Below are positions 1 to 64,000 of a DNA stretch of 64,000 nt, piece after piece. The stretch comes from Flavobacteriaceae bacterium (GTDB lineage Bacteria > Bacteroidota > Bacteroidia > Flavobacteriales > Flavobacteriaceae), in the NCBI GenBank assembly GCA_024638165.1, contig JAHEKV010000004.1, positions 224,703 through 288,702 on the forward strand, written 5' to 3'. A program made the translations under genes and the position numbers. The notes below the pieces were generated by a model. The model had not been told where the DNA came from. It saw only the letters and a program-made list of their open reading frames with translations, and searched no databases. Position 1 is the stretch's first letter. Each line of letters begins with the position of its first letter.

Positions 1-15
1 AAATTAAACGGTTAA

Positions 16-2357
<2,342 letters not shown>

Positions 2358-2413
2358 AGTAATCTTTTTCTAGCTTTTCAAAATTACAATAACTCCGGTA
2401 AAAAAGGAATTGC

Positions 2414-4831
2414 TTATCGCAATGAACAATCAAATTTTTCTTGAAGATTGTTAACGATACGTTCCATTGCTTTATCTACCTGCTTGTCTGTTAGTGTTTT
2501 TTCAGGATCAGAAAGAACAAGGCTAATACCATAAGACTTCTTACCAGGATCTAGTGATTTTCCTTTGTAAACATCGAAAAGATTCACGTTTTTAAGCAAT
2601 TTACGCTCTGATTCAAAGCACGCATCTCTGATTTCACTAAAGAGAATATGATCATCGAGTAAAAGTGCTAAATCTCTTCGTACCGCTGGATATTTTGCGA
2701 TTGGTGTGTATAATTTCTCCCCTTCTTTTTGGTCTGATAAGTTAAGAACCGAGTCCCAATAAATGATTGAGGCAAAAACACTCTGGTCAATGTCATAATT
2801 TTCTAGATGACTTTCTTGAACAAGACCTAATTCGGCAATAATTTGACCATTAGATGCAATGATCAACCCTTCTGCGAAAAAAGAATGTTCATTATTCAAA
2901 AGCGATTCTTCTAAATCATAGATGCCTAAACGTCTTAGAAGTTCTAAGCTCACCGTTTTGATATCAAAAAAACTAGTGGCAGACTTTGGTTGCATCCAGT
3001 TTTCTGAGTATCTGCTACCAGTAGCGGCTAGAACAAGTTCTCTCTTTTCTTCAAATTCATGACCTTTTTTGGAATAGGTTTTACCAAATTCAAAGAATTT
3101 AATGTCGCTTCGCTGTCGATTCAGATTGAACGCTACACTTTGAAGCGTTGTTCCTATCATATGGTCTCTAAGCACCTCCAATTCTTTACTTAATGGATTC
3201 TTAAGCGCAACAGAGTTTCCGAATTGATTACTAGATTGAGAAACTAAACTATTCGTTAGTATTTCATTAAACCCTAGACTAACGAGGAAATCAGCTACTC
3301 TGTTTTGGTTTTGAAGGTTGGAAGAAGACTTAGAACGATTTAATGTACTCGCAAGCTTTTGTGGGATTGGAATGTGGTTGTAACCATAAACTCTTAGAAT
3401 CTCTTCAACCACATCGATCTCTCTAGTAACATCTACTCGATATCGGGGTGCGATCAATCCTAGTCCAGATTCTGTTTCATTGAGGATTTTAAAATCTAGA
3501 CTAACAAGAATCGATTTAATTTTTTCTTTCTCTATTTGATGACCTAGAATGGCATTTAACTTCTCGTAGTTTAAGAAAAGTTGAACCGATTCCTTCTCTT
3601 TGGGGTAGAAAGAGGATATCTCGCTAGAGATTACGCCACCTGCAACTTCACGAATGAGAATAGCTGCACGCTTAAGTGCAATTTCACAAAATTCAATATC
3701 AATGCCCCGCTCAAATCTGAATGAAGCGTCTGTATTTAATCCGTGTCTTTTTGCTGTTTTACGTACACTTACAGCATCGAAGTAGGCGCTTTCAAGAAAG
3801 ATACTCGTTGTTGTGTTACTTACTCCTGAGCGATGACCACCAAAAACACCAGCGATACACATAGGGCCTTCAATGTCACAAATAACAAGGTCATCAGTAG
3901 CTAACTCACGATCGACTTCATCTAGGCAAAGCAATTTTTCGCCGGGTTTCGCCTTTCTGACCACTACTTTTGAACCTTTGATTTTATCGTAGTCAAAGGC
4001 GTGTAATGGTTGACCAATCCCATGAAGAACGAAGTTGGTGACATCTACAATGTTGTTGATGGGATTTAACCCGATACTTTTTAAACGATCCTTTAACCAG
4101 GTCGGTGATTCTTTGACTTCAATTCCACTAATGACTACTCCTAGATATCTTGGTACTAATTCGTGTTCTTCAACTTGTATTTCAATCGGTGAAGTAGTGT
4201 TTTCAACATGGAACGAAGAGATTGGTATGGTATTTAATGGCGGTTGCGGATTTTCTAAAGCTAGCCCAGCTCTAAGATCACGTGCTACCCCGTAGTGACT
4301 CATAGCATCTGAACGATTCGGAGTCAACCCGATTTCGTAGATATGGTCTTCATAGTTTTCGAATAAATTCGATAGAGGTATTCCGATTTCTGTATTTTCT
4401 GGTAGAACTAGGATGCCATTATGCGAGGTTCCTATCCCTATTTCATCCTCCGCGCAAATCATCCCAAAGCTTTCTTCGCCTCTAATTTTACTCTTTTTTA
4501 TTTTAAAGGGTTCCCCTTCAGCTGGATAAAGCAAAGTGCCTACGGTGGCTACCGGAACTTTTTGTCCTTCAGCAACGTTAGGTGCCCCACAAACAATTTG
4601 AACCACTTGATCACCAAGATTTACCTCGGTAACTTTAAGTCTATCTGCATTTGGATGTTGCTTACAGCTTATTACTTCTCCAACAACAATGCCCTCGAGT
4701 CCTCCTTTGATCGATTGAAAAGAAGTTAGGCCCTCTACCTCAAGTCCTAGGTCAGTTAATAGTTCTGAGGTTTTTGAAGGACTCAAATCGAAATCTAAAT
4801 AATCATGTAACCAGCGATGAGAAATATGCAT
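2414..4831 (-). CDS. pheT: Phenylalanine--tRNA ligase beta subunit
   Basis: An 805-residue protein with the full bacterial PheT layout. It opens with MHISHRWLHDYLDF, then an EMAP/OB-type tRNA-binding domain (about residues 40-150, with CKQHPNADRLKV), the B3/B4 editing domain (about 210-390, with GIGQPLHAFDYDKIKG and RFERGIDIE), the B5 domain (about 405-475), a catalytic-like core (to about 690), and a C-terminal ferredoxin-fold anticodon-binding domain (about 710-805, with YPAVRRDLALLLDD). PheT pairs with PheS to charge tRNA-Phe and edits Tyr-tRNA; pheS is not in this window. It lies 42 bases downstream of rluA on the same strand. Length and domain order are typical and I see no damage. Confidence 0.98.
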   Translation of the reverse strand: MHISHRWLHDYLDFDLSPSKTSELLTDLGLEVEGLTSFQSIKGGLEGIVVGEVISCKQHPNADRLKVTEVNLGDQVVQIVCGAPNVAEGQKVPVATVGTLLYPAEGEPFKIKKSKIRGEESFGMICAEDEIGIGTSHNGILVLPENTEIGIPLSNLFENYEDHIYEIGLTPNRSDAMSHYGVARDLRAGLALENPQPPLNTIPISSFHVENTTSPIEIQVEEHELVPRYLGVVISGIEVKESPTWLKDRLKSIGLNPINNIVDVTNFVLHGIGQPLHAFDYDKIKGSKVVVRKAKPGEKLLCLDEVDRELATDDLVICDIEGPMCIAGVFGGHRSGVSNTTTSIFLESAYFDAVSVRKTAKRHGLNTDASFRFERGIDIEFCEIALKRAAILIREVAGGVISSEISSFYPKEKESVQLFLNYEKLNAILGHQIEKEKIKSILVSLDFKILNETESGLGLIAPRYRVDVTREIDVVEEILRVYGYNHIPIPQKLASTLNRSKSSSNLQNQNRVADFLVSLGFNEILTNSLVSQSSNQFGNSVALKNPLSKELEVLRDHMIGTTLQSVAFNLNRQRSDIKFFEFGKTYSKKGHEFEEKRELVLAATGSRYSENWMQPKSATSFFDIKTVSLELLRRLGIYDLEESLLNNEHSFFAEGLIIASNGQIIAELGLVQESHLENYDIDQSVFASIIYWDSVLNLSDQKEGEKLYTPIAKYPAVRRDLALLLDDHILFSEIRDACFESERKLLKNVNLFDVYKGKSLDPGKKSYGISLVLSDPEKTLTDKQVDKAMERIVNNLQEKFDCSLR

Positions 4832-4873
4832 AAATCGATTGACTTAAAATAAAGGCGTAAATATAAGACCTTC

Positions 4874-5545
4874 CTAGAAGTTAAAGTGCTTCCAAGCACC
4901 GGTTCTAGGAATCGGACAGTTGATTATTATAGTTTCTTTCGAAACGGGATGAGAAAAACTTAAACTCTTAGCAAGTAAATCAATTCCTCCATCTGAATTA
5001 CTGCGTTTAGAACCGTATTTAAGATCTCCCTTTATAGGTAAGCCTATCTTAGACAACTGGGATCGAATTTGATGATGTCTACCCGTTTCTAATTCAATCT
5101 CTAAAAGGTGATAATTGTTCGAACTATCAAGTCTTTTTGCTGTTAATAGGGCTTTTTTCGATCCGTTAACTTCTTTATCGTGAGCATAGGATTTATTGTT
5201 TGCAGGTTTTCTAAGTAGCCAGTGTTCGAGCTTGAACGAATCACTTCTTAATTCTCCGGACACAATGGCCCAGTATTTTTTACTCGGAGTTCGGTCTGCA
5301 AAAGCCTTATTCATTCTTGTGAGTGCTTTTGAAGTTTTAGCGAAAAGAACAATTCCCTTGGTCGGACGATCTATACGATGTATTACCCCAAGGTAAGCAT
5401 CTCCGGGCTTGTTGTATTTTTCAACCAGATAGGATTTAATCAGGTCAGATAGGGGAGTGTCCCCGGTTTTATCGCCTTGCACTAAAACTCCAGAAGGTTT
5501 ATTTACGGCAATGAGATGATTGTCTTCGAATAGAACTTCTAACAC
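4874..5545 (-). CDS. RluA-family RNA pseudouridine synthase
   Basis: A 223-residue RluA-type enzyme that converts uridine to pseudouridine in rRNA or tRNA. The catalytic motif is HRIDRPTKGIVLFAK, with the aspartate at residue 59, followed by the family motif GRHHQIRSQLSKIGLPIKGD. There is no N-terminal S4 domain, which places it with the short RluA/TruC-like members; the exact target base cannot be read from sequence. The start codon is GTG (complement of bases 5543-5545). It is preferred because LEVLFEDNHLIAVNKP aligns with the usual N-terminus of the family. The GTG overlaps the stop codon of the upstream panB gene by one base, so translation is probably coupled. Confidence 0.93.
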   Translation of the reverse strand: MLEVLFEDNHLIAVNKPSGVLVQGDKTGDTPLSDLIKSYLVEKYNKPGDAYLGVIHRIDRPTKGIVLFAKTSKALTRMNKAFADRTPSKKYWAIVSGELRSDSFKLEHWLLRKPANNKSYAHDKEVNGSKKALLTAKRLDSSNNYHLLEIELETGRHHQIRSQLSKIGLPIKGDLKYGSKRSNSDGGIDLLAKSLSFSHPVSKETIIINCPIPRTGAWKHFNF

Positions 5546-6363
5546 TAATATTGTTCGTTTTCGTTTGGAAAGTCTTTTGACTTAACATCTGCCACATACT
5601 TCACAAATGCCCCATTGATTTGCTCATCTAGATTTAGGTACCGTCTTAAAAACCGTGGACTAAATTCGGTGGACATACCTAGCATGTCATTAACTACTAA
5701 AACTTGACCATCAACGCCATTTCCGGCACCAATACCTATAACCGGAATTTGAAGTTGAGCTGCCACTTTCTGAGCTAGGGCTGCAGGTACCTTTTCTAAA
5801 ACAATAGCAAAGCATCCGAGCTTTTCTAAAAGTAATGCATCTTTAATGAGTTTTTCAGCTTCGGCATCTTCTTTGGCTCTCACGGTGTAACTACCAAATT
5901 GGTAAATGGATTGAGGGGTTAATCCAAGGTGTCCCATTACCGGAATTCCCGCGGCGAGTATACGTTTTAAGGAGTCTTTAATTTCTTCTCCACCTTCGAT
6001 TTTTACGGCGTGAGCTCCACTTTCTTTCATGATTCGTATGGCAGAACGAAGTGCCTCTTTTGAATCGCTTTGATAACTTCCGAACGGAATGTCAACAACA
6101 ATAAGAGCCCTCGAAACCCCACGTACTACAGAAGATGCGTGATAGATCATTTGATCTAGAGTAATAGGGAGGGTTGTTTCGTGTCCTGCAAATACATTGC
6201 TAGCAGAGTCTCCAACAAGAATGACGTCAACTCCAGCTTTATCAACTAATTGTGCCATTGTAAAATCATAGGAAGTAAGCATAGAGATTTTTTCTGCTTG
6301 CTCCTTCATCTCTAAAAGAGACTTTACTGTTACTCGTTTAAATGTTTTTTTGGCTGTTGACAT
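5545..6363 (-). CDS. panB: 3-methyl-2-oxobutanoate hydroxymethyltransferase
   Basis: PanB transfers a hydroxymethyl group from methylene-tetrahydrofolate to 2-oxoisovalerate, giving ketopantoate for pantothenate and coenzyme A. The 272-residue product shows the TIM-barrel family motifs [25 protein letters not shown] (metal-binding aspartate, residues 50-57), the HAVKIEGG segment and the [14 protein letters not shown] segment. A longer reading frame reaches 6432, but I chose the ATG at 6361-6363. The extra 23 residues are hydrophobic and unlike the family, and a good Bacteroidota -7 element lies at 6383-6390 inside that extension. It heads a minus-strand run with rluA and pheT. No other pantothenate gene is nearby. 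Confidence 0.95.
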
Positions 6364-6382
6364 TTGAAAGACTAATTTTCGA

Positions 6383-6390
6383 CAAAGGTA
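6383..6390 (-). promoter_or_regulatory. Bacteroidota -7 element before panB
   Basis: On the minus strand this reads TACCTTTG, an exact match to the TAnnTTTG element of the Bacteroidota primary sigma factor. It lies about 20 bases before the chosen panB ATG, implying a short leader and supporting the shorter panB start. Confidence 0.6.
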
Positions 6391-6400
6391 AATGTAAATT

Positions 6401-6862
6401 ATGATTGCTAAATATCGACTCCTTACACTCACCCTATTATTGTCCTGTCATTCATTAAGCGCACAGCAGCCCAAAGAGGTGATTGATATTTTTTTTGAAG
6501 CCTTTCACCAAAAAGACACTACTTCTCTTAAAGATTTTTTTATGCTTGACGCGCGCCTAGTGAGTGTTCAAAACTCTCTAAGTGGTGTTAGAACTAAGGA
6601 AGAGTCTGTTGAGGATTTTATTCATGCGATAAGCTCTATTTCTGATGATCTTTCTTTTGAAGAGCGTTTACTCGGTTATAAGGTTGTTGAGGCCAGCGGA
6701 ATGACTTTGGTTTTTACTCCTTATGAATTCTATGTTAACGGGAGCTTTTCTCATTGTGGCACGAATGTATTTACCCTTGTAAAAAAGGAGTCTAAATGGA
6801 AAGTCCTGGCCTTGTACGATACTCGAAATAAGTCCTGTGAGTTTAGCAATCCGACCAATTAA
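6401..6862 (+). CDS. Secreted NTF2-like (SnoaL-type) protein
   Basis: A 153-residue protein with a signal peptide ([21 protein letters not shown], cleavage probably after SLSA before QQP). The mature part resembles the NTF2/SnoaL cone fold: an N-terminal helix pair ([23 protein letters not shown]), then strands ending in [20 protein letters not shown], where the pattern f.l.k..g.WkI..l.dtR is typical. Such domains bind small ligands or serve as enzymes; no catalytic residues can be assigned here. It is divergent from panB with 37 bases between the starts. Its 3' end overlaps the convergent serine dehydratase gene by 20 bases. Function unknown; the fold assignment is by pattern only. Confidence 0.75.
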
Positions 6863-8264
6863 CTTGTATAGCTAAACCGCCTTCAGAGGTCTCTTTATAC
6901 TTAGTTGACATGTCTTTAGCGGTATCCCACATCGTGTCGATGATTTGATCTAGACTAATTTTAGAATCCCCTGATTTTCTTCCCAATGCTAATTGAGCGG
7001 CATTAATTGCTTTAACAGCACCCATTGAATTTCTCTCTATACAAGGAATTTGAACTAACCCTGCGATCGGATCACAGGTTAGACCTAAGTGGTGTTCCAT
7101 TGCTATTTCGGCAGCACTAAGCGCCTGATCAGGTGTGCCTTCTAATAGTTCAGTAAGTGCCGCTGCCGCCATTGCAGAGGAAACGCCAATTTCTGCTTGA
7201 CAACCACCCATAGCGGCTGAGAGAGTTGCATTCTTTTTAAACAGGGTTCCAATTTCTGCAGCGACAGCTAGAAATCGTTTTATTTCAGCTTCACCGCCTT
7301 GGTGATTCTCAATAACCAGGTAATACATAAGTACTGCGGGAATTACTCCAGCACTTCCATTGGTTGGAGCAGTAACTACTCGTCCCATAGCCGCATTTAC
7401 TTCATTCACAGCGATTGCAAAACAGCTTACCCATTGAAGAATTTGTCTGAATCGAACCCTTGAGTTTCTAATCGCCTTAATCCACCCTTCTGGTGTGGAA
7501 TAGTTGTAGTTTTCAATAAGTTCCCTGTTCATTTTAGCAGCTCGCCTTGCAACCTTTAACCCTCCAGGGAGTTCGCCCGTAGTGTGGCAACCTTCATACA
7601 TCGCCTCGAGCATAACCTGCCAGATCTCACTGAATCGTTTCTTAGTGTAAGATTCACCGTATCTCTCGAACTCGTTCTCTAAAACGAGATCGCTAATTTT
7701 TTTTTGATTTTTCGAGCAATGTTCTAATAAATCTTCACCTCTGTTTGAAGGATATCTGTAGCGATAATCAGGTTCTTTTTCATCTTCAAAGACCTGCTTG
7801 CTTACCACAAAGCCTCCACCCACTGAAAAATAAGTGGCATCAATGCCCTCGTTATTGGTTAGCAGAGCTTTAATTATCATGCCGTTAGCGTGTTCTTCAA
7901 GGGCTTTACGATGAAAAATAATCTGCTTCTCTGGGTTAAAAGATAGTTTCGTTTTACCGAATAAATGAAGTTGTTTTTCTTCGGTAACCCTTCCTAAAAT
8001 TTCATGAAGTTTTAGGGTGCCGTCCTTTTCGTAATCTGCACCACTTAATCCCAATATCAGTGCCTTGTCGGTTGCGTGTCCTTTACCGGTAAGCGATAAA
8101 GAACCAAAAAGATGTATTTCGATAGAAATAATGTCTGTAATCGCAATACTCTTACGCTCTAGTTCTTTTCTAAAGAGTTGACAGGCTCTCCAGGGGCCAA
8201 GGGTGTGAGAGCTAGACGGGCCTATGCCAATACTTAACATTTCAAACGAGCTAATCGCACTCAT
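6843..8264 (-). CDS. sdaA: L-serine ammonia-lyase (iron-sulfur type)
   Basis: A single-chain L-serine dehydratase of 473 residues, joining the beta and alpha domains as in E. coli SdaA. It deaminates serine to pyruvate using a [4Fe-4S] cluster. The N-terminus has [18 protein letters not shown]. The C-terminal half has the cluster-binding cysteines in [32 protein letters not shown], and a substrate-loop region [19 protein letters not shown] chose the ATG at 8262-8264; a TTG three codons upstream (8273) is possible but less likely. It is divergent from dnaK, with the palindromic dnaK control region between them, and converges on the NTF2-like gene. Confidence 0.95.
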
Positions 8265-8298
8265 AACGGTCAATTTGTGTTTAAAGTTAAATCAATTT

Positions 8299-8313
8299 CT
8301 GACAGCTTGTCAG
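8299..8313. promoter_or_regulatory. Perfect 6-3-6 inverted repeat, candidate dnaK operator
   Basis: The bases CTGACA-GCT-TGTCAG form a perfect dyad. Its right arm contains TTG (8308-8310), exactly 19 bases before the TA of the -7-like element at 8330, so it overlaps the -33 position of the dnaK promoter. It does not resemble the CIRCE element. A role in heat-shock control is inferred. Confidence 0.5.
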
Positions 8314-8338
8314 TCTTTTATGGATGGCATAAATCTTG
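8308..8338 (+). promoter_or_regulatory. Probable dnaK promoter (-33 TTG, -7 TAAATCTTG)
   Basis: TTG at 8308-8310, a 19-base spacer, then TAAATCTTG at 8330-8338, one base longer than the TAnnTTTG consensus. Transcription would start near 8345, giving a leader of about 27 bases before the ATG at 8372. An ATG at 8342-8344 in another frame and the longer frame from 8336 would fall at or before the transcript start. Confidence 0.5.
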
Positions 8339-8371
8339 ACTTATGGAGTACAAAACGAAACTATATCAGTT

Positions 8372-10279
8372 ATGAGTAAAATTATAGGTATTGACCTCGG
8401 AACCACGAATTCTTGCGTTTCTGTAATGGAAGGGAATGACCCAGTGGTTATTCCAAACGCAGAAGGTAAAAGAACAACTCCATCGATGATTGCTTTTGTA
8501 GAAGGAGGCGAAATCAAAGTAGGAGATCCTGCAAAAAGACAAGCAGTTACCAATCCTCACAAAACGATTTATTCTATTAAGCGTTTTATGGGTAATAAAT
8601 TCTCTGAATCATCGAAAGAGACAGGGCGTGTTCCTTATAAAGTAATTAAAGGAGATAACGATACTCCTCGTGTTGAGATCGACGAGCGCTTGTATACTCC
8701 ACAAGAATTATCGGCAATGATCCTTCAAAAAATGAAGAAAACTGCCGAGGATTATTTAGGACAAACGGTTTCAAGAGCAGTAATTACTGTACCTGCTTAC
8801 TTTAATGATGCTCAGCGTCAGGCAACTAAAGAAGCTGGTGAAATTGCTGGATTAACGGTTGAACGAATTATCAACGAACCAACGGCTGCTTCTTTAGCCT
8901 ACGGATTAGATAAAAAAGACAGTGATCAAAAAATCGTTGTTTTTGACTTTGGGGGAGGAACGCATGATGTTTCTATTCTAGAGTTAGGTGACGGAGTATT
9001 CGAAGTTCTTGCAACCGATGGTGATACTCACCTAGGAGGAGACGACGTTGATCAAACGATTATTGATTGGTTAGCTGCTGAGTTTGAAGCTGAGGAAGGG
9101 ATCGATCTTCGTAAAGATGCTATGGCTCTTCAGCGTTTAAGAGAGGCTGCTGAGAAGGCGAAAATTGAATTGTCATCTTCAGCATCTACTGAAATTAATC
9201 TGCCTTACGTGACAGCTACAGCTTCAGGTCCAAAACACTTGGTGCGTTCGCTTAGTCGCTCGAAGTTTGAGCAGTTGATTGCTGACCTAGTAGCTCGTAC
9301 CATCAAGCCTTGTGAATCAGCGCTTAAATCTGCTGGTCTATCGAAGAGTGATATTGATGAGATTATCTTAGTGGGTGGATCAACACGTATTCCTGCAGTG
9401 CAAGAAGCGGTTGAAAAATTCTTTGGTAAGGCTCCATCAAAAGGGGTAAACCCAGATGAAGTAGTAGCTGTTGGTGCTGCGATCCAAGGAGGAGTTTTAA
9501 CAGGAGATGTTAAGGACGTACTTCTATTAGATGTGACACCACTTTCGTTAGGTATTGAAACTATGGGAGGTGTTGCCACTCGACTAATAGAATCAAACAC
9601 TACAATTCCAACCAAAAAATCACAAGTATTTTCGACAGCGGCAGATAACCAACCCTCTGTAGAGATTCATGTGATTCAAGGAGAGCGCCCAATGGCAGCG
9701 GATAATAAAACCATCGGACGTTTCCATTTAGACGGTATTCCACCTGCACCTCGCGGTACGCCTCAAATTGAAGTAACTTTTGATATTGATGCCAATGGTA
9801 TTATCAAAGTATCAGCTACGGACAAGGCAACCGGTAAGTCACAGGATATTCGTATTGAAGCTTCTTCTGGATTAACACAAGAAGAAATCGACCGAATGAA
9901 AGCCGAAGCGGAGGCAAATGCCGACGCGGATAAGAAGGCAAAGGAATCAGCTGAAACTTTGAATGAGGCAGATCAAATGATCTTTCAGACAGAGAAACAA
10001 TTATCTGAATTTGGTGATAAATTATCTGAGGATAAGAAAAAACCAATTCAAGATGCTTTAGATGAACTGAAGAAAGCTTTTGAAACTAAAGAGTTAGAAG
10101 CAATAAAACCTGCTCTAGACAAGATCAACGAGGCATGGAAAAATGCTTCTGAGGAGATGTATAAAGCACAAGCAGAATCGGGTGGAGCTCAAGCAGAACC
10201 AGATTCTAATGGGAATGCTTCTTCAGGAGATTCAAATGCGGATTCAGTAGAAGATGTTGATTTCGAAGAAGTGAAGTAA
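8372..10279 (+). CDS. dnaK: Chaperone protein DnaK (Hsp70)
   Basis: A 635-residue Hsp70 with the nucleotide-binding domain at about 1-375 ([17 protein letters not shown] near the N-terminus, [19 protein letters not shown], and the phosphate-2 loop [10 protein letters not shown]). The substrate-binding domain follows ([14 protein letters not shown] onward), then the helical lid and a disordered acidic tail ending [11 protein letters not shown], close to the usual EEVK-type end. The phosphate loop has His where many bacteria have Phe (GGGTFDVS), which I believe is common in Flavobacteria. The start is the ATG at 8372, because [10 protein letters not shown] is the conserved beginning; a longer frame from 8336 adds 12 non-conserved residues. 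dnaJ and grpE are not adjacent. A strong terminator follows. Confidence 0.98.
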
Positions 10280-10301
10280 TTCATTGATTTGAAAAATTGA
10301 T

Positions 10302-10337
10302 AAAAAGGCTGCGAATTTTATTCGCGGCCTTTTCTTT
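10302..10337 (+). terminator. Rho-independent terminator after dnaK
   Basis: A hairpin with stem GGCTGCGAA / TTCGCGGCC (one G-U pair) and a five-base loop TTTTA, followed by TTTTCTTTT. It begins 22 bases after the dnaK stop. Confidence 0.85.
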
Positions 10338-10371
10338 TAAGAGAAAATCATATTATATTTGCCACCCATTA

Positions 10372-10459
<88 letters not shown>

Positions 10460-10465
10460 GGATAT

Positions 10466-10497
10466 GAAACCCGCAGCAAACGCTGTGGGTTTTTTTG
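10466..10497 (+). terminator. Terminator after tRNA-Ser
   Basis: Hairpin ACCCGCAGC / GCTGTGGGT with loop AAAC, preceded by GAA and followed by seven T (10490-10496). It lies seven bases after the tRNA CCA end. Confidence 0.85.
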
Positions 10498-10653
10498 TGC
10501 GTTTTATTGTCAAGCTTGCTTGAAAATGGAGACGCCGAAAAAACTAATTAAGCGCGATAGCGCTTTCGGGTTTCTTTTCATGAAGCAACCCCCTTAAGGG
10601 ATCAACGCAGTTAATCTCGCTTTTCTTTTGGGTTCAGAACAGGTTTCAGCAGG
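10498..10653. other. Gene-free stretch with a second hairpin
   Basis: No credible gene lies between the tRNA terminator and the peroxiredoxin promoter. The stretch holds a hairpin AAGCGC-GATA-GCGCTT (10550-10565), which can be extended by CCGAAA (10535-10540) pairing with TTTCGG (10564-10569) at the cost of an unpaired bulge. GTTTCTTTT follows at 10570-10578, so it may be a weak second terminator. CGGGTTTC at 10567-10574 is also the exact complement of GAAACCCG at 10466-10473 in the first terminator. A 60-codon frame (10415-10597) starts inside the tRNA and is not a gene. Confidence 0.4.
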
Positions 10654-10661
10654 TAAATTTG
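10654..10661 (+). promoter_or_regulatory. -7 element before the peroxiredoxin gene
   Basis: TAAATTTG is an exact match to TAnnTTTG, with a TTTTG 23 bases upstream (10626-10630) as a possible -33 element. The expected transcript start is about 25 bases before the ATG at 10693. Confidence 0.55.
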
Positions 10662-10692
10662 AACTATAAATTAATTCAAAACCCTACTATAA

Positions 10693-11343
10693 ATGGACGA
10701 ACAAGAAGTTTTTAAAATACCACTTATCGGTGATCAAGCGCCAGATTTTGAGGCAGTGACTACCACAGGTAAAATGAAATTCTCTGACTACGCACCAGGG
10801 AAGTGGAAGATTTTGTTCTCACACCCTGCTGACTTTACACCAGTGTGTACTACTGAGATGAGTGGTTTTGCTCAGAATCAAGAGTTATTTGCAGAACTTA
10901 ATACTGCACTTATTGGCTTATCCATTGATTCGATTCACTCTCACCTTGCTTGGGTAAATAACGTTAGAGAAAAAACTGGAGTTTATTTTCAGTTTCCAAT
11001 TATCGCTGATTTAGACATGAAGGTGTCTAAGTTATACGGTATGCTTCAGCCCAGTGAAAGTGAGACTGCTGCCGTTAGAGCCGTATTCTTCATTGATCCT
11101 GAAAATAAAATTCGTTTAATCATGTATTACCCACTTAATGTTGGGCGAAATATGAACGAAATTATTCGAGCTCTTAAGGCACTTCAGTTTAGTGATAAGA
11201 ACAAGGTTGCAATTCCCTTAAATTGGGAACCAGGAGATAAGATAATTGTTCCTCCGCCGAAGACTCTTGAAGAAATGGATGCTAGAATCGCTGATACTAG
11301 CTGCGAGAAGGTTGACTTTTACCTTGCTAAAAAACAATTATAG
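10693..11343 (+). CDS. Peroxiredoxin, Prx6-type
   Basis: A 216-residue thiol peroxidase that reduces hydrogen peroxide and alkyl peroxides in the cytoplasm. The peroxidatic cysteine is Cys52 in HPADFTPVCTTE; the PVCTTE form marks the Prx6 subfamily rather than AhpC (which has VCPTE). The C-terminal arm is present (VPPPKTLEEMDARI) and includes a second cysteine, Cys204 in DTSCEK, that could act as a resolving residue. There is no signal peptide. It is a single-gene unit: promoter element at 10654 and a strong terminator at 11364. Oxidative-stress defence is family knowledge; whether it works as a 1-Cys or 2-Cys enzyme is open. Confidence 0.95.
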   Translation: MDEQEVFKIPLIGDQAPDFEAVTTTGKMKFSDYAPGKWKILFSHPADFTPVCTTEMSGFAQNQELFAELNTALIGLSIDSIHSHLAWVNNVREKTGVYFQFPIIADLDMKVSKLYGMLQPSESETAAVRAVFFIDPENKIRLIMYYPLNVGRNMNEIIRALKALQFSDKNKVAIPLNWEPGDKIIVPPPKTLEEMDARIADTSCEKVDFYLAKKQL

Positions 11344-11363
11344 TCTTTTCTTAATAGACAGTC

Positions 11364-11396
11364 AAAAAGGGGTGGTTTTAAACCACCCCTTTTTAT
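11364..11396 (+). terminator. Terminator after the peroxiredoxin gene
   Basis: Hairpin with stem AAAAAGGGGTGGTTT / AAACCACCCCTTTTT around TTAA-type central bases, followed by A and TTTTT. It lies 20 bases after the stop. Confidence 0.88.
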
Positions 11397-11401
11397 TTTT
11401 G
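11394..11401 (+). promoter_or_regulatory. -7 element overlapping the preceding terminator
   Basis: TATTTTTG matches TAnnTTTG exactly and uses the T-tract of the peroxiredoxin terminator. It lies 17 bases before the ATG at 11419. The match is weak evidence because the tract is T-rich anyway. Confidence 0.4.
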
Positions 11402-11418
11402 TAGTATTAAACTCTCTG

Positions 11419-12156
11419 ATGAAAAAATTATTCACCCTTTTATTTTTGTTGAGCATATCCTCGGGATTTGCACAGAACATACTTGATACTTCAGCGTTTG
11501 CTCATAAACTCGATAGTATCTGGTATTTAGAATCGAAACTTAGCTTGAATTACTTTGAAGGCAACCAGAGTTTATTTGTTGGAGCTACAGATATCGTAGC
11601 AGGTCATAGTTTAGGGGATTCTTCTGCAATTTGGTTTATAGGAGGCTTCAATACCGTAAGTTCAGAAGGAACATCCATTCGTTCATCAACCTATGGTCAC
11701 TTAAGATATAATAAGTCGATTTCGAAAAGAGCTACATTAAACACCTATTTTCAGTTTCAGTCGAATAATGTTTTAGACCTTCAGGCGAGGTACCTGATAG
11801 GAGCGAATGCTACTTTAGACGCCAAGGATACCAAAGACTTCTTATCTATTGGTATTTTTTATGAGCGAGAGGAATTTACGATCGACCCTTCGACAACTAT
11901 TTTTCGTGGAAATGTAATGGGATCATTACAGCTTGTAGATAGACAACTTAAGAGTGCACTCGTACTTTATTATCAACCAAGCCTTCAGTCAATGAGTGAC
12001 TTTAGGGTGTTAGCCAACCTAAATTCTAAGGTGCCGGTATCAGATAGAATGTCTTTAGGATTAGATATTGCAACACGATTTGATAATCTACCCAATACTG
12101 ATTTGAAGTCATTTGACTTAAATACCTTATTTACACTTTCCTACAAGATCAAATAA
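11419..12156 (+). CDS. DUF481-like outer-membrane barrel protein
   Basis: A 245-residue exported protein with a clear signal peptide (MKKLFTLLFLLSISSGFAQ, cleavage after FA or FAQ). The mature part is a run of amphipathic beta strands: LESKLSLNYFEGNQSLFVGA, then repeated hairpins such as RATLNTYFQFQSNN and KDFLSIGIFYEREEF. It ends in an aromatic-rich strand (NTLFTLSYKIK). This is the pattern of DUF481-type 8 to 12-strand outer-membrane proteins, whose function is mostly unknown. It has its own promoter element and no operon partner, and it converges on a lipoprotein gene with a terminator between them. The family assignment is by pattern; no ligand or enzyme role can be given. Confidence 0.75.
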   Translation: MKKLFTLLFLLSISSGFAQNILDTSAFAHKLDSIWYLESKLSLNYFEGNQSLFVGATDIVAGHSLGDSSAIWFIGGFNTVSSEGTSIRSSTYGHLRYNKSISKRATLNTYFQFQSNNVLDLQARYLIGANATLDAKDTKDFLSIGIFYEREEFTIDPSTTIFRGNVMGSLQLVDRQLKSALVLYYQPSLQSMSDFRVLANLNSKVPVSDRMSLGLDIATRFDNLPNTDLKSFDLNTLFTLSYKIK

Positions 12157-12188
12157 AAAAGGCTAAGAATTTTCATTCCTAGCCTTGT
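12157..12188 (-). terminator. Terminator for the TIM-barrel lipoprotein gene
   Basis: Stem AAGGCTA / TAGCCTT with an inner GAAT / ATTC pair. On the minus strand the hairpin is followed by six T, so it ends the leftward transcript. On the plus strand no T-run follows, so it would stop the rightward transcript poorly. Confidence 0.75.
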
Positions 12189-12208
12189 ATAATGATTTAC
12201 AACTTTGT

Positions 12209-13081
12209 TTAGTTGACAATCGCTTGCAATCCCTTTTGAGAGTCGATAATGGCATCTAAAGGAGCTTGGTCTCCTGTATTATCTTGTTCTGCTAGGAAGT
12301 ATTCCATACCTGCATGGCCAGCATGCTTAAAGATCGCTTTAAAATCAATCTCGCCTTTTCCAACAGGTGCCATATTTCCATCTGCGTCTCTATCTTTTAC
12401 GTGAAAAGCTTTGAAACGTCCAGGGTATTTTCCGAAATATTCAATAGGATCAACCCCTGCAACTGTTGCCCAGAATAAATCGATTTGAAAGTTTACGTGT
12501 TCAGGATTAGTTTCTGATAAAATACGATCAACCATAGTAACTCCATCCGTATCTGCTTTAAATTCAAAGTCGTGATTGTGATAAAGTAATTGGATACCCG
12601 CATTGCTCGCTTTTTCTCCTACCACCGATAAAAATTCGATCAGTGTCTCGGTAGTTCCATTCATTCCCATGGTACGGGTCTCAAAATCATAGGTAAACAT
12701 TCCCATCGGTGGTACAGGAACAACGATGTATTCAAAGCCTGCCTCAATGGCATCTGCAATTTGTTGATCGGCATTCTCGTAACTGATTGATCCTTGGTGA
12801 GAGCTTTTAGGCTCTAAGCCTAACTCATTCAAATAGTTTTTGAATTCTGTAGGAGACATCCCGTAATAAGAACCATTATCGTATCCTGCGGCTTCAATAT
12901 ATTGATATCCAGCATCAGCAACTGCTTTTAAGGTCCCTTTAGGGTCTTTACTCATCTCATCGCGCACAGTATATAGGGCAAGACCGCCTACACCACTTTC
13001 TGTACTTTCCATTTTCTTTTCGGTTTTGGGGCCACAGCTGACTAATAAAAATAAGCCTAAAAAGGCATAAACTAGTTTCAT
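12209..13081 (-). CDS. Lipoprotein of the sugar phosphate isomerase/epimerase fold
   Basis: A 290-residue member of the xylose isomerase-like TIM-barrel family (AP endonuclease 2 superfamily). The N-terminus is a lipoprotein signal: MKLVYAFLGLFLLVSCG, with the lipidated cysteine in LVSC. Barrel features include GLALYTVRDEM, AGYQYIEAAGYDNG, the metal-site strands LLYHNHDFEF and NFQIDLFWATVAG, and FKAFHVKDRD. Together they supply the His, Asp and Glu ligands usual for this fold. I took the ATG at 13079-13081; a longer frame from 13108 adds nine residues before the signal. It probably isomerises or epimerises a sugar outside the cytoplasm, but the substrate is unknown. A single gene with a terminator at 12157-12188. 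Confidence 0.85.
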   Translation of the reverse strand: MKLVYAFLGLFLLVSCGPKTEKKMESTESGVGGLALYTVRDEMSKDPKGTLKAVADAGYQYIEAAGYDNGSYYGMSPTEFKNYLNELGLEPKSSHQGSISYENADQQIADAIEAGFEYIVVPVPPMGMFTYDFETRTMGMNGTTETLIEFLSVVGEKASNAGIQLLYHNHDFEFKADTDGVTMVDRILSETNPEHVNFQIDLFWATVAGVDPIEYFGKYPGRFKAFHVKDRDADGNMAPVGKGEIDFKAIFKHAGHAGMEYFLAEQDNTGDQAPLDAIIDSQKGLQAIVN

Positions 13082-13166
13082 TTTTGTTAAGGTTAAATTT
13101 CGATTCAAGATAGAAATTTAATAATCATGGGATGAATTAGGTTTGTTAAAATATTGAGTATGGCGG

Positions 13167-13174
13167 TATCTTTG
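13167..13174 (+). promoter_or_regulatory. -7 element with near-leaderless gene
   Basis: TATCTTTG matches TAnnTTTG, with TTTG at 13142-13145 as a plausible -33 element (21-base spacer). The ATG is at 13180, only five bases after the element, so the transcript would start at or next to the start codon. Confidence 0.6.
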
Positions 13175-13179
13175 CTACC

Positions 13180-13932
13180 ATGGAAGAACAGTTCATTTGG
13201 ATATTAATGGTAGTCGTTGGCTTTATAGCAGGCTTTATTAATACGATTGCCGGTGGAGCTTCGGTATTAACACTTCCGGCAATGATTTTAATCGGATTAG
13301 ATCCGACGATTGCCAATGGAACTAATCGTTTAGGAATAGCAATATCTGCCTTTTCAGCCAGTGCGGGTTACCATAGTAAGAAAATCAACACCTTCCCTTT
13401 TAGCATTTATCTAGGTTTATCTGCGACTATTGGCTCAGTAATAGGAGCCATGATTGCTGTAGATTTTGATAAAGGTATGTTTAATAGGGTCCTTGCGGTT
13501 ATCATGATTATCATCGTTTTGCTGATGATATTTAAACCTAAAATGGATGTTACTGATATTGCCGAACAACTGAGTGGAAAGCGCTTATGGATATCCATTG
13601 TAGCTTTCTTTGTATTTGGGATTTACGGTGGGTTTATCAATGCCGGTATGGGGCTAATTATGATGATTTGGCTGAACTACTTCAATAAAATGGATCTGAT
13701 CAGAACGAACGCAACAAAAGTACTAGTCGCAGGTATTTACACTATAGGAGCTATTGTTGTGTTTTTAGTAAATGATTTGATTGATTGGAAAATAGGTCTC
13801 CTGCTTGCCTTTGGTAATATGGTTGGAGGTTGGATCTCAGCTCGTCTCTCGGTTAAAAAAGGGGAGGGGTTTGTAAAGGCCGGAATGATGGTTATGGTAA
13901 TTATAATGGCGATTAAGCTCTGGTTTTTTTAA
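13180..13932 (+). CDS. TauE/SafE family membrane permease
   Basis: A 250-residue integral membrane protein with about seven to eight hydrophobic segments. It starts with FIWILMVVVGFIAGFINTIAGGASVLTLP, where the GG.G/S-LT.P pattern is typical of TauE/SafE (DUF81) proteins; a second copy of the motif lies mid-protein (GGFINAGMGLIMMIW). Family members export sulfite, sulfonates or other organic anions, or have unknown substrates. It is divergent from the TIM-barrel lipoprotein, and its stop interlocks with the stop of ribB (shared TTAA). No sulfur-metabolism gene is nearby, so the substrate cannot be inferred. Confidence 0.88.
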   Translation: MEEQFIWILMVVVGFIAGFINTIAGGASVLTLPAMILIGLDPTIANGTNRLGIAISAFSASAGYHSKKINTFPFSIYLGLSATIGSVIGAMIAVDFDKGMFNRVLAVIMIIIVLLMIFKPKMDVTDIAEQLSGKRLWISIVAFFVFGIYGGFINAGMGLIMMIWLNYFNKMDLIRTNATKVLVAGIYTIGAIVVFLVNDLIDWKIGLLLAFGNMVGGWISARLSVKKGEGFVKAGMMVMVIIMAIKLWFF

Positions 13933-15044
13933 TAACCGATTACGCCATCAATTTCAATTCCGTAACCTGCTAATCCCACTCTATTTTGAAGGTCTGAATT
14001 GGTCATTAAACGAATCGCATTCAGATTTAAGTCATTTAGGATTTGTGCTCCTATACCAAAATCTTTTTCATCCATTTTGATTCCAGATTCACTGTTTTCC
14101 TTTGTGTTAGATAAGGATCTAAAACGGCTCAATAATCCACTATTACTCAATCTATGGTTGATAAAGATAATGGCCGCTTTCTCTTCTTTTTGTACTGAAC
14201 TAAACACATTTTCTAACCCATAATCTTTTGAGGAAGTGAGAAACTCTACTAAACCATCGGTTAAACGTTGGGGTTGAATTCTTACCGTTACAGTTTCACC
14301 TTTTTGCCATTCTCCCTTTGTAAATGCCAAGTGAATTTGATCATTGGTAGTTTGACGATAAGCGTTTAGTTGAAACGCACCAAAGCGAGTCTCAATGGTT
14401 TCTGAAAATTCTTTTTCGATGAGACGATCATTTTGCATACGATAGGCGACTAGAGCCTCGATACTCACCATTTTCAAATTAAACCGAGAACGAACAGCTA
14501 ATAAGTCGTTGAAACGGGCCATAGTTCCGTCTTCATTCATGATTTCGACGATGACTCCGGCCTCTTTCAAACCTGCCAATTTGGCGAAGTCTACGGCAGC
14601 TTCAGTGTGACCGGTGCGTCTTAGCACACCACCTTCCTTAGCAATTAATGGGAAAATATGTCCAGGACGTGTTAGGTCATATGGTTTTGTTTCTTGGTCC
14701 GTTAATGCAAGTATCGTCTTAGCTCGATCCTCTGCTGAAATACCCGTTGTTACCCCATTTCCTCTAAGATCGACAGATACGGTAAATGCTGTTTTTAAAG
14801 GGTCTGTGTTGTCATTCACCATTCGAGAAAGACCTAGTTCTGTACAACGTTTTTCTGTAAGAGGTGCACAGATTAATCCACGCCCGTGCTTTGCCATAAA
14901 GTTGATATGCTCTGGAGTAACTTTTTCAGCAGCCATTAAAAAATCACCTTCATTCTCGCGATTTTCATCATCTACCACGATAATGATTTCTCCGTTTTTA
15001 ACGGCTTCTATGGCACTCTCAATGGAATCTAACTCTTGACGCAT
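13929..15044 (-). CDS. ribB: 3,4-dihydroxy-2-butanone 4-phosphate synthase with degenerate GTP cyclohydrolase II domain
   Basis: A 371-residue protein laid out like RibBA. The N-terminal RibB domain (residues 1-205) is intact: VVDDENRENEGDFLMAAE, GRGLICAPLT, and RTGHTEAAVDFAKLAG. It makes the four-carbon riboflavin precursor from ribulose 5-phosphate. The C-terminal half (about 208-371) matches the GTP cyclohydrolase II fold (ETRFGAFQLNAYR at its start, GLAGYGIEIDG at its end). It lacks the zinc-binding GDTLGSLRCDCG-type motif: there is no cysteine cluster at all. It cannot be a normal zinc-dependent GCHII, so a separate RibA is expected elsewhere in the genome. It is the last gene of the nhaC-ftsK-lolA-lptF/G-ribB run, 15 bases after lptF/G. 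Confidence 0.93.
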   Translation of the reverse strand: MRQELDSIESAIEAVKNGEIIIVVDDENRENEGDFLMAAEKVTPEHINFMAKHGRGLICAPLTEKRCTELGLSRMVNDNTDPLKTAFTVSVDLRGNGVTTGISAEDRAKTILALTDQETKPYDLTRPGHIFPLIAKEGGVLRRTGHTEAAVDFAKLAGLKEAGVIVEIMNEDGTMARFNDLLAVRSRFNLKMVSIEALVAYRMQNDRLIEKEFSETIETRFGAFQLNAYRQTTNDQIHLAFTKGEWQKGETVTVRIQPQRLTDGLVEFLTSSKDYGLENVFSSVQKEEKAAIIFINHRLSNSGLLSRFRSLSNTKENSESGIKMDEKDFGIGAQILNDLNLNAIRLMTNSDLQNRVGLAGYGIEIDGVIGY

Positions 15045-15059
15045 GATAAAGCTTAGCTA

Positions 15060-16574
15060 TTATTTTTTCAGGCCTTTAATAAGGCGAGCAATTGGTTTAA
15101 AAATAGTTATGTTGATGGCTAAAAGTCCACGATCCAACAAGGCTAATCGACTTAAATAAAAAGCAATGGGTAACATTACAAAGGTAGAAAACCATGCGCC
15201 GATAATTGGGTGTATATTTCCTCTTTTTGCATAGTTCTCTGCGAAAACACCCAAAAAATGATAGCTTAAGAAAAAAATGATGGCAATCACCATAGGAAGT
15301 CCTAAACCTCCTTTTCTAATCAGTGCACCCATGGGAGCTCCGATAAAAAATAGTAGAATACAGGATAGGGCTAAAGCAAACTTTTTATGTAGCTGTATGA
15401 TGTGCCTATTGTAAAATTCGAAGCGCTTACCCATTTCAGACCCCTTTTGAGCCACCGTGATTTTTAGACTAGCTAAATTATTTCTAGCTGACTTTAGAGC
15501 TTGTGAACGTTGCCATGAAGGAATAAGTCTTAAAAGACTATCCTTCGGTGTGCTAAGCTTAGCGAAGAAAATACTATCAGGATCAGCGGGTTTTGGCCCT
15601 TTTTGAACGCGTAGTTCTAGAGCTTTGCTTTCTTCTTTGGTTGATCGAAGAAACTCATTAGCTCCTACGTCTAAAGCCCCAATTCGAGTAAGCGTATTTT
15701 CGGTAAATGCCTCAATTTGTTCATTGTTATTGATACGTAGTGAATCGATATCACTTAATAATTGACCCATAGGTTTCATCTTGTCTGTCGTTATCGATGA
15801 CTCTTTGTCTAAGTCAACCTCATTCAGACTCGATAAATCAATGTACTTGACATAGGTGTCAAAATTAGCTCTCGCAAAGGGATGATTCTCACGATCCTTT
15901 GCTTTTGCGGGTAATATTTCCTCGTAATAATATCCGTCATACAACACGAGCTCTAACAGATTAGAATTCTCATTACTGATAAATTCTCCTGAGGTAGCGC
16001 TTATCACTACTGTGTTTTGTTGATTTTCAGATTTTTGATGAATCAACACGTCTTTTAATAAACGATCATTTTCACCATACTTTTGACCAACCTTAATGGT
16101 CATATCTGTATTCTCAATATCGGTAAAAATACCTTCTACAATAGCAGCAGATGGTTTTACTTGAGCAATATTTCTTCTTAGATTAAATATTTTCTGCTCT
16201 GAGGCAGGGATAATATTATTGGCTACAAAGAAGGTCGCTACTGCTAATAGAATCGAGAAGATTAAAGTGCTTCGCATGGCTCGGAAAAGCGATATCCCAG
16301 ATGCTTTTATAGCAGCGAATTCATAATATTCGGCTAAAGAACCATAGGTTAATATAGAGGTTAACAATACGGCAAGGGGCATTACATCATCTACGATGGT
16401 AGGGAGATAATAGATGAGAAATTTACCGATGATGGCGATGTCTAAATCTTTACCTGCTAATTCATCGATGAACAACCAAATTGCCTGAAAAATAAAAATA
16501 AAAAGAACGATAGCGAAGGCACTAAAGAAGGTAGAAGCAAAGCGCTTGAGTAAATAACTATCGAGTATTCGCAT
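15060..16574 (-). CDS. LptF/LptG-family lipopolysaccharide export permease
   Basis: A 504-residue YjgP/YjgQ protein. It begins MRILDSYLLKRFASTFFSAF, the hallmark start of LptF/LptG. Three membrane segments lie in the N-terminal 125 residues and three in the last 105 (with FFIGAPMGALIRKGGLGLPM). Between them is a periplasmic domain, larger than usual (about 270 residues) and containing a charged helical insertion. LptF/G subunits with LptB drive LPS from the inner membrane to the LptC/A bridge. Only one such gene is here; the partner would be elsewhere. It follows lolA by eight bases, putting two outer-membrane biogenesis genes in one operon. Which of LptF or LptG it is cannot be decided. Confidence 0.92.
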   Translation of the reverse strand: MRILDSYLLKRFASTFFSAFAIVLFIFIFQAIWLFIDELAGKDLDIAIIGKFLIYYLPTIVDDVMPLAVLLTSILTYGSLAEYYEFAAIKASGISLFRAMRSTLIFSILLAVATFFVANNIIPASEQKIFNLRRNIAQVKPSAAIVEGIFTDIENTDMTIKVGQKYGENDRLLKDVLIHQKSENQQNTVVISATSGEFISNENSNLLELVLYDGYYYEEILPAKAKDRENHPFARANFDTYVKYIDLSSLNEVDLDKESSITTDKMKPMGQLLSDIDSLRINNNEQIEAFTENTLTRIGALDVGANEFLRSTKEESKALELRVQKGPKPADPDSIFFAKLSTPKDSLLRLIPSWQRSQALKSARNNLASLKITVAQKGSEMGKRFEFYNRHIIQLHKKFALALSCILLFFIGAPMGALIRKGGLGLPMVIAIIFFLSYHFLGVFAENYAKRGNIHPIIGAWFSTFVMLPIAFYLSRLALLDRGLLAINITIFKPIARLIKGLKK

Positions 16575-16582
16575 GTTAGGGT

Positions 16583-17221
16583 TTAATCTTCGATGAAGTA
16601 GAAGCCTAAGCCTTCGTAATAGGCTCTGTCAAAACTAGTTTTTGAGGGTATCCTTGCGGTTAGTTCTTCGTAAGATTCTACGACCAGTATCGTTTGCGTT
16701 TCATTAAGACCGATTTGCGATAAGCTAATAAGCTGGTCGGTATTTAAGTCTACTTGAGCAATAATTTCAGAAATCTCAGAGGAACTGTCAATAGGAAACA
16801 ATTGAATGAAAGCTTGATTTTCGGCGGTTAGCTCCTTTAATTCAATTCGGTATCCATCTTTGTAAAAACTAAAGAGACTTGAAGGATCTAGCCCTCCTTC
16901 ATTGTCAGGGCTATAGGTACTGATCATTACCTCTTCATTATCTGGAATAATGGTGTAGGTTTTTTCACCATCAAATAATTGAGTGGTTCCGAAAAGCGTA
17001 AGGTGGTACTGGATACCTGATAAATAAAGTGCTCCTTCCGTAGTTTGATTAACCCCAGCTTCTTTATTTTGTAGGCGATAAGAGAAACTGATTTGAACAG
17101 CAGGAGCTTCTGAAACGCGCTGGTAAACGCGGTCTAAGTATTGTTCACCACTATTTTGGGCTTTTACGACACCACTAAAGAGAAGTAGCGAGAAAGTAAT
17201 AATCTGAAAGGCTGTTTTCAT
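16583..17221 (-). CDS. lolA: LolA-like outer-membrane lipoprotein carrier
   Basis: A 212-residue periplasmic protein with a signal peptide (MKTAFQIITFSLLLFSGVVKAQ). It has the LolA-like open beta-barrel pattern: YLDRVYQRVSEAPAVQISFSYRL, then TEGALYLSGIQYHLTLFGTTQLFDGEKTYTIIP, which matches the k.G.l...g.kf...g....i.DG...w.y.p consensus, and later EIIAQVDLNTDQLISLSQIG. LolA shuttles lipoproteins from LolCDE to the outer membrane. It directly abuts ftsK (its ATG follows the ftsK stop with no gap), an arrangement I recall from other Flavobacteria. The family is diverse, so I hold the exact role a little less firmly than the fold. Confidence 0.88.
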   Translation of the reverse strand: MKTAFQIITFSLLLFSGVVKAQNSGEQYLDRVYQRVSEAPAVQISFSYRLQNKEAGVNQTTEGALYLSGIQYHLTLFGTTQLFDGEKTYTIIPDNEEVMISTYSPDNEGGLDPSSLFSFYKDGYRIELKELTAENQAFIQLFPIDSSSEISEIIAQVDLNTDQLISLSQIGLNETQTILVVESYEELTARIPSKTSFDRAYYEGLGFYFIED

Positions 17222-19609
17222 TTAGGTGTTTTGATTTTCATTATCAAAAAATTGCTGAAGACTTATGGTGTCTTTGAAAAGTACTTGACGGGCTTTTGAG
17301 CCTTCAAAAGGTCCAACAATTCCCGCTGCTTCAAGTTGGTCTATGATTCTTCCTGCTCGATTGTAACCAATCTTCATTTTTCTTTGAATGAGTGAAGTCG
17401 AACCTTGTTGTGATTGTACAACGATCTCAGCAGCTTCTTTGAAGAGGGCATCTCGTTCAGAAATATCATTAACTAAAGAACCTTCTGAAGAATCGTCATC
17501 GTACTCGGGAAGAAGGTGAGCACTTGCATACGCTCTTTGACTGCCTATGTAGGAGGTAATTTCTTCCACCTCAGGGGTATCGACAAAGGCACATTGGAGT
17601 CGAACCATTTCACTTCCTTGAGTGTATAACATATCTCCACGACCAATAAGTTGATCTGCTCCTGAACTGTCTAAAATCGTACGAGAATCAATTTTTGAAG
17701 TCACACGAAACGCTAATCGTGCCGGGAAGTTTGCTTTAATGATTCCTGTAATCACATTGACTGAAGGGCGCTGTGTCGCGATAATTAAATGAATTCCGAT
17801 GGCTCTCGCGAGTTGGGCGAGTCTAGCGATAGGGGTTTCTACCTCTTTTCCGGCGGTCATAATTAGATCTGCGAACTCATCGATGACTAAAACGATATAG
17901 GGGAGATAGCGATGGCCGTCGTTGGGGTTTAATTTACGTTTTACAAACTTCGCATTGTATTCTTTGATGTTACGTACCATCGCATTTTTAAGTAGATCGT
18001 AGCGATCATCCATTTCAATGCAAAGCGAATTCAGTGTGTTGATTACTTTTTTAGTATCGGTAATAATAGCTTCCTCGCTTCCGGGTAATTTTGCAAGAAA
18101 GTGTCGCTCTATTTTGTTGTAAAGAGTTAGCTCTACCTTTTTAGGGTCAACAAGTACAAATTTCAGTTCTGCTGGATGCTTTTTGTATAAGAGTGAGGTA
18201 ATAACGGCGTTTAGTCCGACCGATTTCCCTTGACCAGTTGCACCAGCCATTAGCATGTGCGGCATTTTGGCTAAATCCACAACAAAGGTTTCATTTGAAA
18301 TGGTCTTACCAAATGCGATAGGCAAGTCAAAGTTGGTCGAGCTAAATTTCTTAGACCCGATAACCGATCGCATACTAACAATGCTTGGATTTTTATTGGG
18401 TACCTCAATACCTATCGTTCCTTTCCCGGGGATTGGGGCGATGATTCGAATACCTAAGGCCGAAAGAGAAAGTGCAATATCGTCCTCTAGATTTTTAATC
18501 TTTGAAATACGAATACCGGCTTGAGGGACAATTTCATACAAGGTAACCGTTGGGCCTACGGTTGCTGTAATTCGTTCAATAGCTATATTGTAATTGCTAA
18601 GGGTCTCTACGATTCGATCTTTATTTGCCGCTAGTTCCTCTTTATCTACAGAAATCTGTTGGTTCCTTGACCCGTGATCTTCTAATAAATCTAGATGAGG
18701 CGCTTTATATTGCGAAAGCTCAAGCGTTGGATCAAACTCGCCAAAGTCATCGACTAACTTCTTTGCTTTATCTGCAATCTCATCATCGAAACTTTTAGGA
18801 GTTTCAGCTACTTCAAAGGCTACCTCTTCAGCCTCTGGATTCTTCTCTTTTGGAATGGTGTCTAAAACTTCCTCTTTGACTACTTCTTCTTGTTTGATCT
18901 TCGTTTCGATAGTTGCTTCCAACGGGTCTTCAAGAGAAAAGGAAGCCGTGTTCTCTTGAAAAATAGGTGGGGCAAGGGTAGACTCTTCCTCTTCAACAGG
19001 TTGTACCTTTTCTGGCGATGATTTTTTCCTTGGTTTTGATGTTACTCGCTTCGGAAATTTGAAGTTAGGAAGTCGAATGCCTTTTGGTAAGCTAGGATAG
19101 AAGCTTAATTGTAGTACAAGGCCAGTTACTAATCCGAAAAGCAACAAAAAGAAAATACCAATCTCTCCGATATGAAAACGAAGCCATTCAAAGGTCTCGA
19201 ACCCAGAAATACCCGTTAATAAACTCTCCTTATTCGCTATAAAATTGAAGGCGATCGAAGTCCAAATCATCCAATACCAAGCACGACTTAAATGCTTTAA
19301 TAATGGGCGCAGTGTTAAATTAAAAAACAAATAAAAACCTACAACAGCAATCGATAGTGGTAAAATGGCGGCTGATATACCGAAGGTTTTGTAAACAAGT
19401 AAATAGCCAATAGCTATACCTAAACGATTAAAAAGAGTTTTTGGAGTATCAGTTAGATCACTATACGACCCGATTAGGCTTATATCACTTTGCCAATTAG
19501 AAAAGAAGCTAAGACAGGCAATGGTAGCAAGAATCCCAAAGAAAAAAAGAAATGCCCCGAAAAAAATACGGTACTTCACTTTGTTCTTGTCGACAGTTTT
19601 ACTCCCCAT
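17222..19609 (-). CDS. ftsK: DNA translocase FtsK/SpoIIIE
   Basis: A 795-residue septal DNA pump. The N-terminal 180 residues hold about four membrane segments. A proline- and glutamate-rich linker follows (about 185-285). The motor has the alpha-beta domain (about 310-430) and RecA-like core with Walker A AGATGQGKSVGLNAV (near residue 455), Walker B YIVLVIDEFADLIM and ATQRPSVNVITGIIKAN. The C-terminal winged-helix gamma domain (about 728-795, with STSLIQRKMKIGYNRAGRII) reads KOPS-type polarity sequences. FtsK coordinates chromosome dimer resolution with cell division. It starts two bases after the nhaC stop and abuts lolA, so all three are probably co-transcribed. Confidence 0.97.
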   Translation of the reverse strand: MGSKTVDKNKVKYRIFFGAFLFFFGILATIACLSFFSNWQSDISLIGSYSDLTDTPKTLFNRLGIAIGYLLVYKTFGISAAILPLSIAVVGFYLFFNLTLRPLLKHLSRAWYWMIWTSIAFNFIANKESLLTGISGFETFEWLRFHIGEIGIFFLLLFGLVTGLVLQLSFYPSLPKGIRLPNFKFPKRVTSKPRKKSSPEKVQPVEEEESTLAPPIFQENTASFSLEDPLEATIETKIKQEEVVKEEVLDTIPKEKNPEAEEVAFEVAETPKSFDDEIADKAKKLVDDFGEFDPTLELSQYKAPHLDLLEDHGSRNQQISVDKEELAANKDRIVETLSNYNIAIERITATVGPTVTLYEIVPQAGIRISKIKNLEDDIALSLSALGIRIIAPIPGKGTIGIEVPNKNPSIVSMRSVIGSKKFSSTNFDLPIAFGKTISNETFVVDLAKMPHMLMAGATGQGKSVGLNAVITSLLYKKHPAELKFVLVDPKKVELTLYNKIERHFLAKLPGSEEAIITDTKKVINTLNSLCIEMDDRYDLLKNAMVRNIKEYNAKFVKRKLNPNDGHRYLPYIVLVIDEFADLIMTAGKEVETPIARLAQLARAIGIHLIIATQRPSVNVITGIIKANFPARLAFRVTSKIDSRTILDSSGADQLIGRGDMLYTQGSEMVRLQCAFVDTPEVEEITSYIGSQRAYASAHLLPEYDDDSSEGSLVNDISERDALFKEAAEIVVQSQQGSTSLIQRKMKIGYNRAGRIIDQLEAAGIVGPFEGSKARQVLFKDTISLQQFFDNENQNT

Positions 19610-19610
19610 A

Positions 19611-21044
19611 TTATGCTCTTAACTGTTTAATCTTGATGTTCAGAGCGGCAAAAGTTAGTGTTACAAATGGGCTCACATAATTAAACACTGCAAAGATAAA
19701 GTATTCGAACACGGGAACGCCAAGAACTGAACTGTGGTAGGCACCACAAGTATTCCATGGAATTAGTGCTGAAGTTACCGTACCTGAATCTTCGAGCGTT
19801 CTACTTAAATTTTCAGGAGCCAAACCACGATCTTTATAGGCCTTTGAAAACATTTTTCCAGGAACAACGATCGCTAAGTATTGATCAGATGCGGTTAGAT
19901 TGATTGCTAAACAACTTGCGACAGTTGAGGCAAATAATCCAAAAGTAGATTGTGCTAATGAAAGTAACGATTGGGTGATTCGATTAAGTGCACCTATAGC
20001 TTCCATAACGCCTCCAAACACCATTGCACAAACAATGAGCCAAATGGTTCCTAGCATTCCAGCCATTCCTCCAGAATTAAACAAATCATTCAGGGCTTCG
20101 TTGCTCGTACTTATTGAAACGTCAGTGGTAAAGGCAGTTAACATTCCTTTATAGCCATTTTCGAAGTTGAGTGAATCAGCCCCTGTAATTGAAGCTACAA
20201 GGCTAGGTTGAAAAATTAGAGCAACAACCCCTCCCAATAGGGTGCCCGCTAAAAGAGCGATAAGGGGTGGAGTCTTTTTAACAATCATAAAGACTACCAA
20301 AACAGGAACTATAAAAAGTATCGGACTGATAAAGAAACGTTCTTGAATAGCCGCATTAAGCGATTCTGTTTCAACCGCACCATTGACCTCGAGTCCTAAG
20401 CTTAATACAATAAAAACGATCAGCGTAATCACTATCGATGGTACCGTTGTATAGGTCATATAACGGATATGACTGAAAAGTTCTCCGCCCGCCATGACAG
20501 GTGCTAAATTGGTGGTATCGCTTAAAGGGGACATTTTATCCCCAAAATAAGCGCCTGAAATGATCGCCCCAGCAGTCATACCTACAGGAACACCCATTGC
20601 ATTCCCCACACCGATCAGTGCGATCCCTACCGTTGCAGAAGTAGTCCAAGAACTACCTGTAGCCACAGATATTAGGGCACAGATAACTACACTAGCTGCT
20701 AAAAAGACTGTCGGATTAAGAATTTTAATTCCATAAAAAATCATACTTGGGATGATTCCGCTGATTAACCATGAACCTGAAAGGGCTCCCACCATAAGAA
20801 GGATGAGTAAAGAACCTGAAGTCGATTTCAAATTACTCGAGACCGCGTCCATCATATCTTCGTAGGATACCTTTTGGTAAAACCCGACAAGCGCTGCTAG
20901 AAAACCCCCAATGAGTAATATAAATTGATTTGAACCGTCTAAGCTTGCGTCTCCAAAGTAAAATACATTGATTCCCAATAAGATAACCAACAATACGAGA
21001 GGAGTTAAGGCTAAGGTTAGGCTGATAGGCTGGACAGACTTCAT
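19611..21044 (-). CDS. nhaC: Na+/H+ antiporter, NhaC family
   Basis: A 477-residue inner-membrane antiporter with around eleven to twelve hydrophobic segments. Family motifs include ATGSSWTTSATVGIALIGVG, ISGAYFGDKMSPLSDTTNLAP (the conserved GDK.SPLSDTTNL of NhaC) and the late segment LEDSGTVTSALIPWNTCGAY. These proteins exchange internal sodium for protons, which fits a marine or salt-exposed life. It appears to be the first gene of the nhaC-ftsK-lolA-lptF/G-ribB run. Its 107-base upstream region is shared with the divergent lpd gene. I see no exact -7 element for it on the minus strand. Confidence 0.93.
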   Translation of the reverse strand: MKSVQPISLTLALTPLVLLVILLGINVFYFGDASLDGSNQFILLIGGFLAALVGFYQKVSYEDMMDAVSSNLKSTSGSLLILLMVGALSGSWLISGIIPSMIFYGIKILNPTVFLAASVVICALISVATGSSWTTSATVGIALIGVGNAMGVPVGMTAGAIISGAYFGDKMSPLSDTTNLAPVMAGGELFSHIRYMTYTTVPSIVITLIVFIVLSLGLEVNGAVETESLNAAIQERFFISPILFIVPVLVVFMIVKKTPPLIALLAGTLLGGVVALIFQPSLVASITGADSLNFENGYKGMLTAFTTDVSISTSNEALNDLFNSGGMAGMLGTIWLIVCAMVFGGVMEAIGALNRITQSLLSLAQSTFGLFASTVASCLAINLTASDQYLAIVVPGKMFSKAYKDRGLAPENLSRTLEDSGTVTSALIPWNTCGAYHSSVLGVPVFEYFIFAVFNYVSPFVTLTFAALNIKIKQLRA

Positions 21045-21116
21045 TCAGAGAATTTATAAGTTCTTACGATATTACAACATTAACTAAGTAATGTCCAAAA
21101 TCTATCCAATTTTAGG

Positions 21117-21124
21117 TAATTTTG
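21117..21124 (+). promoter_or_regulatory. -7 element before lpd
   Basis: TAATTTTG matches TAnnTTTG and lies 27 bases before the lpd ATG. No clear -33 element is visible. Confidence 0.5.
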
Positions 21125-21151
21125 CAGGGTTAAAATTTTGAATAAAATAGA

Positions 21152-22555
21152 ATGAAAACGTTTGATTTAGTAGTTATTGGTTCAGGTCCTGGAGGGTATG
21201 TTTCTGCCATTCGTGCAGCGCAATTAGGTTTAAAAACTGCCATTATTGAGAAGGACAATACCTTAGGTGGTACTTGCTTAAATGTCGGATGTATCCCTTC
21301 CAAAGCACTACTAGATTCTTCACATAGATACGAAGAGGCCGTTCACGAATTTGAAAATCACGGTATACAAATATCAGGTGGGGTAAGCTTTGATTTCCCA
21401 AAGATGATTGAGAGGAAACAATCGGTGGTTGATCAAACCGTTAAAGGAATTGAGTACCTGATGGATAAAAACCAAATCGAAGTAATCAGAGGTTTGGGGA
21501 GTTTTAAAGATTCAAAAACGCTTCAGGTTTCTGGAGATGAAGGAACCATTGAAGTTACTGCCTCTAAGTTTATTATCGCGACAGGTTCTAAGCCCGGTAA
21601 TTTGCCTTTCATTGAACTTGATAAGGATCGTGTTATTACCTCAACAGAAGCTTTATCACTTCCAGAGGTTCCTAAACATCTTCTAGTCATTGGAGGAGGA
21701 GTCATTGGTCTCGAACTCGGTCAGGTGTATCGTAGATTAGGAGCTGAAGTTAGTGTTATTGAATACGCAGATCGTATCATACCTACTATGGATGCCGCTC
21801 TTTCTAAGGAACTAACTAAGGTTATGAAAAAGCAAGGAGTTAAGTTCTACGTATCACATAAAGTATCAAGCGTCACGAGAGAAGGAAATCAAGTGATCGT
21901 TAAGGCGGCAGATAAGAAAGATCAAGAAGTTGTTTTTGAAGGTGATTACGCACTAGTGTCTGTCGGCCGTGTTCCAAATACGGAAGGGTTAGGACTAGAA
22001 AATACTCAGATAGAAATAGATCAAAGAGGTAGAATACTCACGAATGAACAATTACAAACAAAAGAGTCTCATATTTACGCTATTGGAGATGTTGTTGTCG
22101 GAGCTATGTTAGCTCACAAAGCAGAAGAGGAGGGTGTTTTTGCTGCAGAAGTAATTGCTGGACAAAAACCACATATTAACTACAATCTAATTCCAGGTGT
22201 CGTATATACTTGGCCAGAAGTAGCAGCTGTAGGTCGTACCGAAGATCAGTTAAAAGCGGAGGGTGTAGCCTATAAAGCAGGTAGTTTCCCGATGAGAGCA
22301 CTAGGTCGTTCAAGAGCAAGTGGAGATATTGATGGGTTCGTTAAAATACTTGCAGATGCAACCACAGACGAAGTGTTAGGGGTACACATGATTGGTGCTA
22401 GATGTGCCGATCTGATTTCAGAGGCAGTAACCGCCATGGAGTTTAGAGCCTCTGCTGAGGATATTGCAAGAATGTCACATGCGCATCCGACTTATTCAGA
22501 AGCTATTAAAGAAGCAGCTCTTGCTGCTACCGAAAATAGAGCCTTACATACTTAA
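21152..22555 (+). CDS. lpdA: Dihydrolipoyl dehydrogenase (E3)
   Basis: A 467-residue flavoprotein that reoxidises dihydrolipoyl groups of 2-oxo acid dehydrogenase complexes and the glycine cleavage system. Visible features: FAD-binding GSGPGGYVSAIRAAQLG; the redox disulfide in GGTCLNVGCIPSK (Cys42, Cys47); the NAD-binding IGGGVIGLELGQVYRRLG; the second FAD motif IYAIGDVV; and the active-site dyad HPTYSE (His445, Glu450). The length is normal. It may serve the fused E1 encoded at 37220-39610, although the two are not linked in an operon. tilS follows after only three bases. Confidence 0.97.
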   Translation: MKTFDLVVIGSGPGGYVSAIRAAQLGLKTAIIEKDNTLGGTCLNVGCIPSKALLDSSHRYEEAVHEFENHGIQISGGVSFDFPKMIERKQSVVDQTVKGIEYLMDKNQIEVIRGLGSFKDSKTLQVSGDEGTIEVTASKFIIATGSKPGNLPFIELDKDRVITSTEALSLPEVPKHLLVIGGGVIGLELGQVYRRLGAEVSVIEYADRIIPTMDAALSKELTKVMKKQGVKFYVSHKVSSVTREGNQVIVKAADKKDQEVVFEGDYALVSVGRVPNTEGLGLENTQIEIDQRGRILTNEQLQTKESHIYAIGDVVVGAMLAHKAEEEGVFAAEVIAGQKPHINYNLIPGVVYTWPEVAAVGRTEDQLKAEGVAYKAGSFPMRALGRSRASGDIDGFVKILADATTDEVLGVHMIGARCADLISEAVTAMEFRASAEDIARMSHAHPTYSEAIKEAALAATENRALHT

Positions 22556-22558
22556 TAT

Positions 22559-23803
22559 TTGAAGTTACTTGCTCAATTTCTCGAACAAAATGCTGGGCTT
22601 GAGCAAGCCAAAATTTTACTTGCCTTTAGTTCAGGACTCGATAGTCGGGTCCTGGCTAATTTACTTTACTCGGCTAAGATTGAATTTCAAATTGCCCATG
22701 TAAATTACCAATTAAGAGGAGACGACAGTGAATTAGACGCTGTCTTTGCACGAGATTGTGCAGCACAGTACAACGTTCCCTTTCATTACTTAGAAGCTCC
22801 CATAGGTAAAGGTTCTGGTATACAGGAAAAGGCTCGTTCGATTCGATACGAGTGGTTTCAATCTCTTCTTGGCGAAAATCAATTAACTCATATTGCAACC
22901 GCACATCATTTAGATGATGCCATTGAAACAGGTCTTATTCATTGGTTCAGAGGAATGCATTTAATGCAGTTTCAAAGCCTATCTAATCATGGCTTAGTAA
23001 TGCGGCCGCTCATTAGTTTTCGCAAAAAGGATTTACTGCTATACGCTAGAGAAAATGGATTAAAATGGAGAGAGGATGTTTCTAATCAGACTAATGATTA
23101 TTTACGCAATATCCTCAGAAATCAGGTGATTCCCGCAGTAGAATTAAATCTCCCAGATGTTCGTAAGCGCTTAAAGTATTCTATTGGTTCGCTAAATTCT
23201 TCAGCTATATTATTAGAACATTACCGTGACCTTTTGTGGAACGATATTGCAAAGCAAAAAGAAAATGAAATCTGGTTCTTAGATATTCTAAAACTGAGTA
23301 GACTTGAACCGAATAAGACTTATCTAAAACTATTATTCTCACCTTACGGAGTTGTTGATACAACAGCACTTGTCAACCTATACCATGCTGAGAATGGTAA
23401 GTATATCACCTTAGGGGATTATACCTTATTCAAATTTGAAGGAGATTTAATCTTTGCTAATTTGAACCTTCATAACGGTTACAATAGGTTTGAGATTGTC
23501 AAGAATTCGAATCGAAAAGAAACAGAATTAGAACCGAATGAAATTTTAATCAATGGCTCAGTTGTTAAGCATTTATTGCAATTGAGACTTTGGAATTCAG
23601 AGGATTCTATTCAGTTAGAAAAAGGCGGTACAAAGAAAGTTTCTAAGTTTCTGCGGGATCTTAAGATTAATCCAGTAGATAAAAAAAGAATGGTAGTCAT
23701 CAAGGATGGTGAGGAAACCGTGTCCATTGTTGGTCATTATGTGCACCCAGATTACCTACCGTTAGATAAGGATCCTTTAAATTGGCTTATCAAATGCTAT
23801 TAA
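22559..23803 (+). CDS. tilS: tRNA(Ile)-lysidine synthase
   Basis: A 414-residue PP-loop ATPase that attaches lysine to cytidine 34 of tRNA-Ile(CAU) so that it reads AUA. Evidence: ILLAFSSGLDSRVLANLL at residues 19-36, AHVNYQLRGDDSELD, SGIQEKARSIRYEWF, TAHHLDDAIETGLIHWFRG and the NDYLRNILRNQVIP segment. A C-terminal substrate-binding domain follows (VSKFLRDLKINPVDKK). The PP-loop reads SSGLDS at residues 24-29 rather than SGGxDS, an unusual second residue. The start is TTG, one codon after the lpd stop and in the same frame as lpd, so reinitiation is likely. It overlaps the dsbD-like gene by ten bases. Confidence 0.93.
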   Translation: MKLLAQFLEQNAGLEQAKILLAFSSGLDSRVLANLLYSAKIEFQIAHVNYQLRGDDSELDAVFARDCAAQYNVPFHYLEAPIGKGSGIQEKARSIRYEWFQSLLGENQLTHIATAHHLDDAIETGLIHWFRGMHLMQFQSLSNHGLVMRPLISFRKKDLLLYARENGLKWREDVSNQTNDYLRNILRNQVIPAVELNLPDVRKRLKYSIGSLNSSAILLEHYRDLLWNDIAKQKENEIWFLDILKLSRLEPNKTYLKLLFSPYGVVDTTALVNLYHAENGKYITLGDYTLFKFEGDLIFANLNLHNGYNRFEIVKNSNRKETELEPNEILINGSVVKHLLQLRLWNSEDSIQLEKGGTKKVSKFLRDLKINPVDKKRMVVIKDGEETVSIVGHYVHPDYLPLDKDPLNWLIKCY

Positions 23804-25731
23804 GAGTTGTTTTTTACTTTTTAGCCCTTATTCAAGGGATTGGACTCGGTGCCGTTAGTACCGATGACGTCGTTATTTGGGATACTCAAGTAGAACGCAC
23901 ATCTGAAGGCAATTACAGATTATCTTTTGAAGCAAACATCAAGGAAGGATGGTATATTTTCTCTCAACATTCACCAGAAGGAGGAAGTCAGCCAGCTTTT
24001 TTTGAGTTCGAAAATTCTAAAAACTTTGAACGAATAGGAGAGGTCGTGGAGTCTGAGGCTATTCCTAGTTACAATGAAGTTTTTGAGGTTACGGAATTAA
24101 TATTTAAGCAAAAAGCTTCATTCTATCAAGATATTAAGCTTTTAGACCCTGGTGCAGTCGTAAATATCACTTTGTATTATCAAGTATGTCAAACGGTATG
24201 TATAGCCGCTACAGAGACATTTCGATTTGAACTTGGCGATGTAACCTACTCTCAAGCCGATAGGAATGAGGTGAATAGATCGGTAGATGAGCTTAGAGTT
24301 CCTTTAAAAAACATAGATCGATTATCTACTACGATGGTTCAAGCAAACAGCAATAGATTTTCTGCTTGGTGGATCGGATTTATAGGAGGTCTGATCGCTT
24401 TATTAACCCCTTGTGTCTTTCCCTTAATTCCTCTGACTACTTCTTATTTCAGTGCAGCTAAAAGTCGTAACCACTCTTTCTTTTATGGCTTATCGATTGT
24501 GTTGATATACACCCTAATAGGATTTCCTTTTCTTTTGGGTTGGTCGAAAGACGCTCAAATTTTCAATGAATTAGCTTCCAATCTTTGGGTAAACTTAACG
24601 CTGTTTATGGTACTCATCGGTTTCGCATTTTCCTTTATTTCGGGTAAAGAAATTCAACTACCGCAATCTTGGATGCAAAAAGTAGATGAGCAGACCAATC
24701 GTTCTAAAGGCCTACTAGCTATTCTATTTATGGCCTTAACCTTAGTACTAGTCTCTTTTTCATGTACGGGTCCAATTTTGGGAGCTGCCTTGGGCACCTT
24801 ACTTTCTGGTAATGGATCTGATCTTAGAGTAAACCTAACTCTTGTGTTTAACGGCTTTGGATTTGGACTGGGAGTACCTTTTACGCTTGCAGCTTATTTT
24901 CCATCAGTCCTGAAAAAATTGCCTAAAACTGGTGGATGGATGAAGGAATTAAAAGTAGGTCTTGGAGTCGTGGAGGCCTTTCTAGCGTTTAAATTCTTAT
25001 CCAACGCTGATCTCATAGGGAAGTGGGGAATCTTTAAGCTTGAATATATGCTTGGTTTGTGGATGCTGCTATGGTTCGGTTTGCTTATTTATTATCTGAT
25101 CCGTTCCATTCAAGACAAAGCGATTGGAGTTGTTAGAGGAGTGTTCTCGATGATAAGTATTTATCTACTGGTGCTCATTATTTCAGGGTTTTCATCCGTT
25201 TCAAACCTTGGCTTTTTAAGTGCCTTTGCTCCACCTTCCTACTATAATCTACAATCTGAACTAGATGAAGGTTGCCCATTAGGACTTCATTGTTTCCACG
25301 ATTTAGAATCAGGAATTGCCGAGGCTAAATCAAAAGGTAAACCTATACTACTCGACTTTACCGGATATTCTTGTGTTAACTGTCGAAAGATGGAATCAGA
25401 TGTTTGGTCAGACCCTGAAATTTATGAGTTGTTAGATCAAAAATTTGTCATCATTAGCTTGTATGTAGACGATCGTGACAAGTTAAACGATGATAGGTCA
25501 GGAACTTACCTTTTATCTAATGGTGGAACTAAAGAGGTGAAAACCATAGGTCAATATTACTCGCTTTTTCAAGGAGTTAATTTTAAGGTGATTTCTCAAC
25601 CTTATTACGTACCCGTCAGTTCGAACTATGACCTTTTAAACTCGCCGGTTCAAATGACTTCAGTTGCCAATTTCAAAGGGTTCTTGGAAACTTCTTTGGA
25701 AGTTTTTGAAGCTTTGGAGATTACTGAATAG
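23794..25731 (+). CDS. dsbD: DsbD-like thiol:disulfide interchange protein
   Basis: A 645-residue protein that carries electrons from cytoplasmic thioredoxin to periplasmic targets. Order: signal segment (MLLRVVFYFLALIQGIGLGA), an N-terminal immunoglobulin-like alpha domain with CxxxC (YYQVCQTVCIAATE), the CcdA-type membrane region of about eight helices with one cysteine in LLTPCVFPLIPLT and one in FSCTGPILGAALG, and a C-terminal thioredoxin domain with CVNC in DFTGYSCVNCRKME. All three cysteine pairs are present. I chose the ATG at 23794, inside the end of tilS; a TTG at 23782 would add four residues. It closes the lpd-tilS-dsbD run. Confidence 0.95.
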   Translation: MLLRVVFYFLALIQGIGLGAVSTDDVVIWDTQVERTSEGNYRLSFEANIKEGWYIFSQHSPEGGSQPAFFEFENSKNFERIGEVVESEAIPSYNEVFEVTELIFKQKASFYQDIKLLDPGAVVNITLYYQVCQTVCIAATETFRFELGDVTYSQADRNEVNRSVDELRVPLKNIDRLSTTMVQANSNRFSAWWIGFIGGLIALLTPCVFPLIPLTTSYFSAAKSRNHSFFYGLSIVLIYTLIGFPFLLGWSKDAQIFNELASNLWVNLTLFMVLIGFAFSFISGKEIQLPQSWMQKVDEQTNRSKGLLAILFMALTLVLVSFSCTGPILGAALGTLLSGNGSDLRVNLTLVFNGFGFGLGVPFTLAAYFPSVLKKLPKTGGWMKELKVGLGVVEAFLAFKFLSNADLIGKWGIFKLEYMLGLWMLLWFGLLIYYLIRSIQDKAIGVVRGVFSMISIYLLVLIISGFSSVSNLGFLSAFAPPSYYNLQSELDEGCPLGLHCFHDLESGIAEAKSKGKPILLDFTGYSCVNCRKMESDVWSDPEIYELLDQKFVIISLYVDDRDKLNDDRSGTYLLSNGGTKEVKTIGQYYSLFQGVNFKVISQPYYVPVSSNYDLLNSPVQMTSVANFKGFLETSLEVFEALEITE

Positions 25732-25766
25732 TTATTGCGTTAAACACTTCTTTCTTTGAGCTTACT

Positions 25767-27173
25767 ATGGCTCAAAAACTACCAATTCCCATTTTAGCAG
25801 GAAATTCTTACGAGATCAGTTCGCTTTCTCTTGCAATCTCAAAAGGCTATGGCTTTCGGTTCAATAATTTACCTCAAGGGAATTGCAAATCGAGTATAGA
25901 CAAACTAGTTAGAGTCTTAGATTATCTTAACGTTAGACTACCACTCAAACGTATCACCTTAAGTTCTGAAACATCAATTTCAACAAAGCACTTTTCCTTT
26001 ATAGAACTGAGCCTGTTTATGTCGTTGTATGCTTTAAAGTATCCAGATATTTCAAATCAACTCTCATCCATTCTATTTCTGGGTAGGGTAGATCTACATG
26101 GAAATATTTTACCACTACCATATATTGATGGTTGGTTATTGCGTGCGAAACAACAGGGAATTCAAAAAGTGATCATTTCATCAGAAAATTTCAAAGAACC
26201 CTTTGCTTTAAAAGGAATTGAGATAATGGTATTGAATACCGTAAAAGAGTTGATTGATTACCTTAAAACAGGTCATTACTCACCTTTGAGTCGAAAACCT
26301 TTAGAATTTAAATTAGCGAGAGAAATTGATGTCATCGGTCAAGACGAAGCTAAGCGAGCTTTAGAACTTGCCCTAGTTGGTAATCACCATACTATTTTAT
26401 CGGGAAACCCTGGAATTGGTAAAACTTCATTATGTGAATCCTTCTTAGAGATTGCTAAAAATACTTTTACAAACCTAACAGATGAGCAATGCGAATTACT
26501 TAGTAGGAGAGATATACCTTTTCAAAAACAGGCTACGATACGAAAAATTCATCAGAATATAACGCCCACTCAATTAATGGGAGGGGGAGTACATCCTTAT
26601 CCCGGTGAAATTTCTTTAGCGCATGAAGGAATCCTATATATGGATGAAATAGATAGTTACCGAAAATCAATCCTCGAACTTGTTAAAACAGCTATGGAGC
26701 AGAAGTCTGTCACTTTGAATACATTGAAATATCACAAAAGCTATTTAGCAGATTTTACATTCATCGGGACTACCAATAGTTCGTTTCTAGATTCCAAGTT
26801 GTTAACCCCTTCCTTTTTAGATCGAGTTGATTTTCAGATCACTTTATTTAAACCTGACTTTAAGACTGATGATCAGAAGGCAAGTTACGGGGAGGTTTTG
26901 AATCGAATCAATCAGGCGAATCTATTTCGAAAGGATCGATTAGTAGCTCAACCTGCGACTTCGGATAGTAATTTAATTCACCTAGATAGCTTTAAAATCG
27001 AACCAAAAGCAAAGGTGATATTACAAAAACTACTTCGTCAGAAAAGCTATTCTGTACGGGCCGTTGAAAGAAGTTACCGAATTGCCAGAACGATTGCAGA
27101 TTTTGAGAAGTGCGAATGGGTAAGCACTGCGCATTTAAGTGAAGCTATAAGCCTTAGAGGATTAACTAACTGA
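25767..27173 (+). CDS. Divergent ComM/YifB-like (Mg-chelatase fold) AAA+ ATPase
   Basis: A 468-residue relative of ComM/YifB. The N-terminal 170 residues keep the Lon-S5-like half (ILFLGRVDLHGNILPLPYIDG, IQKVIISSENFKEPFALKGIE). The AAA+ half has Walker A GNPGIGKTS (near residue 212), the family motif PYPGEISLAHEGILYMDEID (Walker B), a sensor-1 TTNSS, and a C-terminal SYSVRAVERSYRIARTIADFE. It lacks the N-terminal strand block that opens normal ComM, and the cysteine-rich NPCPCG zinc region, which is replaced by GTTNSSFLDSKLL. ComM helicases extend heteroduplex in natural transformation; whether this variant does so is uncertain. It converges on recG with an eight-base overlap. Confidence 0.8.
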   Translation: MAQKLPIPILAGNSYEISSLSLAISKGYGFRFNNLPQGNCKSSIDKLVRVLDYLNVRLPLKRITLSSETSISTKHFSFIELSLFMSLYALKYPDISNQLSSILFLGRVDLHGNILPLPYIDGWLLRAKQQGIQKVIISSENFKEPFALKGIEIMVLNTVKELIDYLKTGHYSPLSRKPLEFKLAREIDVIGQDEAKRALELALVGNHHTILSGNPGIGKTSLCESFLEIAKNTFTNLTDEQCELLSRRDIPFQKQATIRKIHQNITPTQLMGGGVHPYPGEISLAHEGILYMDEIDSYRKSILELVKTAMEQKSVTLNTLKYHKSYLADFTFIGTTNSSFLDSKLLTPSFLDRVDFQITLFKPDFKTDDQKASYGEVLNRINQANLFRKDRLVAQPATSDSNLIHLDSFKIEPKAKVILQKLLRQKSYSVRAVERSYRIARTIADFEKCEWVSTAHLSEAISLRGLTN

Positions 27174-29274
27174 TGTAACTCCAAAGAAGATTACCTCTAA
27201 GGAGTCTATTGAGTGTAGCTCGTATCCCTTGATGTTCAGGAAGTGCTAACTCGGGATCTTGTTTTAAAATCCATTCCGCAGCTTCTCTAGCTCGGTAGAG
27301 TATATCGGCATCCTTAACGATATCACTTACTTTCAATTGAAGTGTACCGCTCTGTTGTGTTCCCATTAAATCTCCTGGGCCCCTTAATTGAAGATCGATT
27401 TCTGATAGTTCAAATCCATTTTGTGTTCTTACCATGGCTTCTAATCGAGTTCTGGCATCATCGGATATTTTCGAACCACTCATCAATATACAATAGGATT
27501 TTTCAGCTCCTCTTCCGACTCTTCCTCGAAGTTGATGTAGCTGAGAAAGGCCAAAACGTTCAGCACTTTCGATGACCATTACTGAGGCATTGGGTACATT
27601 TACACCGACTTCTATAACCGTTGTGGCAACCATAATTTGGGTTTCCCCTTTTTCGAAGCGGGCCATCTCGAATGCCTTTGCTTCTGCGTTCATTCCTCCG
27701 TGAACAATGGAAATCTGGTAGTGTGGGGGTGGAAATTCTCTTTGAATACTTTCATACCCATCCATTAAGTCTTTGTAATCTAACTTTTCTGATTCTTGAA
27801 TAAGTGGATATACGACATAGACCTGTCTTTCTTTGGCGATTTCAGATTTCATGAATTGAAATACTTTTAATCTAGCCGAATCCGTACGATGCTGAGTAAG
27901 GATTGGTTTTCTTCCTGGAGGTAATTCGTCGATCACAGAAACATCTAGGTCTCCATAATGACTCATTGCTAAGGTTCTAGGAATGGGAGTTGCAGTCATT
28001 ACCAAAATATGTGGAGGTACTTCTGCCTTCTTCCAAAGTTTCGACCGTTGTGCAACCCCGAAGCGATGCTGTTCATCGATAATAGCAATTCCCAAGTCTT
28101 TAAACACCACAGTATCTTCTAAAAGCGCATGGGTTCCGATAATCAGATTAAGGCTTCCTGATGATAATTCATCGAAAATCACCTTCCTTTCTTTTTTAGG
28201 AGTTGAGCCGGTGAGTAATGCCACATTTACCGAAATCGGGCTTAAGAGAGCTGCTAAGTCGTTATAGTGTTGTTGAGCTAAGATCTCAGTAGGTGCAATT
28301 ATGGCAGCCTGGGATTGATTGCCGATAGCAATAAGACTTGATAAAAGTGCAACCATAGTTTTACCAGACCCAACGTCTCCTTGTAACAATCGATTCATTT
28401 GGATCCCAGAACCTAAATCCTTTCTAATCTCCTTGATTACTCGTTTTTGTGCATTGGTTAGATCAAAGGGGAGGTGATGCTCATAGAATTTGAGAAAAAG
28501 ATCACCTACATGGTCAAACCGACGTCCCTTAATTTTCTTTTGTCCCACTAAATTTTTGTACAGTAGACGCAGTTGTAAGAAGAACAACTCTTCAAACTTG
28601 AATCGATTTAGTGCAAGATCTACCTGTTTCAAATTTTGAGGAAAATGAACGTTTCTTATGGCTTCTGTTTTTTGAGGAAGCTGTAGTTTTTGAATTAGAG
28701 ATTTTGGTAGATTCTCTGCTAAACTAAAGTCGATGGAGGTGACTATTTTCCTTATTCCTTCTTTTACGATCCGTTGACTTAATCCTGCTTTTTGAAGTTT
28801 ATCAGTCGAAGAGTAAATAGGCTCAATGCCAAGTCCTTTAACATCGATAGGGTTAGCCAACTTTGAAATTTCAGGATGAGCAATTGAAAAGCTATTACCA
28901 AACCTAGAGGTCTTTCCGAAAACCTGGTAAACCTGCCCGTTTTTCAATGTTTTTAATAGAAATTGTGGTGGCTTGAACCACACTAGTTCAAGACTGCCAG
29001 TAGCATCTTTAAGTTCACCCACAAGTCTTTTTGCTCGACCCTCTCCAGCGGTTCTCAAATCAAATAATACGCCTTTTACAAGCACATAGGAGTACTCAGA
29101 TTGTATTTCGGAAATCGAATAAAATCGACTCTTGTCAACATACCTTATAGGAAAATGAAAGAGTAAATCGTAAAGAGATTCGATGCCAAACTCTTTAGAA
29201 AGTAGCTCTGCGCGATGTTTGCCAAAACCGCTGAGCAGAGCTACTGAATTTTTTAAAGAAGGATGGTCACTCAT
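27166..29274 (-). CDS. recG: ATP-dependent DNA helicase RecG
   Basis: A 702-residue branch-migration helicase that reverses stalled forks and remodels R-loops and junctions. Order: N-terminal wedge/OB domain (about 50-200, with SYVLVKGVLFDLRTAG), then helicase domain 1 with Walker A LLQGDVGSGKTMVALLS, IAPTEILAQQHY, IIDEQHRFGVAQRSKLW and MTATPIPRTLA. Helicase domain 2 has VVYPLIQESEKLD, ATTVIEVGVNVPNA and the TRG-type HQLRGRVGRG. The C-terminus DLQLRGPGDLMGTQQSG is diagnostic for RecG. The length is usual for the group. It is last in an operon with an M20 peptidase and a coiled-coil protein. Confidence 0.97.
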   Translation of the reverse strand: MSDHPSLKNSVALLSGFGKHRAELLSKEFGIESLYDLLFHFPIRYVDKSRFYSISEIQSEYSYVLVKGVLFDLRTAGEGRAKRLVGELKDATGSLELVWFKPPQFLLKTLKNGQVYQVFGKTSRFGNSFSIAHPEISKLANPIDVKGLGIEPIYSSTDKLQKAGLSQRIVKEGIRKIVTSIDFSLAENLPKSLIQKLQLPQKTEAIRNVHFPQNLKQVDLALNRFKFEELFFLQLRLLYKNLVGQKKIKGRRFDHVGDLFLKFYEHHLPFDLTNAQKRVIKEIRKDLGSGIQMNRLLQGDVGSGKTMVALLSSLIAIGNQSQAAIIAPTEILAQQHYNDLAALLSPISVNVALLTGSTPKKERKVIFDELSSGSLNLIIGTHALLEDTVVFKDLGIAIIDEQHRFGVAQRSKLWKKAEVPPHILVMTATPIPRTLAMSHYGDLDVSVIDELPPGRKPILTQHRTDSARLKVFQFMKSEIAKERQVYVVYPLIQESEKLDYKDLMDGYESIQREFPPPHYQISIVHGGMNAEAKAFEMARFEKGETQIMVATTVIEVGVNVPNASVMVIESAERFGLSQLHQLRGRVGRGAEKSYCILMSGSKISDDARTRLEAMVRTQNGFELSEIDLQLRGPGDLMGTQQSGTLQLKVSDIVKDADILYRAREAAEWILKQDPELALPEHQGIRATLNRLLRGNLLWSYIS

Positions 29275-29306
29275 TAACTAAATGAAATAGTAAATGGTTT
29301 GAGAAT

Positions 29307-30068
29307 TTACCTTTTCAAGATAGAACGAAATCGTTCGTAGGAATTTTGTAAAGAAGGCCTAAGGCTTATAATAATGGTATCGTTATTTGCGGTAGGTGTA
29401 AGTTTTATTCGGTTTTGTTCTAGATCGAATTTCTTAGAGAAAACTTCATAAAACCTTGGAGCTAATAACTCGTTATCAATAGTCACAGAGTCAATGATAA
29501 CCGGTTGAAAAGCACCACGAATCACTAGTTCTAAATCGGTGATGGCACGAAGGGCAGAGTCGATACGTATTAATTTAGGATCTAGGTGTAAAGAATCTTT
29601 AAGTGCATATTCCAACGCAGAAAAGGAGACCTCTACACGCCCTCTGTTAATCAACATCCCATTCGCTTTGGTAACCACGGGAGCTAATTGCTTTACGGTT
29701 TCGATGAGTGTTGAGTCTTCTTCAATGATCCATTGTCTTAAGGCTTGATCTTGTTTTTCTAAAACGCGCATACTTTCGATTTGATCCCCTATGCTAATGA
29801 TGTTACTTACCGATTGACTTGTAAAATTGCTCAATCGTTTCATCAAAGCAGAATTCGTGGTCTTAAGATTTTCAATCTCAAAGAGGTACGTTTGTTTCAA
29901 GGTTTCTTCTGCTACTAGTGATTTTTTTAATCGGCTAATCTCATCTTCCTTTCTTCCTACTAACTCATTAAGGGCCTTCAAGTCTTCTATCAGATCAGCT
30001 TTTTTTTGGGCCACGACCATGCTGCTGGTTGCCGATAGAAGTAAGAAAAAAACTAGGGTTAATCGCAT
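29307..30068 (-). CDS. Exported coiled-coil protein of unknown function
   Basis: I do not recognise this 253-residue protein. It has a signal peptide (MRLTLVFFLLLSATSSMVVAQ, probable cut after VVA). A strongly heptad-like segment follows (about 22-85, rich in Leu/Lys/Glu, e.g. LIEDLKALNELVGRKEDEI and ETLKQTYLFEIENLKTTN), then a smaller mixed domain ending IISLRPSLQNSYERFRSILKR. It is presumably periplasmic or surface-bound and oligomeric. It starts one base after the stop of the M20 peptidase gene and is followed 32 bases later by recG, so it is an operon member with no obvious functional link to either. Confidence 0.7.
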   Translation of the reverse strand: MRLTLVFFLLLSATSSMVVAQKKADLIEDLKALNELVGRKEDEISRLKKSLVAEETLKQTYLFEIENLKTTNSALMKRLSNFTSQSVSNIISIGDQIESMRVLEKQDQALRQWIIEEDSTLIETVKQLAPVVTKANGMLINRGRVEVSFSALEYALKDSLHLDPKLIRIDSALRAITDLELVIRGAFQPVIIDSVTIDNELLAPRFYEVFSKKFDLEQNRIKLTPTANNDTIIISLRPSLQNSYERFRSILKR

Positions 30069-30069
30069 A

Positions 30070-31350
30070 TTATTGGTTTAAGTAATCCATACTCATTTGA
30101 GTAAGCACTTTCACACCGTGAATTAATCCGTCCTCATCGATAAAAAAATCAGGAGTATGGTGTGGGAATGGAGTTTCATTGCCCGGAGTCATACCTCCTA
30201 AAAAGAAATAAAATCCAGGGACCTCTCTAGAGAAGTATGAAAAATCTTCGGCTCCAGTAGTTGCTTTGGTAAGTAATACATTTTCTTTACCTAGTGCCTT
30301 CTCCATGGATGGTAACATCTGTGCTACAAGATCAGGATCATTGAAAGTAATGTCAGTTGATTCTGAAATTGAAACCTCTGCAGTTCCTCCGTAGGCTTCG
30401 GCGATGGTAGGAATCATTTCGTGCATTCTCTTTTCAATATGATCTCTCATATCGTAATCTAACGTGCGTATGGTTCCAATAAGTTCTGCTGATTCAGGAA
30501 TAATATTAAATCGCACTCCACTTTTAATTTTACCTACAGATATTACAGCGGCTTCGTTAAGTAGGTTTGATTCACGACTAATAATAGATTGAATTCCGTC
30601 GATGATTTTCGAGGAGATATAAACTGGGTCAACCCCTGACCAAGGTTGAGAGCCGTGAGTTTGTTTTCCGTTAACGGTAATTACAAACCGTTGAGCCGAG
30701 GCCATAATACCTCCAGTTTTGTAACGAACTTGACCAACTGGTGTTGCTGAATTGATGTGTAGTCCGAAAATAGCATCTACATCAGGGTTTTTTAGAACAC
30801 CTTCTTCAACCATTAATAACGCTCCACCTTTTTCTCCTGGTGGTGGTCCTTCTTCAGCAGGTTGAAAAATAAACTTTATTGTTCCAGCAACTTGATCTTT
30901 GTTCTTAGCAAGTATTTCTGCTACACCCATTAAGATTGCAGTATGCGTGTCATGGCCACAGGCATGCATAACACCAGTGGTTTCACCTAGAAATTCAGTT
31001 ACAACCTCTGACTTGAATGAAAGGTCATTTCTTTCGGTAACTGGCAGTGCATCGATATCGGCTCTTAAGCCTAAAGCTTTTCCTGGTTTATCACCTTTTA
31101 AAATTCCAACAACACCTGTAATTCCAACTCCAGTTTGAACCTCTAGTCCTAATTTACGAAGATGTTTTTCTATGTAGGCAGCAGTTTTGAATTCACGATT
31201 TCCGAGCTCTGGGTTTTCATGAAAATGTCTTCGCCATTCAATTACTTTTTCGTTGATATTAGAATAGGTTTTTTCGCTTATGGATTGAGCTTGTATTGTA
31301 GAAAATACAAGTACGAAAGCCACAAAAAGGGAATTAGATAATGATTTCAT
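30070..31350 (-). CDS. Exported M20D-family amidohydrolase
   Basis: A 426-residue zinc metallopeptidase of the M20 family, amidohydrolase type (hippurate, N-acyl amino acid or IAA-amino acid hydrolase relatives). A signal peptide is present (MKSLSNSLFVAFVLVFSTIQAQ). Metal and catalytic motifs: LRADIDALPV, MHACGHDTHTAILMG, FIFQPAEEGPPPGEKGG and the late TTGAEDFSYFSREVPG with HHTPDFFIDED. The dimerisation/lid domain sits in the middle (about 200-320). Expected role: cleavage of N-acyl amino acids or short peptides in the periplasm; the exact substrate is unknown. First gene of the M20-coiled coil-recG run. Confidence 0.93.
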   Translation of the reverse strand: MKSLSNSLFVAFVLVFSTIQAQSISEKTYSNINEKVIEWRRHFHENPELGNREFKTAAYIEKHLRKLGLEVQTGVGITGVVGILKGDKPGKALGLRADIDALPVTERNDLSFKSEVVTEFLGETTGVMHACGHDTHTAILMGVAEILAKNKDQVAGTIKFIFQPAEEGPPPGEKGGALLMVEEGVLKNPDVDAIFGLHINSATPVGQVRYKTGGIMASAQRFVITVNGKQTHGSQPWSGVDPVYISSKIIDGIQSIISRESNLLNEAAVISVGKIKSGVRFNIIPESAELIGTIRTLDYDMRDHIEKRMHEMIPTIAEAYGGTAEVSISESTDITFNDPDLVAQMLPSMEKALGKENVLLTKATTGAEDFSYFSREVPGFYFFLGGMTPGNETPFPHHTPDFFIDEDGLIHGVKVLTQMSMDYLNQ

Positions 31351-31441
31351 TCTTTGGTTTTAAAAGATGTTACTAAATATATGAACTTAGATTCTCTGAC
31401 CCATAAAGAATTCAATAAATTCGAAGTTTAAAGTTTGATTC

Positions 31442-33763
31442 ATGTCGTATTTAGAGGAACTTAATGATGCTCAACGCAGTGCCGTTTTACACAAAGACGG
31501 GCCTTCTATGGTTATCGCTGGTGCGGGCTCAGGAAAAACTCGCGTACTCACTTATCGAATTGCTCACCTGATTCACGGCGGAGTTGACCCATTCAATATT
31601 CTCGCACTGACCTTTACCAATAAGGCGGCAAGAGAGATGAAAACGAGAATTTCGAAGATTGTAGGTGATAACCAGGCGAAGAATCTATGGATGGGTACGT
31701 TTCACTCGGTCTTTGCAAAGCTATTGCGTTTCGAAGGTCATCACCTGGGATTTCCTTCTAATTTCACGATTTACGACACTCAAGATTCTCAAAGACTTAT
31801 TAGTTCCATTATTAAAGAAATGGGGCTCGATAAAGACATCTATAAATACAAACAAATCCAGCAGCGTATATCTGCTTTTAAAAACAGCTTAATTACCGTT
31901 AAGGCTTATTACAACAATCCTGAATTACAAGAAGCGGATGCAATCGCTCGTAAACCTCGTATGGGAGAAATCTATAATGAGTATGTCAATCGGTTATTCA
32001 AGGCAGGAGCGATGGACTTTGATGATTTACTATTACGTACGAATGAACTTCTCAACCGTTTCCCTGAGGTGTTAGTTAGGTATCAGGAGCGATTTAAGTA
32101 TATACTTGTGGATGAGTACCAAGATACTAATCACTCACAATATTTGATCGTAAAGGCCTTATCTGATCGATATCAAAATATTTGCGTGGTGGGAGACGAT
32201 GCACAAAGTATTTATTCTTTTAGAGGAGCGAATATCAGTAACATACTTAATTTTCAACGTGATTATGATCAGGTAGCCGTTTTTCGATTAGAGCAGAATT
32301 ATCGATCAACGAACACTATTGTTCGAGCGGCGAACTCGGTGATTTCCAAAAATAAGGATCAAATTGAAAAGCAAGTTTGGACAGACAACCCAGACGGAGA
32401 TAAAATAATCGTTCATCGAAGCGCTACGGATGCAGATGAAGGGAGATATGTTGCTAGTACCTTATTCGAATGGAAACTTAATAATCAATTGAAAAACGGG
32501 GACTTTGCGGTTCTGTACCGAACCAACTCTCAGTCAAGAGCCATAGAGGATGCGCTTCGAAAGCGTGACATTCCCTACAGAATATATGGCGGACTTTCCT
32601 TTTATCAGCGAAAAGAGATTAAAGACGTTCTTGCTTATTTACGCCTAGTAATTAATCCCAAAGATGAAGAAGCGCTAATGCGGGTAATTAATTATCCAAC
32701 CCGTGGTATCGGACAAACGACTCTTGATAAGCTAGTCGTTGCCGCGAAGGAAACGGGAATGAGTATATTCGAATTACTTTCTCCTGAAAACCGCTCCTCA
32801 CTTAAAATCAATGCTAGTACCTCAAATCGACTAGAGGACTTCGCGACAATGATAAGAAGTTTTCAGATTTTGGCTGAGAGTGCAGATGCCTTTACCCTTA
32901 CCGAGCATGTGATCAAGAAGTCAGGTTTAGTACTTGAGATGAAAAAAGACGGAACTCCTGAAGGCATTGCTCGACTTGAAAATATGGAAGAGCTTCTAAA
33001 TGGTATTCAAGATTTCGTAGAAGGCCAGCGAGAAATAGACGAAGCTACCGGTTCAATCGCTGAATTTTTAGAGGATGTGGCTTTAGCTACCGATTTAGAC
33101 AAAGAGGTAGGGGATGATGATCGCGTAGCACTGATGACGATTCACCTTGCTAAAGGTTTAGAATTCCCCTATGTTTTTATTGTTGGAATGGAAGAGGATT
33201 TATTTCCTTCTGCAATGAGTATGAATACACGAGCTGAACTAGAAGAGGAGCGAAGACTTTTCTATGTCGCACTTACGCGTGCTGAAAAACAAGCCGTATT
33301 GACTTATACCATCAATAGATACCGATGGGGTAAACTTATAGATGCTGAGCCTAGTCGATTTATTGAAGAAATTGACGAGCAATATCTAGATAATCAGGTT
33401 GTTGATTTTAGAAGAAATTTCAGTCCCTATCTCGATACGAGCTTATTTGGAGAGGTAGATCATTCAAAATTACGGACAGTGAAACCGAAGGCAGGAACCC
33501 CTCCTTCTATTGGTAGGCCAACAGAAAAACAACTTCAAAAGCTTAGAAAAATAAAACCAGCTTCGGTACAACCGGTTGCAGAATCTGCAACACTTTACGC
33601 TGATTTGAGTGTTGGGGCAAAAGTGAATCACGAGCGATTTGGAACGGGTGTAGTTCAAAGTATCGAAGGGATCGGGGTAAATAAAAAGGCAGAGATCAAG
33701 TTTGAATCTGGTGGAATTAAAAAGCTTCTATTGAAGTTCGCAAAACTTCAAATCATCAAATAA
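31442..33763 (+). CDS. pcrA: UvrD/PcrA-type superfamily 1 DNA helicase
   Basis: A 773-residue 3'-5' helicase of the UvrD/PcrA group, used in nucleotide excision repair, mismatch repair or replication restart. Motifs in order: LNDAQRSAVLH (Q motif), GAGSGKTRVLTYR (residues 27-39), LALTFTNKAAREMKTRI, ILVDEYQDTNHSQ, VVGDDAQSIYSFRGA, FRLEQNYRST, LMTIHLAKGLEFPYVF and FYVALTRAEKQAVLTY. The C-terminus carries a tudor-like PcrA tail (GAKVNHERFGTGVVQSIEG) known in PcrA to bind RNA polymerase. It is a single gene facing ompA with a shared terminator. Confidence 0.95.
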   Translation: MSYLEELNDAQRSAVLHKDGPSMVIAGAGSGKTRVLTYRIAHLIHGGVDPFNILALTFTNKAAREMKTRISKIVGDNQAKNLWMGTFHSVFAKLLRFEGHHLGFPSNFTIYDTQDSQRLISSIIKEMGLDKDIYKYKQIQQRISAFKNSLITVKAYYNNPELQEADAIARKPRMGEIYNEYVNRLFKAGAMDFDDLLLRTNELLNRFPEVLVRYQERFKYILVDEYQDTNHSQYLIVKALSDRYQNICVVGDDAQSIYSFRGANISNILNFQRDYDQVAVFRLEQNYRSTNTIVRAANSVISKNKDQIEKQVWTDNPDGDKIIVHRSATDADEGRYVASTLFEWKLNNQLKNGDFAVLYRTNSQSRAIEDALRKRDIPYRIYGGLSFYQRKEIKDVLAYLRLVINPKDEEALMRVINYPTRGIGQTTLDKLVVAAKETGMSIFELLSPENRSSLKINASTSNRLEDFATMIRSFQILAESADAFTLTEHVIKKSGLVLEMKKDGTPEGIARLENMEELLNGIQDFVEGQREIDEATGSIAEFLEDVALATDLDKEVGDDDRVALMTIHLAKGLEFPYVFIVGMEEDLFPSAMSMNTRAELEEERRLFYVALTRAEKQAVLTYTINRYRWGKLIDAEPSRFIEEIDEQYLDNQVVDFRRNFSPYLDTSLFGEVDHSKLRTVKPKAGTPPSIGRPTEKQLQKLRKIKPASVQPVAESATLYADLSVGAKVNHERFGTGVVQSIEGIGVNKKAEIKFESGGIKKLLLKFAKLQIIK

Positions 33764-33791
33764 AAAAAAGGCCTCATATGAGGCCCTTTTA
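33762..33791. terminator. Bidirectional terminator between pcrA and ompA-like genes
   Basis: A perfect palindrome GGCCTCATATGAGGCC (33770-33785), preceded by eight A and followed by TTTT, so it can end transcripts from both sides. Confidence 0.85.
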
Positions 33792-33814
33792 ATTTCTATC
33801 GATCTTATTCTCGA

Positions 33815-34678
33815 TTATTGAATAGATGGGCTTTTCATTCCCTCTTCAATCATATCATAGAACTGATCTAATTTCGGAAGTACAACAATTCGTGTACGAC
33901 GATTCTTTGCACGATTTGCAGCGCTGTTATTCTCCACTAGTGGGGCGTAGTAACTGCGACCTGCAGCGGTCATTCTTTTTGGATCTACCTTAAACTCGTT
34001 TTGAAGAACACGTACAATGGCAGTGGCTCTTTTCACCGATAAATCCCAGTTATCTTTAATCTCCGCATTGGTTTTAAAAGGAACATTGTCGGTATGTCCT
34101 TCAACCATAAATTCGAAATCAGGCTTAGCATTAACCACTTTAGCTACTTTTCCAAGAACTTGTTTCGCTTGTTCTGATACTACATAGCTTCCACTTCTAA
34201 AAAGTAGCTTGTCAGCAATTGAGACAAAAACAACTCCTTTTTCAACGTTAACCTCAATGTCGGTATCGTTAAGGTTTCCTAAAGCTCCTTTTAAGCTGGC
34301 TACTAGGGCAAGATTAACCGAATCTCTTCGTGTTATTGCGTCTTGCAGTCTTGTGATCGAAACTTCCTTCTCCTTAAGACTTTCTAATGTTTTTTCTAGA
34401 TTTTCAGCACCTTTTGAAGTAAGTGTGGTGAAGTCATCCATGTTGTTGATGAGCTCTTGGTTGTTTGAACGCAAGAAATCATTTTGACTAGAAAGTGCTT
34501 TAACTTGAGCTTCATACTTGCTGATCTCAGTAGCATAATCATTCATGGTTCTTGTGGTTGTAGCAAGATCGTTTTTGGCGTTGTACAATTCTGAAGAAAC
34601 GGTTTTGAACTTCTTTGAAGAAACACAAGAGCCTAAGGTTAGTGCTACAAGTGCTATAGGAATTAATTTAACTTTCAT
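33815..34678 (-). CDS. OmpA-family lipoprotein
   Basis: A 287-residue outer-membrane lipoprotein that anchors the envelope to peptidoglycan. The N-terminus MKVKLIPIALVALTLGSCVSS has a lipobox (LGSC). A coiled-coil stretch follows (about 20-125, with LYNAKNDLATTTRTMNDYATEIS). The C-terminal OmpA peptidoglycan-binding domain spans about 165-270, with LLFRSGSYVVSEQAKQVL, FMVEGHTDNVPF, NWDLSVKRATAIVRVL and NRAKNRRTRIVV holding the Asp and Arg that bind diaminopimelate. I chose the ATG at 34676-34678; an ATG two codons upstream is equally possible. The longer frame to 34828 would run into the next gene and is rejected. Confidence 0.92.
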   Translation of the reverse strand: MKVKLIPIALVALTLGSCVSSKKFKTVSSELYNAKNDLATTTRTMNDYATEISKYEAQVKALSSQNDFLRSNNQELINNMDDFTTLTSKGAENLEKTLESLKEKEVSITRLQDAITRRDSVNLALVASLKGALGNLNDTDIEVNVEKGVVFVSIADKLLFRSGSYVVSEQAKQVLGKVAKVVNAKPDFEFMVEGHTDNVPFKTNAEIKDNWDLSVKRATAIVRVLQNEFKVDPKRMTAAGRSYYAPLVENNSAANRAKNRRTRIVVLPKLDQFYDMIEEGMKSPSIQ

Positions 34679-34719
34679 AATCATGTGTTGTTTTATACAA
34701 TACCAAATTAGCAAATAGT

Positions 34720-34734
34720 TTGCCAAACTGGCAA
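34720..34734. promoter_or_regulatory. Perfect 6-3-6 inverted repeat upstream of the OmpA-like gene
   Basis: TTGCCA-AAC-TGGCAA is a perfect dyad 42-56 bases upstream of the OmpA-like start codon, in the only non-coding gap on that side (34679-34757). It could be a regulator site; no regulator is identified. Confidence 0.35.
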
Positions 34735-34757
34735 TAAAGACCAGAAAGGATGTTGAA

Positions 34758-35741
34758 TTATTTCTTTTTGCCTTTGATGTAATGATCAAACACAATAGCT
34801 CTTCTAACTGGTTTAACGGTGGTATCAAATGAATTCGTTCGTTCTATCAAATAGGTTTGAAATCTGGAGTAAAATTCAAAATGAGCTTTTATAATGGCTA
34901 TTGTGTGCTTCGGTTTACCTTGAATTAGAAAGAATAAACCTGCTACACCGTCAAGAATCAGTCTAGCTCCGATAACGAACCAAAGAAGTTTATTCTCCGA
35001 ATTTTTAACAACATTAAGTAGGGAATTTCTAAAGTTCAGTTGCGTTTTGAAGGGATTCGCATTAGACAACGTTGAACCCCCTAAATGAAATACTTTGCTT
35101 TTTGAAGTATACCAAACCTGATAACCCATACGTTGAGCCCTCCAACACAGATCTATTTCTTCTTGGTGAGCAAAATAGCGATCATCAAATCCTCCTAGTT
35201 CTTTGAAGAGTTCATTTCTAATGAAAAGACAAGCTCCTGTTGCCCAAAAAACGGGGATTTCATCATCGTATTGACCATGATCTTTTTCAATATGAGAAAA
35301 TAGCCTCCCTCTACAATAGGGATACCCTAAATAGTCTATAAAACCACCTGCGGCACCGGCGTATTCAAAAAATTCTGGATTTTTTTCATCAAGAATTTTT
35401 GGTTGTACAATACCTATCTTGGGATTTTTAAAAAGATCATTGATCGGTTCAATCCAGTTTCCTTCAACGCGAACATCAGAATTTAATAAACACAGAATAG
35501 ACTCATTAACTGATTTTAAACCTTCATTATAACCTCCGGCAAAACCAAAGTTTTTATCCAGTGCTATAACTTGTACCTCTTTAAATTCTGAGTAGAGGGT
35601 TTCAACGGAGTTATCGGTTGAACCGTTGTCGATGACATAGATACGTGCTTCAGCACTATGTTCTATTACACTAGGCAGAAATCGTTTAAGAAGTTCACTG
35701 CCATTCCAATTAAGTATTACAATAGCTATATCAGTACTCAT
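34758..35741 (-). CDS. Family 2 glycosyltransferase
   Basis: A 327-residue GT-A fold glycosyltransferase (GT2, rhamnosyltransferase-like). Visible: TDIAIVILNWNGSELLKRFLP at the start, VIDNGSTDNS, ALDKNFGFAGGYNEGL (typical of WbbL-like enzymes), CLLNSDVRVE as the DxD-like site, and ATGACLFIRNELFKELGGFDDRYFAHQEEIDLCWRAQRMGY holding the acceptor/base region. A hydrophobic helix near residues 245-270 may touch the membrane. It probably adds a sugar to a cell-surface polysaccharide or lipid-linked glycan. Its ATG overlaps the stop of the upstream HsdR-N gene (ATGA-type, four bases), so the two are translationally coupled. Confidence 0.92.
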   Translation of the reverse strand: MSTDIAIVILNWNGSELLKRFLPSVIEHSAEARIYVIDNGSTDNSVETLYSEFKEVQVIALDKNFGFAGGYNEGLKSVNESILCLLNSDVRVEGNWIEPINDLFKNPKIGIVQPKILDEKNPEFFEYAGAAGGFIDYLGYPYCRGRLFSHIEKDHGQYDDEIPVFWATGACLFIRNELFKELGGFDDRYFAHQEEIDLCWRAQRMGYQVWYTSKSKVFHLGGSTLSNANPFKTQLNFRNSLLNVVKNSENKLLWFVIGARLILDGVAGLFFLIQGKPKHTIAIIKAHFEFYSRFQTYLIERTNSFDTTVKPVRRAIVFDHYIKGKKK

Positions 35742-36196
35742 CTACCTTTAAATTCATTGATTGAAGATAGCCAAGTGTAGCTTTTATCTTCTCGGTTAAC
35801 TTGAGCTAGCTGATGTGTCAAACCATTCGTTATGAATAAGTAATCGGGTTGAAGAACTTCACAATACCTTAAACTCTGATGAATTGCTTTTTGATCAAGG
35901 ACAACCGTTGGAGCTTTACACTCAGCTAATAAATGAACGCACCCGTCTGGTTTAAAAACAGCTAAGTCAAATCTAGAGTTAATTTGACCAGTGGTGACTT
36001 TATGTTCGACCTTCATGAGATTTTCAGAGATATTCCATTGATCAATTAAAAAGTGAATGAGATGTTGACGAACCCATTCTTCAGGCTGTAGTAAAACAAA
36101 TTTTTTACGGATAATATCAAAGATGACCCATCCCTTTTCGGTATTTTTAGCCTTGAATGAATAAGGTGGAAATTGAAGTTTCGGTAATGAATGCAT
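35738..36196 (-). CDS. Stand-alone HsdR N-terminal (PD-(D/E)xK) domain protein
   Basis: A 152-residue protein that consists of little more than the nuclease-like N-terminal domain of type I restriction HsdR subunits. Motifs: FVLLQPEEWVRQHLIHFLI, then RFDLAVFKPDGCVHLLAECKAP, where the Asp and the ExK (ECK) form a PD-(D/E)xK core, and QSLRYCEVLQPDYLFITNG. There is no helicase domain, HsdM or HsdS nearby, so it is not a restriction system. I recall such genes next to holA in many Bacteroidota, but no function is known to me. The ATG at 36194-36196 was preferred; the frame extends to 36256 but would overlap holA. It is divergent from holA with 19 bases between starts. Confidence 0.85.
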   Translation of the reverse strand: MHSLPKLQFPPYSFKAKNTEKGWVIFDIIRKKFVLLQPEEWVRQHLIHFLIDQWNISENLMKVEHKVTTGQINSRFDLAVFKPDGCVHLLAECKAPTVVLDQKAIHQSLRYCEVLQPDYLFITNGLTHQLAQVNREDKSYTWLSSINEFKGR

Positions 36197-36215
36197 CTCA
36201 CACAAAAATACTACA

Positions 36216-37217
36216 ATGAGCAGTTTTGAATCGATTAAATCGGCCATTTCGAGCAAGAATTATCCTGCGGTAGCTGTTTTGTATGGTGAGGAGCCTTATT
36301 TCATGAAGGAGCTAGCGAAACGATTCGAAAATAGTGTGGTCCCAGAGGAGGCAAAGGATTTCAATCAACATATCCTTTATGGAAAGGATACTTCAATGGG
36401 AGAGGTGATTCAAAGGGCTCGTGCACTTCCTATGTTTTCTGATCAAACACTTGTATTGGTTCGAGAGGCTCAACATCTTTCTAAACAATTAGGAGAGCTT
36501 GAGAGTTATTTAGAAAATCCAAACCCTGCTTCTGTAATCGTTCTTGTGATGCATCAGAAATCATTAGACAGAAGACTGAAAGTGGTAAAAAGAATTGAAA
36601 AAGAGCAGTTGCTTTTTGAGAGTAAGCCTATTTACGAAAATAAAGTAGGGATATTCTTAGACGAACTGTTGCGTAATAAAGGCGTAGAACTATCGAATAA
36701 GGCCAAACAATTACTGCTATTTAGCATAAGCACAGATCTTTCTAGATACGAACGTGAAATTGATAAGTTAATCATTGCTGATCCTAACACTAAAAGTTTT
36801 GATGATACCCATATTGAACGCCATGTAGGTATCAATCGGCAATACAATATATTTGAACTTACTAAGGCGCTAAGTGAGGGCAATCGTAAAAGAAGTGCCT
36901 CAATATTAGGATACTTTGCTAAGAACACTAAAGATCACCCACCCATTGCGACTTTAGCTGTATTGTATCCTTTTTTTACAAAAGTCTTTCGTCTTCATAC
37001 TCTGAGTAACCCAAAAGATGCCCCGAAGGCATTGGGGATCTCTCCCTATTTTTTATCCGAGTACCAATCTGCCGCGAGAAATTTTCCTATGAAACGATTG
37101 ACAAAGATTGTTAGCTCTTTACGAGAACTTGATTTGAAGTGCAAAGGAGTAGGAGGGGCTCCTGGTTTAAACGACCAGCAGATCTATCAGGATTTAGCGA
37201 TGTATTTGCTAGGATAA
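36216..37217 (+). CDS. holA: DNA polymerase III delta subunit
   Basis: A 333-residue clamp-loader subunit that opens the sliding clamp. It shows the HolA pattern: NYPAVAVLYGEEPYFMKELAKRFE at the start, FNQHILYGKDTSMGEVIQRARALPMFSDQTLVLVREA, and ASVIVLVMHQKSLDRRLKVVKRIEK. The helical region DLSRYEREIDKLI and the collar domain (about 215-333, with FELTKALSEGNRKRSASILGYF) follow. The length is normal. The start region is divergent from the HsdR-N gene; only 19 bases separate them, so both promoters must reach into coding DNA. It converges on the E1 gene with a two-base gap. Confidence 0.93.
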   Translation: MSSFESIKSAISSKNYPAVAVLYGEEPYFMKELAKRFENSVVPEEAKDFNQHILYGKDTSMGEVIQRARALPMFSDQTLVLVREAQHLSKQLGELESYLENPNPASVIVLVMHQKSLDRRLKVVKRIEKEQLLFESKPIYENKVGIFLDELLRNKGVELSNKAKQLLLFSISTDLSRYEREIDKLIIADPNTKSFDDTHIERHVGINRQYNIFELTKALSEGNRKRSASILGYFAKNTKDHPPIATLAVLYPFFTKVFRLHTLSNPKDAPKALGISPYFLSEYQSAARNFPMKRLTKIVSSLRELDLKCKGVGGAPGLNDQQIYQDLAMYLLG

Positions 37218-37219
37218 AC

Positions 37220-39610
37220 TTACCACGATTTGAAACGATCAGGACGACTCTCTCTCATGAGGTTATAAAGCCCTTCGAATATCTCTTCAGCGTTTGGTTT
37301 TGAAAAGTAATCACCATCTGAACCATAGGGAGGTCTATGCTGCTTAGCCGAGATAACAAGCGGGGCGGTGTCTAGATGGCTAAACCCATTTTGTTCTGAA
37401 ATAATCTGCTGGAGAAGAAATGCACTATACCCACCCGGAACATCTTCATCAATAATTGCGAGTCGATTCGTCTTTTTAAGGCTTTCGACGGTGCGGCGAT
37501 TTTTGTCAAATGGCCACAGGGTTTGAGCATCAATAATTTCACATGAGATTCCAAAAGTACGTAGGCGTTCTGATGCCTCACAAACAATCTTTAGGGTAGA
37601 ACCGTAAGAAACTACCGTAATATCAGAACCTTCTTCAATAACTTCAATTTCCCCAATAGGTGTAGTAAAATGACCAATATTTTCAGGTAACGCTTCTTTA
37701 CTTCTGTAACCGTTTAACGGCTCAATGACAATAGCCGGTTCATTTGCTTTTAGAAGAGCATTGTACATCCCTGCTGCTTGGGTCATGTTTCTAGGTGAAA
37801 GAATGTAAATACCACGAAGTACATTTACCAAACCTCCCATTGGTGAACCAGAATGCCAAATTCCCTCTAAACGATGCCCTCTAGTACGAACAATTAATGG
37901 CGCAATCTGCTGACCAACAGATCGATATCTTAGTGTAGCTAAATCGTCAGTTAATACTTGAACAGCGTAAAAGATGTAGTCGAGGTATTGGATTTCGGCA
38001 ATAGGTCGTAATCCACGCATAGCCAAACCAATTCCTTGTCCGATAATGCTGGCCTCACGTATGCTCGTATCACTAACGCGATCCTCACCATACTTTTCTT
38101 GTAAATCTTCTAGAGCTTTATTTACTCCACCAATTTTACCTGTGTCTTCTCCAAAGACCATAAGGCGAGGGTCAGTATCGAAAAGAATATCGAAGTTTTC
38201 TTGAAGAATTCTTCTTCCATCAACAAAGTGCGGTTTATCGGGATAAACCGCAGGGATATGAGGTATTGCCGTTAGACTACGGTGACTGTCATCAATAAGT
38301 TCACTGCTATAAGCGTCTAGCTCTTCATTTTTTATTTGATTAGCTAATTGATTTAGACGTTGTAAAAGTTCTGATTGTCCTTTCTGAAAGGCAATGTTTT
38401 TGGCAAGATCTAAGGATACTAAAGTATCCTTTTTGAATATTAATTTTTTAGAATTGAGTTTCTTAATAAGATCTTTATACTCAGGTAAGGGATTCGAAGC
38501 ATTATCACTCAACAATTTACTAAGGTGACGTGCGTAAGTGCGTGGGATTTCTTGATACTCTTTAAATGCGGTTTTTTTTGCCTCATGCACCTCTAGATGA
38601 ACTTCTTCATCAATTTGGTTTAAATCTTCTTGGGTACAGACTTTATTTTCGAGAATCCATTGCTTGAAAGTTCTTAAACAATCATGGTTTTGCTCCCATG
38701 CTAGACGATCTTCAGATTTGTAACGTTCATGTGAACCAGAGGTACTGTGGCCCTGTGGTTGAGTGAGTTCAGTAACATGCACTAAAACGGGAACGTGCTC
38801 TGCACGCGCTAGCTTTTCTGCTTTTCCGTAAGCCTCTATAAGCGCAGGATAATCCCACCCTTTGACTTTAATGATTTCAAAGCCTTGAGTGTTTTCATCG
38901 CGACTAAACCCTTGTAAAGCGTCTGAAATGCTTTGCTTAATGGTATGGTATTCTGACGGCACTGAAATGCCGTATTCGTCATCCCAAACGCTCATAACCA
39001 TCGGCACTTGCATTACCCCAGCCGCATTCATTACCTCAAAAAAGAGACCCTCTGAGGTTGAGGCATTACCAATGGTTCCCCAAGCGATTTCATCTCCTGA
39101 AACACTGAATTTTGAAGAACCTTTAATCGATCGATTACGATAAACTTTTGAGGCTTGAGCTAAACCAAGTAAACGTGGCATTTGACCAGCAGTCGATGAA
39201 ATATCTGATGCTGAGTTGTATTGTCTCGTTTGATTGATCCAGTTGCCATGATGATCTACATTAGGGGTAGAAAAATGTCCTGTCATCTGTCTTCCACCGT
39301 TCATAGGTTCATGTGCTAAATCGGTGGTGCCAAACAAGGTGTGAAAAAAGGAAACAGAGTTCATTAAACCTTGAGCAAACATTAAAGTTTGGTCTCTATA
39401 ATATCCGCTGCGATAATCGCCTGGTTTAAAGAATTTACTTAGAGCAATTTGTGGAAGTTCTTTTCCGTCACCAAAAATTCCAAACTTGGCACGTCCGAGA
39501 AGTACTTCTTTTCGACCTAAAAGGCTGCATTCCCTGCTCAATCTAACAATACGATAATCCTCTAGAAGTTGAGATCGAAATTCAGAAAAAGTCATTTCAT
39601 TATCGTGCAT
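37220..39610 (-). CDS. Fused E1 alpha-beta 2-oxo acid dehydrogenase
   Basis: A 796-residue fusion of both E1 chains. The alpha half (about 1-400) has the ThDP-binding segment VSGDEIAWGTIGNASTSEG (the alpha-type GDG...N variant) and TQPQGHSTSGSHERYK, a phosphorylation-loop-like region. The beta half (about 460-796) has RILQENFDILFDTDPRLMVFGED, the pyrimidine-binding glutamate region, PIAEIQYLDYIFYAVQ, and the transketolase C-terminal domain (IVSYGST-like VVSYGSTLKIVCEASERL, DAQTLWPFD). It should decarboxylate branched-chain 2-oxo acids or pyruvate and feed a lipoyl E2 and the Lpd E3. The start is ATG at 39610 or 39595; the frame reaches 39721, but that part overlaps the upstream gene and does not look like the family. 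Confidence 0.92.
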   Translation of the reverse strand: MHDNEMTFSEFRSQLLEDYRIVRLSRECSLLGRKEVLLGRAKFGIFGDGKELPQIALSKFFKPGDYRSGYYRDQTLMFAQGLMNSVSFFHTLFGTTDLAHEPMNGGRQMTGHFSTPNVDHHGNWINQTRQYNSASDISSTAGQMPRLLGLAQASKVYRNRSIKGSSKFSVSGDEIAWGTIGNASTSEGLFFEVMNAAGVMQVPMVMSVWDDEYGISVPSEYHTIKQSISDALQGFSRDENTQGFEIIKVKGWDYPALIEAYGKAEKLARAEHVPVLVHVTELTQPQGHSTSGSHERYKSEDRLAWEQNHDCLRTFKQWILENKVCTQEDLNQIDEEVHLEVHEAKKTAFKEYQEIPRTYARHLSKLLSDNASNPLPEYKDLIKKLNSKKLIFKKDTLVSLDLAKNIAFQKGQSELLQRLNQLANQIKNEELDAYSSELIDDSHRSLTAIPHIPAVYPDKPHFVDGRRILQENFDILFDTDPRLMVFGEDTGKIGGVNKALEDLQEKYGEDRVSDTSIREASIIGQGIGLAMRGLRPIAEIQYLDYIFYAVQVLTDDLATLRYRSVGQQIAPLIVRTRGHRLEGIWHSGSPMGGLVNVLRGIYILSPRNMTQAAGMYNALLKANEPAIVIEPLNGYRSKEALPENIGHFTTPIGEIEVIEEGSDITVVSYGSTLKIVCEASERLRTFGISCEIIDAQTLWPFDKNRRTVESLKKTNRLAIIDEDVPGGYSAFLLQQIISEQNGFSHLDTAPLVISAKQHRPPYGSDGDYFSKPNAEEIFEGLYNLMRESRPDRFKSW

Positions 39611-39662
39611 AGCCTTACTTAAGTATCCATTTGATGTGGCAAAAATAAACAAACCCTTTACA

Positions 39663-42449
39663 TTAGAACAAAGATCTGGTAAAGAGTCGACTGAGTGTTT
39701 CAAAACGCAATGCGAGTACAAATCTTACCTTACTAAGGTAATCGTCGCTAAATGAGATATATCCCTTCTGATGGTGCACAGGGAAGTATACTTCAAGGAA
39801 ATCGGGAACTAGATTTAGTCGAATTCCTGATCCGTGATAGATTTCTGGGTTTTGACCTAAATCTTTCTGAAAGGCAATTTCAGTGTACATTTCTATGAAG
39901 CGATACAAGTTGATCGCTGTACTCAATGTGATCAAACCTCTATTAGCGAATTCGCGATTAACCATTTCAGAGATAAAAGCCCCCTCGGCTCTAACGAGTT
40001 GTTGCGAGAATAAACCGCTAGATTCAGAACGACCAATGAGATTGTAGTCATAGAGATAGTCATTGGGACCATTGACTCCGAATGAAAAATAATCATCATT
40101 GGTGTTGTTCTTGATAAAAGTCCCTGCGTACAATCGTGCACTAAGCTGAGTATTATTGGTAAATAATTTTCGGTATTCAATAGCTCCAGAAACCTTTATA
40201 AAGTGGTTTGAAATTTGTAAATCTGCCAGAGTACTTTGAAAATCAAATAAGCTCTGAGTGCTCTGTTGATGACGAATATTAAGCACCCCATAATCGGGAT
40301 TAGTAAGTGTAGTTGACGCTACAATTTCATCATCATAGCTTCTAGACACCGAGCGGTATCTAACCATCCAATTATTTCTATGGCGTTTATTTAAATCAGG
40401 ATCTTGTCCACTTAGACGAACAAAAGGGGTTAAGGTCGTGTACAGCGAGTTTTTGTTAAAGTGCTGAGATGCACCAAAAACTCCGTAAGAAATACGAGTC
40501 CTGTTTCGATCCATCAACCAATGATTTTTTACGATTGAAAAGTTGCCAATGACCGTATTTTCTTTGGAGGAATAAAGAGGAGTAATCTGAAATTCGGTGG
40601 GTTTATTCAGTAGACTTTGATTGGAAAAGCTTAAGCCGGCCGCAACCCCATCATACAAATTAAAGTCGGCTTGAGGGGTGATAAAAAGATTGTTGTGAGC
40701 AGTACTAGGAAGATCTGAGAAGGGTAGTATTTTGATTGGCTTAGCGAAGAGCTTAGATCTTAGATTTAATACATTATTATTGGTTTTAAACTCGGGTGAT
40801 TCAAGATTAGGGTTTACTACATACCGAACACCGGGTTTGTTTTCAAAATTCACGTAGGGTTGCCTCTTTGAATTATAAACCCATTTTTCTTGCAATATTG
40901 AATCACCTTTCATTTGAGCTACTTTAACCGGTAGTGCGTATGATCCATTTTGTGAAACCCTTAAAAAATCAATCTCTGATCGCTGTTGTTCAAGATGCAA
41001 CTTGAAATCGACATGATTTCGGTTACTTAATATTCTTCGATCTACAATGGGTGCACTGATCTTAGAGGGTAAGTACCATTTTAGGTCGAACGCAGAGGCA
41101 CCCGGCTTGAGATATTGACTAAGCTGATAGGATTTGAGGCCAGATCGAATCGCTAATTTGTTTTCATCACTTATACTTAGATCAAATAATTGGGCAGCAC
41201 GTATCGGATGTGCAATTTGCCAATTGTAATTGAGTAATTGATCTGACCTAGATAATAACGGTTGGTCTGAGTTTCTATTCTCTATATATCGATCAAGCCA
41301 TTGAAAATGCTGGTTAAAATCGATTTGTCCGATATAATATTTTTTGACAGGCCACCAACTAGCAAATTTTCCACTAAACGAAAGATTTGGGTATTGATAA
41401 GAAATATATTCTTGCAGTAAATACTGTGAGAATCCATCAATATAAAATTGCTCTAGCTCAGGATTAGAATCAAAATTGAGTTGTAGATACTTACGAGCAA
41501 TAGTCTTTAATAATTTTATTTCTTCAATAAAATTAGCCGGATAGGGTGATAAAAAAGATGGAATATCGTCAATACCTACTAGGGGTCGTTCTTTATAGTC
41601 TTGTTCTAGAATAAGAAGGGGTCTAAAACTAATACCCGCTAAATAATTCTCTAAAAAAGGCAAGATTCGGTCTAAGGTTGCTTCGATGTTATCAAAATCA
41701 GCTAACCAATCGTTGGTTAGGACAATTTCAGGTAGTTGATTGTTGAAACGAGTAGTGTTTTTAGTGTAATTAACAACAATGGTAGGAGGAGAGGCAAGCA
41801 CCCCTGAAATTTGATTGGTCTCAATGGCAGGCAGATCACTTTCAATAAAAAGCTTCTTTGTGTCGTTAAATCTGATGTTGTAGGAAACAATTCCTGATCG
41901 TTGATTTCCACGCTGTCTAAAGTGATGTGCTCTTAACCGCTCATCTTCCTTGGGTACGGGAATGATGAATTGATTTTTTAGAATAAATGATTCTTTGTCT
42001 TTTCCATAACCTGTAAACCTGATATCTGGAAGGTTTAGCGTGTAATCGATGTCTAAGGTTAAGGGATCGGTGTTATTCCTAGAAGGAATTTTAATGGCTA
42101 AAATATCGAATTCAATTCGTGAATAAGGAACTTCTGAATCATTGATTTTAATGCTTAAACTTTCGGTGCTACCCCGATCTTTTTCTGATGCAAGATGAAG
42201 TCGTCGATCAAAAACCCGCCTAAAGGATTTGGCCAGGGGGGTTACTTTAGAAGAATAGGAATGATTCCAATCATACAAATACAGTGAATCTCTATAAACA
42301 AAGTATTCAGGGGTTAATTCTAATTGGCTAGATACTTTAATCGTTTGATTCTCTTGAATATCAAGATCTGCAGTAAAATGCAAAGGCGGTAATTCTTGAG
42401 CGTAAACCCCACTTATTAAAAGAAGTAATAAATACCTGAATGGAATCAT
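39663..42449 (-). CDS. M1-like (gluzincin) protein without HExxH, with apparent outer-membrane barrel
   Basis: A 928-residue exported protein (signal peptide MIPFRYLLLLLISGVYAQ). The first 280 residues are beta-rich like the N-terminal domain of M1 aminopeptidases. A helical region at about 300-450 follows where the peptidase core should be: IARKYLQLNF stands where HExxH is expected, and QFYIDGFSQYLLQEYIS matches the WL.EGFA.Y part. The zinc-binding histidines and catalytic glutamate are absent, so it is probably not an active protease. From about residue 560 on it is a series of amphipathic strands ending VRFVLALRFETLSRLFTRSLF, with a C-terminal phenylalanine typical of outer-membrane barrels. 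Similar proteins occur in Flavobacteria as gluzincin-family entries. The role is unknown. Confidence 0.75.
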   Translation of the reverse strand: MIPFRYLLLLLISGVYAQELPPLHFTADLDIQENQTIKVSSQLELTPEYFVYRDSLYLYDWNHSYSSKVTPLAKSFRRVFDRRLHLASEKDRGSTESLSIKINDSEVPYSRIEFDILAIKIPSRNNTDPLTLDIDYTLNLPDIRFTGYGKDKESFILKNQFIIPVPKEDERLRAHHFRQRGNQRSGIVSYNIRFNDTKKLFIESDLPAIETNQISGVLASPPTIVVNYTKNTTRFNNQLPEIVLTNDWLADFDNIEATLDRILPFLENYLAGISFRPLLILEQDYKERPLVGIDDIPSFLSPYPANFIEEIKLLKTIARKYLQLNFDSNPELEQFYIDGFSQYLLQEYISYQYPNLSFSGKFASWWPVKKYYIGQIDFNQHFQWLDRYIENRNSDQPLLSRSDQLLNYNWQIAHPIRAAQLFDLSISDENKLAIRSGLKSYQLSQYLKPGASAFDLKWYLPSKISAPIVDRRILSNRNHVDFKLHLEQQRSEIDFLRVSQNGSYALPVKVAQMKGDSILQEKWVYNSKRQPYVNFENKPGVRYVVNPNLESPEFKTNNNVLNLRSKLFAKPIKILPFSDLPSTAHNNLFITPQADFNLYDGVAAGLSFSNQSLLNKPTEFQITPLYSSKENTVIGNFSIVKNHWLMDRNRTRISYGVFGASQHFNKNSLYTTLTPFVRLSGQDPDLNKRHRNNWMVRYRSVSRSYDDEIVASTTLTNPDYGVLNIRHQQSTQSLFDFQSTLADLQISNHFIKVSGAIEYRKLFTNNTQLSARLYAGTFIKNNTNDDYFSFGVNGPNDYLYDYNLIGRSESSGLFSQQLVRAEGAFISEMVNREFANRGLITLSTAINLYRFIEMYTEIAFQKDLGQNPEIYHGSGIRLNLVPDFLEVYFPVHHQKGYISFSDDYLSKVRFVLALRFETLSRLFTRSLF

Positions 42450-42450
42450 T

Positions 42451-43134
42451 TTAAAAATTAGGTCGAAGATCTTTTCCTTTGTAAAAACTGGTAATTATTT
42501 CGACGACCTCATTAGAGGTGTCTACAAGGTGTATCAAATCTAAATCTTCAGGACTGATATTTTTCTGACCAAGAAGCTGGTCTTTGATCCAGTCAATCAA
42601 ACCTCCCCAAAAGTCTTTTCCAACAAGAACAATAGGGAAACGCTTAATTTTATTTGTTTGAATCAGGGTTACTGCTTCAAAAAGTTCATCTAACGTGCCA
42701 AAACCTCCAGGCATTACAACGAAACTCTGAGCGTATTTCACAAACATTACTTTGCGAACAAAGAAGTAATCAAAATCTATATTCTTGTCTTCGTCGATAA
42801 ATGGGTTTGGATGTTGTTCGAAAGGAAGTTTGATATTGAGACCAACTGAAATTCCTTTGCTTTCTTTTGCTCCTTTATTGGCTGCCTCCATAATCCCGGG
42901 CCCACCACCAGTGATGATTCCAAAGCCTTCATTGGAGAGACGTTCGGCAATGTTTTTTCCTAGCTGGTAATATGGATTGTTTTCAGGAGTTCTGGCAGAA
43001 CCAAAGATGCTTACGCAAGGTCCTATTTTTGCCATTCGCTCATAGCCTTCGACAAACTCACCCATGATCTTAAAAATTGCCCAAGAATCATTGGTCTTGA
43101 TTTGATTCCAAATTTTTTCTTCTTGTCTAGACAT
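42451..43134 (-). CDS. LOG-family Rossmann-fold protein (TIGR00730)
   Basis: A 227-residue protein of the LONELY GUY family, often misnamed lysine decarboxylase. Motifs: VSIFGSARTPENNPYYQLG, GGGPGIMEAANKGAKE, and the signature PGGFGTLDELFEAVTLIQT. Characterised members are cytokinin-type nucleotide 5'-monophosphate phosphoribohydrolases that release bases from nucleotides; this longer group (over 220 residues, with an N-terminal helical extension) may instead act on AMP or pyrimidine nucleotides. It follows uvrA by 22 bases, and the gluzincin-like gene follows it by one base, so the three form a run. Confidence 0.9.
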   Translation of the reverse strand: MSRQEEKIWNQIKTNDSWAIFKIMGEFVEGYERMAKIGPCVSIFGSARTPENNPYYQLGKNIAERLSNEGFGIITGGGPGIMEAANKGAKESKGISVGLNIKLPFEQHPNPFIDEDKNIDFDYFFVRKVMFVKYAQSFVVMPGGFGTLDELFEAVTLIQTNKIKRFPIVLVGKDFWGGLIDWIKDQLLGQKNISPEDLDLIHLVDTSNEVVEIITSFYKGKDLRPNF

Positions 43135-43156
43135 TGAATACAGATTGAGTTTGAAT

Positions 43157-45985
43157 TTACTTTAATTCTTGCTTTAAGAATGGTGCAGTCAAGCTTTTTT
43201 TGCTCCTTGCTACCTCTTCGGGGGTTCCAGTTGCAACAATTTCTCCTCCACCTTTACCTCCCTCAGGCCCAATGTCAATAATGTAATCCGCTATTTTAAT
43301 GACATCGAGGTTGTGTTCAATAATGAGAACTGAATTTCCTTTGTTGACCAGTCGTTGGAGCACTTGCATAAGTATTCGAACATCTTCAAAGTGCAGCCCC
43401 GTGGTAGGTTCGTCAAGAATATAGAACGTTTTTCCTGTATCTCGCTTCGCAAGTTCGGTGGCTAATTTTACACGCTGTGCCTCTCCTCCAGATAGGGTAG
43501 TTGAAGCTTGTCCCAATGCAATATATCCTAAACCTACGTCATTGAGGGTCTTGAGAATCCGATGAATCTTCGGAACGGCCTCAAAAAATTCAGTGGCCTC
43601 CTCAATAGTCATTTCTAAAACGTCAGAGATGCTTTTCCCCCGATATCTAACTTCAAGAGTTTCTCGATTAAATCGTTTGCCGTAACAGGTCTCACAAGGT
43701 ACATGAACATCTGGTAAGAAATTCATTTCAATAACCTTGAGTCCAGCACCTTGACAGGTTTCGCAGCGACCACCTTTCACATTAAAACTAAAGCGTCCAG
43801 GTTTATAGCCTCTAATGACGGCTTCAGTTGTTTTAGCAAATAAGCTTCGGATTTCATTAAAAACTCCTGTATAAGTGGCTGGATTAGAACGTGGGGTTCT
43901 ACCTATCGGAGATTGGTTTACGTCGATGACTTTATCGCATAATTCGAGGCCTTTTGTCTTTTTGTAGGGTAGCGGCTCCTTTACTCCATTGAAATAAAAG
44001 GCATTCATAATGGGGTAGAGGGTTTGGTTAATTAGAGAAGATTTGCCGCTCCCAGATACCCCAGATACCACAGTTAAAACTCCTAATGGAATATCAATCG
44101 ATACGTTTTTAAGGTTGTGTCCTGTACATCCTTTAAGTTGGATGAAGTCTTTGGGAACTCTTCTTTTTTCAGGTATAGGAACTTCGCGTTCTCCTGAGAT
44201 ATAGGAGGCTGTCAGTGTTTTTGCCTTTCGTAATTCATTGGGACTTCCTTGAAAAATGATCTCTCCACCGTGTTTGCCAGCTGCAGGCCCAATATCTATG
44301 ATTTGATCTGACTCGAGCATCATATCTTTATCGTGTTCTACCACTAACACAGAATTACCTAGATCTCTTAATTCAGTGAGCGCCTGAATAAGCTTCATGT
44401 TGTCTCGCTGGTGAAGGCCAATACTTGGCTCATCAAGAATGTATAGCACACCTACGAGCTGCGATCCAATTTGTGTGGCTAACCTTATGCGCTGAGCTTC
44501 ACCCCCTGAAAGAGATTTTGAACTTCGATTTAAAGCAAGGTAATCAAGCCCTACGTTCAACATAAAATGTATACGACTGCGAATTTCTTTTAATAGATCT
44601 TCAGCAATAACCTGTTCTCGTTCTCCTAAGTATTTTTCTATTGATTCAAAAAAATCAAAGAGTTCAGCCAAGTCGAGTGAGGCTAATTCAGCGAGTGTTC
44701 TGCCTGCAATTTTAAAATAGCTAGCTTCCTTATTCAGTCTAGAGCCATCACATTGTTCACACCTTTGTTCCTCGAGATACTGGGAAGCCCATCTTCGAAT
44801 AGATGTGGAATTTGCAGAATCGTATTGGCCTTGAATAAAGGATCCGATTCCTTCGTAATCAACTTGATAGTTGCGGGTTACACCAAGTGATTTTGATGGA
44901 ATATTTATCGTTTCTTTTACTCCATTTATTAACGCATCGATCGCCTTATCACTCAGATCCTCAATCTTGGTGTCGAGGGTAAAGTCGTATAAAAGTCCGA
45001 TTTGTTCAATTTGACCGAAAATCCAGTTCTTTTTATAGCTGCCAAGAGGAGCAATGCCTCCCTTTCGGATAGTTAATTTTGGGTCAGGGAAAACCTCACG
45101 ATGTGAAAGCCGTGAAACCACTCCCAGTCCTTTACACCTCGGACACATGCCTTTAGGTGAATTGAATGAAAAACTATTGGGTTCAGGTGCGTCTAAGGAG
45201 ATTCCAGACTCGGGACACATCAGACTTGCGCTGAAGTAGTGAACCTCATTGGTTTCCTTAATATGTATCAAAACAACGTCGTTTCCTTTTTTGAGACCGA
45301 GAGAAACTGATTGTTTGATTCTGGCTAAATCAAGTTGTCCTGGTTGTAACGGAAACCGATCAACAACTAATTCGATATCATGTGTTTTGTAACGATCGAG
45401 CTTCATTCCTGGAGTAAGTTCGATGATAACCCCATCAATTCGTGCTCTTAAAAAACCTTGTTTCAATAGACTTTCAAAGAGTTCTCTATAGTGCCCTTTG
45501 CGCGATCGAATGAGCGGAGCCAAAATAGACACCGATTGATTCTCGAAGCGCTCTACGATTAAGGCTACAATTTGATCTAGCGTATAACGAACCATTGGCA
45601 GCCCAGTAATTGGAGAATGTCCAGTTGCTACCCTTGCATACAGCAATCTCAAGAAATCATAAATTTCTGTAATAGTTCCTACTGTGGATCTAGGGGATCT
45701 TGAAGTCGTTTTTTGTTCAATAGCGATAACCGGGGAAAGGCCGTCAATTTTATCCACGTCTGGTCGTTCTAGCCCTCCCAAGAATTGTCTGGCGTATGCC
45801 GAAAAAGTCTCGAGATAACGCCTTTGTCCTTCTGCGTATATCGTGTCGAAGGCTAGCGAGGATTTACCGCTTCCCGAAAGACCTGTTAAAACAACTAACT
45901 GATCTCGAGGAATATCTAAATCTAAATTTTTTAGATTGTGCGTTCGTGCATTTCTTATCGAAAGCAGCTCTTTTTCATCTTTCAT
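43157..45985 (-). CDS. uvrA: Excinuclease ABC subunit A
   Basis: A 942-residue damage-recognition ATPase of nucleotide excision repair. The first ABC domain has Walker A GLSGSGKSS (residues 35-43) and a signature in LNRSSKSLSGGEAQRIRLA. The second has VSGVSGSGKSSLINQTLYP and STTLSGGEAQRVKLATEL. The second zinc module is intact (GGRCETCQGAG and VPCETCYGKRF). The first keeps C257 and the later CPRC pair, but its second cysteine is Ser260 (CPESG), so one of four ligands is missing. I believe related Flavobacteria share this. It is divergent from an S24 repressor gene with two candidate operators between them, suggesting damage control. Confidence 0.97.
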   Translation of the reverse strand: MKDEKELLSIRNARTHNLKNLDLDIPRDQLVVLTGLSGSGKSSLAFDTIYAEGQRRYLETFSAYARQFLGGLERPDVDKIDGLSPVIAIEQKTTSRSPRSTVGTITEIYDFLRLLYARVATGHSPITGLPMVRYTLDQIVALIVERFENQSVSILAPLIRSRKGHYRELFESLLKQGFLRARIDGVIIELTPGMKLDRYKTHDIELVVDRFPLQPGQLDLARIKQSVSLGLKKGNDVVLIHIKETNEVHYFSASLMCPESGISLDAPEPNSFSFNSPKGMCPRCKGLGVVSRLSHREVFPDPKLTIRKGGIAPLGSYKKNWIFGQIEQIGLLYDFTLDTKIEDLSDKAIDALINGVKETINIPSKSLGVTRNYQVDYEGIGSFIQGQYDSANSTSIRRWASQYLEEQRCEQCDGSRLNKEASYFKIAGRTLAELASLDLAELFDFFESIEKYLGEREQVIAEDLLKEIRSRIHFMLNVGLDYLALNRSSKSLSGGEAQRIRLATQIGSQLVGVLYILDEPSIGLHQRDNMKLIQALTELRDLGNSVLVVEHDKDMMLESDQIIDIGPAAGKHGGEIIFQGSPNELRKAKTLTASYISGEREVPIPEKRRVPKDFIQLKGCTGHNLKNVSIDIPLGVLTVVSGVSGSGKSSLINQTLYPIMNAFYFNGVKEPLPYKKTKGLELCDKVIDVNQSPIGRTPRSNPATYTGVFNEIRSLFAKTTEAVIRGYKPGRFSFNVKGGRCETCQGAGLKVIEMNFLPDVHVPCETCYGKRFNRETLEVRYRGKSISDVLEMTIEEATEFFEAVPKIHRILKTLNDVGLGYIALGQASTTLSGGEAQRVKLATELAKRDTGKTFYILDEPTTGLHFEDVRILMQVLQRLVNKGNSVLIIEHNLDVIKIADYIIDIGPEGGKGGGEIVATGTPEEVARSKKSLTAPFLKQELK

Positions 45986-46015
45986 AACAGCCGTAAAATT
46001 AGAACAATATAACTT

Positions 46016-46048
46016 GGATTAATTCCTAGTATTATTCGGAAATATTCC
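46016..46048. promoter_or_regulatory. Two similar dyad sites between uvrA and the S24 repressor gene
   Basis: GGATTAATTCC (46016-46026) and GGAAATATTCC (46038-46048) agree at eight of eleven positions, share the dyad GGA-N5-TCC, and have centres 22 bases apart, about two helical turns. A -7-like TATAATTG lies at 46050-46057 for the repressor gene, and TAATTTTA on the minus strand (45994-46001) for uvrA. This placement fits an operator that controls both genes. The binding protein is inferred. Confidence 0.5.
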
Positions 46049-46061
46049 CTATAATTGAAAT

Positions 46062-46820
46062 ATGAAAGAGAATTATACTCGTTTTGCACACCTTCGTAAA
46101 GAGCTAGGATTTACCCAAACAGCCTTTGGTGAATTTTTAGGATTAAAAGGATCAACGGCAGATATTGAGCGAGGGAAAACCAAAATCCCTGGTTTCGTAG
46201 TTGCCAAGTTGTATCAAGAATATCATGTGAATCCGCTTTGGTTATTTGGATCTAGCGGTGATATGTATATAGCAAATATTCGTGATAAGGCAGGTGTATT
46301 ACCAGCAGTGGTAACTTTAAATTCACAGGAAAACGAGAATGTATTACTGGTTAGCCAAAAAGCTGCAGCAGGATACCCACAAAACATTGCAGACACTTCA
46401 TGGTATCAAACCTTACCTGCATTTGATCTTCCACTCAAAGAGTTTCGGAATGCAACCTACAGGGGTTTTCAAGTTGATGGAGACTCCATGTTACCTGCCC
46501 TTCAACCGGGTGATTGGGTAATTGCAAAAGCCCTTTCTAGCATCGATGAAGTTCGGCCTTCGAAAATGTATGTGGTTGTACTAGACGATAGTGTTTTAGT
46601 GAAACAGGTAGTACTACCTGAGCGATCGAATGATGTGATACTTGAATCGCTAAACTCTGCTTATCCAGCCTACAAGGTGAAGCCTTTTCGAATTAAAGAG
46701 ATTTGGGAGGTAAGCAGTCGTTTAACCTTTCATTTGGATGCTGACAACAATCAGCAATTAATGACTGAGTTAAAACAATCGATGGAACTCCTTAAACGTC
46801 GTCTAGATACTAATAACTAG
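46062..46820 (+). CDS. LexA-like repressor (HTH plus S24 peptidase)
   Basis: A 252-residue repressor with an N-terminal XRE-type helix-turn-helix (about 8-65, LRKELGFTQTAFGEFLGL) and a C-terminal S24 self-cleavage domain. The Ala-Gly cleavage site is visible in KAAAGYP (near residue 103). The serine nucleophile is in VDGDSMLPALQPGDWV and the lysine in DDSVLVKQVV, so the RecA-triggered autocleavage machinery looks complete. The binding domain is XRE-type (CI-like) rather than the winged helix of classical LexA. It is divergent from uvrA with 76 bases between starts, so it is a good candidate for the SOS-type regulator of uvrA and itself. Its stop interlocks with that of the gamma-glutamyltransferase gene (shared CTAG). 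Confidence 0.88.
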   Translation: MKENYTRFAHLRKELGFTQTAFGEFLGLKGSTADIERGKTKIPGFVVAKLYQEYHVNPLWLFGSSGDMYIANIRDKAGVLPAVVTLNSQENENVLLVSQKAAAGYPQNIADTSWYQTLPAFDLPLKEFRNATYRGFQVDGDSMLPALQPGDWVIAKALSSIDEVRPSKMYVVVLDDSVLVKQVVLPERSNDVILESLNSAYPAYKVKPFRIKEIWEVSSRLTFHLDADNNQQLMTELKQSMELLKRRLDTNN

Positions 46821-48505
46821 TAGCCAGTGGCGGTATCGTCTCCTCGAGAATCAGCTCCTGTCTCAAGTTTTCCATCTTCTTTCATACGAATGGCATTAAC
46901 CTTTCCGATAATACGGTTGGTTCTCTCAGAAATAGTGTATCCCATGTATTTCAAGGAATCAATGACTGTCGCACTAAATCGGTTAGGTTCAAGAATCAAG
47001 CGGTCTGGAACGCCTTGGTGATGAAATCTAGCCGCATCGACGGCCTCTTGCATAGAGGTGTCGTAATACGCTGTTCTAAGTATAACTTGAGCCACTGCGG
47101 TGATGATGGTAGATCCCCCTGGTGTTCCCACTACTAAAAGTAATTCATCATCCTTTTCTACAATAGTTGGAGTCATACTACTTAGCATTCGTTTACCGGG
47201 AGCGATAGCATTTGCTTCAGAACCTACTAAACCAAACATGTTAGGAACTCCAGGTTTTGAGCTAAAGTCGTCCATTTCATTATTGTAGAAAAAACCAAGT
47301 TCCGGATCAAATAATTTTGAGCCGTAACCTCCGTTCAATGTTGTTGTCACAGAAACCGCGTTGCCATAAGAGTCGACGATAGAATAGTGGGTAGTCTCAT
47401 TCGATTCGATAAACTTTCCGGGGTTGATGTCACCGATGGCAACAATAGTGTCCTTTTTAAAATTTGAAATTCTTGATGCTAAATAGGTAGAATTCGTTAA
47501 TTCATCAATGGGTATGGCAATAAAATCAGGATCGCCTAAGTACTCATTTCGGTCGGCGTAAGCCCGTCTAAAGGTGGCAGATAATTTATGAATGTAAGCA
47601 GCTGTATCTGGAGAATCACTCATTAAATCGAGCGATTCAAGCATTCCAAAAATTTGTTTGAGGGTGACACCTCCACTGCTTGGTGGACCCATTGAAATAA
47701 TACGGTGTCCTAAAAAATTAAAGGTGATGGGATCTCTCCATTTTGCCTGGTAGCTTTTAAAATCTTCGAGAGTGTGCGCCCCTCCGTTACTTTGTAAAAA
47801 TGAAACCATTTTCTCAGCAAGGCTTCCTTGGTAAAAAGCTTGATCCCCTTCTTCTTGAATCGTTTCTAAGGTATTTGCAAGTGCATCAAATACAATCGTG
47901 TCACCTGCCTTTTTCTGATGAAAGAGTGATAAAGGCTTTTTGTTAACTGCGGTAAAAATACTGTCGTAATAGGTAAAGGATTGAGCTTGTCTTTCGGTAA
48001 GAATGATTCCATTTCTGGCTAAATTAATGGCTGGTTGAATCAATTCTTCTATTGGTAGTGTTCCAAATCTCTTGTGAACTTCGAAAAGACCTGAAACAGT
48101 ACCCGGAATTCCTACTGCAGTCGCACCAAGTGTGCTTTTACCACGGATTACATTGCCCTCTTCGTCTAAATAATAATCCTTGTGAGTTGCAGAAGGAGCC
48201 ATTTCTCTATAGTCGATGCTCCCGATTTCACCATTATTCATTCGGTATACCATAAAACCTCCTCCAGAGATATTTCCAGCGAATGGATAAGACACCGCCA
48301 GAGCCAACTCAGTTGCTACCATGGCATCAAAAGCGTTTCCGCCTTTTTTTAAGATTGCCGTCCCGATATCAGAGGCCTCTTTCCTCGCGCTAACTACCGC
48401 AGCGTGATCATAGATTTCTAATTCTTGAGTCGGCTCAGAAGGTGTTGAATGTTTGGCGCAAGAAATTACACTTATCGCTAGAAGAAAATAGAAATAGTTT
48501 TTCAC
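46817..48505 (-). CDS. ggt: Gamma-glutamyltransferase, lipoprotein form
   Basis: A 562-residue Ntn hydrolase that cleaves or transfers gamma-glutamyl groups from glutathione and related peptides in the periplasm. The large-chain motifs are GGNAFDAMVATELALAVSYP and SGGGFMVYR. The autocleavage site is ESNETTHYSIVDSYGNAVSVT with the threonine nucleophile, and the C-terminal chain has GGYGSKLFDPELGFFYNNEMDDFS, MLSSMTPTIV and GTPGGSTIITAV. I chose a GTG start at 48503-48505, giving VKNYFYFLLAISVISC, a good lipoprotein signal. The frame continues to a TTG at 48568, but that part would precede the signal. It is divergent from the phosphohexomutase gene. Confidence 0.93.
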   Translation of the reverse strand: MKNYFYFLLAISVISCAKHSTPSEPTQELEIYDHAAVVSARKEASDIGTAILKKGGNAFDAMVATELALAVSYPFAGNISGGGFMVYRMNNGEIGSIDYREMAPSATHKDYYLDEEGNVIRGKSTLGATAVGIPGTVSGLFEVHKRFGTLPIEELIQPAINLARNGIILTERQAQSFTYYDSIFTAVNKKPLSLFHQKKAGDTIVFDALANTLETIQEEGDQAFYQGSLAEKMVSFLQSNGGAHTLEDFKSYQAKWRDPITFNFLGHRIISMGPPSSGGVTLKQIFGMLESLDLMSDSPDTAAYIHKLSATFRRAYADRNEYLGDPDFIAIPIDELTNSTYLASRISNFKKDTIVAIGDINPGKFIESNETTHYSIVDSYGNAVSVTTTLNGGYGSKLFDPELGFFYNNEMDDFSSKPGVPNMFGLVGSEANAIAPGKRMLSSMTPTIVEKDDELLLVVGTPGGSTIITAVAQVILRTAYYDTSMQEAVDAARFHHQGVPDRLILEPNRFSATVIDSLKYMGYTISERTNRIIGKVNAIRMKEDGKLETGADSRGDDTATGY

Positions 48506-48550
48506 CTTGAAGTCATTTAAGAATTGGGAAGTTAAGATAAATGTCTTTGA

Positions 48551-48558
48551 TATCTTTG
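48551..48558 (+). promoter_or_regulatory. -7 element before glmM-like gene
   Basis: TATCTTTG matches TAnnTTTG and lies 20 bases before the ATG at 48579. TTG at 48524-48526 is a possible -33 element with a 24-base spacer. Confidence 0.6.
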
Positions 48559-48578
48559 CAAACAACAAACCTTAAGAC

Positions 48579-49961
48579 ATGACCTTAATTAAATCGATTT
48601 CAGGAATTCGTGGAACTATTGGAGGAACTCCTGGAGAGAATCTTACTCCTGTTGACATTGTAAAATTTGCAACGGCTTATGCTAGTTTAGTAAAGGCTAA
48701 CAAGGTCAATGAGCGTGCTAAGGTCGTGATTGGTAGAGATGCTCGGTTGTCTGGGCCAATAGTACAGAGTATTTTTCAAAACACCTTGTTAGGCTCAGGC
48801 ATTGACGTAATTGACTTAGGGTTATCTACTACTCCAACAGTGGAATTTGCTACTGTAAATGAAGGTGCTGATGGTGGTGTGATTATTACTGCTTCCCATA
48901 ATCCCGGGCAATGGAACGCCTTAAAACTTCTTGATAAAAACGGTGAATTTCTAAATGCTATCGTGGGAGAACAACTTTTAAAGTTATCAGAATCAACGAA
49001 TGTGAGTTTTGCTAGTATCAATGAATTAGGTAAAATCACGGTTGTCAATGATTACATTGATAGACATATTGAAAAAATACTAGGCTTACCTCTGATAAAT
49101 GCAGAAAAAATTAAATCCCAGGGTTTTCATGTGGTGATTGACGCTGTAAATTCTACAGGAGGTATTGCAATACCAAAACTTCTAGATCGATTGGGAGTAA
49201 GTTATAAGGCCATGTACTGTGAACCAACGGGTAATTTTCCTCACAATCCAGAACCTCTAGAAAAGCATTTGGGAGATTTGATGCGTTCGGTGCAAGAAGA
49301 AAGGGCTCATTTCGGAATCACGGTGGATCCTGATGTAGACCGTTTGGCTTTAGTTGATGAGAATGGGAAAATGTTTGGTGAAGAATATACACTGGTAGCC
49401 TGCGCCGATTATGTGCTTTCTAAAACACCGGGTAATACGGTTTCAAATTTGTCTTCAACACGTGCTTTGAAGGAAGTGACTCTAAGATATCATAAAGAAT
49501 ATGAGTCTGCTGCGGTAGGTGAAGTGAATGTGGTTCAAAAAATGAAATCAATCCATGCCATTATCGGTGGGGAAGGAAACGGAGGAATTATTTATCCTGA
49601 AAACCACTACGGAAGAGATGCCCTTATAGGAATCGCACTTTTCCTAATGTTGCTCACTGAAAGACAACAAACGGTATCAACGATACGAGCTTCTTATCCA
49701 GCTTATTTTATGGCAAAGGAGAAGATAGAATTATCTGAATCAATCAATCCTGATCAGATTTTGATGAAACTAGGAGAGAAGTATGCGGATGAGGAATGTA
49801 CCACTATTGATGGTTTGAAAATTGATTTTGATGAGTCCTGGGTTCATATGAGAAAATCAAATACCGAACCAATTATAAGGATTTACACTGAGGCGAAAAC
49901 TGAAGCTCTTGCGCAAGATTTGGCTAAAAAGTTTATCGAAGAAATTAAAGCGACCTCTTAG
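48579..49961 (+). CDS. glmM: Phosphoglucosamine mutase / phosphohexomutase
   Basis: A 460-residue alpha-D-phosphohexomutase. It starts LIKSISGIRGTIGG, has the phosphoserine loop IITASHNPGQWNALK, the metal-binding VDPDVDRLALVD, the sugar-binding GGEGNGGIIYP, and the phosphate-binding RKSNTEPIIRIYTEA. Bacteroidota members with SGIRGT and GGEGNGG are usually assigned as phosphoglucosamine mutase (GlmM), which makes glucosamine 1-phosphate for UDP-GlcNAc; phosphomannomutase activity cannot be excluded from sequence. Its 3' end overlaps the convergent acyltransferase gene by 17 bases. Confidence 0.9.
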   Translation: MTLIKSISGIRGTIGGTPGENLTPVDIVKFATAYASLVKANKVNERAKVVIGRDARLSGPIVQSIFQNTLLGSGIDVIDLGLSTTPTVEFATVNEGADGGVIITASHNPGQWNALKLLDKNGEFLNAIVGEQLLKLSESTNVSFASINELGKITVVNDYIDRHIEKILGLPLINAEKIKSQGFHVVIDAVNSTGGIAIPKLLDRLGVSYKAMYCEPTGNFPHNPEPLEKHLGDLMRSVQEERAHFGITVDPDVDRLALVDENGKMFGEEYTLVACADYVLSKTPGNTVSNLSSTRALKEVTLRYHKEYESAAVGEVNVVQKMKSIHAIIGGEGNGGIIYPENHYGRDALIGIALFLMLLTERQQTVSTIRASYPAYFMAKEKIELSESINPDQILMKLGEKYADEECTTIDGLKIDFDESWVHMRKSNTEPIIRIYTEAKTEALAQDLAKKFIEEIKATS

Positions 49962-50829
49962 CGTGTTTAAATCGTCTGTGAGTCCACAGATAAGTGTGAG
50001 GTTGCTCTTTAATCTCTCTTTCAACCTTTTGCATGTAAGCCTCCATGATTGAATAATTTGAAGACCCTTCAACCTGGGGCTGAAAAGTCTCAAAGCTTGC
50101 CGTATAGTATCCTCTTCTTATTTTTCTAATAGATAGGTATACGAGTCCCATGTTGTAAGTTCGTGCCAACTCTTCGGCACCGGTATGAATAGGGACTTCT
50201 CGTCCAAAGAAAGTATACCAATGCTTTGTTTTTTTAATCATAGGGGACTGGTCACTTGCTAAACCATACATTCCGTACTGCTGGTTTCTTTGATTTTCTT
50301 CGAGCACTTCTCTTAGTTTAAAAGTGGGTACTAAATGCATTCCTGACTTGCCTCTTGTTTTACGAATGAATCGATCAAAAAATGGGTTGTTGATTTTCTG
50401 ATAGATTCCGTAAACAGGAACTTTGGTAAATAGTGCTATTGCTCCAGTCCATTCCCAATTTCCTTGATGTGCAGCTAGTATTACAATGCCTTTGTTTTCC
50501 TTTGCGAATTGTTCTACTAATTCGACATTTTTCACTTGAAAACGTTTTTTGAAAGTTGAATTAGACATTAATCCGTTCTTTAAACTTTCGATGAATAAAT
50601 CGGTGAAGTGGAAGTAGAATTTTCTTCGAATTTTTCGCTTTTCGTCCTTGTCTAAATCAGGGAATGCAATTTCAAGGTTTTCGTCAATTACCGCTCTACG
50701 ATATTTAAAAACATCGAACAGTATAATGGCGATAATTGATGAAATTCCATAAAGTATGGGGAAAGGTAAAAACGCAACTAGCCTTAACCATGGGTATGCA
50801 GCAATAAAGGTTAGTCGTCTCAAAAACAT
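49945..50829 (-). CDS. LpxL/HtrB-type lipid A acyltransferase
   Basis: A 294-residue member of the lysophospholipid/lauroyl acyltransferase family (LpxL/LpxM). One N-terminal membrane segment (about 12-40, WLRLVAFLPFPILYGISSIIAI) is followed by the catalytic HxxxxE in AAHQGNWEW. Other motifs are VYGIYQKINNPFFDRFIRKTR, LASDQSP and WTHRRFKHAKR near the end, the usual C-terminal signature. It would add a secondary acyl chain to lipid A or a related lipid at the inner membrane. With the LpxH-like phosphatase (54411-55304), it is the second lipid A gene in this part of the window. Confidence 0.92.
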   Translation of the reverse strand: MFLRRLTFIAAYPWLRLVAFLPFPILYGISSIIAIILFDVFKYRRAVIDENLEIAFPDLDKDEKRKIRRKFYFHFTDLFIESLKNGLMSNSTFKKRFQVKNVELVEQFAKENKGIVILAAHQGNWEWTGAIALFTKVPVYGIYQKINNPFFDRFIRKTRGKSGMHLVPTFKLREVLEENQRNQQYGMYGLASDQSPMIKKTKHWYTFFGREVPIHTGAEELARTYNMGLVYLSIRKIRRGYYTASFETFQPQVEGSSNYSIMEAYMQKVEREIKEQPHTYLWTHRRFKHAKRSL

Positions 50830-50866
50830 AGGGGTTAAAGATACGTATATTTACCACCCAAACTAG

Positions 50867-51514
50867 ATGTTCCATTTGAGCTTAGACCTCGTTACTATAC
50901 TATTAGTTTTCACCTTTTTAATGTCTTATAAAGGCTTTAGGGATTCTTCATTTTTCAACGCTTATTGTTTTTCGATAAGTGGATTAAAATTAGGCCAGTG
51001 GTATCGATTGTTGACCTCTGGATTTTTACATGTCGGATGGTGGCATTTACTGTTAAATGGGCTTACTTTTTACTTCTTTGCTCCAACTATTCTTACCATT
51101 TTTGGTACGGTAGGATTTCTTGGGCTTTATCTGTTTTCATTACTCACGGGTAATTTGCTAACCTATTTTTATCATCACAAAGAATACTATTATACTGCCG
51201 TAGGTGCCTCTGGAGCAATTTCAGGGATTGTGTTTTCAAGTTTAGTTTTCAATCCGTCTATGAAACTCTATATTCTTCCACTACCATTCCCTATCCCGGC
51301 GCCTTTATTTGGTTTAGGATTTTTAGGGTATTCTATGGTTGGTATTTTGCGTAACTCTGATCGCATAGGTCATGCTGCTCATATAGGTGGTGGAATAGGT
51401 GGAATTCTTATCACCTTTCTATTTTATCCGTATTTACTGCGAGAAAATCCGCTACTATGGGTATTTTTGTCTATAATTTTTCTCGCCTTGTTGGTTATTA
51501 AAAAATGGAGATAA
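50867..51514 (+). CDS. Rhomboid-family intramembrane serine protease
   Basis: A 215-residue membrane protein with six predicted helices. The family motifs are WYRLLTSGFLHVGWWHLLLNGLTFYFF, the catalytic serine in AVGASGAISGIVFSS, and the catalytic histidine in GHAAHIGGGIGGIL. The Ser-His dyad is complete, so it should cleave membrane proteins within the bilayer. It is divergent from the acyltransferase gene, with 37 bases between starts, and is followed six bases later by the FAD/Fe-S oxidoreductase gene, so these two are co-transcribed. No substrate is evident. Confidence 0.93.
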   Translation: MFHLSLDLVTILLVFTFLMSYKGFRDSSFFNAYCFSISGLKLGQWYRLLTSGFLHVGWWHLLLNGLTFYFFAPTILTIFGTVGFLGLYLFSLLTGNLLTYFYHHKEYYYTAVGASGAISGIVFSSLVFNPSMKLYILPLPFPIPAPLFGLGFLGYSMVGILRNSDRIGHAAHIGGGIGGILITFLFYPYLLRENPLLWVFLSIIFLALLVIKKWR

Positions 51515-51520
51515 TCTATT

Positions 51521-54433
51521 ATGAAATCAGAGTTGTTCGATCAATTAATAAATCAATTTGAAGGAGAACTTCGCTCTGATGACTTGTCCAAAGCTATCTA
51601 TTCTACAGACGCTTCGGTATATCAGATGACTCCTAAAGGGGTTGCTATACCATCTAATGAGGATGATCTTATAAAATTGATCTCATGGTCGGCTGACAAT
51701 AAGATACCATTAATCCCTAGAGCTGCAGGTACCTCTTTAGCAGGACAATGCGTCGGCGATGGAGTTGTAGTTGACACCTCAAAATACTTAAACCGAATTA
51801 TTGCTTTTGATAAAGAAAAGCGTTTAATCACGGTGGAACCTGGAGTGATCAGGGATGAACTCAACCAGTTTCTTCAGCCCTATGGTTTGTTCTTCGGTCC
51901 AAATACATCGACGGCTAATCGATGTATGATCGGTGGAATGGTGGGCAATAACAGTTCAGGTACGACCTCTATACGTTATGGGGTTACTCGTGATAAGGTA
52001 GTAGGTCTTCGATCTATTTTATCTGATGGGTCTATTCATGAATTTGGAGATCTCCTTAAAGAGTCTAATACTCACTCTGAAAAAATCACCTCTAAATTTG
52101 GACAACAGATTGAAAACCAAATTGTTGAATTACTATCTGAAAAAGGAGTTAAAGAAGAAATTGAAAAGGAGTTTCCCAAAAAAGAAATACATCGAAGAAA
52201 TACAGGATACGCCGTAGACGAGCTTCTTGAAATGAAACCTTTCGGTGGATCAGAGCCCTTTAACCTAGCAAAATTACTCTGCGGAAGTGAGGGTACGCTT
52301 GCTTTTACCTCTCAAATTACTCTTGCGTTAGATGATTTGATGCCTAGCACTTCAGCAATGGTAGTTACTCACTACCAAACCCTAGAAGAGGCATTAAGCG
52401 ATGTAGCAGTGGTGATGCAAGAGGAATTGTTTACTTGTGAGATGATGGATCGAGTAATTCTCGACTGCACTAAAGGGAATCATACCTACCGAGAGATGAG
52501 ATCGTTCATTGAGGGTGATCCTGAAGCCGTTTTGATGCTCGAAGTTCGCGATCAGACCGAGCGCGGACTTGAACAAAAATTAGATGCTTTATTAAATCTT
52601 ATTGATCGTAAGAGTAAGAGTTATGCCAATCCAGTTTTAAGAGGGTCTAGAATTTCTGACGCGAATCAACTGAGAAAGGCAGGTCTAGGCTTATTGGGTA
52701 ATATTGTTGGTGATAAAAAGGCAGTAGCGTGTATTGAGGATACGGCTGTAGCTCTTTCTGATTTGAAGCCCTTTATCATGGAGTTCTCTGAAATCATGAA
52801 GGGGTACGACCAGAAGGCGGTGTACTACGCACATGCTGGAGCAGGGGAATTACATCTAAGACCCATTTTAAATTTAAAGGATCAGTCAGATGTTGTTCTG
52901 TTCAGAGCAATTACAACCGATGTTGCACATCTTACCAAAAAATACCAGGGTAGTTTTAGTGGAGAGCACGGAGACGGAATCGTTCGTGCAGAGTTTATAC
53001 CCTTTTTAATTGGTAATAAGAACTACGATTTGCTTCGAAAGGTAAAAGCAGTTTTTGATCCCAACCATTTATTTAATCCTCATAAGATCGTTGATCCGTT
53101 CCCTATGGATCGAAGCCTACGATTTGAGCCAGGAAGAACAGAACCTGAAATAGATACCTTATTCGATTTTGAGGATAGTTTAGGATATCTAAGGGCCGTA
53201 GAGCGTTGTAATGGGAGTGGAGATTGTCGTAAAACTGAGAAATCGAGCGGAGGAATGTGTCCGAGTTATCACGCGACACGAGAAGAAAAAGATACCACCA
53301 GAGCACGCGCTAATGCACTTCGCATCGCTTTAACTGAAAACAACAAGGAAAAAGTCTTTGCAAGCCAAGATGCTATTGAAGTTTTAGACTTATGTGTAAG
53401 CTGCAAAGCTTGTGCTAGCGAATGTCCCTCGAATGTTGATATGGCCACATTGAAATCAGAATACCTGTATCAATATCAAGAGCAGAAAGGTTATAAATTA
53501 AGATCGAAATTATTTGCTTATAGTACTTTAATTAATCGTCTTTCTAGCAGGATAGCACCGATTACGCGTTTGATTTTCACTAGTCCGTTTGCTAATGTGA
53601 TTAAATCACTTTCAGGTATTGCAAAGCAGAGACAATTGCCTTTAGTGTATAACGTTGATTTTAAAAAGTATCTGGCAAAGTTGCAGAAGAATCAACCTGT
53701 TAAACAAGGTGCTCAAAGACTAGTACTCTACATTGATGAATTTAGTCAATATATGGATGTGACTATTGCTAAATCTGCAATCAATACCTTACACCGTCTG
53801 GGATACAACCTAGAGTTGGTTTTTGGCGAAAGTGGTAGAGCGTTTATATCAAAGGGTTTTTTAAAACAAGCGAAAGAGGCAGCAGAGGAGATGACCAGTA
53901 GATTAGCTTCATTTATCGAAGAGGAAGTGGTAATTGTAGGCGTTGAACCTTCTGCTATTTTAACTTTTAGAGATGAATATCAACGATTGCTACCTAACCA
54001 ACCACTGGTTCAAAAATTAAAGAATCAAACGTTTTTGATTGAAGAGTTCTTAGCAAAGGAATTTGAAAATCAAAGCTTAGATCATTCTATTTTTCATAAG
54101 GAATCTGCCGAGGTTAAAGTACACGTTCACTGCCATCAAAAAGCATTGTCCAATACCAAAGTGACTTTTGATTTATTGAATCAAATTCCGAACTATACCG
54201 TGTCTATTATCAATAGCGGATGTTGTGGTATGGCAGGTTCGTTCGGATATGAGGCCGAACATTACGATGTTTCAATGACAATGGGAGGGTTACGCCTTTT
54301 TAAATCTATTCAAAAGTCTGACGATAAAACCATTATTGTTGCCAATGGTACCAGCTGTCGACATCAAATTAAAGATGGTACCTCACGGGATGCGATACAT
54401 CCGATTCAAGTTATTGAACGCGCTTTGATTTAG
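51521..54433 (+). CDS. FAD-binding and iron-sulfur oxidoreductase (D-lactate/glycolate dehydrogenase type)
   Basis: A 970-residue fusion of a VAO-type FAD oxidase with an iron-sulfur/CCG module. The FAD-binding domain (about 1-260) has IPLIPRAAGTSLAGQCVG and GGMVGNNSSGTTSIRYG. The FAD-oxidase C-terminal domain (about 260-530) ends GEHGDGIVRAEFI and NPHKIVDP. Cysteine motifs follow: RCNGSGDCR with GGMCPSY (from about 560), CVSCKACASECPSNVD (about 624-639), and one CCG motif near the end (NSGCCGMAGSFGYE, about 897). These enzymes oxidise D-lactate or other 2-hydroxy acids and feed quinones. It is likely co-transcribed with the rhomboid gene. The substrate is not certain. Confidence 0.93.
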   Translation: MKSELFDQLINQFEGELRSDDLSKAIYSTDASVYQMTPKGVAIPSNEDDLIKLISWSADNKIPLIPRAAGTSLAGQCVGDGVVVDTSKYLNRIIAFDKEKRLITVEPGVIRDELNQFLQPYGLFFGPNTSTANRCMIGGMVGNNSSGTTSIRYGVTRDKVVGLRSILSDGSIHEFGDLLKESNTHSEKITSKFGQQIENQIVELLSEKGVKEEIEKEFPKKEIHRRNTGYAVDELLEMKPFGGSEPFNLAKLLCGSEGTLAFTSQITLALDDLMPSTSAMVVTHYQTLEEALSDVAVVMQEELFTCEMMDRVILDCTKGNHTYREMRSFIEGDPEAVLMLEVRDQTERGLEQKLDALLNLIDRKSKSYANPVLRGSRISDANQLRKAGLGLLGNIVGDKKAVACIEDTAVALSDLKPFIMEFSEIMKGYDQKAVYYAHAGAGELHLRPILNLKDQSDVVLFRAITTDVAHLTKKYQGSFSGEHGDGIVRAEFIPFLIGNKNYDLLRKVKAVFDPNHLFNPHKIVDPFPMDRSLRFEPGRTEPEIDTLFDFEDSLGYLRAVERCNGSGDCRKTEKSSGGMCPSYHATREEKDTTRARANALRIALTENNKEKVFASQDAIEVLDLCVSCKACASECPSNVDMATLKSEYLYQYQEQKGYKLRSKLFAYSTLINRLSSRIAPITRLIFTSPFANVIKSLSGIAKQRQLPLVYNVDFKKYLAKLQKNQPVKQGAQRLVLYIDEFSQYMDVTIAKSAINTLHRLGYNLELVFGESGRAFISKGFLKQAKEAAEEMTSRLASFIEEEVVIVGVEPSAILTFRDEYQRLLPNQPLVQKLKNQTFLIEEFLAKEFENQSLDHSIFHKESAEVKVHVHCHQKALSNTKVTFDLLNQIPNYTVSIINSGCCGMAGSFGYEAEHYDVSMTMGGLRLFKSIQKSDDKTIIVANGTSCRHQIKDGTSRDAIHPIQVIERALI

Positions 54434-55304
54434 GCTTCTTGTCGTTGTTATTATCAACGATATCGATATCCCGCAAACCTTCTTCTCTAGTAGTTATTGA
54501 GGTAATTAGTTCTTCAAGGTCCATCTCCTTTAAGTCTTCATCAGCAAAGAAGGGGGATAGCTTATCGTGGTTGTAGTGATAAATTCTCCAGCGTTTGAAA
54601 TTGTACTCAAGGGCGGTCAAATTCTCTATCCAATCCCCAGAGTTTAAGTAGGTTGTTTTCCCTTTTTTGTTCTTGTAAATTTCTTTCTTTGGCTGATGAA
54701 TGTGACCACAGATTACATAGTCGTAGTCATTATCAATGGCTAATTCTGCAGCTACTTTCTCAAAACTTTGAATATACTTAACTGCGCCTTTAACACTGTT
54801 TTTGATTTTTTTAGAAAGCGAATATTTTTCTTTACCTAGTTTCAATAAAAACCAGTTAATCAACTTATTAAGCAGTATAAGTAGGTCGTATCCCCATCCT
54901 CCCAATTTTGCAAGCCATTTTGCATTTTGGATGGAAATATCAAAAACGTCGCCATGAAAAATCCATGTCTTTTTTCCGTCTAAGTCAAGAACTAGTTTGT
55001 CTAAAATTTTCAATCTCCCCATGGCATTCCCAGAAAATTTTCTGAGCATTTCATCATGGTTTCCAGTAATGTAATACACATCGGTACCTTTTGAAGCCAT
55101 CCCGATAATCTTCTTCAATACTTTCATATGTGAGGCCGGGAAATAGCGTTTTCTAAATTGCCAAATGTCAATAATATCCCCATTAAGAATTAGCTTTTTC
55201 GGGGAGATACTATTGAGGTAGGTCAATAATTCATCGGCATGACAGCCGTAAGTTCCTAAATGTGTGTCCGATATGACCGCAATTTCAATTTTACGTTTTT
55301 TCAA
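54411..55304 (-). CDS. LpxH-like UDP-2,3-diacylglucosamine diphosphatase
   Basis: A 297-residue calcineurin-like phosphoesterase. Metal motifs: AVISDTHLGTYGCHADELL, ILNGDIIDIW, YITGNHDEML, IFHGDVFD and CGHIHQPKKE, the complete set for a two-metal site. The GDIIDIW and long loops resemble the LpxH/YbbF-type group that removes UMP from UDP-diacylglucosamine in lipid A synthesis, but this group also includes other phosphatases. The only start codon in frame is TTG (complement of 55302-55304), giving KKRKIEIAVISDTH. The tail (last 35 residues) is charged and low in complexity. It overlaps the FAD gene end by 23 bases. Confidence 0.88.
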   Translation of the reverse strand: MKKRKIEIAVISDTHLGTYGCHADELLTYLNSISPKKLILNGDIIDIWQFRKRYFPASHMKVLKKIIGMASKGTDVYYITGNHDEMLRKFSGNAMGRLKILDKLVLDLDGKKTWIFHGDVFDISIQNAKWLAKLGGWGYDLLILLNKLINWFLLKLGKEKYSLSKKIKNSVKGAVKYIQSFEKVAAELAIDNDYDYVICGHIHQPKKEIYKNKKGKTTYLNSGDWIENLTALEYNFKRWRIYHYNHDKLSPFFADEDLKEMDLEELITSITTREEGLRDIDIVDNNNDKKPKSKRVQ

Positions 55305-55384
55305 GAAGTAGGTGTTTAATATGCAAATTAAAATGCAGTTTTGATGGGCAACCTTTCTTAATTACTAAGAGTGTGATATGAAAT

Positions 55385-55399
55385 TGTTAACTTTTAACA
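55385..55399. promoter_or_regulatory. Perfect 6-3-6 inverted repeat in the aroC upstream gap
   Basis: TGTTAA-CTT-TTAACA is a perfect dyad in the 171-base gap between the divergent LpxH-like and aroC genes. It is AT-rich, so chance is a fair explanation. No exact -7 element follows it; TAAATCTTTG at 55456-55465 is the nearest. Confidence 0.3.
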
Positions 55400-55475
55400 C
55401 GATTTCAGTAGATATATTTTAGCGGCAAGCCTAAGCAGAGTATTATTGCAGCACTAAATCTTTGAGCGTTTAATT

Positions 55476-56540
55476 ATGGCAGCGAACACTTTTGGAAACC
55501 ATTTTCGAGTAAGTACTTTTGGCGAATCCCATGGCCCGGCCTTAGGAGGAGTAATCGATGGTTGTCCGGCTGGCATTGAATTGAATCTTGAACTCATCCA
55601 AAAAGAGCTTGATCGAAGAAAGCCCGGGCAGTCTAAAATTACTACTCAACGCAAAGAACCTGATACTGTCGAGTTCTTATCGGGAATATTTGAAGGTAAA
55701 ACTACCGGTACTCCAATAGGTTTTGTCATTAAAAACACCAACCAAAAGTCAAAGGATTACTCCCACATCAAAGAAACTTATCGTCCTTCACATGCCGATT
55801 GGGTGTACGATCAGAAATACGGCTTTAGGGATTATACAGGCGGAGGAAGATCTTCGGCTAGAGAAACCGTTTCGAGAGTTGTGGCTGGAGCTATCGCTAA
55901 ACAGCTTGTTTCACCGATGAAAATCACTGCCTACGTAAGTCAGGTAGGCCAGATTAAATTAAATAAAGACCATAGCACCTTAGATTTTGAGGCTATCGAA
56001 AGTAATATTGTTCGATGCCCTGATACTCAAACCGCTGATCAAATGATTGATTTAATCTCTAGTATCAAGAAAAAGGGAGATACGATCGGTGGGGTGGTGA
56101 AATGTGTTATTCAAAATGTACCTGTTGGCTTGGGGGAGCCCGTCTTTCAGAAGCTTCATGCTGCTTTAGGTTCTGCAATGCTTTCGATCAATGCGGTGAA
56201 AGGATTTGCCTATGGAAGCGGATTTGATGCTCCAAGCATGCTCGGTAGCGAGCACAATGACTATTTCAATGAGGATGGCACTACTAAAACGAATTATAGC
56301 GGAGGAATTCAAGGCGGAATTTCAAACGGTATGGATATTTATTTTGAGGTTGCTTTCAAGCCCGTCGCAACCCTTTTACAGCCCTATGAAACACTCACAC
56401 GAGATGGATCATTAACCGACACCCATGGAAAGGGTAGACACGACCCATGCGTGGTGCCAAGAGCTGTACCCATTGTAGAAGCGATGGCTGCTCTAGTTAT
56501 GGCTGATTTTCTGCTACTTAACAAACTATCAAAAATTTAA
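55476..56540 (+). CDS. aroC: Chorismate synthase
   Basis: A 354-residue enzyme for the last shikimate-pathway step, converting EPSP to chorismate with reduced FMN. Family motifs are present: [19 protein letters not shown], the [19 protein letters not shown] segment (signature 2) and [20 protein letters not shown] near the C-terminus (signature 3). The length and motifs are normal, with no sign of damage. It is the first gene of a plus-strand run, followed three bases later by the dicarboxylate symporter gene. There is no obvious metabolic link with the rest of the run. Confidence 0.97.
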
Positions 56541-56543
56541 AAC

Positions 56544-57860
56544 ATGGCATTACACTGGAAAATTGTTCTTGGGCTAGTATTAGGTCTTTTATTTGGGTTT
56601 GGAATGACCTTTTTCGATTTTGGACCTGCCTTTGTTTCTGATTGGGTTCAGCCATTCGGAACCATATTTGTCCGTCTTCTGAAGCTTATCGCTATTCCCC
56701 TGATTCTTGCCTCATTGGTGAAAGGGATTGCTGATCTGAAAGACATTTCTAAGTTTAAGAACATGGGAATCAGAACCTTTGTAACCTACATGATTACTAC
56801 CGTGGTAGCGATACTGATTGGTCTTAGTTTGGTGAATATTCTTCAGCCAGGAATTGGAATTTCAGACGAAACCGTTGCCAAATTGACAACCACCTACGCA
56901 AATGACTCTGGAGTGACTTCGAAGATTGCCACTGCCTCAGCTCAAAAGGATGCAAGTCCTTTACAGTTTATTGTAGACATGGTCCCTGATAACATCTTCT
57001 ATGCGATGTCTAACAATGGATTAATGCTTCAAGTAATCTTTTTCTCCATCTTATTTGCTATTTCGTTACTACTTATCGGAGAAAAAGCGGCTCAACCTAT
57101 CAAATCCTTTTTTGATTCACTCAATGAGGTCGTGTTGAAAATGGTAGATCTGATCATGCTTTTTGCGCCTTACGCAGTTTTTGCTTTATTGGCAAGTGTT
57201 GTTGTTTCCTCTTCTGATCCCGAATTACTATTAGCTTTATTGAAGTATGCTGGAGTGGTAGTCTTAGGTCTGTTTTTAATGATCGTTTTCTATCTCATCG
57301 TTATAGCAACCGTTGCTAAGAAGAGCCCACTTTGGTTCATTAAAAATATGAGCCCTGCTCAATTATTGGCTTTCTCCACATCATCCAGTGCTGCTACGCT
57401 TCCAGTAACCATGGAGCGTGTAGAGGAGCATATTGGTGTTGATAAAGAAGTGGCGAGTTTTGTCTTACCCGTTGGTGCTACCATTAACATGGACGGAAGT
57501 AGTCTGTATCAAGCGATCGCTGCCGTTTTTATTGCACAAGCACTTAGCTTTGATTTAACACTAGGTGATCAATTAACGATTATTTTTACCGCGCTATTGG
57601 CATCGATTGGAGCTGCCGCCGTACCTGGAGCAGGAATGGTAATGTTAGTAATCGTTCTAGAATCTGTTGGTTTTCCTGCAGATAAATTAGCGATTGGTTT
57701 GGCACTTATTTTCGCCGTGGATCGTCCACTAGATATGTGTAGAACCGTTGTGAACGTTACGGGTGATGCTACCGTTTCTGTTCTGGTTGCAAAGGCATTA
57801 GGCAAACTTGGTAATCCTAAGGTTAAAAATTGGGATGACCACTTAGATGAAGTGAACTAA
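56544..57860 (+). CDS. Dicarboxylate/amino acid:cation symporter (DAACS family)
   Basis: A 438-residue membrane symporter of the GltP/DctA family, taking up glutamate, aspartate or C4-dicarboxylates with sodium or protons. Motifs: the serine-rich re-entrant loop AFSTSSSAATLPVTMERVEE, the unwound NMDGSSLYQAIAAVFIAQ, and the substrate site DRPLDMCRTVVNVTGDA. The DxxxR/C.T pattern near the end decides substrate; the residue after DMCRT favours an acidic amino acid or dicarboxylate, but I cannot separate the two. The gene sits three bases after aroC and nine bases before the ATP-grasp gene, so it may supply that pathway's acidic substrate (inference). Confidence 0.93.
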   Translation: MALHWKIVLGLVLGLLFGFGMTFFDFGPAFVSDWVQPFGTIFVRLLKLIAIPLILASLVKGIADLKDISKFKNMGIRTFVTYMITTVVAILIGLSLVNILQPGIGISDETVAKLTTTYANDSGVTSKIATASAQKDASPLQFIVDMVPDNIFYAMSNNGLMLQVIFFSILFAISLLLIGEKAAQPIKSFFDSLNEVVLKMVDLIMLFAPYAVFALLASVVVSSSDPELLLALLKYAGVVVLGLFLMIVFYLIVIATVAKKSPLWFIKNMSPAQLLAFSTSSSAATLPVTMERVEEHIGVDKEVASFVLPVGATINMDGSSLYQAIAAVFIAQALSFDLTLGDQLTIIFTALLASIGAAAVPGAGMVMLVIVLESVGFPADKLAIGLALIFAVDRPLDMCRTVVNVTGDATVSVLVAKALGKLGNPKVKNWDDHLDEVN

Positions 57861-57869
57861 TTAGGTTTT

Positions 57870-58910
57870 ATGCACATATGTTTTTTAATGTATCCATGGG
57901 AGAATATTGTTCCCGACAAGGATACGACACTGACGATGATTCACGAATGTGTATCTCGTGGTCACAAAGTAGCTCTTTGTACCCCAGGCAATCTTACTAT
58001 TAGAGATAGTATCACCTCTGCCTTTTGCAATGTGATTCAACCTAAAGAAAAGATTAGTAATAATATCAAAGTTTTTTATAAGAATTGTTCTTTTAAAAGC
58101 CAGATGTTACCATTAGCGGGCTTTGATACGATCTTCATGAGAGCGAATCCACCCATGGATCTTTTAATGCTCAATTTTTTAGATTCAGTTAAAAACGATG
58201 TCTTTATTTTGAATTCAATTGAAGGATTAAGAGAAGCTAATAATAAACTTTATACAGCAGCCTTCAGTCATATTCATAATGACATCATTCCTAATACGCA
58301 GGTTTCTAAGAATAAAGAATACTTAGTCAAGCAAATTGAGGAAAGTAATGCAGATAGAATGATCTTAAAACCTCTTAACGGTTACGGAGGTTCTGGTGTT
58401 ATTCTCATTGAAAAATCGGCGATGAGTAATATTAACTCATTACTTGATTTTTATCTTTCGAATTCTGATGGATCGAGTAATTATGTGATTCTTCAAGAAT
58501 ATGTTGAAGGCGCTGAAAACGGAGATATTAGAATAATAATGCTTAATGGTGAACCAGTAGGGGCAGTACGCAGAAGACCCGCTGAGAAGGATCACCGTTC
58601 CAATTTGTCAGCCGGAGGTACTTATGAAAAGCACTCGCTCACTAGACAAGAAAAATTAATCTGTAAAAGAATAGGTCCGAAACTTGTTAAGGATGGATTA
58701 TATTTTGTCGGAATAGATGTTATCGGAGGTAAACTCATCGAGGTAAATGTAATGTCACCAGGAGGTGTTGTTCCAGTAAATAAAATGAATAAGACCAAAA
58801 TTCAGAAGTTGGTGGTTGATTTTATTGAAGATAAGGTCAACGAGATGGTCTACAAGATTGATAGAAGATCTCGTTTAAGAAATCAGGTTCAACAGTCCTC
58901 TGATCGTTAA
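57870..58910 (+). CDS. ATP-grasp ligase similar to glutathione synthetase
   Basis: A 346-residue ATP-grasp enzyme of GshB type. It has an N-terminal substrate domain (IRANPP-like FMRANPPMDLL at about 89-99), the ATP-binding core RMILKPLNGYGGSGVILIEK (about 163-182), the DIRIIMLNGEPVGAVRRRP strand (219-237), the small loop NLSAGGTYE, and the metal ligands in GIDVIGGKLIEVNVMSPGG (281-299). ATP-grasp enzymes of this group join a carboxyl group to an amine. Free glutathione is rare in Bacteroidota and no gshA is here, so the product may be another peptide or a modified macromolecule. It is followed by two partner genes in tight succession. Confidence 0.9.
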   Translation: MHICFLMYPWENIVPDKDTTLTMIHECVSRGHKVALCTPGNLTIRDSITSAFCNVIQPKEKISNNIKVFYKNCSFKSQMLPLAGFDTIFMRANPPMDLLMLNFLDSVKNDVFILNSIEGLREANNKLYTAAFSHIHNDIIPNTQVSKNKEYLVKQIEESNADRMILKPLNGYGGSGVILIEKSAMSNINSLLDFYLSNSDGSSNYVILQEYVEGAENGDIRIIMLNGEPVGAVRRRPAEKDHRSNLSAGGTYEKHSLTRQEKLICKRIGPKLVKDGLYFVGIDVIGGKLIEVNVMSPGGVVPVNKMNKTKIQKLVVDFIEDKVNEMVYKIDRRSRLRNQVQQSSDR

Positions 58911-58913
58911 GTA

Positions 58914-59723
58914 ATGATACTTGAACGGTTGACGATCGAAGAAATCATTGATTCTCTAGAGAATCAAAGGTTTTTTAAGGCTGTGGATGATCAGTATGGC
59001 TTTTATATCAAGGTTGAAAGCTATACCGATCGAATAGCCACGGCAATACATGATGGTCACCAACTAAGACTAGATCTAAAGGATAACTGCTTGCTTACCG
59101 ATGATGAGAGGCTTTATGAAGAAGATCCTTTTACCGCCTTTTTCATTAAGGATCAACCAATAGTGATTAAAGGTCTAGATAGTCGTTTCGAATACGATTT
59201 GAACAGAGTATTTGAAGATGCTATCTATGAAACAGCTTGGGGTAAACAGGTTTGGAAAACGCCACTAACTGAAGAACAAACAAATCTTAGTAGAGAAAAA
59301 TATCAACGTTTTTATCGAGTAGTTGATGCCTTGTTAGGAAAACTATCCAGTATGCATGAAGCACCAATTATGGTCTATGATATTCATAGCTACAATTACC
59401 AGAGATGGGAAAGAAAAGTACCCGAATTAAACGTGGGTACATCCATGCTGGATCGTACGAAATGGAAGAAACAAATCGACAACTATCTATTAGCTTTGGA
59501 GTTCAGTTTTCCTACTTTTTGGGTTGCTGAGAATAATACTTTTTATGGTAAAGGTGGTTTTCTAGGGCATATTCAAAAAAACTTCGATAACGTTCTTGTT
59601 TTAGCTACAGAATTCAGCAAATATTACTGTGATGAGCTTACAGGGAGGTTTTATTGGGAGCAGCTTGAAGACACTAGAAGAAGATTAAACTCTTGTTTTA
59701 TAAAACATGATACGAGTTTCTAA
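58914..59723 (+). CDS. N-formylglutamate amidohydrolase-like protein
   Basis: A 269-residue member of the FGase family. Matches: ATAIHDGHQLRLDL (residues 42-55, zinc-site histidines 46 and 49), EEDPFTAFF (69-77), LDSRFEYDLNR (88-98) and VYDIHSYN (154-161). Family enzymes hydrolyse N-formylglutamate or similar N-acyl and amide bonds. No other histidine-degradation gene is in the window, so a role in that pathway is unlikely here. It starts three bases after the ATP-grasp gene, and its last 17 bases overlap the next gene, so translation is coupled. Probably a modifier or trimmer in the same pathway as its neighbours (inference). Confidence 0.85.
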   Translation: MILERLTIEEIIDSLENQRFFKAVDDQYGFYIKVESYTDRIATAIHDGHQLRLDLKDNCLLTDDERLYEEDPFTAFFIKDQPIVIKGLDSRFEYDLNRVFEDAIYETAWGKQVWKTPLTEEQTNLSREKYQRFYRVVDALLGKLSSMHEAPIMVYDIHSYNYQRWERKVPELNVGTSMLDRTKWKKQIDNYLLALEFSFPTFWVAENNTFYGKGGFLGHIQKNFDNVLVLATEFSKYYCDELTGRFYWEQLEDTRRRLNSCFIKHDTSF

Positions 59724-60870
59724 AGCTATAGAACAAATTGCTCCTCGGCTTTATCAGTGTGATCAAAAATTGCATCAACTCTTGTCAAAGCTAGAACTGT
59801 TGCAATATATTAACCCAATAAACAGTGAGAAAGAGCGGTTAAAGTTTTACAGGAGTCGCTATTACTACGAGCCAGATTTTAGGTATCCGAAATGTCAGCA
59901 TAATCTTTCAAAGATTCGAAAGCAGTTGAATAGCATAAAGGTTCACAAGATTGAGCATCCTATTGCGCAGCATTTATACGAACAGACCATTTGGTATTTT
60001 AATGGAATATTAGATTGTATTTCTACGGTAGGGCAGGGAAGACTATTTTTAAATTCAAGCTTGAAAATCTTTGGAACCTCGAGTCACTCCGAACTACAGT
60101 TCGCCCATCGAATTTTAGAGAAGACTTCATCTGATCAAGTGTCAGATCATCTCGTTTTTAGCACCAATGACGCCGTGGAGTACATGAAGGAGTACAACAA
60201 AAATTACGGATTTGATGTAGCTGTTGAAAGGGTAACTCATATCACCTCTAAGGCAATGGTAAGCAATCGATTACCTGCGGTTTTCTTGAGGAAGAATCAA
60301 AAGTTTTCAGAGAACGAGTTGATTGCGTTGGCGAATCACGAGATCGGAGTACATTTAGTCACAACCTTTAATGCTAAGAATCAACCTCTTAAGATCTATG
60401 AGTATGGAACTCCATTCAATGTAGAATCTCAGGAAGGTCTAGCTGTACTTTCAGAGTATTATAGTGGCAGTTTAACTCTTACTAGACTTAGAGAATTGGC
60501 GCTAAGAGTGATTCTCGCCGATCGAGTAGTGAAAGACTATTCTTTTTCCTCGAGTTTTGATTTACTCCTCACTACCTATGGATTAGATAGAGATACTGCC
60601 TTTAAAATGGTTACTAGACTATATAGGGGCGGAGGTTTTACCAAGGATCGACTCTACCTGAGTGGTTTATATCAATTATTAACCTACGGAAACGATTTAC
60701 CATTAGATTGGCTATTAGCGGGTAAAACTTCTCTGGCCTATGTTGATCTTATTCAAGAAATCGGCGATGATATTCCGATAATACAACCTCTTAAGTATCA
60801 ATCCATAAGCTTCAATCAGAATTTAGGATTGGGTACTGAGGTGGATCATATTCTAAAGGCTTGCATCTAG
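59707..60870 (+). CDS. QEGLA-motif (DUF1704/MATCAP-like) metallopeptidase
   Basis: A 387-residue protein of the DUF1704 family, named in databases after the QEGLA motif. The zinc-binding HExxxH is HEIGVH (residues 211-216) and the third ligand is in SQEGLAVLSEYYSG (glutamate 243). Established knowledge: the human member MATCAP uses a HExxxH site of this kind to remove the C-terminal tyrosine from tubulin. The bacterial substrates are unknown. A long N-terminal helical region (about 1-110) precedes the peptidase part. It ends the aroC-symporter-ligase-FGase run, and its stop is four bases from the convergent DUF393 gene. The functional pairing with the ATP-grasp ligase is inferred from order and overlap. 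Confidence 0.88.
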   Translation: MIRVSKAIEQIAPRLYQCDQKLHQLLSKLELLQYINPINSEKERLKFYRSRYYYEPDFRYPKCQHNLSKIRKQLNSIKVHKIEHPIAQHLYEQTIWYFNGILDCISTVGQGRLFLNSSLKIFGTSSHSELQFAHRILEKTSSDQVSDHLVFSTNDAVEYMKEYNKNYGFDVAVERVTHITSKAMVSNRLPAVFLRKNQKFSENELIALANHEIGVHLVTTFNAKNQPLKIYEYGTPFNVESQEGLAVLSEYYSGSLTLTRLRELALRVILADRVVKDYSFSSSFDLLLTTYGLDRDTAFKMVTRLYRGGGFTKDRLYLSGLYQLLTYGNDLPLDWLLAGKTSLAYVDLIQEIGDDIPIIQPLKYQSISFNQNLGLGTEVDHILKACI

Positions 60871-60874
60871 AATA

Positions 60875-61291
60875 CTAGAGTATAAGTCGATCCTCAAAAG
60901 AATCTTTATAGGTGATATTGCATTCTTTTATTTCCCTTCTTCGATTGGATGCAATAAGTCGATAAAATAGATTAATCAGCCATTCTGGAGCAATCCATAA
61001 AAGAACACCTAAGATAAGTGGTAAACCTTTCAGATTTTTACCTATCAATTTTAGGGCTTTGGCTTCTTGGTACCATAGAGCGCCAGGCCTAAAATAGAGA
61101 ATGGACTGCTGAAAAAGTTCAATTCCTAAACCCCGTTCTATCGCCCATGAAGCCGCTATAGTTGAATGTGCTGAAATCAAAATAAAAACACCTTCAGTAT
61201 CCCATTGGAGAATTTTCCTTGCCCATTTGGAACACATAGGGCAATGACTGTCAAAAAAGACATAATGACGATTCTCTTGAAATCTCACCAA
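60875..61291 (-). CDS. DUF393 (DCC) thiol-disulfide oxidoreductase-like protein
   Basis: A 138-residue protein of the DCC/DUF393 family: YVFFDSHCPMCSKWARKILQWD at the start carries the thioredoxin-like CxxC (Cys-Pro-Met-Cys). A later hydrophobic stretch (about 85-105, with LPLILGVLLWIAPEWLINLFYRL) suits the family's membrane-associated end. Redox activity is predicted but not shown for most members. No ATG exists near the start; TTG at 61289-61291 or GTG at 61286-61288 must serve. The TTG falls three bases after the mutS2 stop, so it is co-transcribed with mutS2. Confidence 0.85.
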   Translation of the reverse strand: MVRFQENRHYVFFDSHCPMCSKWARKILQWDTEGVFILISAHSTIAASWAIERGLGIELFQQSILYFRPGALWYQEAKALKLIGKNLKGLPLILGVLLWIAPEWLINLFYRLIASNRRREIKECNITYKDSFEDRLIL

Positions 61292-61294
61292 TTC

Positions 61295-63451
61295 TTAAAC
61301 CTTATTCAATTTCTCAAGTGCTGCTTTGGTAGTAAACATACCGTAATTCACCGTAGCTATTCCTTTTTCTATTTGGTCGATAGTTCCTGTTGATCGACTA
61401 TCCTCGAGTCTTACACGATCTCCAACTTTTAAATCAACGGGTTTTGGTAAGATTTTTTTTGGCGCTTTTTTCTTGGTAGTCGCCTCTTTAACCTTAACGG
61501 TTTCGACCGCTTCTTTAATTTCTGATGTTAGTGTCTTTTTTTCGACACGTTCCTTTTTAATGACGGCTGTAGCTTTCTTTTTACGCTTACTGTTCTCAGT
61601 TTCTACTAATCGAAGAAAACCAGATACCAAATTTCTTTTTTTCTGATCCTGAAAGTATTTTTCTGATAACTCATCAACCTTTTCACCTAGTTGAATCATT
61701 TTGCTGTGATACTCGTAAAGCTTTTGATACGATTTAAGCTTTTCTTCAAGTTTACTATTCAAACGTTCTAATTTCTCGCTTTCTTGGGAAGCTTTTTGAG
61801 CCTCCTTGCTCAAACGATCCTCGGTTTTGGTGATTTTCGATCGTTCTTTTTGAAGCTTAGCAATAGTGGCATCAAAACGAACCTTACCTTTTTCAATTTT
61901 CTTTTTTGCGCGGTTAATTAAACTGTAGGGTATTCCGTTTTTCTGTGCTACTTCAAAGGTGAATGAACTACCCGCTTCACCAAGCACCAATTGATAGGTG
62001 GGTTCAAGGGTACGATTATCAAATAGCATATTCGCATTAGAGGCATATTCAAGCTCATTTGCTAACAGTTTTAAGTTTGAATAGTGCGTTGTAATCACCC
62101 CGTAAGATTCTTTCTCATAAAAGGTCTCTAAAAACGTCTCTGCAAGTGCTCCTCCTAACTCTGGATCAGAACCGGTACCAAATTCATCGATAAGAAACAA
62201 AGTTGAATCATTACATTTTTTCAAAAATTGATTCATATTCTTTAGTCGATAACTGTAGGTACTTAAATGATTTTCAATGGATTGATTATCACCAATATCG
62301 GTTAAAAAACGACCAAAGATGCAAACGGTACTATTTCGGTGCACAGGAATGAGGATTCCAGCCTGCACCATTAGTTGTAATAAACCAACCGTTTTTAGTG
62401 TAATACTTTTTCCTCCCGCATTTGGTCCAGAAATTACGATGATCCTATTCTCAGGATGTAATTGAATACTTTGAGGAAAGGTTTCTTTTTTTTCCTGTTT
62501 GTTTTGAAGATATAAAAGCGGATGAAAGGCGTCCTTTAAATGTAAACTACGATTGGTGTTCAATCGTGGTTTTATACCGTTAATATCTCGTGCAAACTTG
62601 GCTTTTGCAGCTATTAAATCGATGCTTACAAGATAGTCTTGAAATTTTATTAGATCTGGTTTAAAAGGTCTAATCGTATCTGTTAAAACGATTAGAATTC
62701 TCCTAATTTCTTCGGTTTCCTCATACTCTAAATCGGCGAGTTCTCTGACATAACGTTGAGTCGACTCAGGTACGATATATACGATTGATCCTGTTTTAGA
62801 GGATCCCATGAGTGTGCCTTTAACTTTCTTACGATAAGTCGCTTTAACAGCTAGTACACGTCGGTTGTCTATAAAGGATTCTTTAATATCATCTAGGTAG
62901 TCATTAGATAAAGCAGAGGATAGTGCAGCCCCAAAACTTTGATTGATTTTTGATCGAACCTCTGCCATTTGTCTTCGTAGATCAGCTAGGGCAGGGGAGG
63001 CCGTATTTTTGATTTCACCGAATCGATCAACGATAAGATCAATTTCCTTTTTCAAAAAAGAAAGATCCTCCAAAGGTTCGCTTTGAGTGTTTAGGGTAGG
63101 GTAGTACTCTTTAAATTTTTTAAAAAATTTCTGATGTCCTTTAACTTGATCGACAATACTTGCAATCTTTTTGAATCCAGCAGGTTCTATGGCGGTATTT
63201 TCAATACTCAGTAAACGGAGTTCACCGTCGATTGCATCAAAGCCATGATTGGGTATGACATTATCGTTCTCAAAGGAACTGAGGTATTCAGAAGTTTTAT
63301 TCAGAGACTCTTCAATAGTTTCAAAATCACTGGAAACCTCAAGATTATAGGCAACTTCTTTTCCTTTGTCTGTATTACATCTTACCGAAACTTGATAACA
63401 AATCTTATCAAATTCGAGGTCTTGTAATGCTTTTTTAAATAATGAATTCAT
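61295..63451 (-). CDS. mutS2: MutS2-type ATPase without Smr domain
   Basis: A 718-residue MutS2 protein: N-terminal helical core, then the ATPase with Walker A SGPNAGGKSITLKTVGLLQ, LSTYSYRLKNMNQFL and the Walker B LFLIDEFGTGSDPELGGALAE. A long coiled coil (about 510-620, the nuclease-connector region) and a KOW-like end (KVGDRVRLEDSRSTGTIDQIEKG) follow. MutS2 acts on collided ribosomes and on recombination junctions. Ordinary MutS2 ends with an Smr endonuclease domain; this protein stops after the KOW-like segment and has none, as I believe is common in Flavobacteria. A promoter element lies nine bases upstream. Confidence 0.93.
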   Translation of the reverse strand: MNSLFKKALQDLEFDKICYQVSVRCNTDKGKEVAYNLEVSSDFETIEESLNKTSEYLSSFENDNVIPNHGFDAIDGELRLLSIENTAIEPAGFKKIASIVDQVKGHQKFFKKFKEYYPTLNTQSEPLEDLSFLKKEIDLIVDRFGEIKNTASPALADLRRQMAEVRSKINQSFGAALSSALSNDYLDDIKESFIDNRRVLAVKATYRKKVKGTLMGSSKTGSIVYIVPESTQRYVRELADLEYEETEEIRRILIVLTDTIRPFKPDLIKFQDYLVSIDLIAAKAKFARDINGIKPRLNTNRSLHLKDAFHPLLYLQNKQEKKETFPQSIQLHPENRIIVISGPNAGGKSITLKTVGLLQLMVQAGILIPVHRNSTVCIFGRFLTDIGDNQSIENHLSTYSYRLKNMNQFLKKCNDSTLFLIDEFGTGSDPELGGALAETFLETFYEKESYGVITTHYSNLKLLANELEYASNANMLFDNRTLEPTYQLVLGEAGSSFTFEVAQKNGIPYSLINRAKKKIEKGKVRFDATIAKLQKERSKITKTEDRLSKEAQKASQESEKLERLNSKLEEKLKSYQKLYEYHSKMIQLGEKVDELSEKYFQDQKKRNLVSGFLRLVETENSKRKKKATAVIKKERVEKKTLTSEIKEAVETVKVKEATTKKKAPKKILPKPVDLKVGDRVRLEDSRSTGTIDQIEKGIATVNYGMFTTKAALEKLNKV

Positions 63452-63459
63452 AGCTTATA

Positions 63460-63467
63460 CAAAGATA
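63460..63467 (-). promoter_or_regulatory. -7 element before mutS2
   Basis: On the minus strand this reads TATCTTTG, matching TAnnTTTG. The mutS2 ATG lies nine bases downstream, so the leader is almost absent. A similar TATCTTTA on the plus strand (63479-63486) precedes ung and differs from consensus in its last base. Confidence 0.55.
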
Positions 63468-63487
63468 GGATGAATACTTATCTTTAA

Positions 63488-64000
63488 ATGATGTTTGACT
63501 TACCGAATAACGATTGGGATAATTTCGTCACCGCTGAATTTGAAAAGGATTACTTTCAATCCCTTGAAAAAGACTTGATTTCAGCCTATCAAAAAAGTTC
63601 TATTTTTCCTCCAAAAGAACTGGTTTTAAGAGCTTTCGCGCTTTGTTCATTAAATAACCTGTCTGTGGTGATTGTTGGGCAAGACCCTTATCCACAACCA
63701 GGATATGCAGAAGGTCTTTCGTTTTCAGTGAAAAATGGCATCCGACCACCAGCCTCTCTTAAAAACATACTGATTGAAAGTGAAAATCATCCGAACCAAG
63801 TTAATCCTAGTTTAGTGCCATGGGCTGAACAGGGGGTTCTACTATTAAATCGAACGTTAACTGTTCAGAAGGGAGCGCCTAATAGCCACTCAAAGTTAGG
63901 TTGGCAAAACTTTACCCTCAACTGTATCGATTACATTAACGAGCGAAAAGAAAATGTAGTTTTTATGTTATGGGGAGCTGCAGCTATAACTTTAGAGAAG
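63488..64000 (+). CDS. ung: Uracil-DNA glycosylase, partial (3' end outside window)
   Basis: The first 171 codons of a family 1 uracil-DNA glycosylase, which removes uracil from DNA to start base excision repair. It starts MMFDLPNNDWDNFV; ATG at 63488 or 63491. Motif A reads VIVGQDPYPQPGYAEGLSFSV, with the catalytic Asp and Tyr and a proline where many enzymes have histidine. The segments PASLKNI, PWAEQGVLLLNRTLTV and VVFMLWGAAA are also typical. The window ends just after the LWG segment, before the final catalytic HPSPLS loop, so completeness cannot be judged. It is divergent from mutS2 with 36 bases between starts. Confidence 0.95.
   Translation, partial: MMFDLPNNDWDNFVTAEFEKDYFQSLEKDLISAYQKSSIFPPKELVLRAFALCSLNNLSVVIVGQDPYPQPGYAEGLSFSVKNGIRPPASLKNILIESENHPNQVNPSLVPWAEQGVLLLNRTLTVQKGAPNSHSKLGWQNFTLNCIDYINERKENVVFMLWGAAAITLEK

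Follow-up and report, generated by a model that had tools for sequence, protein, structure and literature searches.

The window analyzed here, a 64,000-nucleotide stretch of a contig from a Flavobacteriaceae bacterium, carries three adjacent genes encoding a glutathione synthetase (GshB)-like ATP-grasp ligase (LIG), an FGase-family amidohydrolase (FGA) and a MATCAP/DUF1704 metallopeptidase (QEG). It is firmly established that these genes constitute one accessory evolutionary unit, because they co-occur, because FGA and QEG are fused in some genomes, and because the genes are present or absent as a block. The function of the unit is a more tentative matter: by analogy with the brain NAAG cycle, LIG, FGA and QEG may synthesize a small soluble peptide and recycle it, a reading to which we assign a probability of about 0.4.

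A Three-Gene Accessory Unit

The unit is laid out as follows.

57870..58910, + strand, 346 aa: LIG (LIG1 lineage), GshB-like ATP-grasp ligase of the NF009110/PRK12458 subfamily
58914..59723, + strand, 269 aa: FGA, FGase-family amidohydrolase, predicted N-acyl-amino-acid deacylase
59707..60870, + strand, 387 aa: QEG, MATCAP/DUF1704 (QEGLA) metallopeptidase, predicted carboxypeptidase

LIG and FGA are separated by 3 bases on the same strand, while FGA and QEG overlap (gap of -17 bases). The characteristic motifs are NGYGGSGV in LIG, HDGH...EEDP...DIHSYN in FGA and HEIGVH...QEGLA in QEG. A first-pass annotation of the window had reported these open reading frames (ORFs), with their positions, spacings and motifs, and all were found again in the window sequence. 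It had further proposed that the three genes form a system, and had named rare co-occurrence as the outcome that would count against this. A neighbourhood survey of 395 Bacteroidota genomes, with LIG-type ligases defined as those scoring >160 bits, instead recovered QEG in 19 genomes and an adjoining LIG-type ligase in 18 of them; LIG-type ligases occupy 22 places in the census, 20 of which adjoin QEG. FGA adjoins the pair at 15 of 18 LIG+QEG loci, and at the remaining three an AspA/AstE-type deacylase gene adjoins the ligase in its absence (on the opposite strand in locus L037). Linkage of this strength is far more than chance would produce. One Bacteroidota and two Photobacterium loci (L027, L051 and L066) carry FGA and QEG as a fusion, and of 13 unfused junctions that were measured, 9 show an overlap between FGA and QEG; the two proteins probably work as a complex.

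Block-wise presence or absence is apparent within the genus, where the cassette occupies the site in all seven QEG-bearing genomes (one interrupted by a contig end) and is missing from it in all four QEG-less genomes. No LIG-type gene was found elsewhere in these four genomes (best 71 bits), and genome-wide such genes are missing from five cassette-less genomes. In one such close relative, G400, 5104 bases of flank ending at window position 57862 show 91.7% identity, and similarity restarts at 61144, past the cassette. Coincidental adjacency of genes with unrelated jobs is thus barely credible: solo QEG genes and orphan ligases do occur, but the phylogenetic profile, the fusions, the empty sites and conservation across phyla all contradict it.

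Several candidate additions to the unit were rejected. The upstream Na+:dicarboxylate symporter gene (9 bases off) and aroC, neither of them listed in the first-pass annotation, belong to the flank because both are retained at cassette-less sites. A rhodanese gene lies between LIG1 and FGA in L028, L031 and L032, but also trails the symporter in the cassette-less L084 and L085. An apparent QEG-LIG2 fusion in L038 is a 914-aa ORF with QEG in a different frame. No PADLOC model matched LIG, FGA or QEG at E up to 0.01, and a role in anti-phage defence was set aside. Viral carriage was likewise dismissed, as none of the 8 QEG and 160 FGA pattern matches in viral-contig scans passed tblastn; the contig scan for relatives gave only two loci, both from one MAG. 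Clustering of neighbours at 18 loci revealed local context only. AcrB-type efflux genes, no more than about 2 kb away in L033 and in L036 and also near the solo QEG of L022, are the sole exporters seen, at too few loci to be called conserved.

A second lineage (type B), found in Bacteroidota and rhizobia and carried on pSymB by the laboratory strain Sinorhizobium meliloti 1021, combines FGA, a long QEG bearing a predicted pseudo-FGase domain, and a second ligase type, LIG2. The N-terminal pseudo-FGase domain is matched with 93% probability (E 3e-7) by a profile of both FGA types together, with 81% by type A and with 1.55% by type B alone. QEG stands alone in L022 and L050, and therefore has a role without LIG. 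Orphan LIG2-type genes, with no QEG nearby, occur in Ensifer (L064, L065 and L087); a GNAT acetyltransferase considered as their partner is present in L065 and missing in L087.

The Ligase Is a Relative of Glutathione Synthetase

In HMM searches, LIG matches the Pfam families GSH-S_N (1.3e-24) and GSH-S_ATP (1.3e-54). It exceeds the cut-offs of NF009110 (443.6 bits vs. 408) and of the NF003573 "glutathione synthase" equivalog (290.3 vs. 272), and falls below those of glutathione synthetase TIGR01380 (241.4 vs. 299.05) and the RimK family TIGR00768 (91.4 vs. 143.4). As sole query, the window LIG matched the GshB structure 1gsa at 1.7e-39 and the best RimK-type chain at 5.5e-12, a comparison made with this one protein, the LIG profile holding two GshB sequences and being biased to GshB. 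With an E limit of 0.001, the window LIG had no match to the tubulin tyrosine ligase family PF03133, and the family's sole LIG2 match, in L028, is below the cut-off (15.3 vs. 20.1 bits). The link to tubulin tyrosine ligase drawn in the first-pass annotation is thus unsupported; LIG is a GshB relative. Across 22 aligned LIGs picked from about 32 and set against three reference GshB sequences only, 23 of 140 GshB-shared columns are retained in every LIG and 36 are altered in every one. The columns of E. coli GshB D208, R210, R225, R233, N235, D273, E281 and N283 are retained in 22/22, whereas D9, K87, G234, T285 and T288 are altered in 22/22. LIG1, LIG2 and GshB form three separate clades. Because LIG is nearest to GshB, its sequence points to an acceptor that is a small molecule rather than a protein end; the margin between the 1gsa match and RimK-type matches of 5.5e-12 or weaker, and the five uniformly altered columns, likewise speak for a small acceptor.

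It is nonetheless highly improbable that LIG is an ordinary glutathione synthetase, serving glutathione or a close thiol, with FGA and QEG as scavenging hydrolases. LIG does clear the NF003573 cut-off and keep the GshB catalytic residues, but it misses TIGR01380, and the three-clade split separates it from GshB proper. The first-pass annotation had considered glutathione synthesis a poor fit and proposed a search of the genome for gshA; that search, in which controls matched, found neither bacterial gshA family (PF04262 or PF04107) in the window's genome. PF04262 occurs in 0/21 genomes, and PF04107 is absent from 13 of the 18 LIG+QEG genomes, the window's among them, and present in five; both are missing from 13/18. 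The eukaryotic-type family PF03074 had no match in the window's genome, nor was its control matched. Furthermore, two high-scoring ligases away from QEG, each with a GCS2-family gene some 1.5 kb away, resemble ordinary glutathione synthetases and score unlike LIG: 428.2 and 416.2 on NF003573 and >400 on TIGR01380, but only 215 and 194 on NF009110 against its cut-off of 408. The ligase of L057 is GshB by NCBIfam.

The Two Hydrolases

FGA matches the N-formylglutamate amidohydrolase family PF05013 (1.8e-10, 41.7 bits, above the cut-off of 28.9), and residues H46, G48, E69, E70, D71, S90, R91, D95, N97, R98, D156, H158, N207 and E233 are invariant among 19 aligned proteins. The window FGA had no NCBIfam match at E up to 0.001, including the N-formylglutamate deformylase HutG (TIGR02017, cut-off 278.75), on which the FGA relative in L049 scores 26.5 bits. 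A PDB profile search with FGA returned no solved structure at E up to 1, and single-sequence AlphaFold2 models reached pLDDT of 34.5 for FGA and 40.1 for QEG. Substrates of the FGase and AspA/AstE families are N-acyl acidic amino acids.

QEG matches PF08014 (MATCAP/DUF1704) at 1e-75 (255.5 bits, cut-off 27) and lies below the TIGR02421 QEGLA cut-off (270.6 vs. 338.65), which is reached by fused relatives in L027 (381.3) and L051 (448). H211, E212, H216 and E243 are invariant in 22/22 aligned QEG proteins. Human MATCAP (7z5g) is matched at 7.5e-7 by the window QEG alone and at 2.5e-20 by the family profile, with HEIGTH/EEGLA aligned. QEG retains the MATCAP zinc site and is a predicted carboxypeptidase. 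The kinship with MATCAP noted in the first-pass annotation stands in respect of homology and zinc-site residues, though homology does not fix the substrate.

What the Unit May Do

In the small-peptide cycle that we tentatively prefer, LIG would couple an amino acid, at the expense of ATP, to the carboxylate group of a small acceptor. That acceptor would be an N-blocked amino acid or dipeptide of N-acyl or gamma-glutamyl type, other than gamma-Glu-Cys. QEG, as a MATCAP-type carboxypeptidase, would take the C-terminal residue back off, and FGA, or the AspA/AstE-type enzyme, would strip the N-acyl group. The predicted active-site residues are conserved and an AspA/AstE-type gene is found where FGA is absent; the action of both deacylase families on N-acyl acidic amino acids favours the deacylase role. 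Against it may be set the NF003573 score of the window LIG, the solo QEG genes, the Ensifer LIG2 orphans, the opposite-strand AspA/AstE gene of L037, the failure of the pseudo-FGase match with type B FGA alone, and the fact that MATCAP-type enzymes are known to act on proteins. Neighbour clustering at the 18 loci found no acyltransferase or substrate gene conserved next to the unit.

A protein target is unlikely. In the manner of RimK/RimB, LIG would then extend a protein by at least one residue, at its C-terminus or on a side chain, QEG would remove the addition as MATCAP does with tubulin, and FGA would trim a blocked end. QEG is, after all, homologous to MATCAP with zinc-site residues retained, and human TMCP1/2 are described as stripping tubulin of polyglutamate and of residues at its C-terminus (PMC10499314). 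RimK and RimB are a bacterial ligase/eraser pair acting on RpsF (PMC11957791). However, LIG is nearest neither to RimK nor to TTL but to GshB, and it retains the loop columns R233 and N235. GshB binds small peptides beneath its closed loop. Patchy presence (19/395 genomes) is compatible with, yet unlike, control of a core protein. Two points place protein tagging behind the small peptide: LIG looks like a ligase of small molecules, and a conserved partner substrate gene was not seen near the unit. Also improbable is a writer-eraser complex acting on C-terminal residues of proteins or peptides, with a prokaryotic eraser related to MATCAP, the tubulin detyrosinase/deglutamylase, and an FGase partner that trims or regulates; that partner may comprise an active subunit plus the pseudo-enzyme domain. 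It is doubtful, too, that the three enzymes tailor an accessory peptide, FGA and QEG trimming a precursor and LIG extending it with no recycling: the tight spacing and frequent FGA/QEG overlap, a fusion suited to channelling, and the accessory nature of the cassette would accommodate this, whereas no precursor gene or extra tailoring enzyme is conserved alongside.

A literature search found no description of the triad among the matches listed, though an earlier description may exist. Current names ("glutathione synthetase," "N-formylglutamate amidohydrolase" and "flavohemoglobin expression-modulating QEGLA motif protein") mask a three-enzyme unit that crosses phyla. Were the small-peptide cycle correct, an undiscovered metabolite would exist in flavobacteria, rhizobia and Photobacterium; were the target a protein, the unit would be bacterial kin of the machinery that trims tubulin. 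The question is directly testable, because close relatives differ in carrying the cassette at one site and S. meliloti 1021 carries type B.

Comparison with Known Systems

LIG is homologous to E. coli GshB (1gsa) across almost its whole length and keeps the catalytic residues, but differs in the 36 uniformly altered columns and in residing in a genome with no detected gshA. Like the MATCAP/TMCP tubulin carboxypeptidases, QEG has a zinc site made up of HExxxH and a Glu further downstream, and an R...KDxxYLxG segment aligns with 7z5g; unlike them, it is bacterial, shares an operon with an FGase-type domain or is fused to one, and reads QEGLA where MATCAP has EEGLA. The NAGGN osmoprotectant system also makes an N-acyl dipeptide from one operon (ATP-grasp/GNAT synthase, amidotransferase and peptidase), though with different enzyme families. 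RimK/RimB, which serves the polyglutamylation of a ribosomal protein, likewise pairs an ATP-grasp ligase with an opposing peptidase in one operon, but RimB is aspartic and retropepsin-like, the accessible text describes no FGase-type partner (PMC11957791), and LIG scores under the RimK-family cut-off. The brain NAAG cycle (RIMKLA/B, NAAG peptidase and aspartoacylase) is the analogy behind the preferred reading. NAAG peptidase supplies one step of that cycle. A similar ATP-grasp amide ligation is proposed for LIG, a metallopeptidase would likewise remove the C-terminal residue, and an FGase/AspA-type hydrolase the N-acyl group. NAAG synthetases are indeed ATP-grasp enzymes (PMC3872778); the bacterial unit differs in that LIG is GshB-like instead of RimK-like, QEG is of MATCAP type, and the genes form a single operon.

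Linkage of the Three Genes

The cassette comprises three genes on one strand, encoding a GshB-like ATP-grasp ligase (LIG), an FGase-family amidohydrolase (FGA) and a MATCAP/DUF1704 (QEGLA) metallopeptidase (QEG).

Cassette and surrounding genes in the window
55476-56540, upstream of the symporter: presumably aroC, judging from its sequence
56544-57860, upstream of LIG: Na+:dicarboxylate symporter
57870-58910, same strand as FGA and QEG: LIG, glutathione-synthetase N-terminal and ATP-grasp family matches
58914-59723, same strand as LIG and QEG: FGA, N-formylglutamate amidohydrolase family match
59707-60870, same strand as LIG and FGA: QEG, MATCAP/DUF1704 family match
Downstream of the cassette, opposite strand: DCC1-like gene
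Downstream of the cassette, opposite strand: MutS-domain-V gene

The measured gaps, +3 bases from LIG to FGA and -17 from FGA to QEG, agree with the first-pass annotation, which had also called for a survey of DUF1704 neighborhoods. That survey, covering 395 Bacteroidota genomes with the window's own among them, supports the proposed association. QEG occurs in 19 genomes, and a ligase family search returned 22 places above 160 bits, the next score down being 97 bits. QEG adjoins 20 of these 22 ligases, covering 18 of the 19 QEG genomes, and an FGase-family gene is present at 15 of the 18 loci. LIG, FGA and QEG are thus one unit. The sole QEG genome lacking the ligase, G186, carries a stand-alone QEG of a different clade. 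At the three loci without FGA (L036, L037, L039), an AspA/AstE-type deacylase gene adjoins the ligase; two of these genes share the ligase's strand and the third is convergent with it. The two remaining ligases (L056 and L057, from G194 and G076) have a GCS2-family (gamma-glutamylcysteine-ligase-type) gene at about 1.5 kb and exceed both NCBI glutathione-synthase cut-offs; they therefore look like ordinary glutathione synthetases and can be used as a control.

Against a strict three-part unit stand orphan ligases of the LIG2 lineage on Ensifer plasmid replicons (L064 6001-7041, L065 6001-7047 and L087 4001-5047), with no QEG or FGA beside them within the stretch read around each, and the solo QEGs of L022 and L050. 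A GNAT acetyltransferase gene lies upstream of the orphan in L065 and is absent there in L087. The L050 QEG (6512-7792), on a Pseudoalteromonas replicon, has glycine-betaine synthesis genes on one side and genes of the arginine-succinyl pathway on the other. AcrB-type efflux genes lie near the solo QEG of L022 (3834-8169) and, in L033 (13114-17369, with an HlyD-type partner, tested in this locus) and L036 (12525 on), no more than about 2 kb from the cassette. L031 (8112-8438) and L032, from two related genomes, encode a 108-112 aa protein between rhodanese and FGA, the L031 copy having a sub-threshold TerB match.

Gain and Loss as a Block

Within the window's genus, QEG is found in 7 of 11 genomes, and all seven share the order aroC, symporter, LIG, FGA, QEG (in L063 the contig end falls inside QEG). 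The symporter was searched for in ten cassette-less genomes and nine sites were read, that of G021 (best match 35% identical) being left out. In all four QEG-less genus members (three being drafts 82-91% complete or with some contamination) and in G182, a DCC or MutS-type gene begins less than 0.5 kb after the symporter, and no cassette remnant was found at this site. FGA absence in these four refers to the site, while that of a LIG-type ligase in the same genomes and G182 is genome-wide, the best score being 73.6 bits, in the RimK-type range. G029, G107, G296 and G355 had no cassette gene within the 16 kb read, the slot itself being only partly conserved. Against G400, DNA identity is 91.7% over 5104 bases ending at window position 57862, two bases past the symporter stop codon, and 90.7% from 61144 onward. 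The right edge falls inside the DCC1-like gene (61144-61291 against L078), the 3' part of which differs between close relatives (59% amino-acid identity over the gene between the window and G400), as if cassette and gene end had been exchanged together by recombination. Consequently, the cassette is gained or lost as a single piece, probably by recombination between its flanks.

A two-domain rhodanese lies inside the cassette in L028, L031 and L032. Since it trails the Na+:dicarboxylate symporter also where the cassette is missing (L084, L085), symporter and rhodanese form an association of their own.

Predicted Active Sites and the Glutathione Question

QEG residues H211, E212, H216 and E243 are kept in 22 of 22 aligned sequences, both solo QEGs included, and correspond to the zinc motifs in alignments with human MATCAP (7z5g; 2.5e-20 with the family profile, 7.5e-7 with the window QEG alone). 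FGA has an invariant H, E, D, R and N residue set (19 of 19 aligned). An identification of FGA as HutG was rejected, the window protein having no NCBIfam match and a relative scoring 26.5 against 278.75 bits.

LIG retains the columns of E. coli GshB D208, R210, R225, R233, N235, D273, E281 and N283. The N-terminal part and loop of GshB face the acceptor. Of the 140 columns that three GshB proteins share identically, 36, including D9, K87, G234, T285 and T288, differ in every one of the 22 aligned LIGs (chosen from about 32). In favor of a glutathione role, the window LIG exceeds one of the two NCBI glutathione-synthase cut-offs, that of NF003573, but it falls below that of TIGR01380. The first-pass annotation considered glutathione synthesis a poor fit, and the gshA check upholds this: neither bacterial family, PF04262 or PF04107, was found in the window's genome. 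Both are likewise missing from 13 of the 18 LIG+QEG genomes, five having a PF04107 gene. A eukaryotic-type family search gave no match in the window's genome, but neither did its positive control. NCBI labels the ligase subfamily NF009110 (window 57870-58910; L028, L048, L065) glutathione synthetase; the linkage and lack of gshA suggest that this name is misleading.

Lineages, Fusions and a Predicted Complex

Type A cassettes (LIG1-FGA-QEG) comprise those of the window, of seven further sample loci and, beyond the Bacteroidota sample, of Photobacterium sp. GJ3 and DA100. In type B the order is QEG(long)-LIG2, and 5 of 8 sample loci have FGA upstream of this pair; the full FGA-QEG(long)-LIG2 order recurs in one record deposited as Roseateles and on replicons of Sinorhizobium, Aminobacter and Shinella. 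Hybrids L028 and L029 carry both ligases. In midpoint-rooted trees, type A forms a single clade among 26 QEGs (support 90/92) and type B with hybrids a second (100/99), the two solo QEGs falling outside both on long branches; the ligases split into three clades, LIG1, LIG2 and GshB.

FGA and QEG are fused in a single frame in L027, GJ3 (L051) and DA100 (L066), with both Pfam domains within one ORF in L027 and L051. Type B QEG carries an extra 235 residues, with no Pfam family match in the two proteins tested. Against FGA profiles, this domain matched with a probability of 81% using type A FGA, 1.55% using type B alone and 93% (E 3e-7) using both combined; the reversed (run twice) and six column-shuffled controls all remained below 0.4%. 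As FGA active-site motifs are absent from the domain in the alignment to this profile, we read it as a putative pseudo-FGase. Of the 13 unfused junctions measured, 9 have FGA and QEG overlapping by 1-17 bases. Taken together, these overlaps, the fusions and the pseudo-domain suggest that FGA and QEG may form a complex.

Proposed Function

No description of the triad was found in the literature searched for it, though Iyer et al. 2009 may already mention the neighborhood. A QEGLA gene of Photobacterium damselae is listed as changed 27.5-fold in the transcriptome at low salinity (PMC10308900), and for V. vulnificus a COG3930 gene (VV2_1203) is listed, followed by a "glutathione synthetase" gene (VV2_1204; PMC3091676). 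The NCBIfam TIGR02421 name, "flavohemoglobin expression-modulating," is in wide use, but the single paper found to contain it has it as a gene-table entry.

All three families form or cut amide bonds, mostly around acidic amino acids. Loci that lack FGA have an AspA/AstE-type gene, which suggests that the job of FGA is N-deacylation. LIG, being far nearer GshB (1.7e-39, window LIG alone) than RimK (5.5e-12), would appear from this similarity to act on a small acceptor. Protein tagging and untagging by the three enzymes is possible: bacteria do use pairs of this kind, as RimK/RimB demonstrates (PMC11957791), the rlo operon is described as combining a protease and an ATP-grasp protein (PMC12239564), and human MATCAP-type enzymes are reported to strip C-terminal Tyr, Glu and polyglutamate from tubulin (PMC10499314). 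The simplest model is that LIG would make a small N-blocked peptide, which QEG and FGA would dismantle. Such a pathway would resemble the NAAG cycle, in which the synthetases are ATP-grasp enzymes and aspartoacylase deacetylates N-acetylaspartate (PMC3872778), the likeness lying in ATP-grasp synthesis of a small N-blocked peptide followed by a breakdown that includes deacylation.
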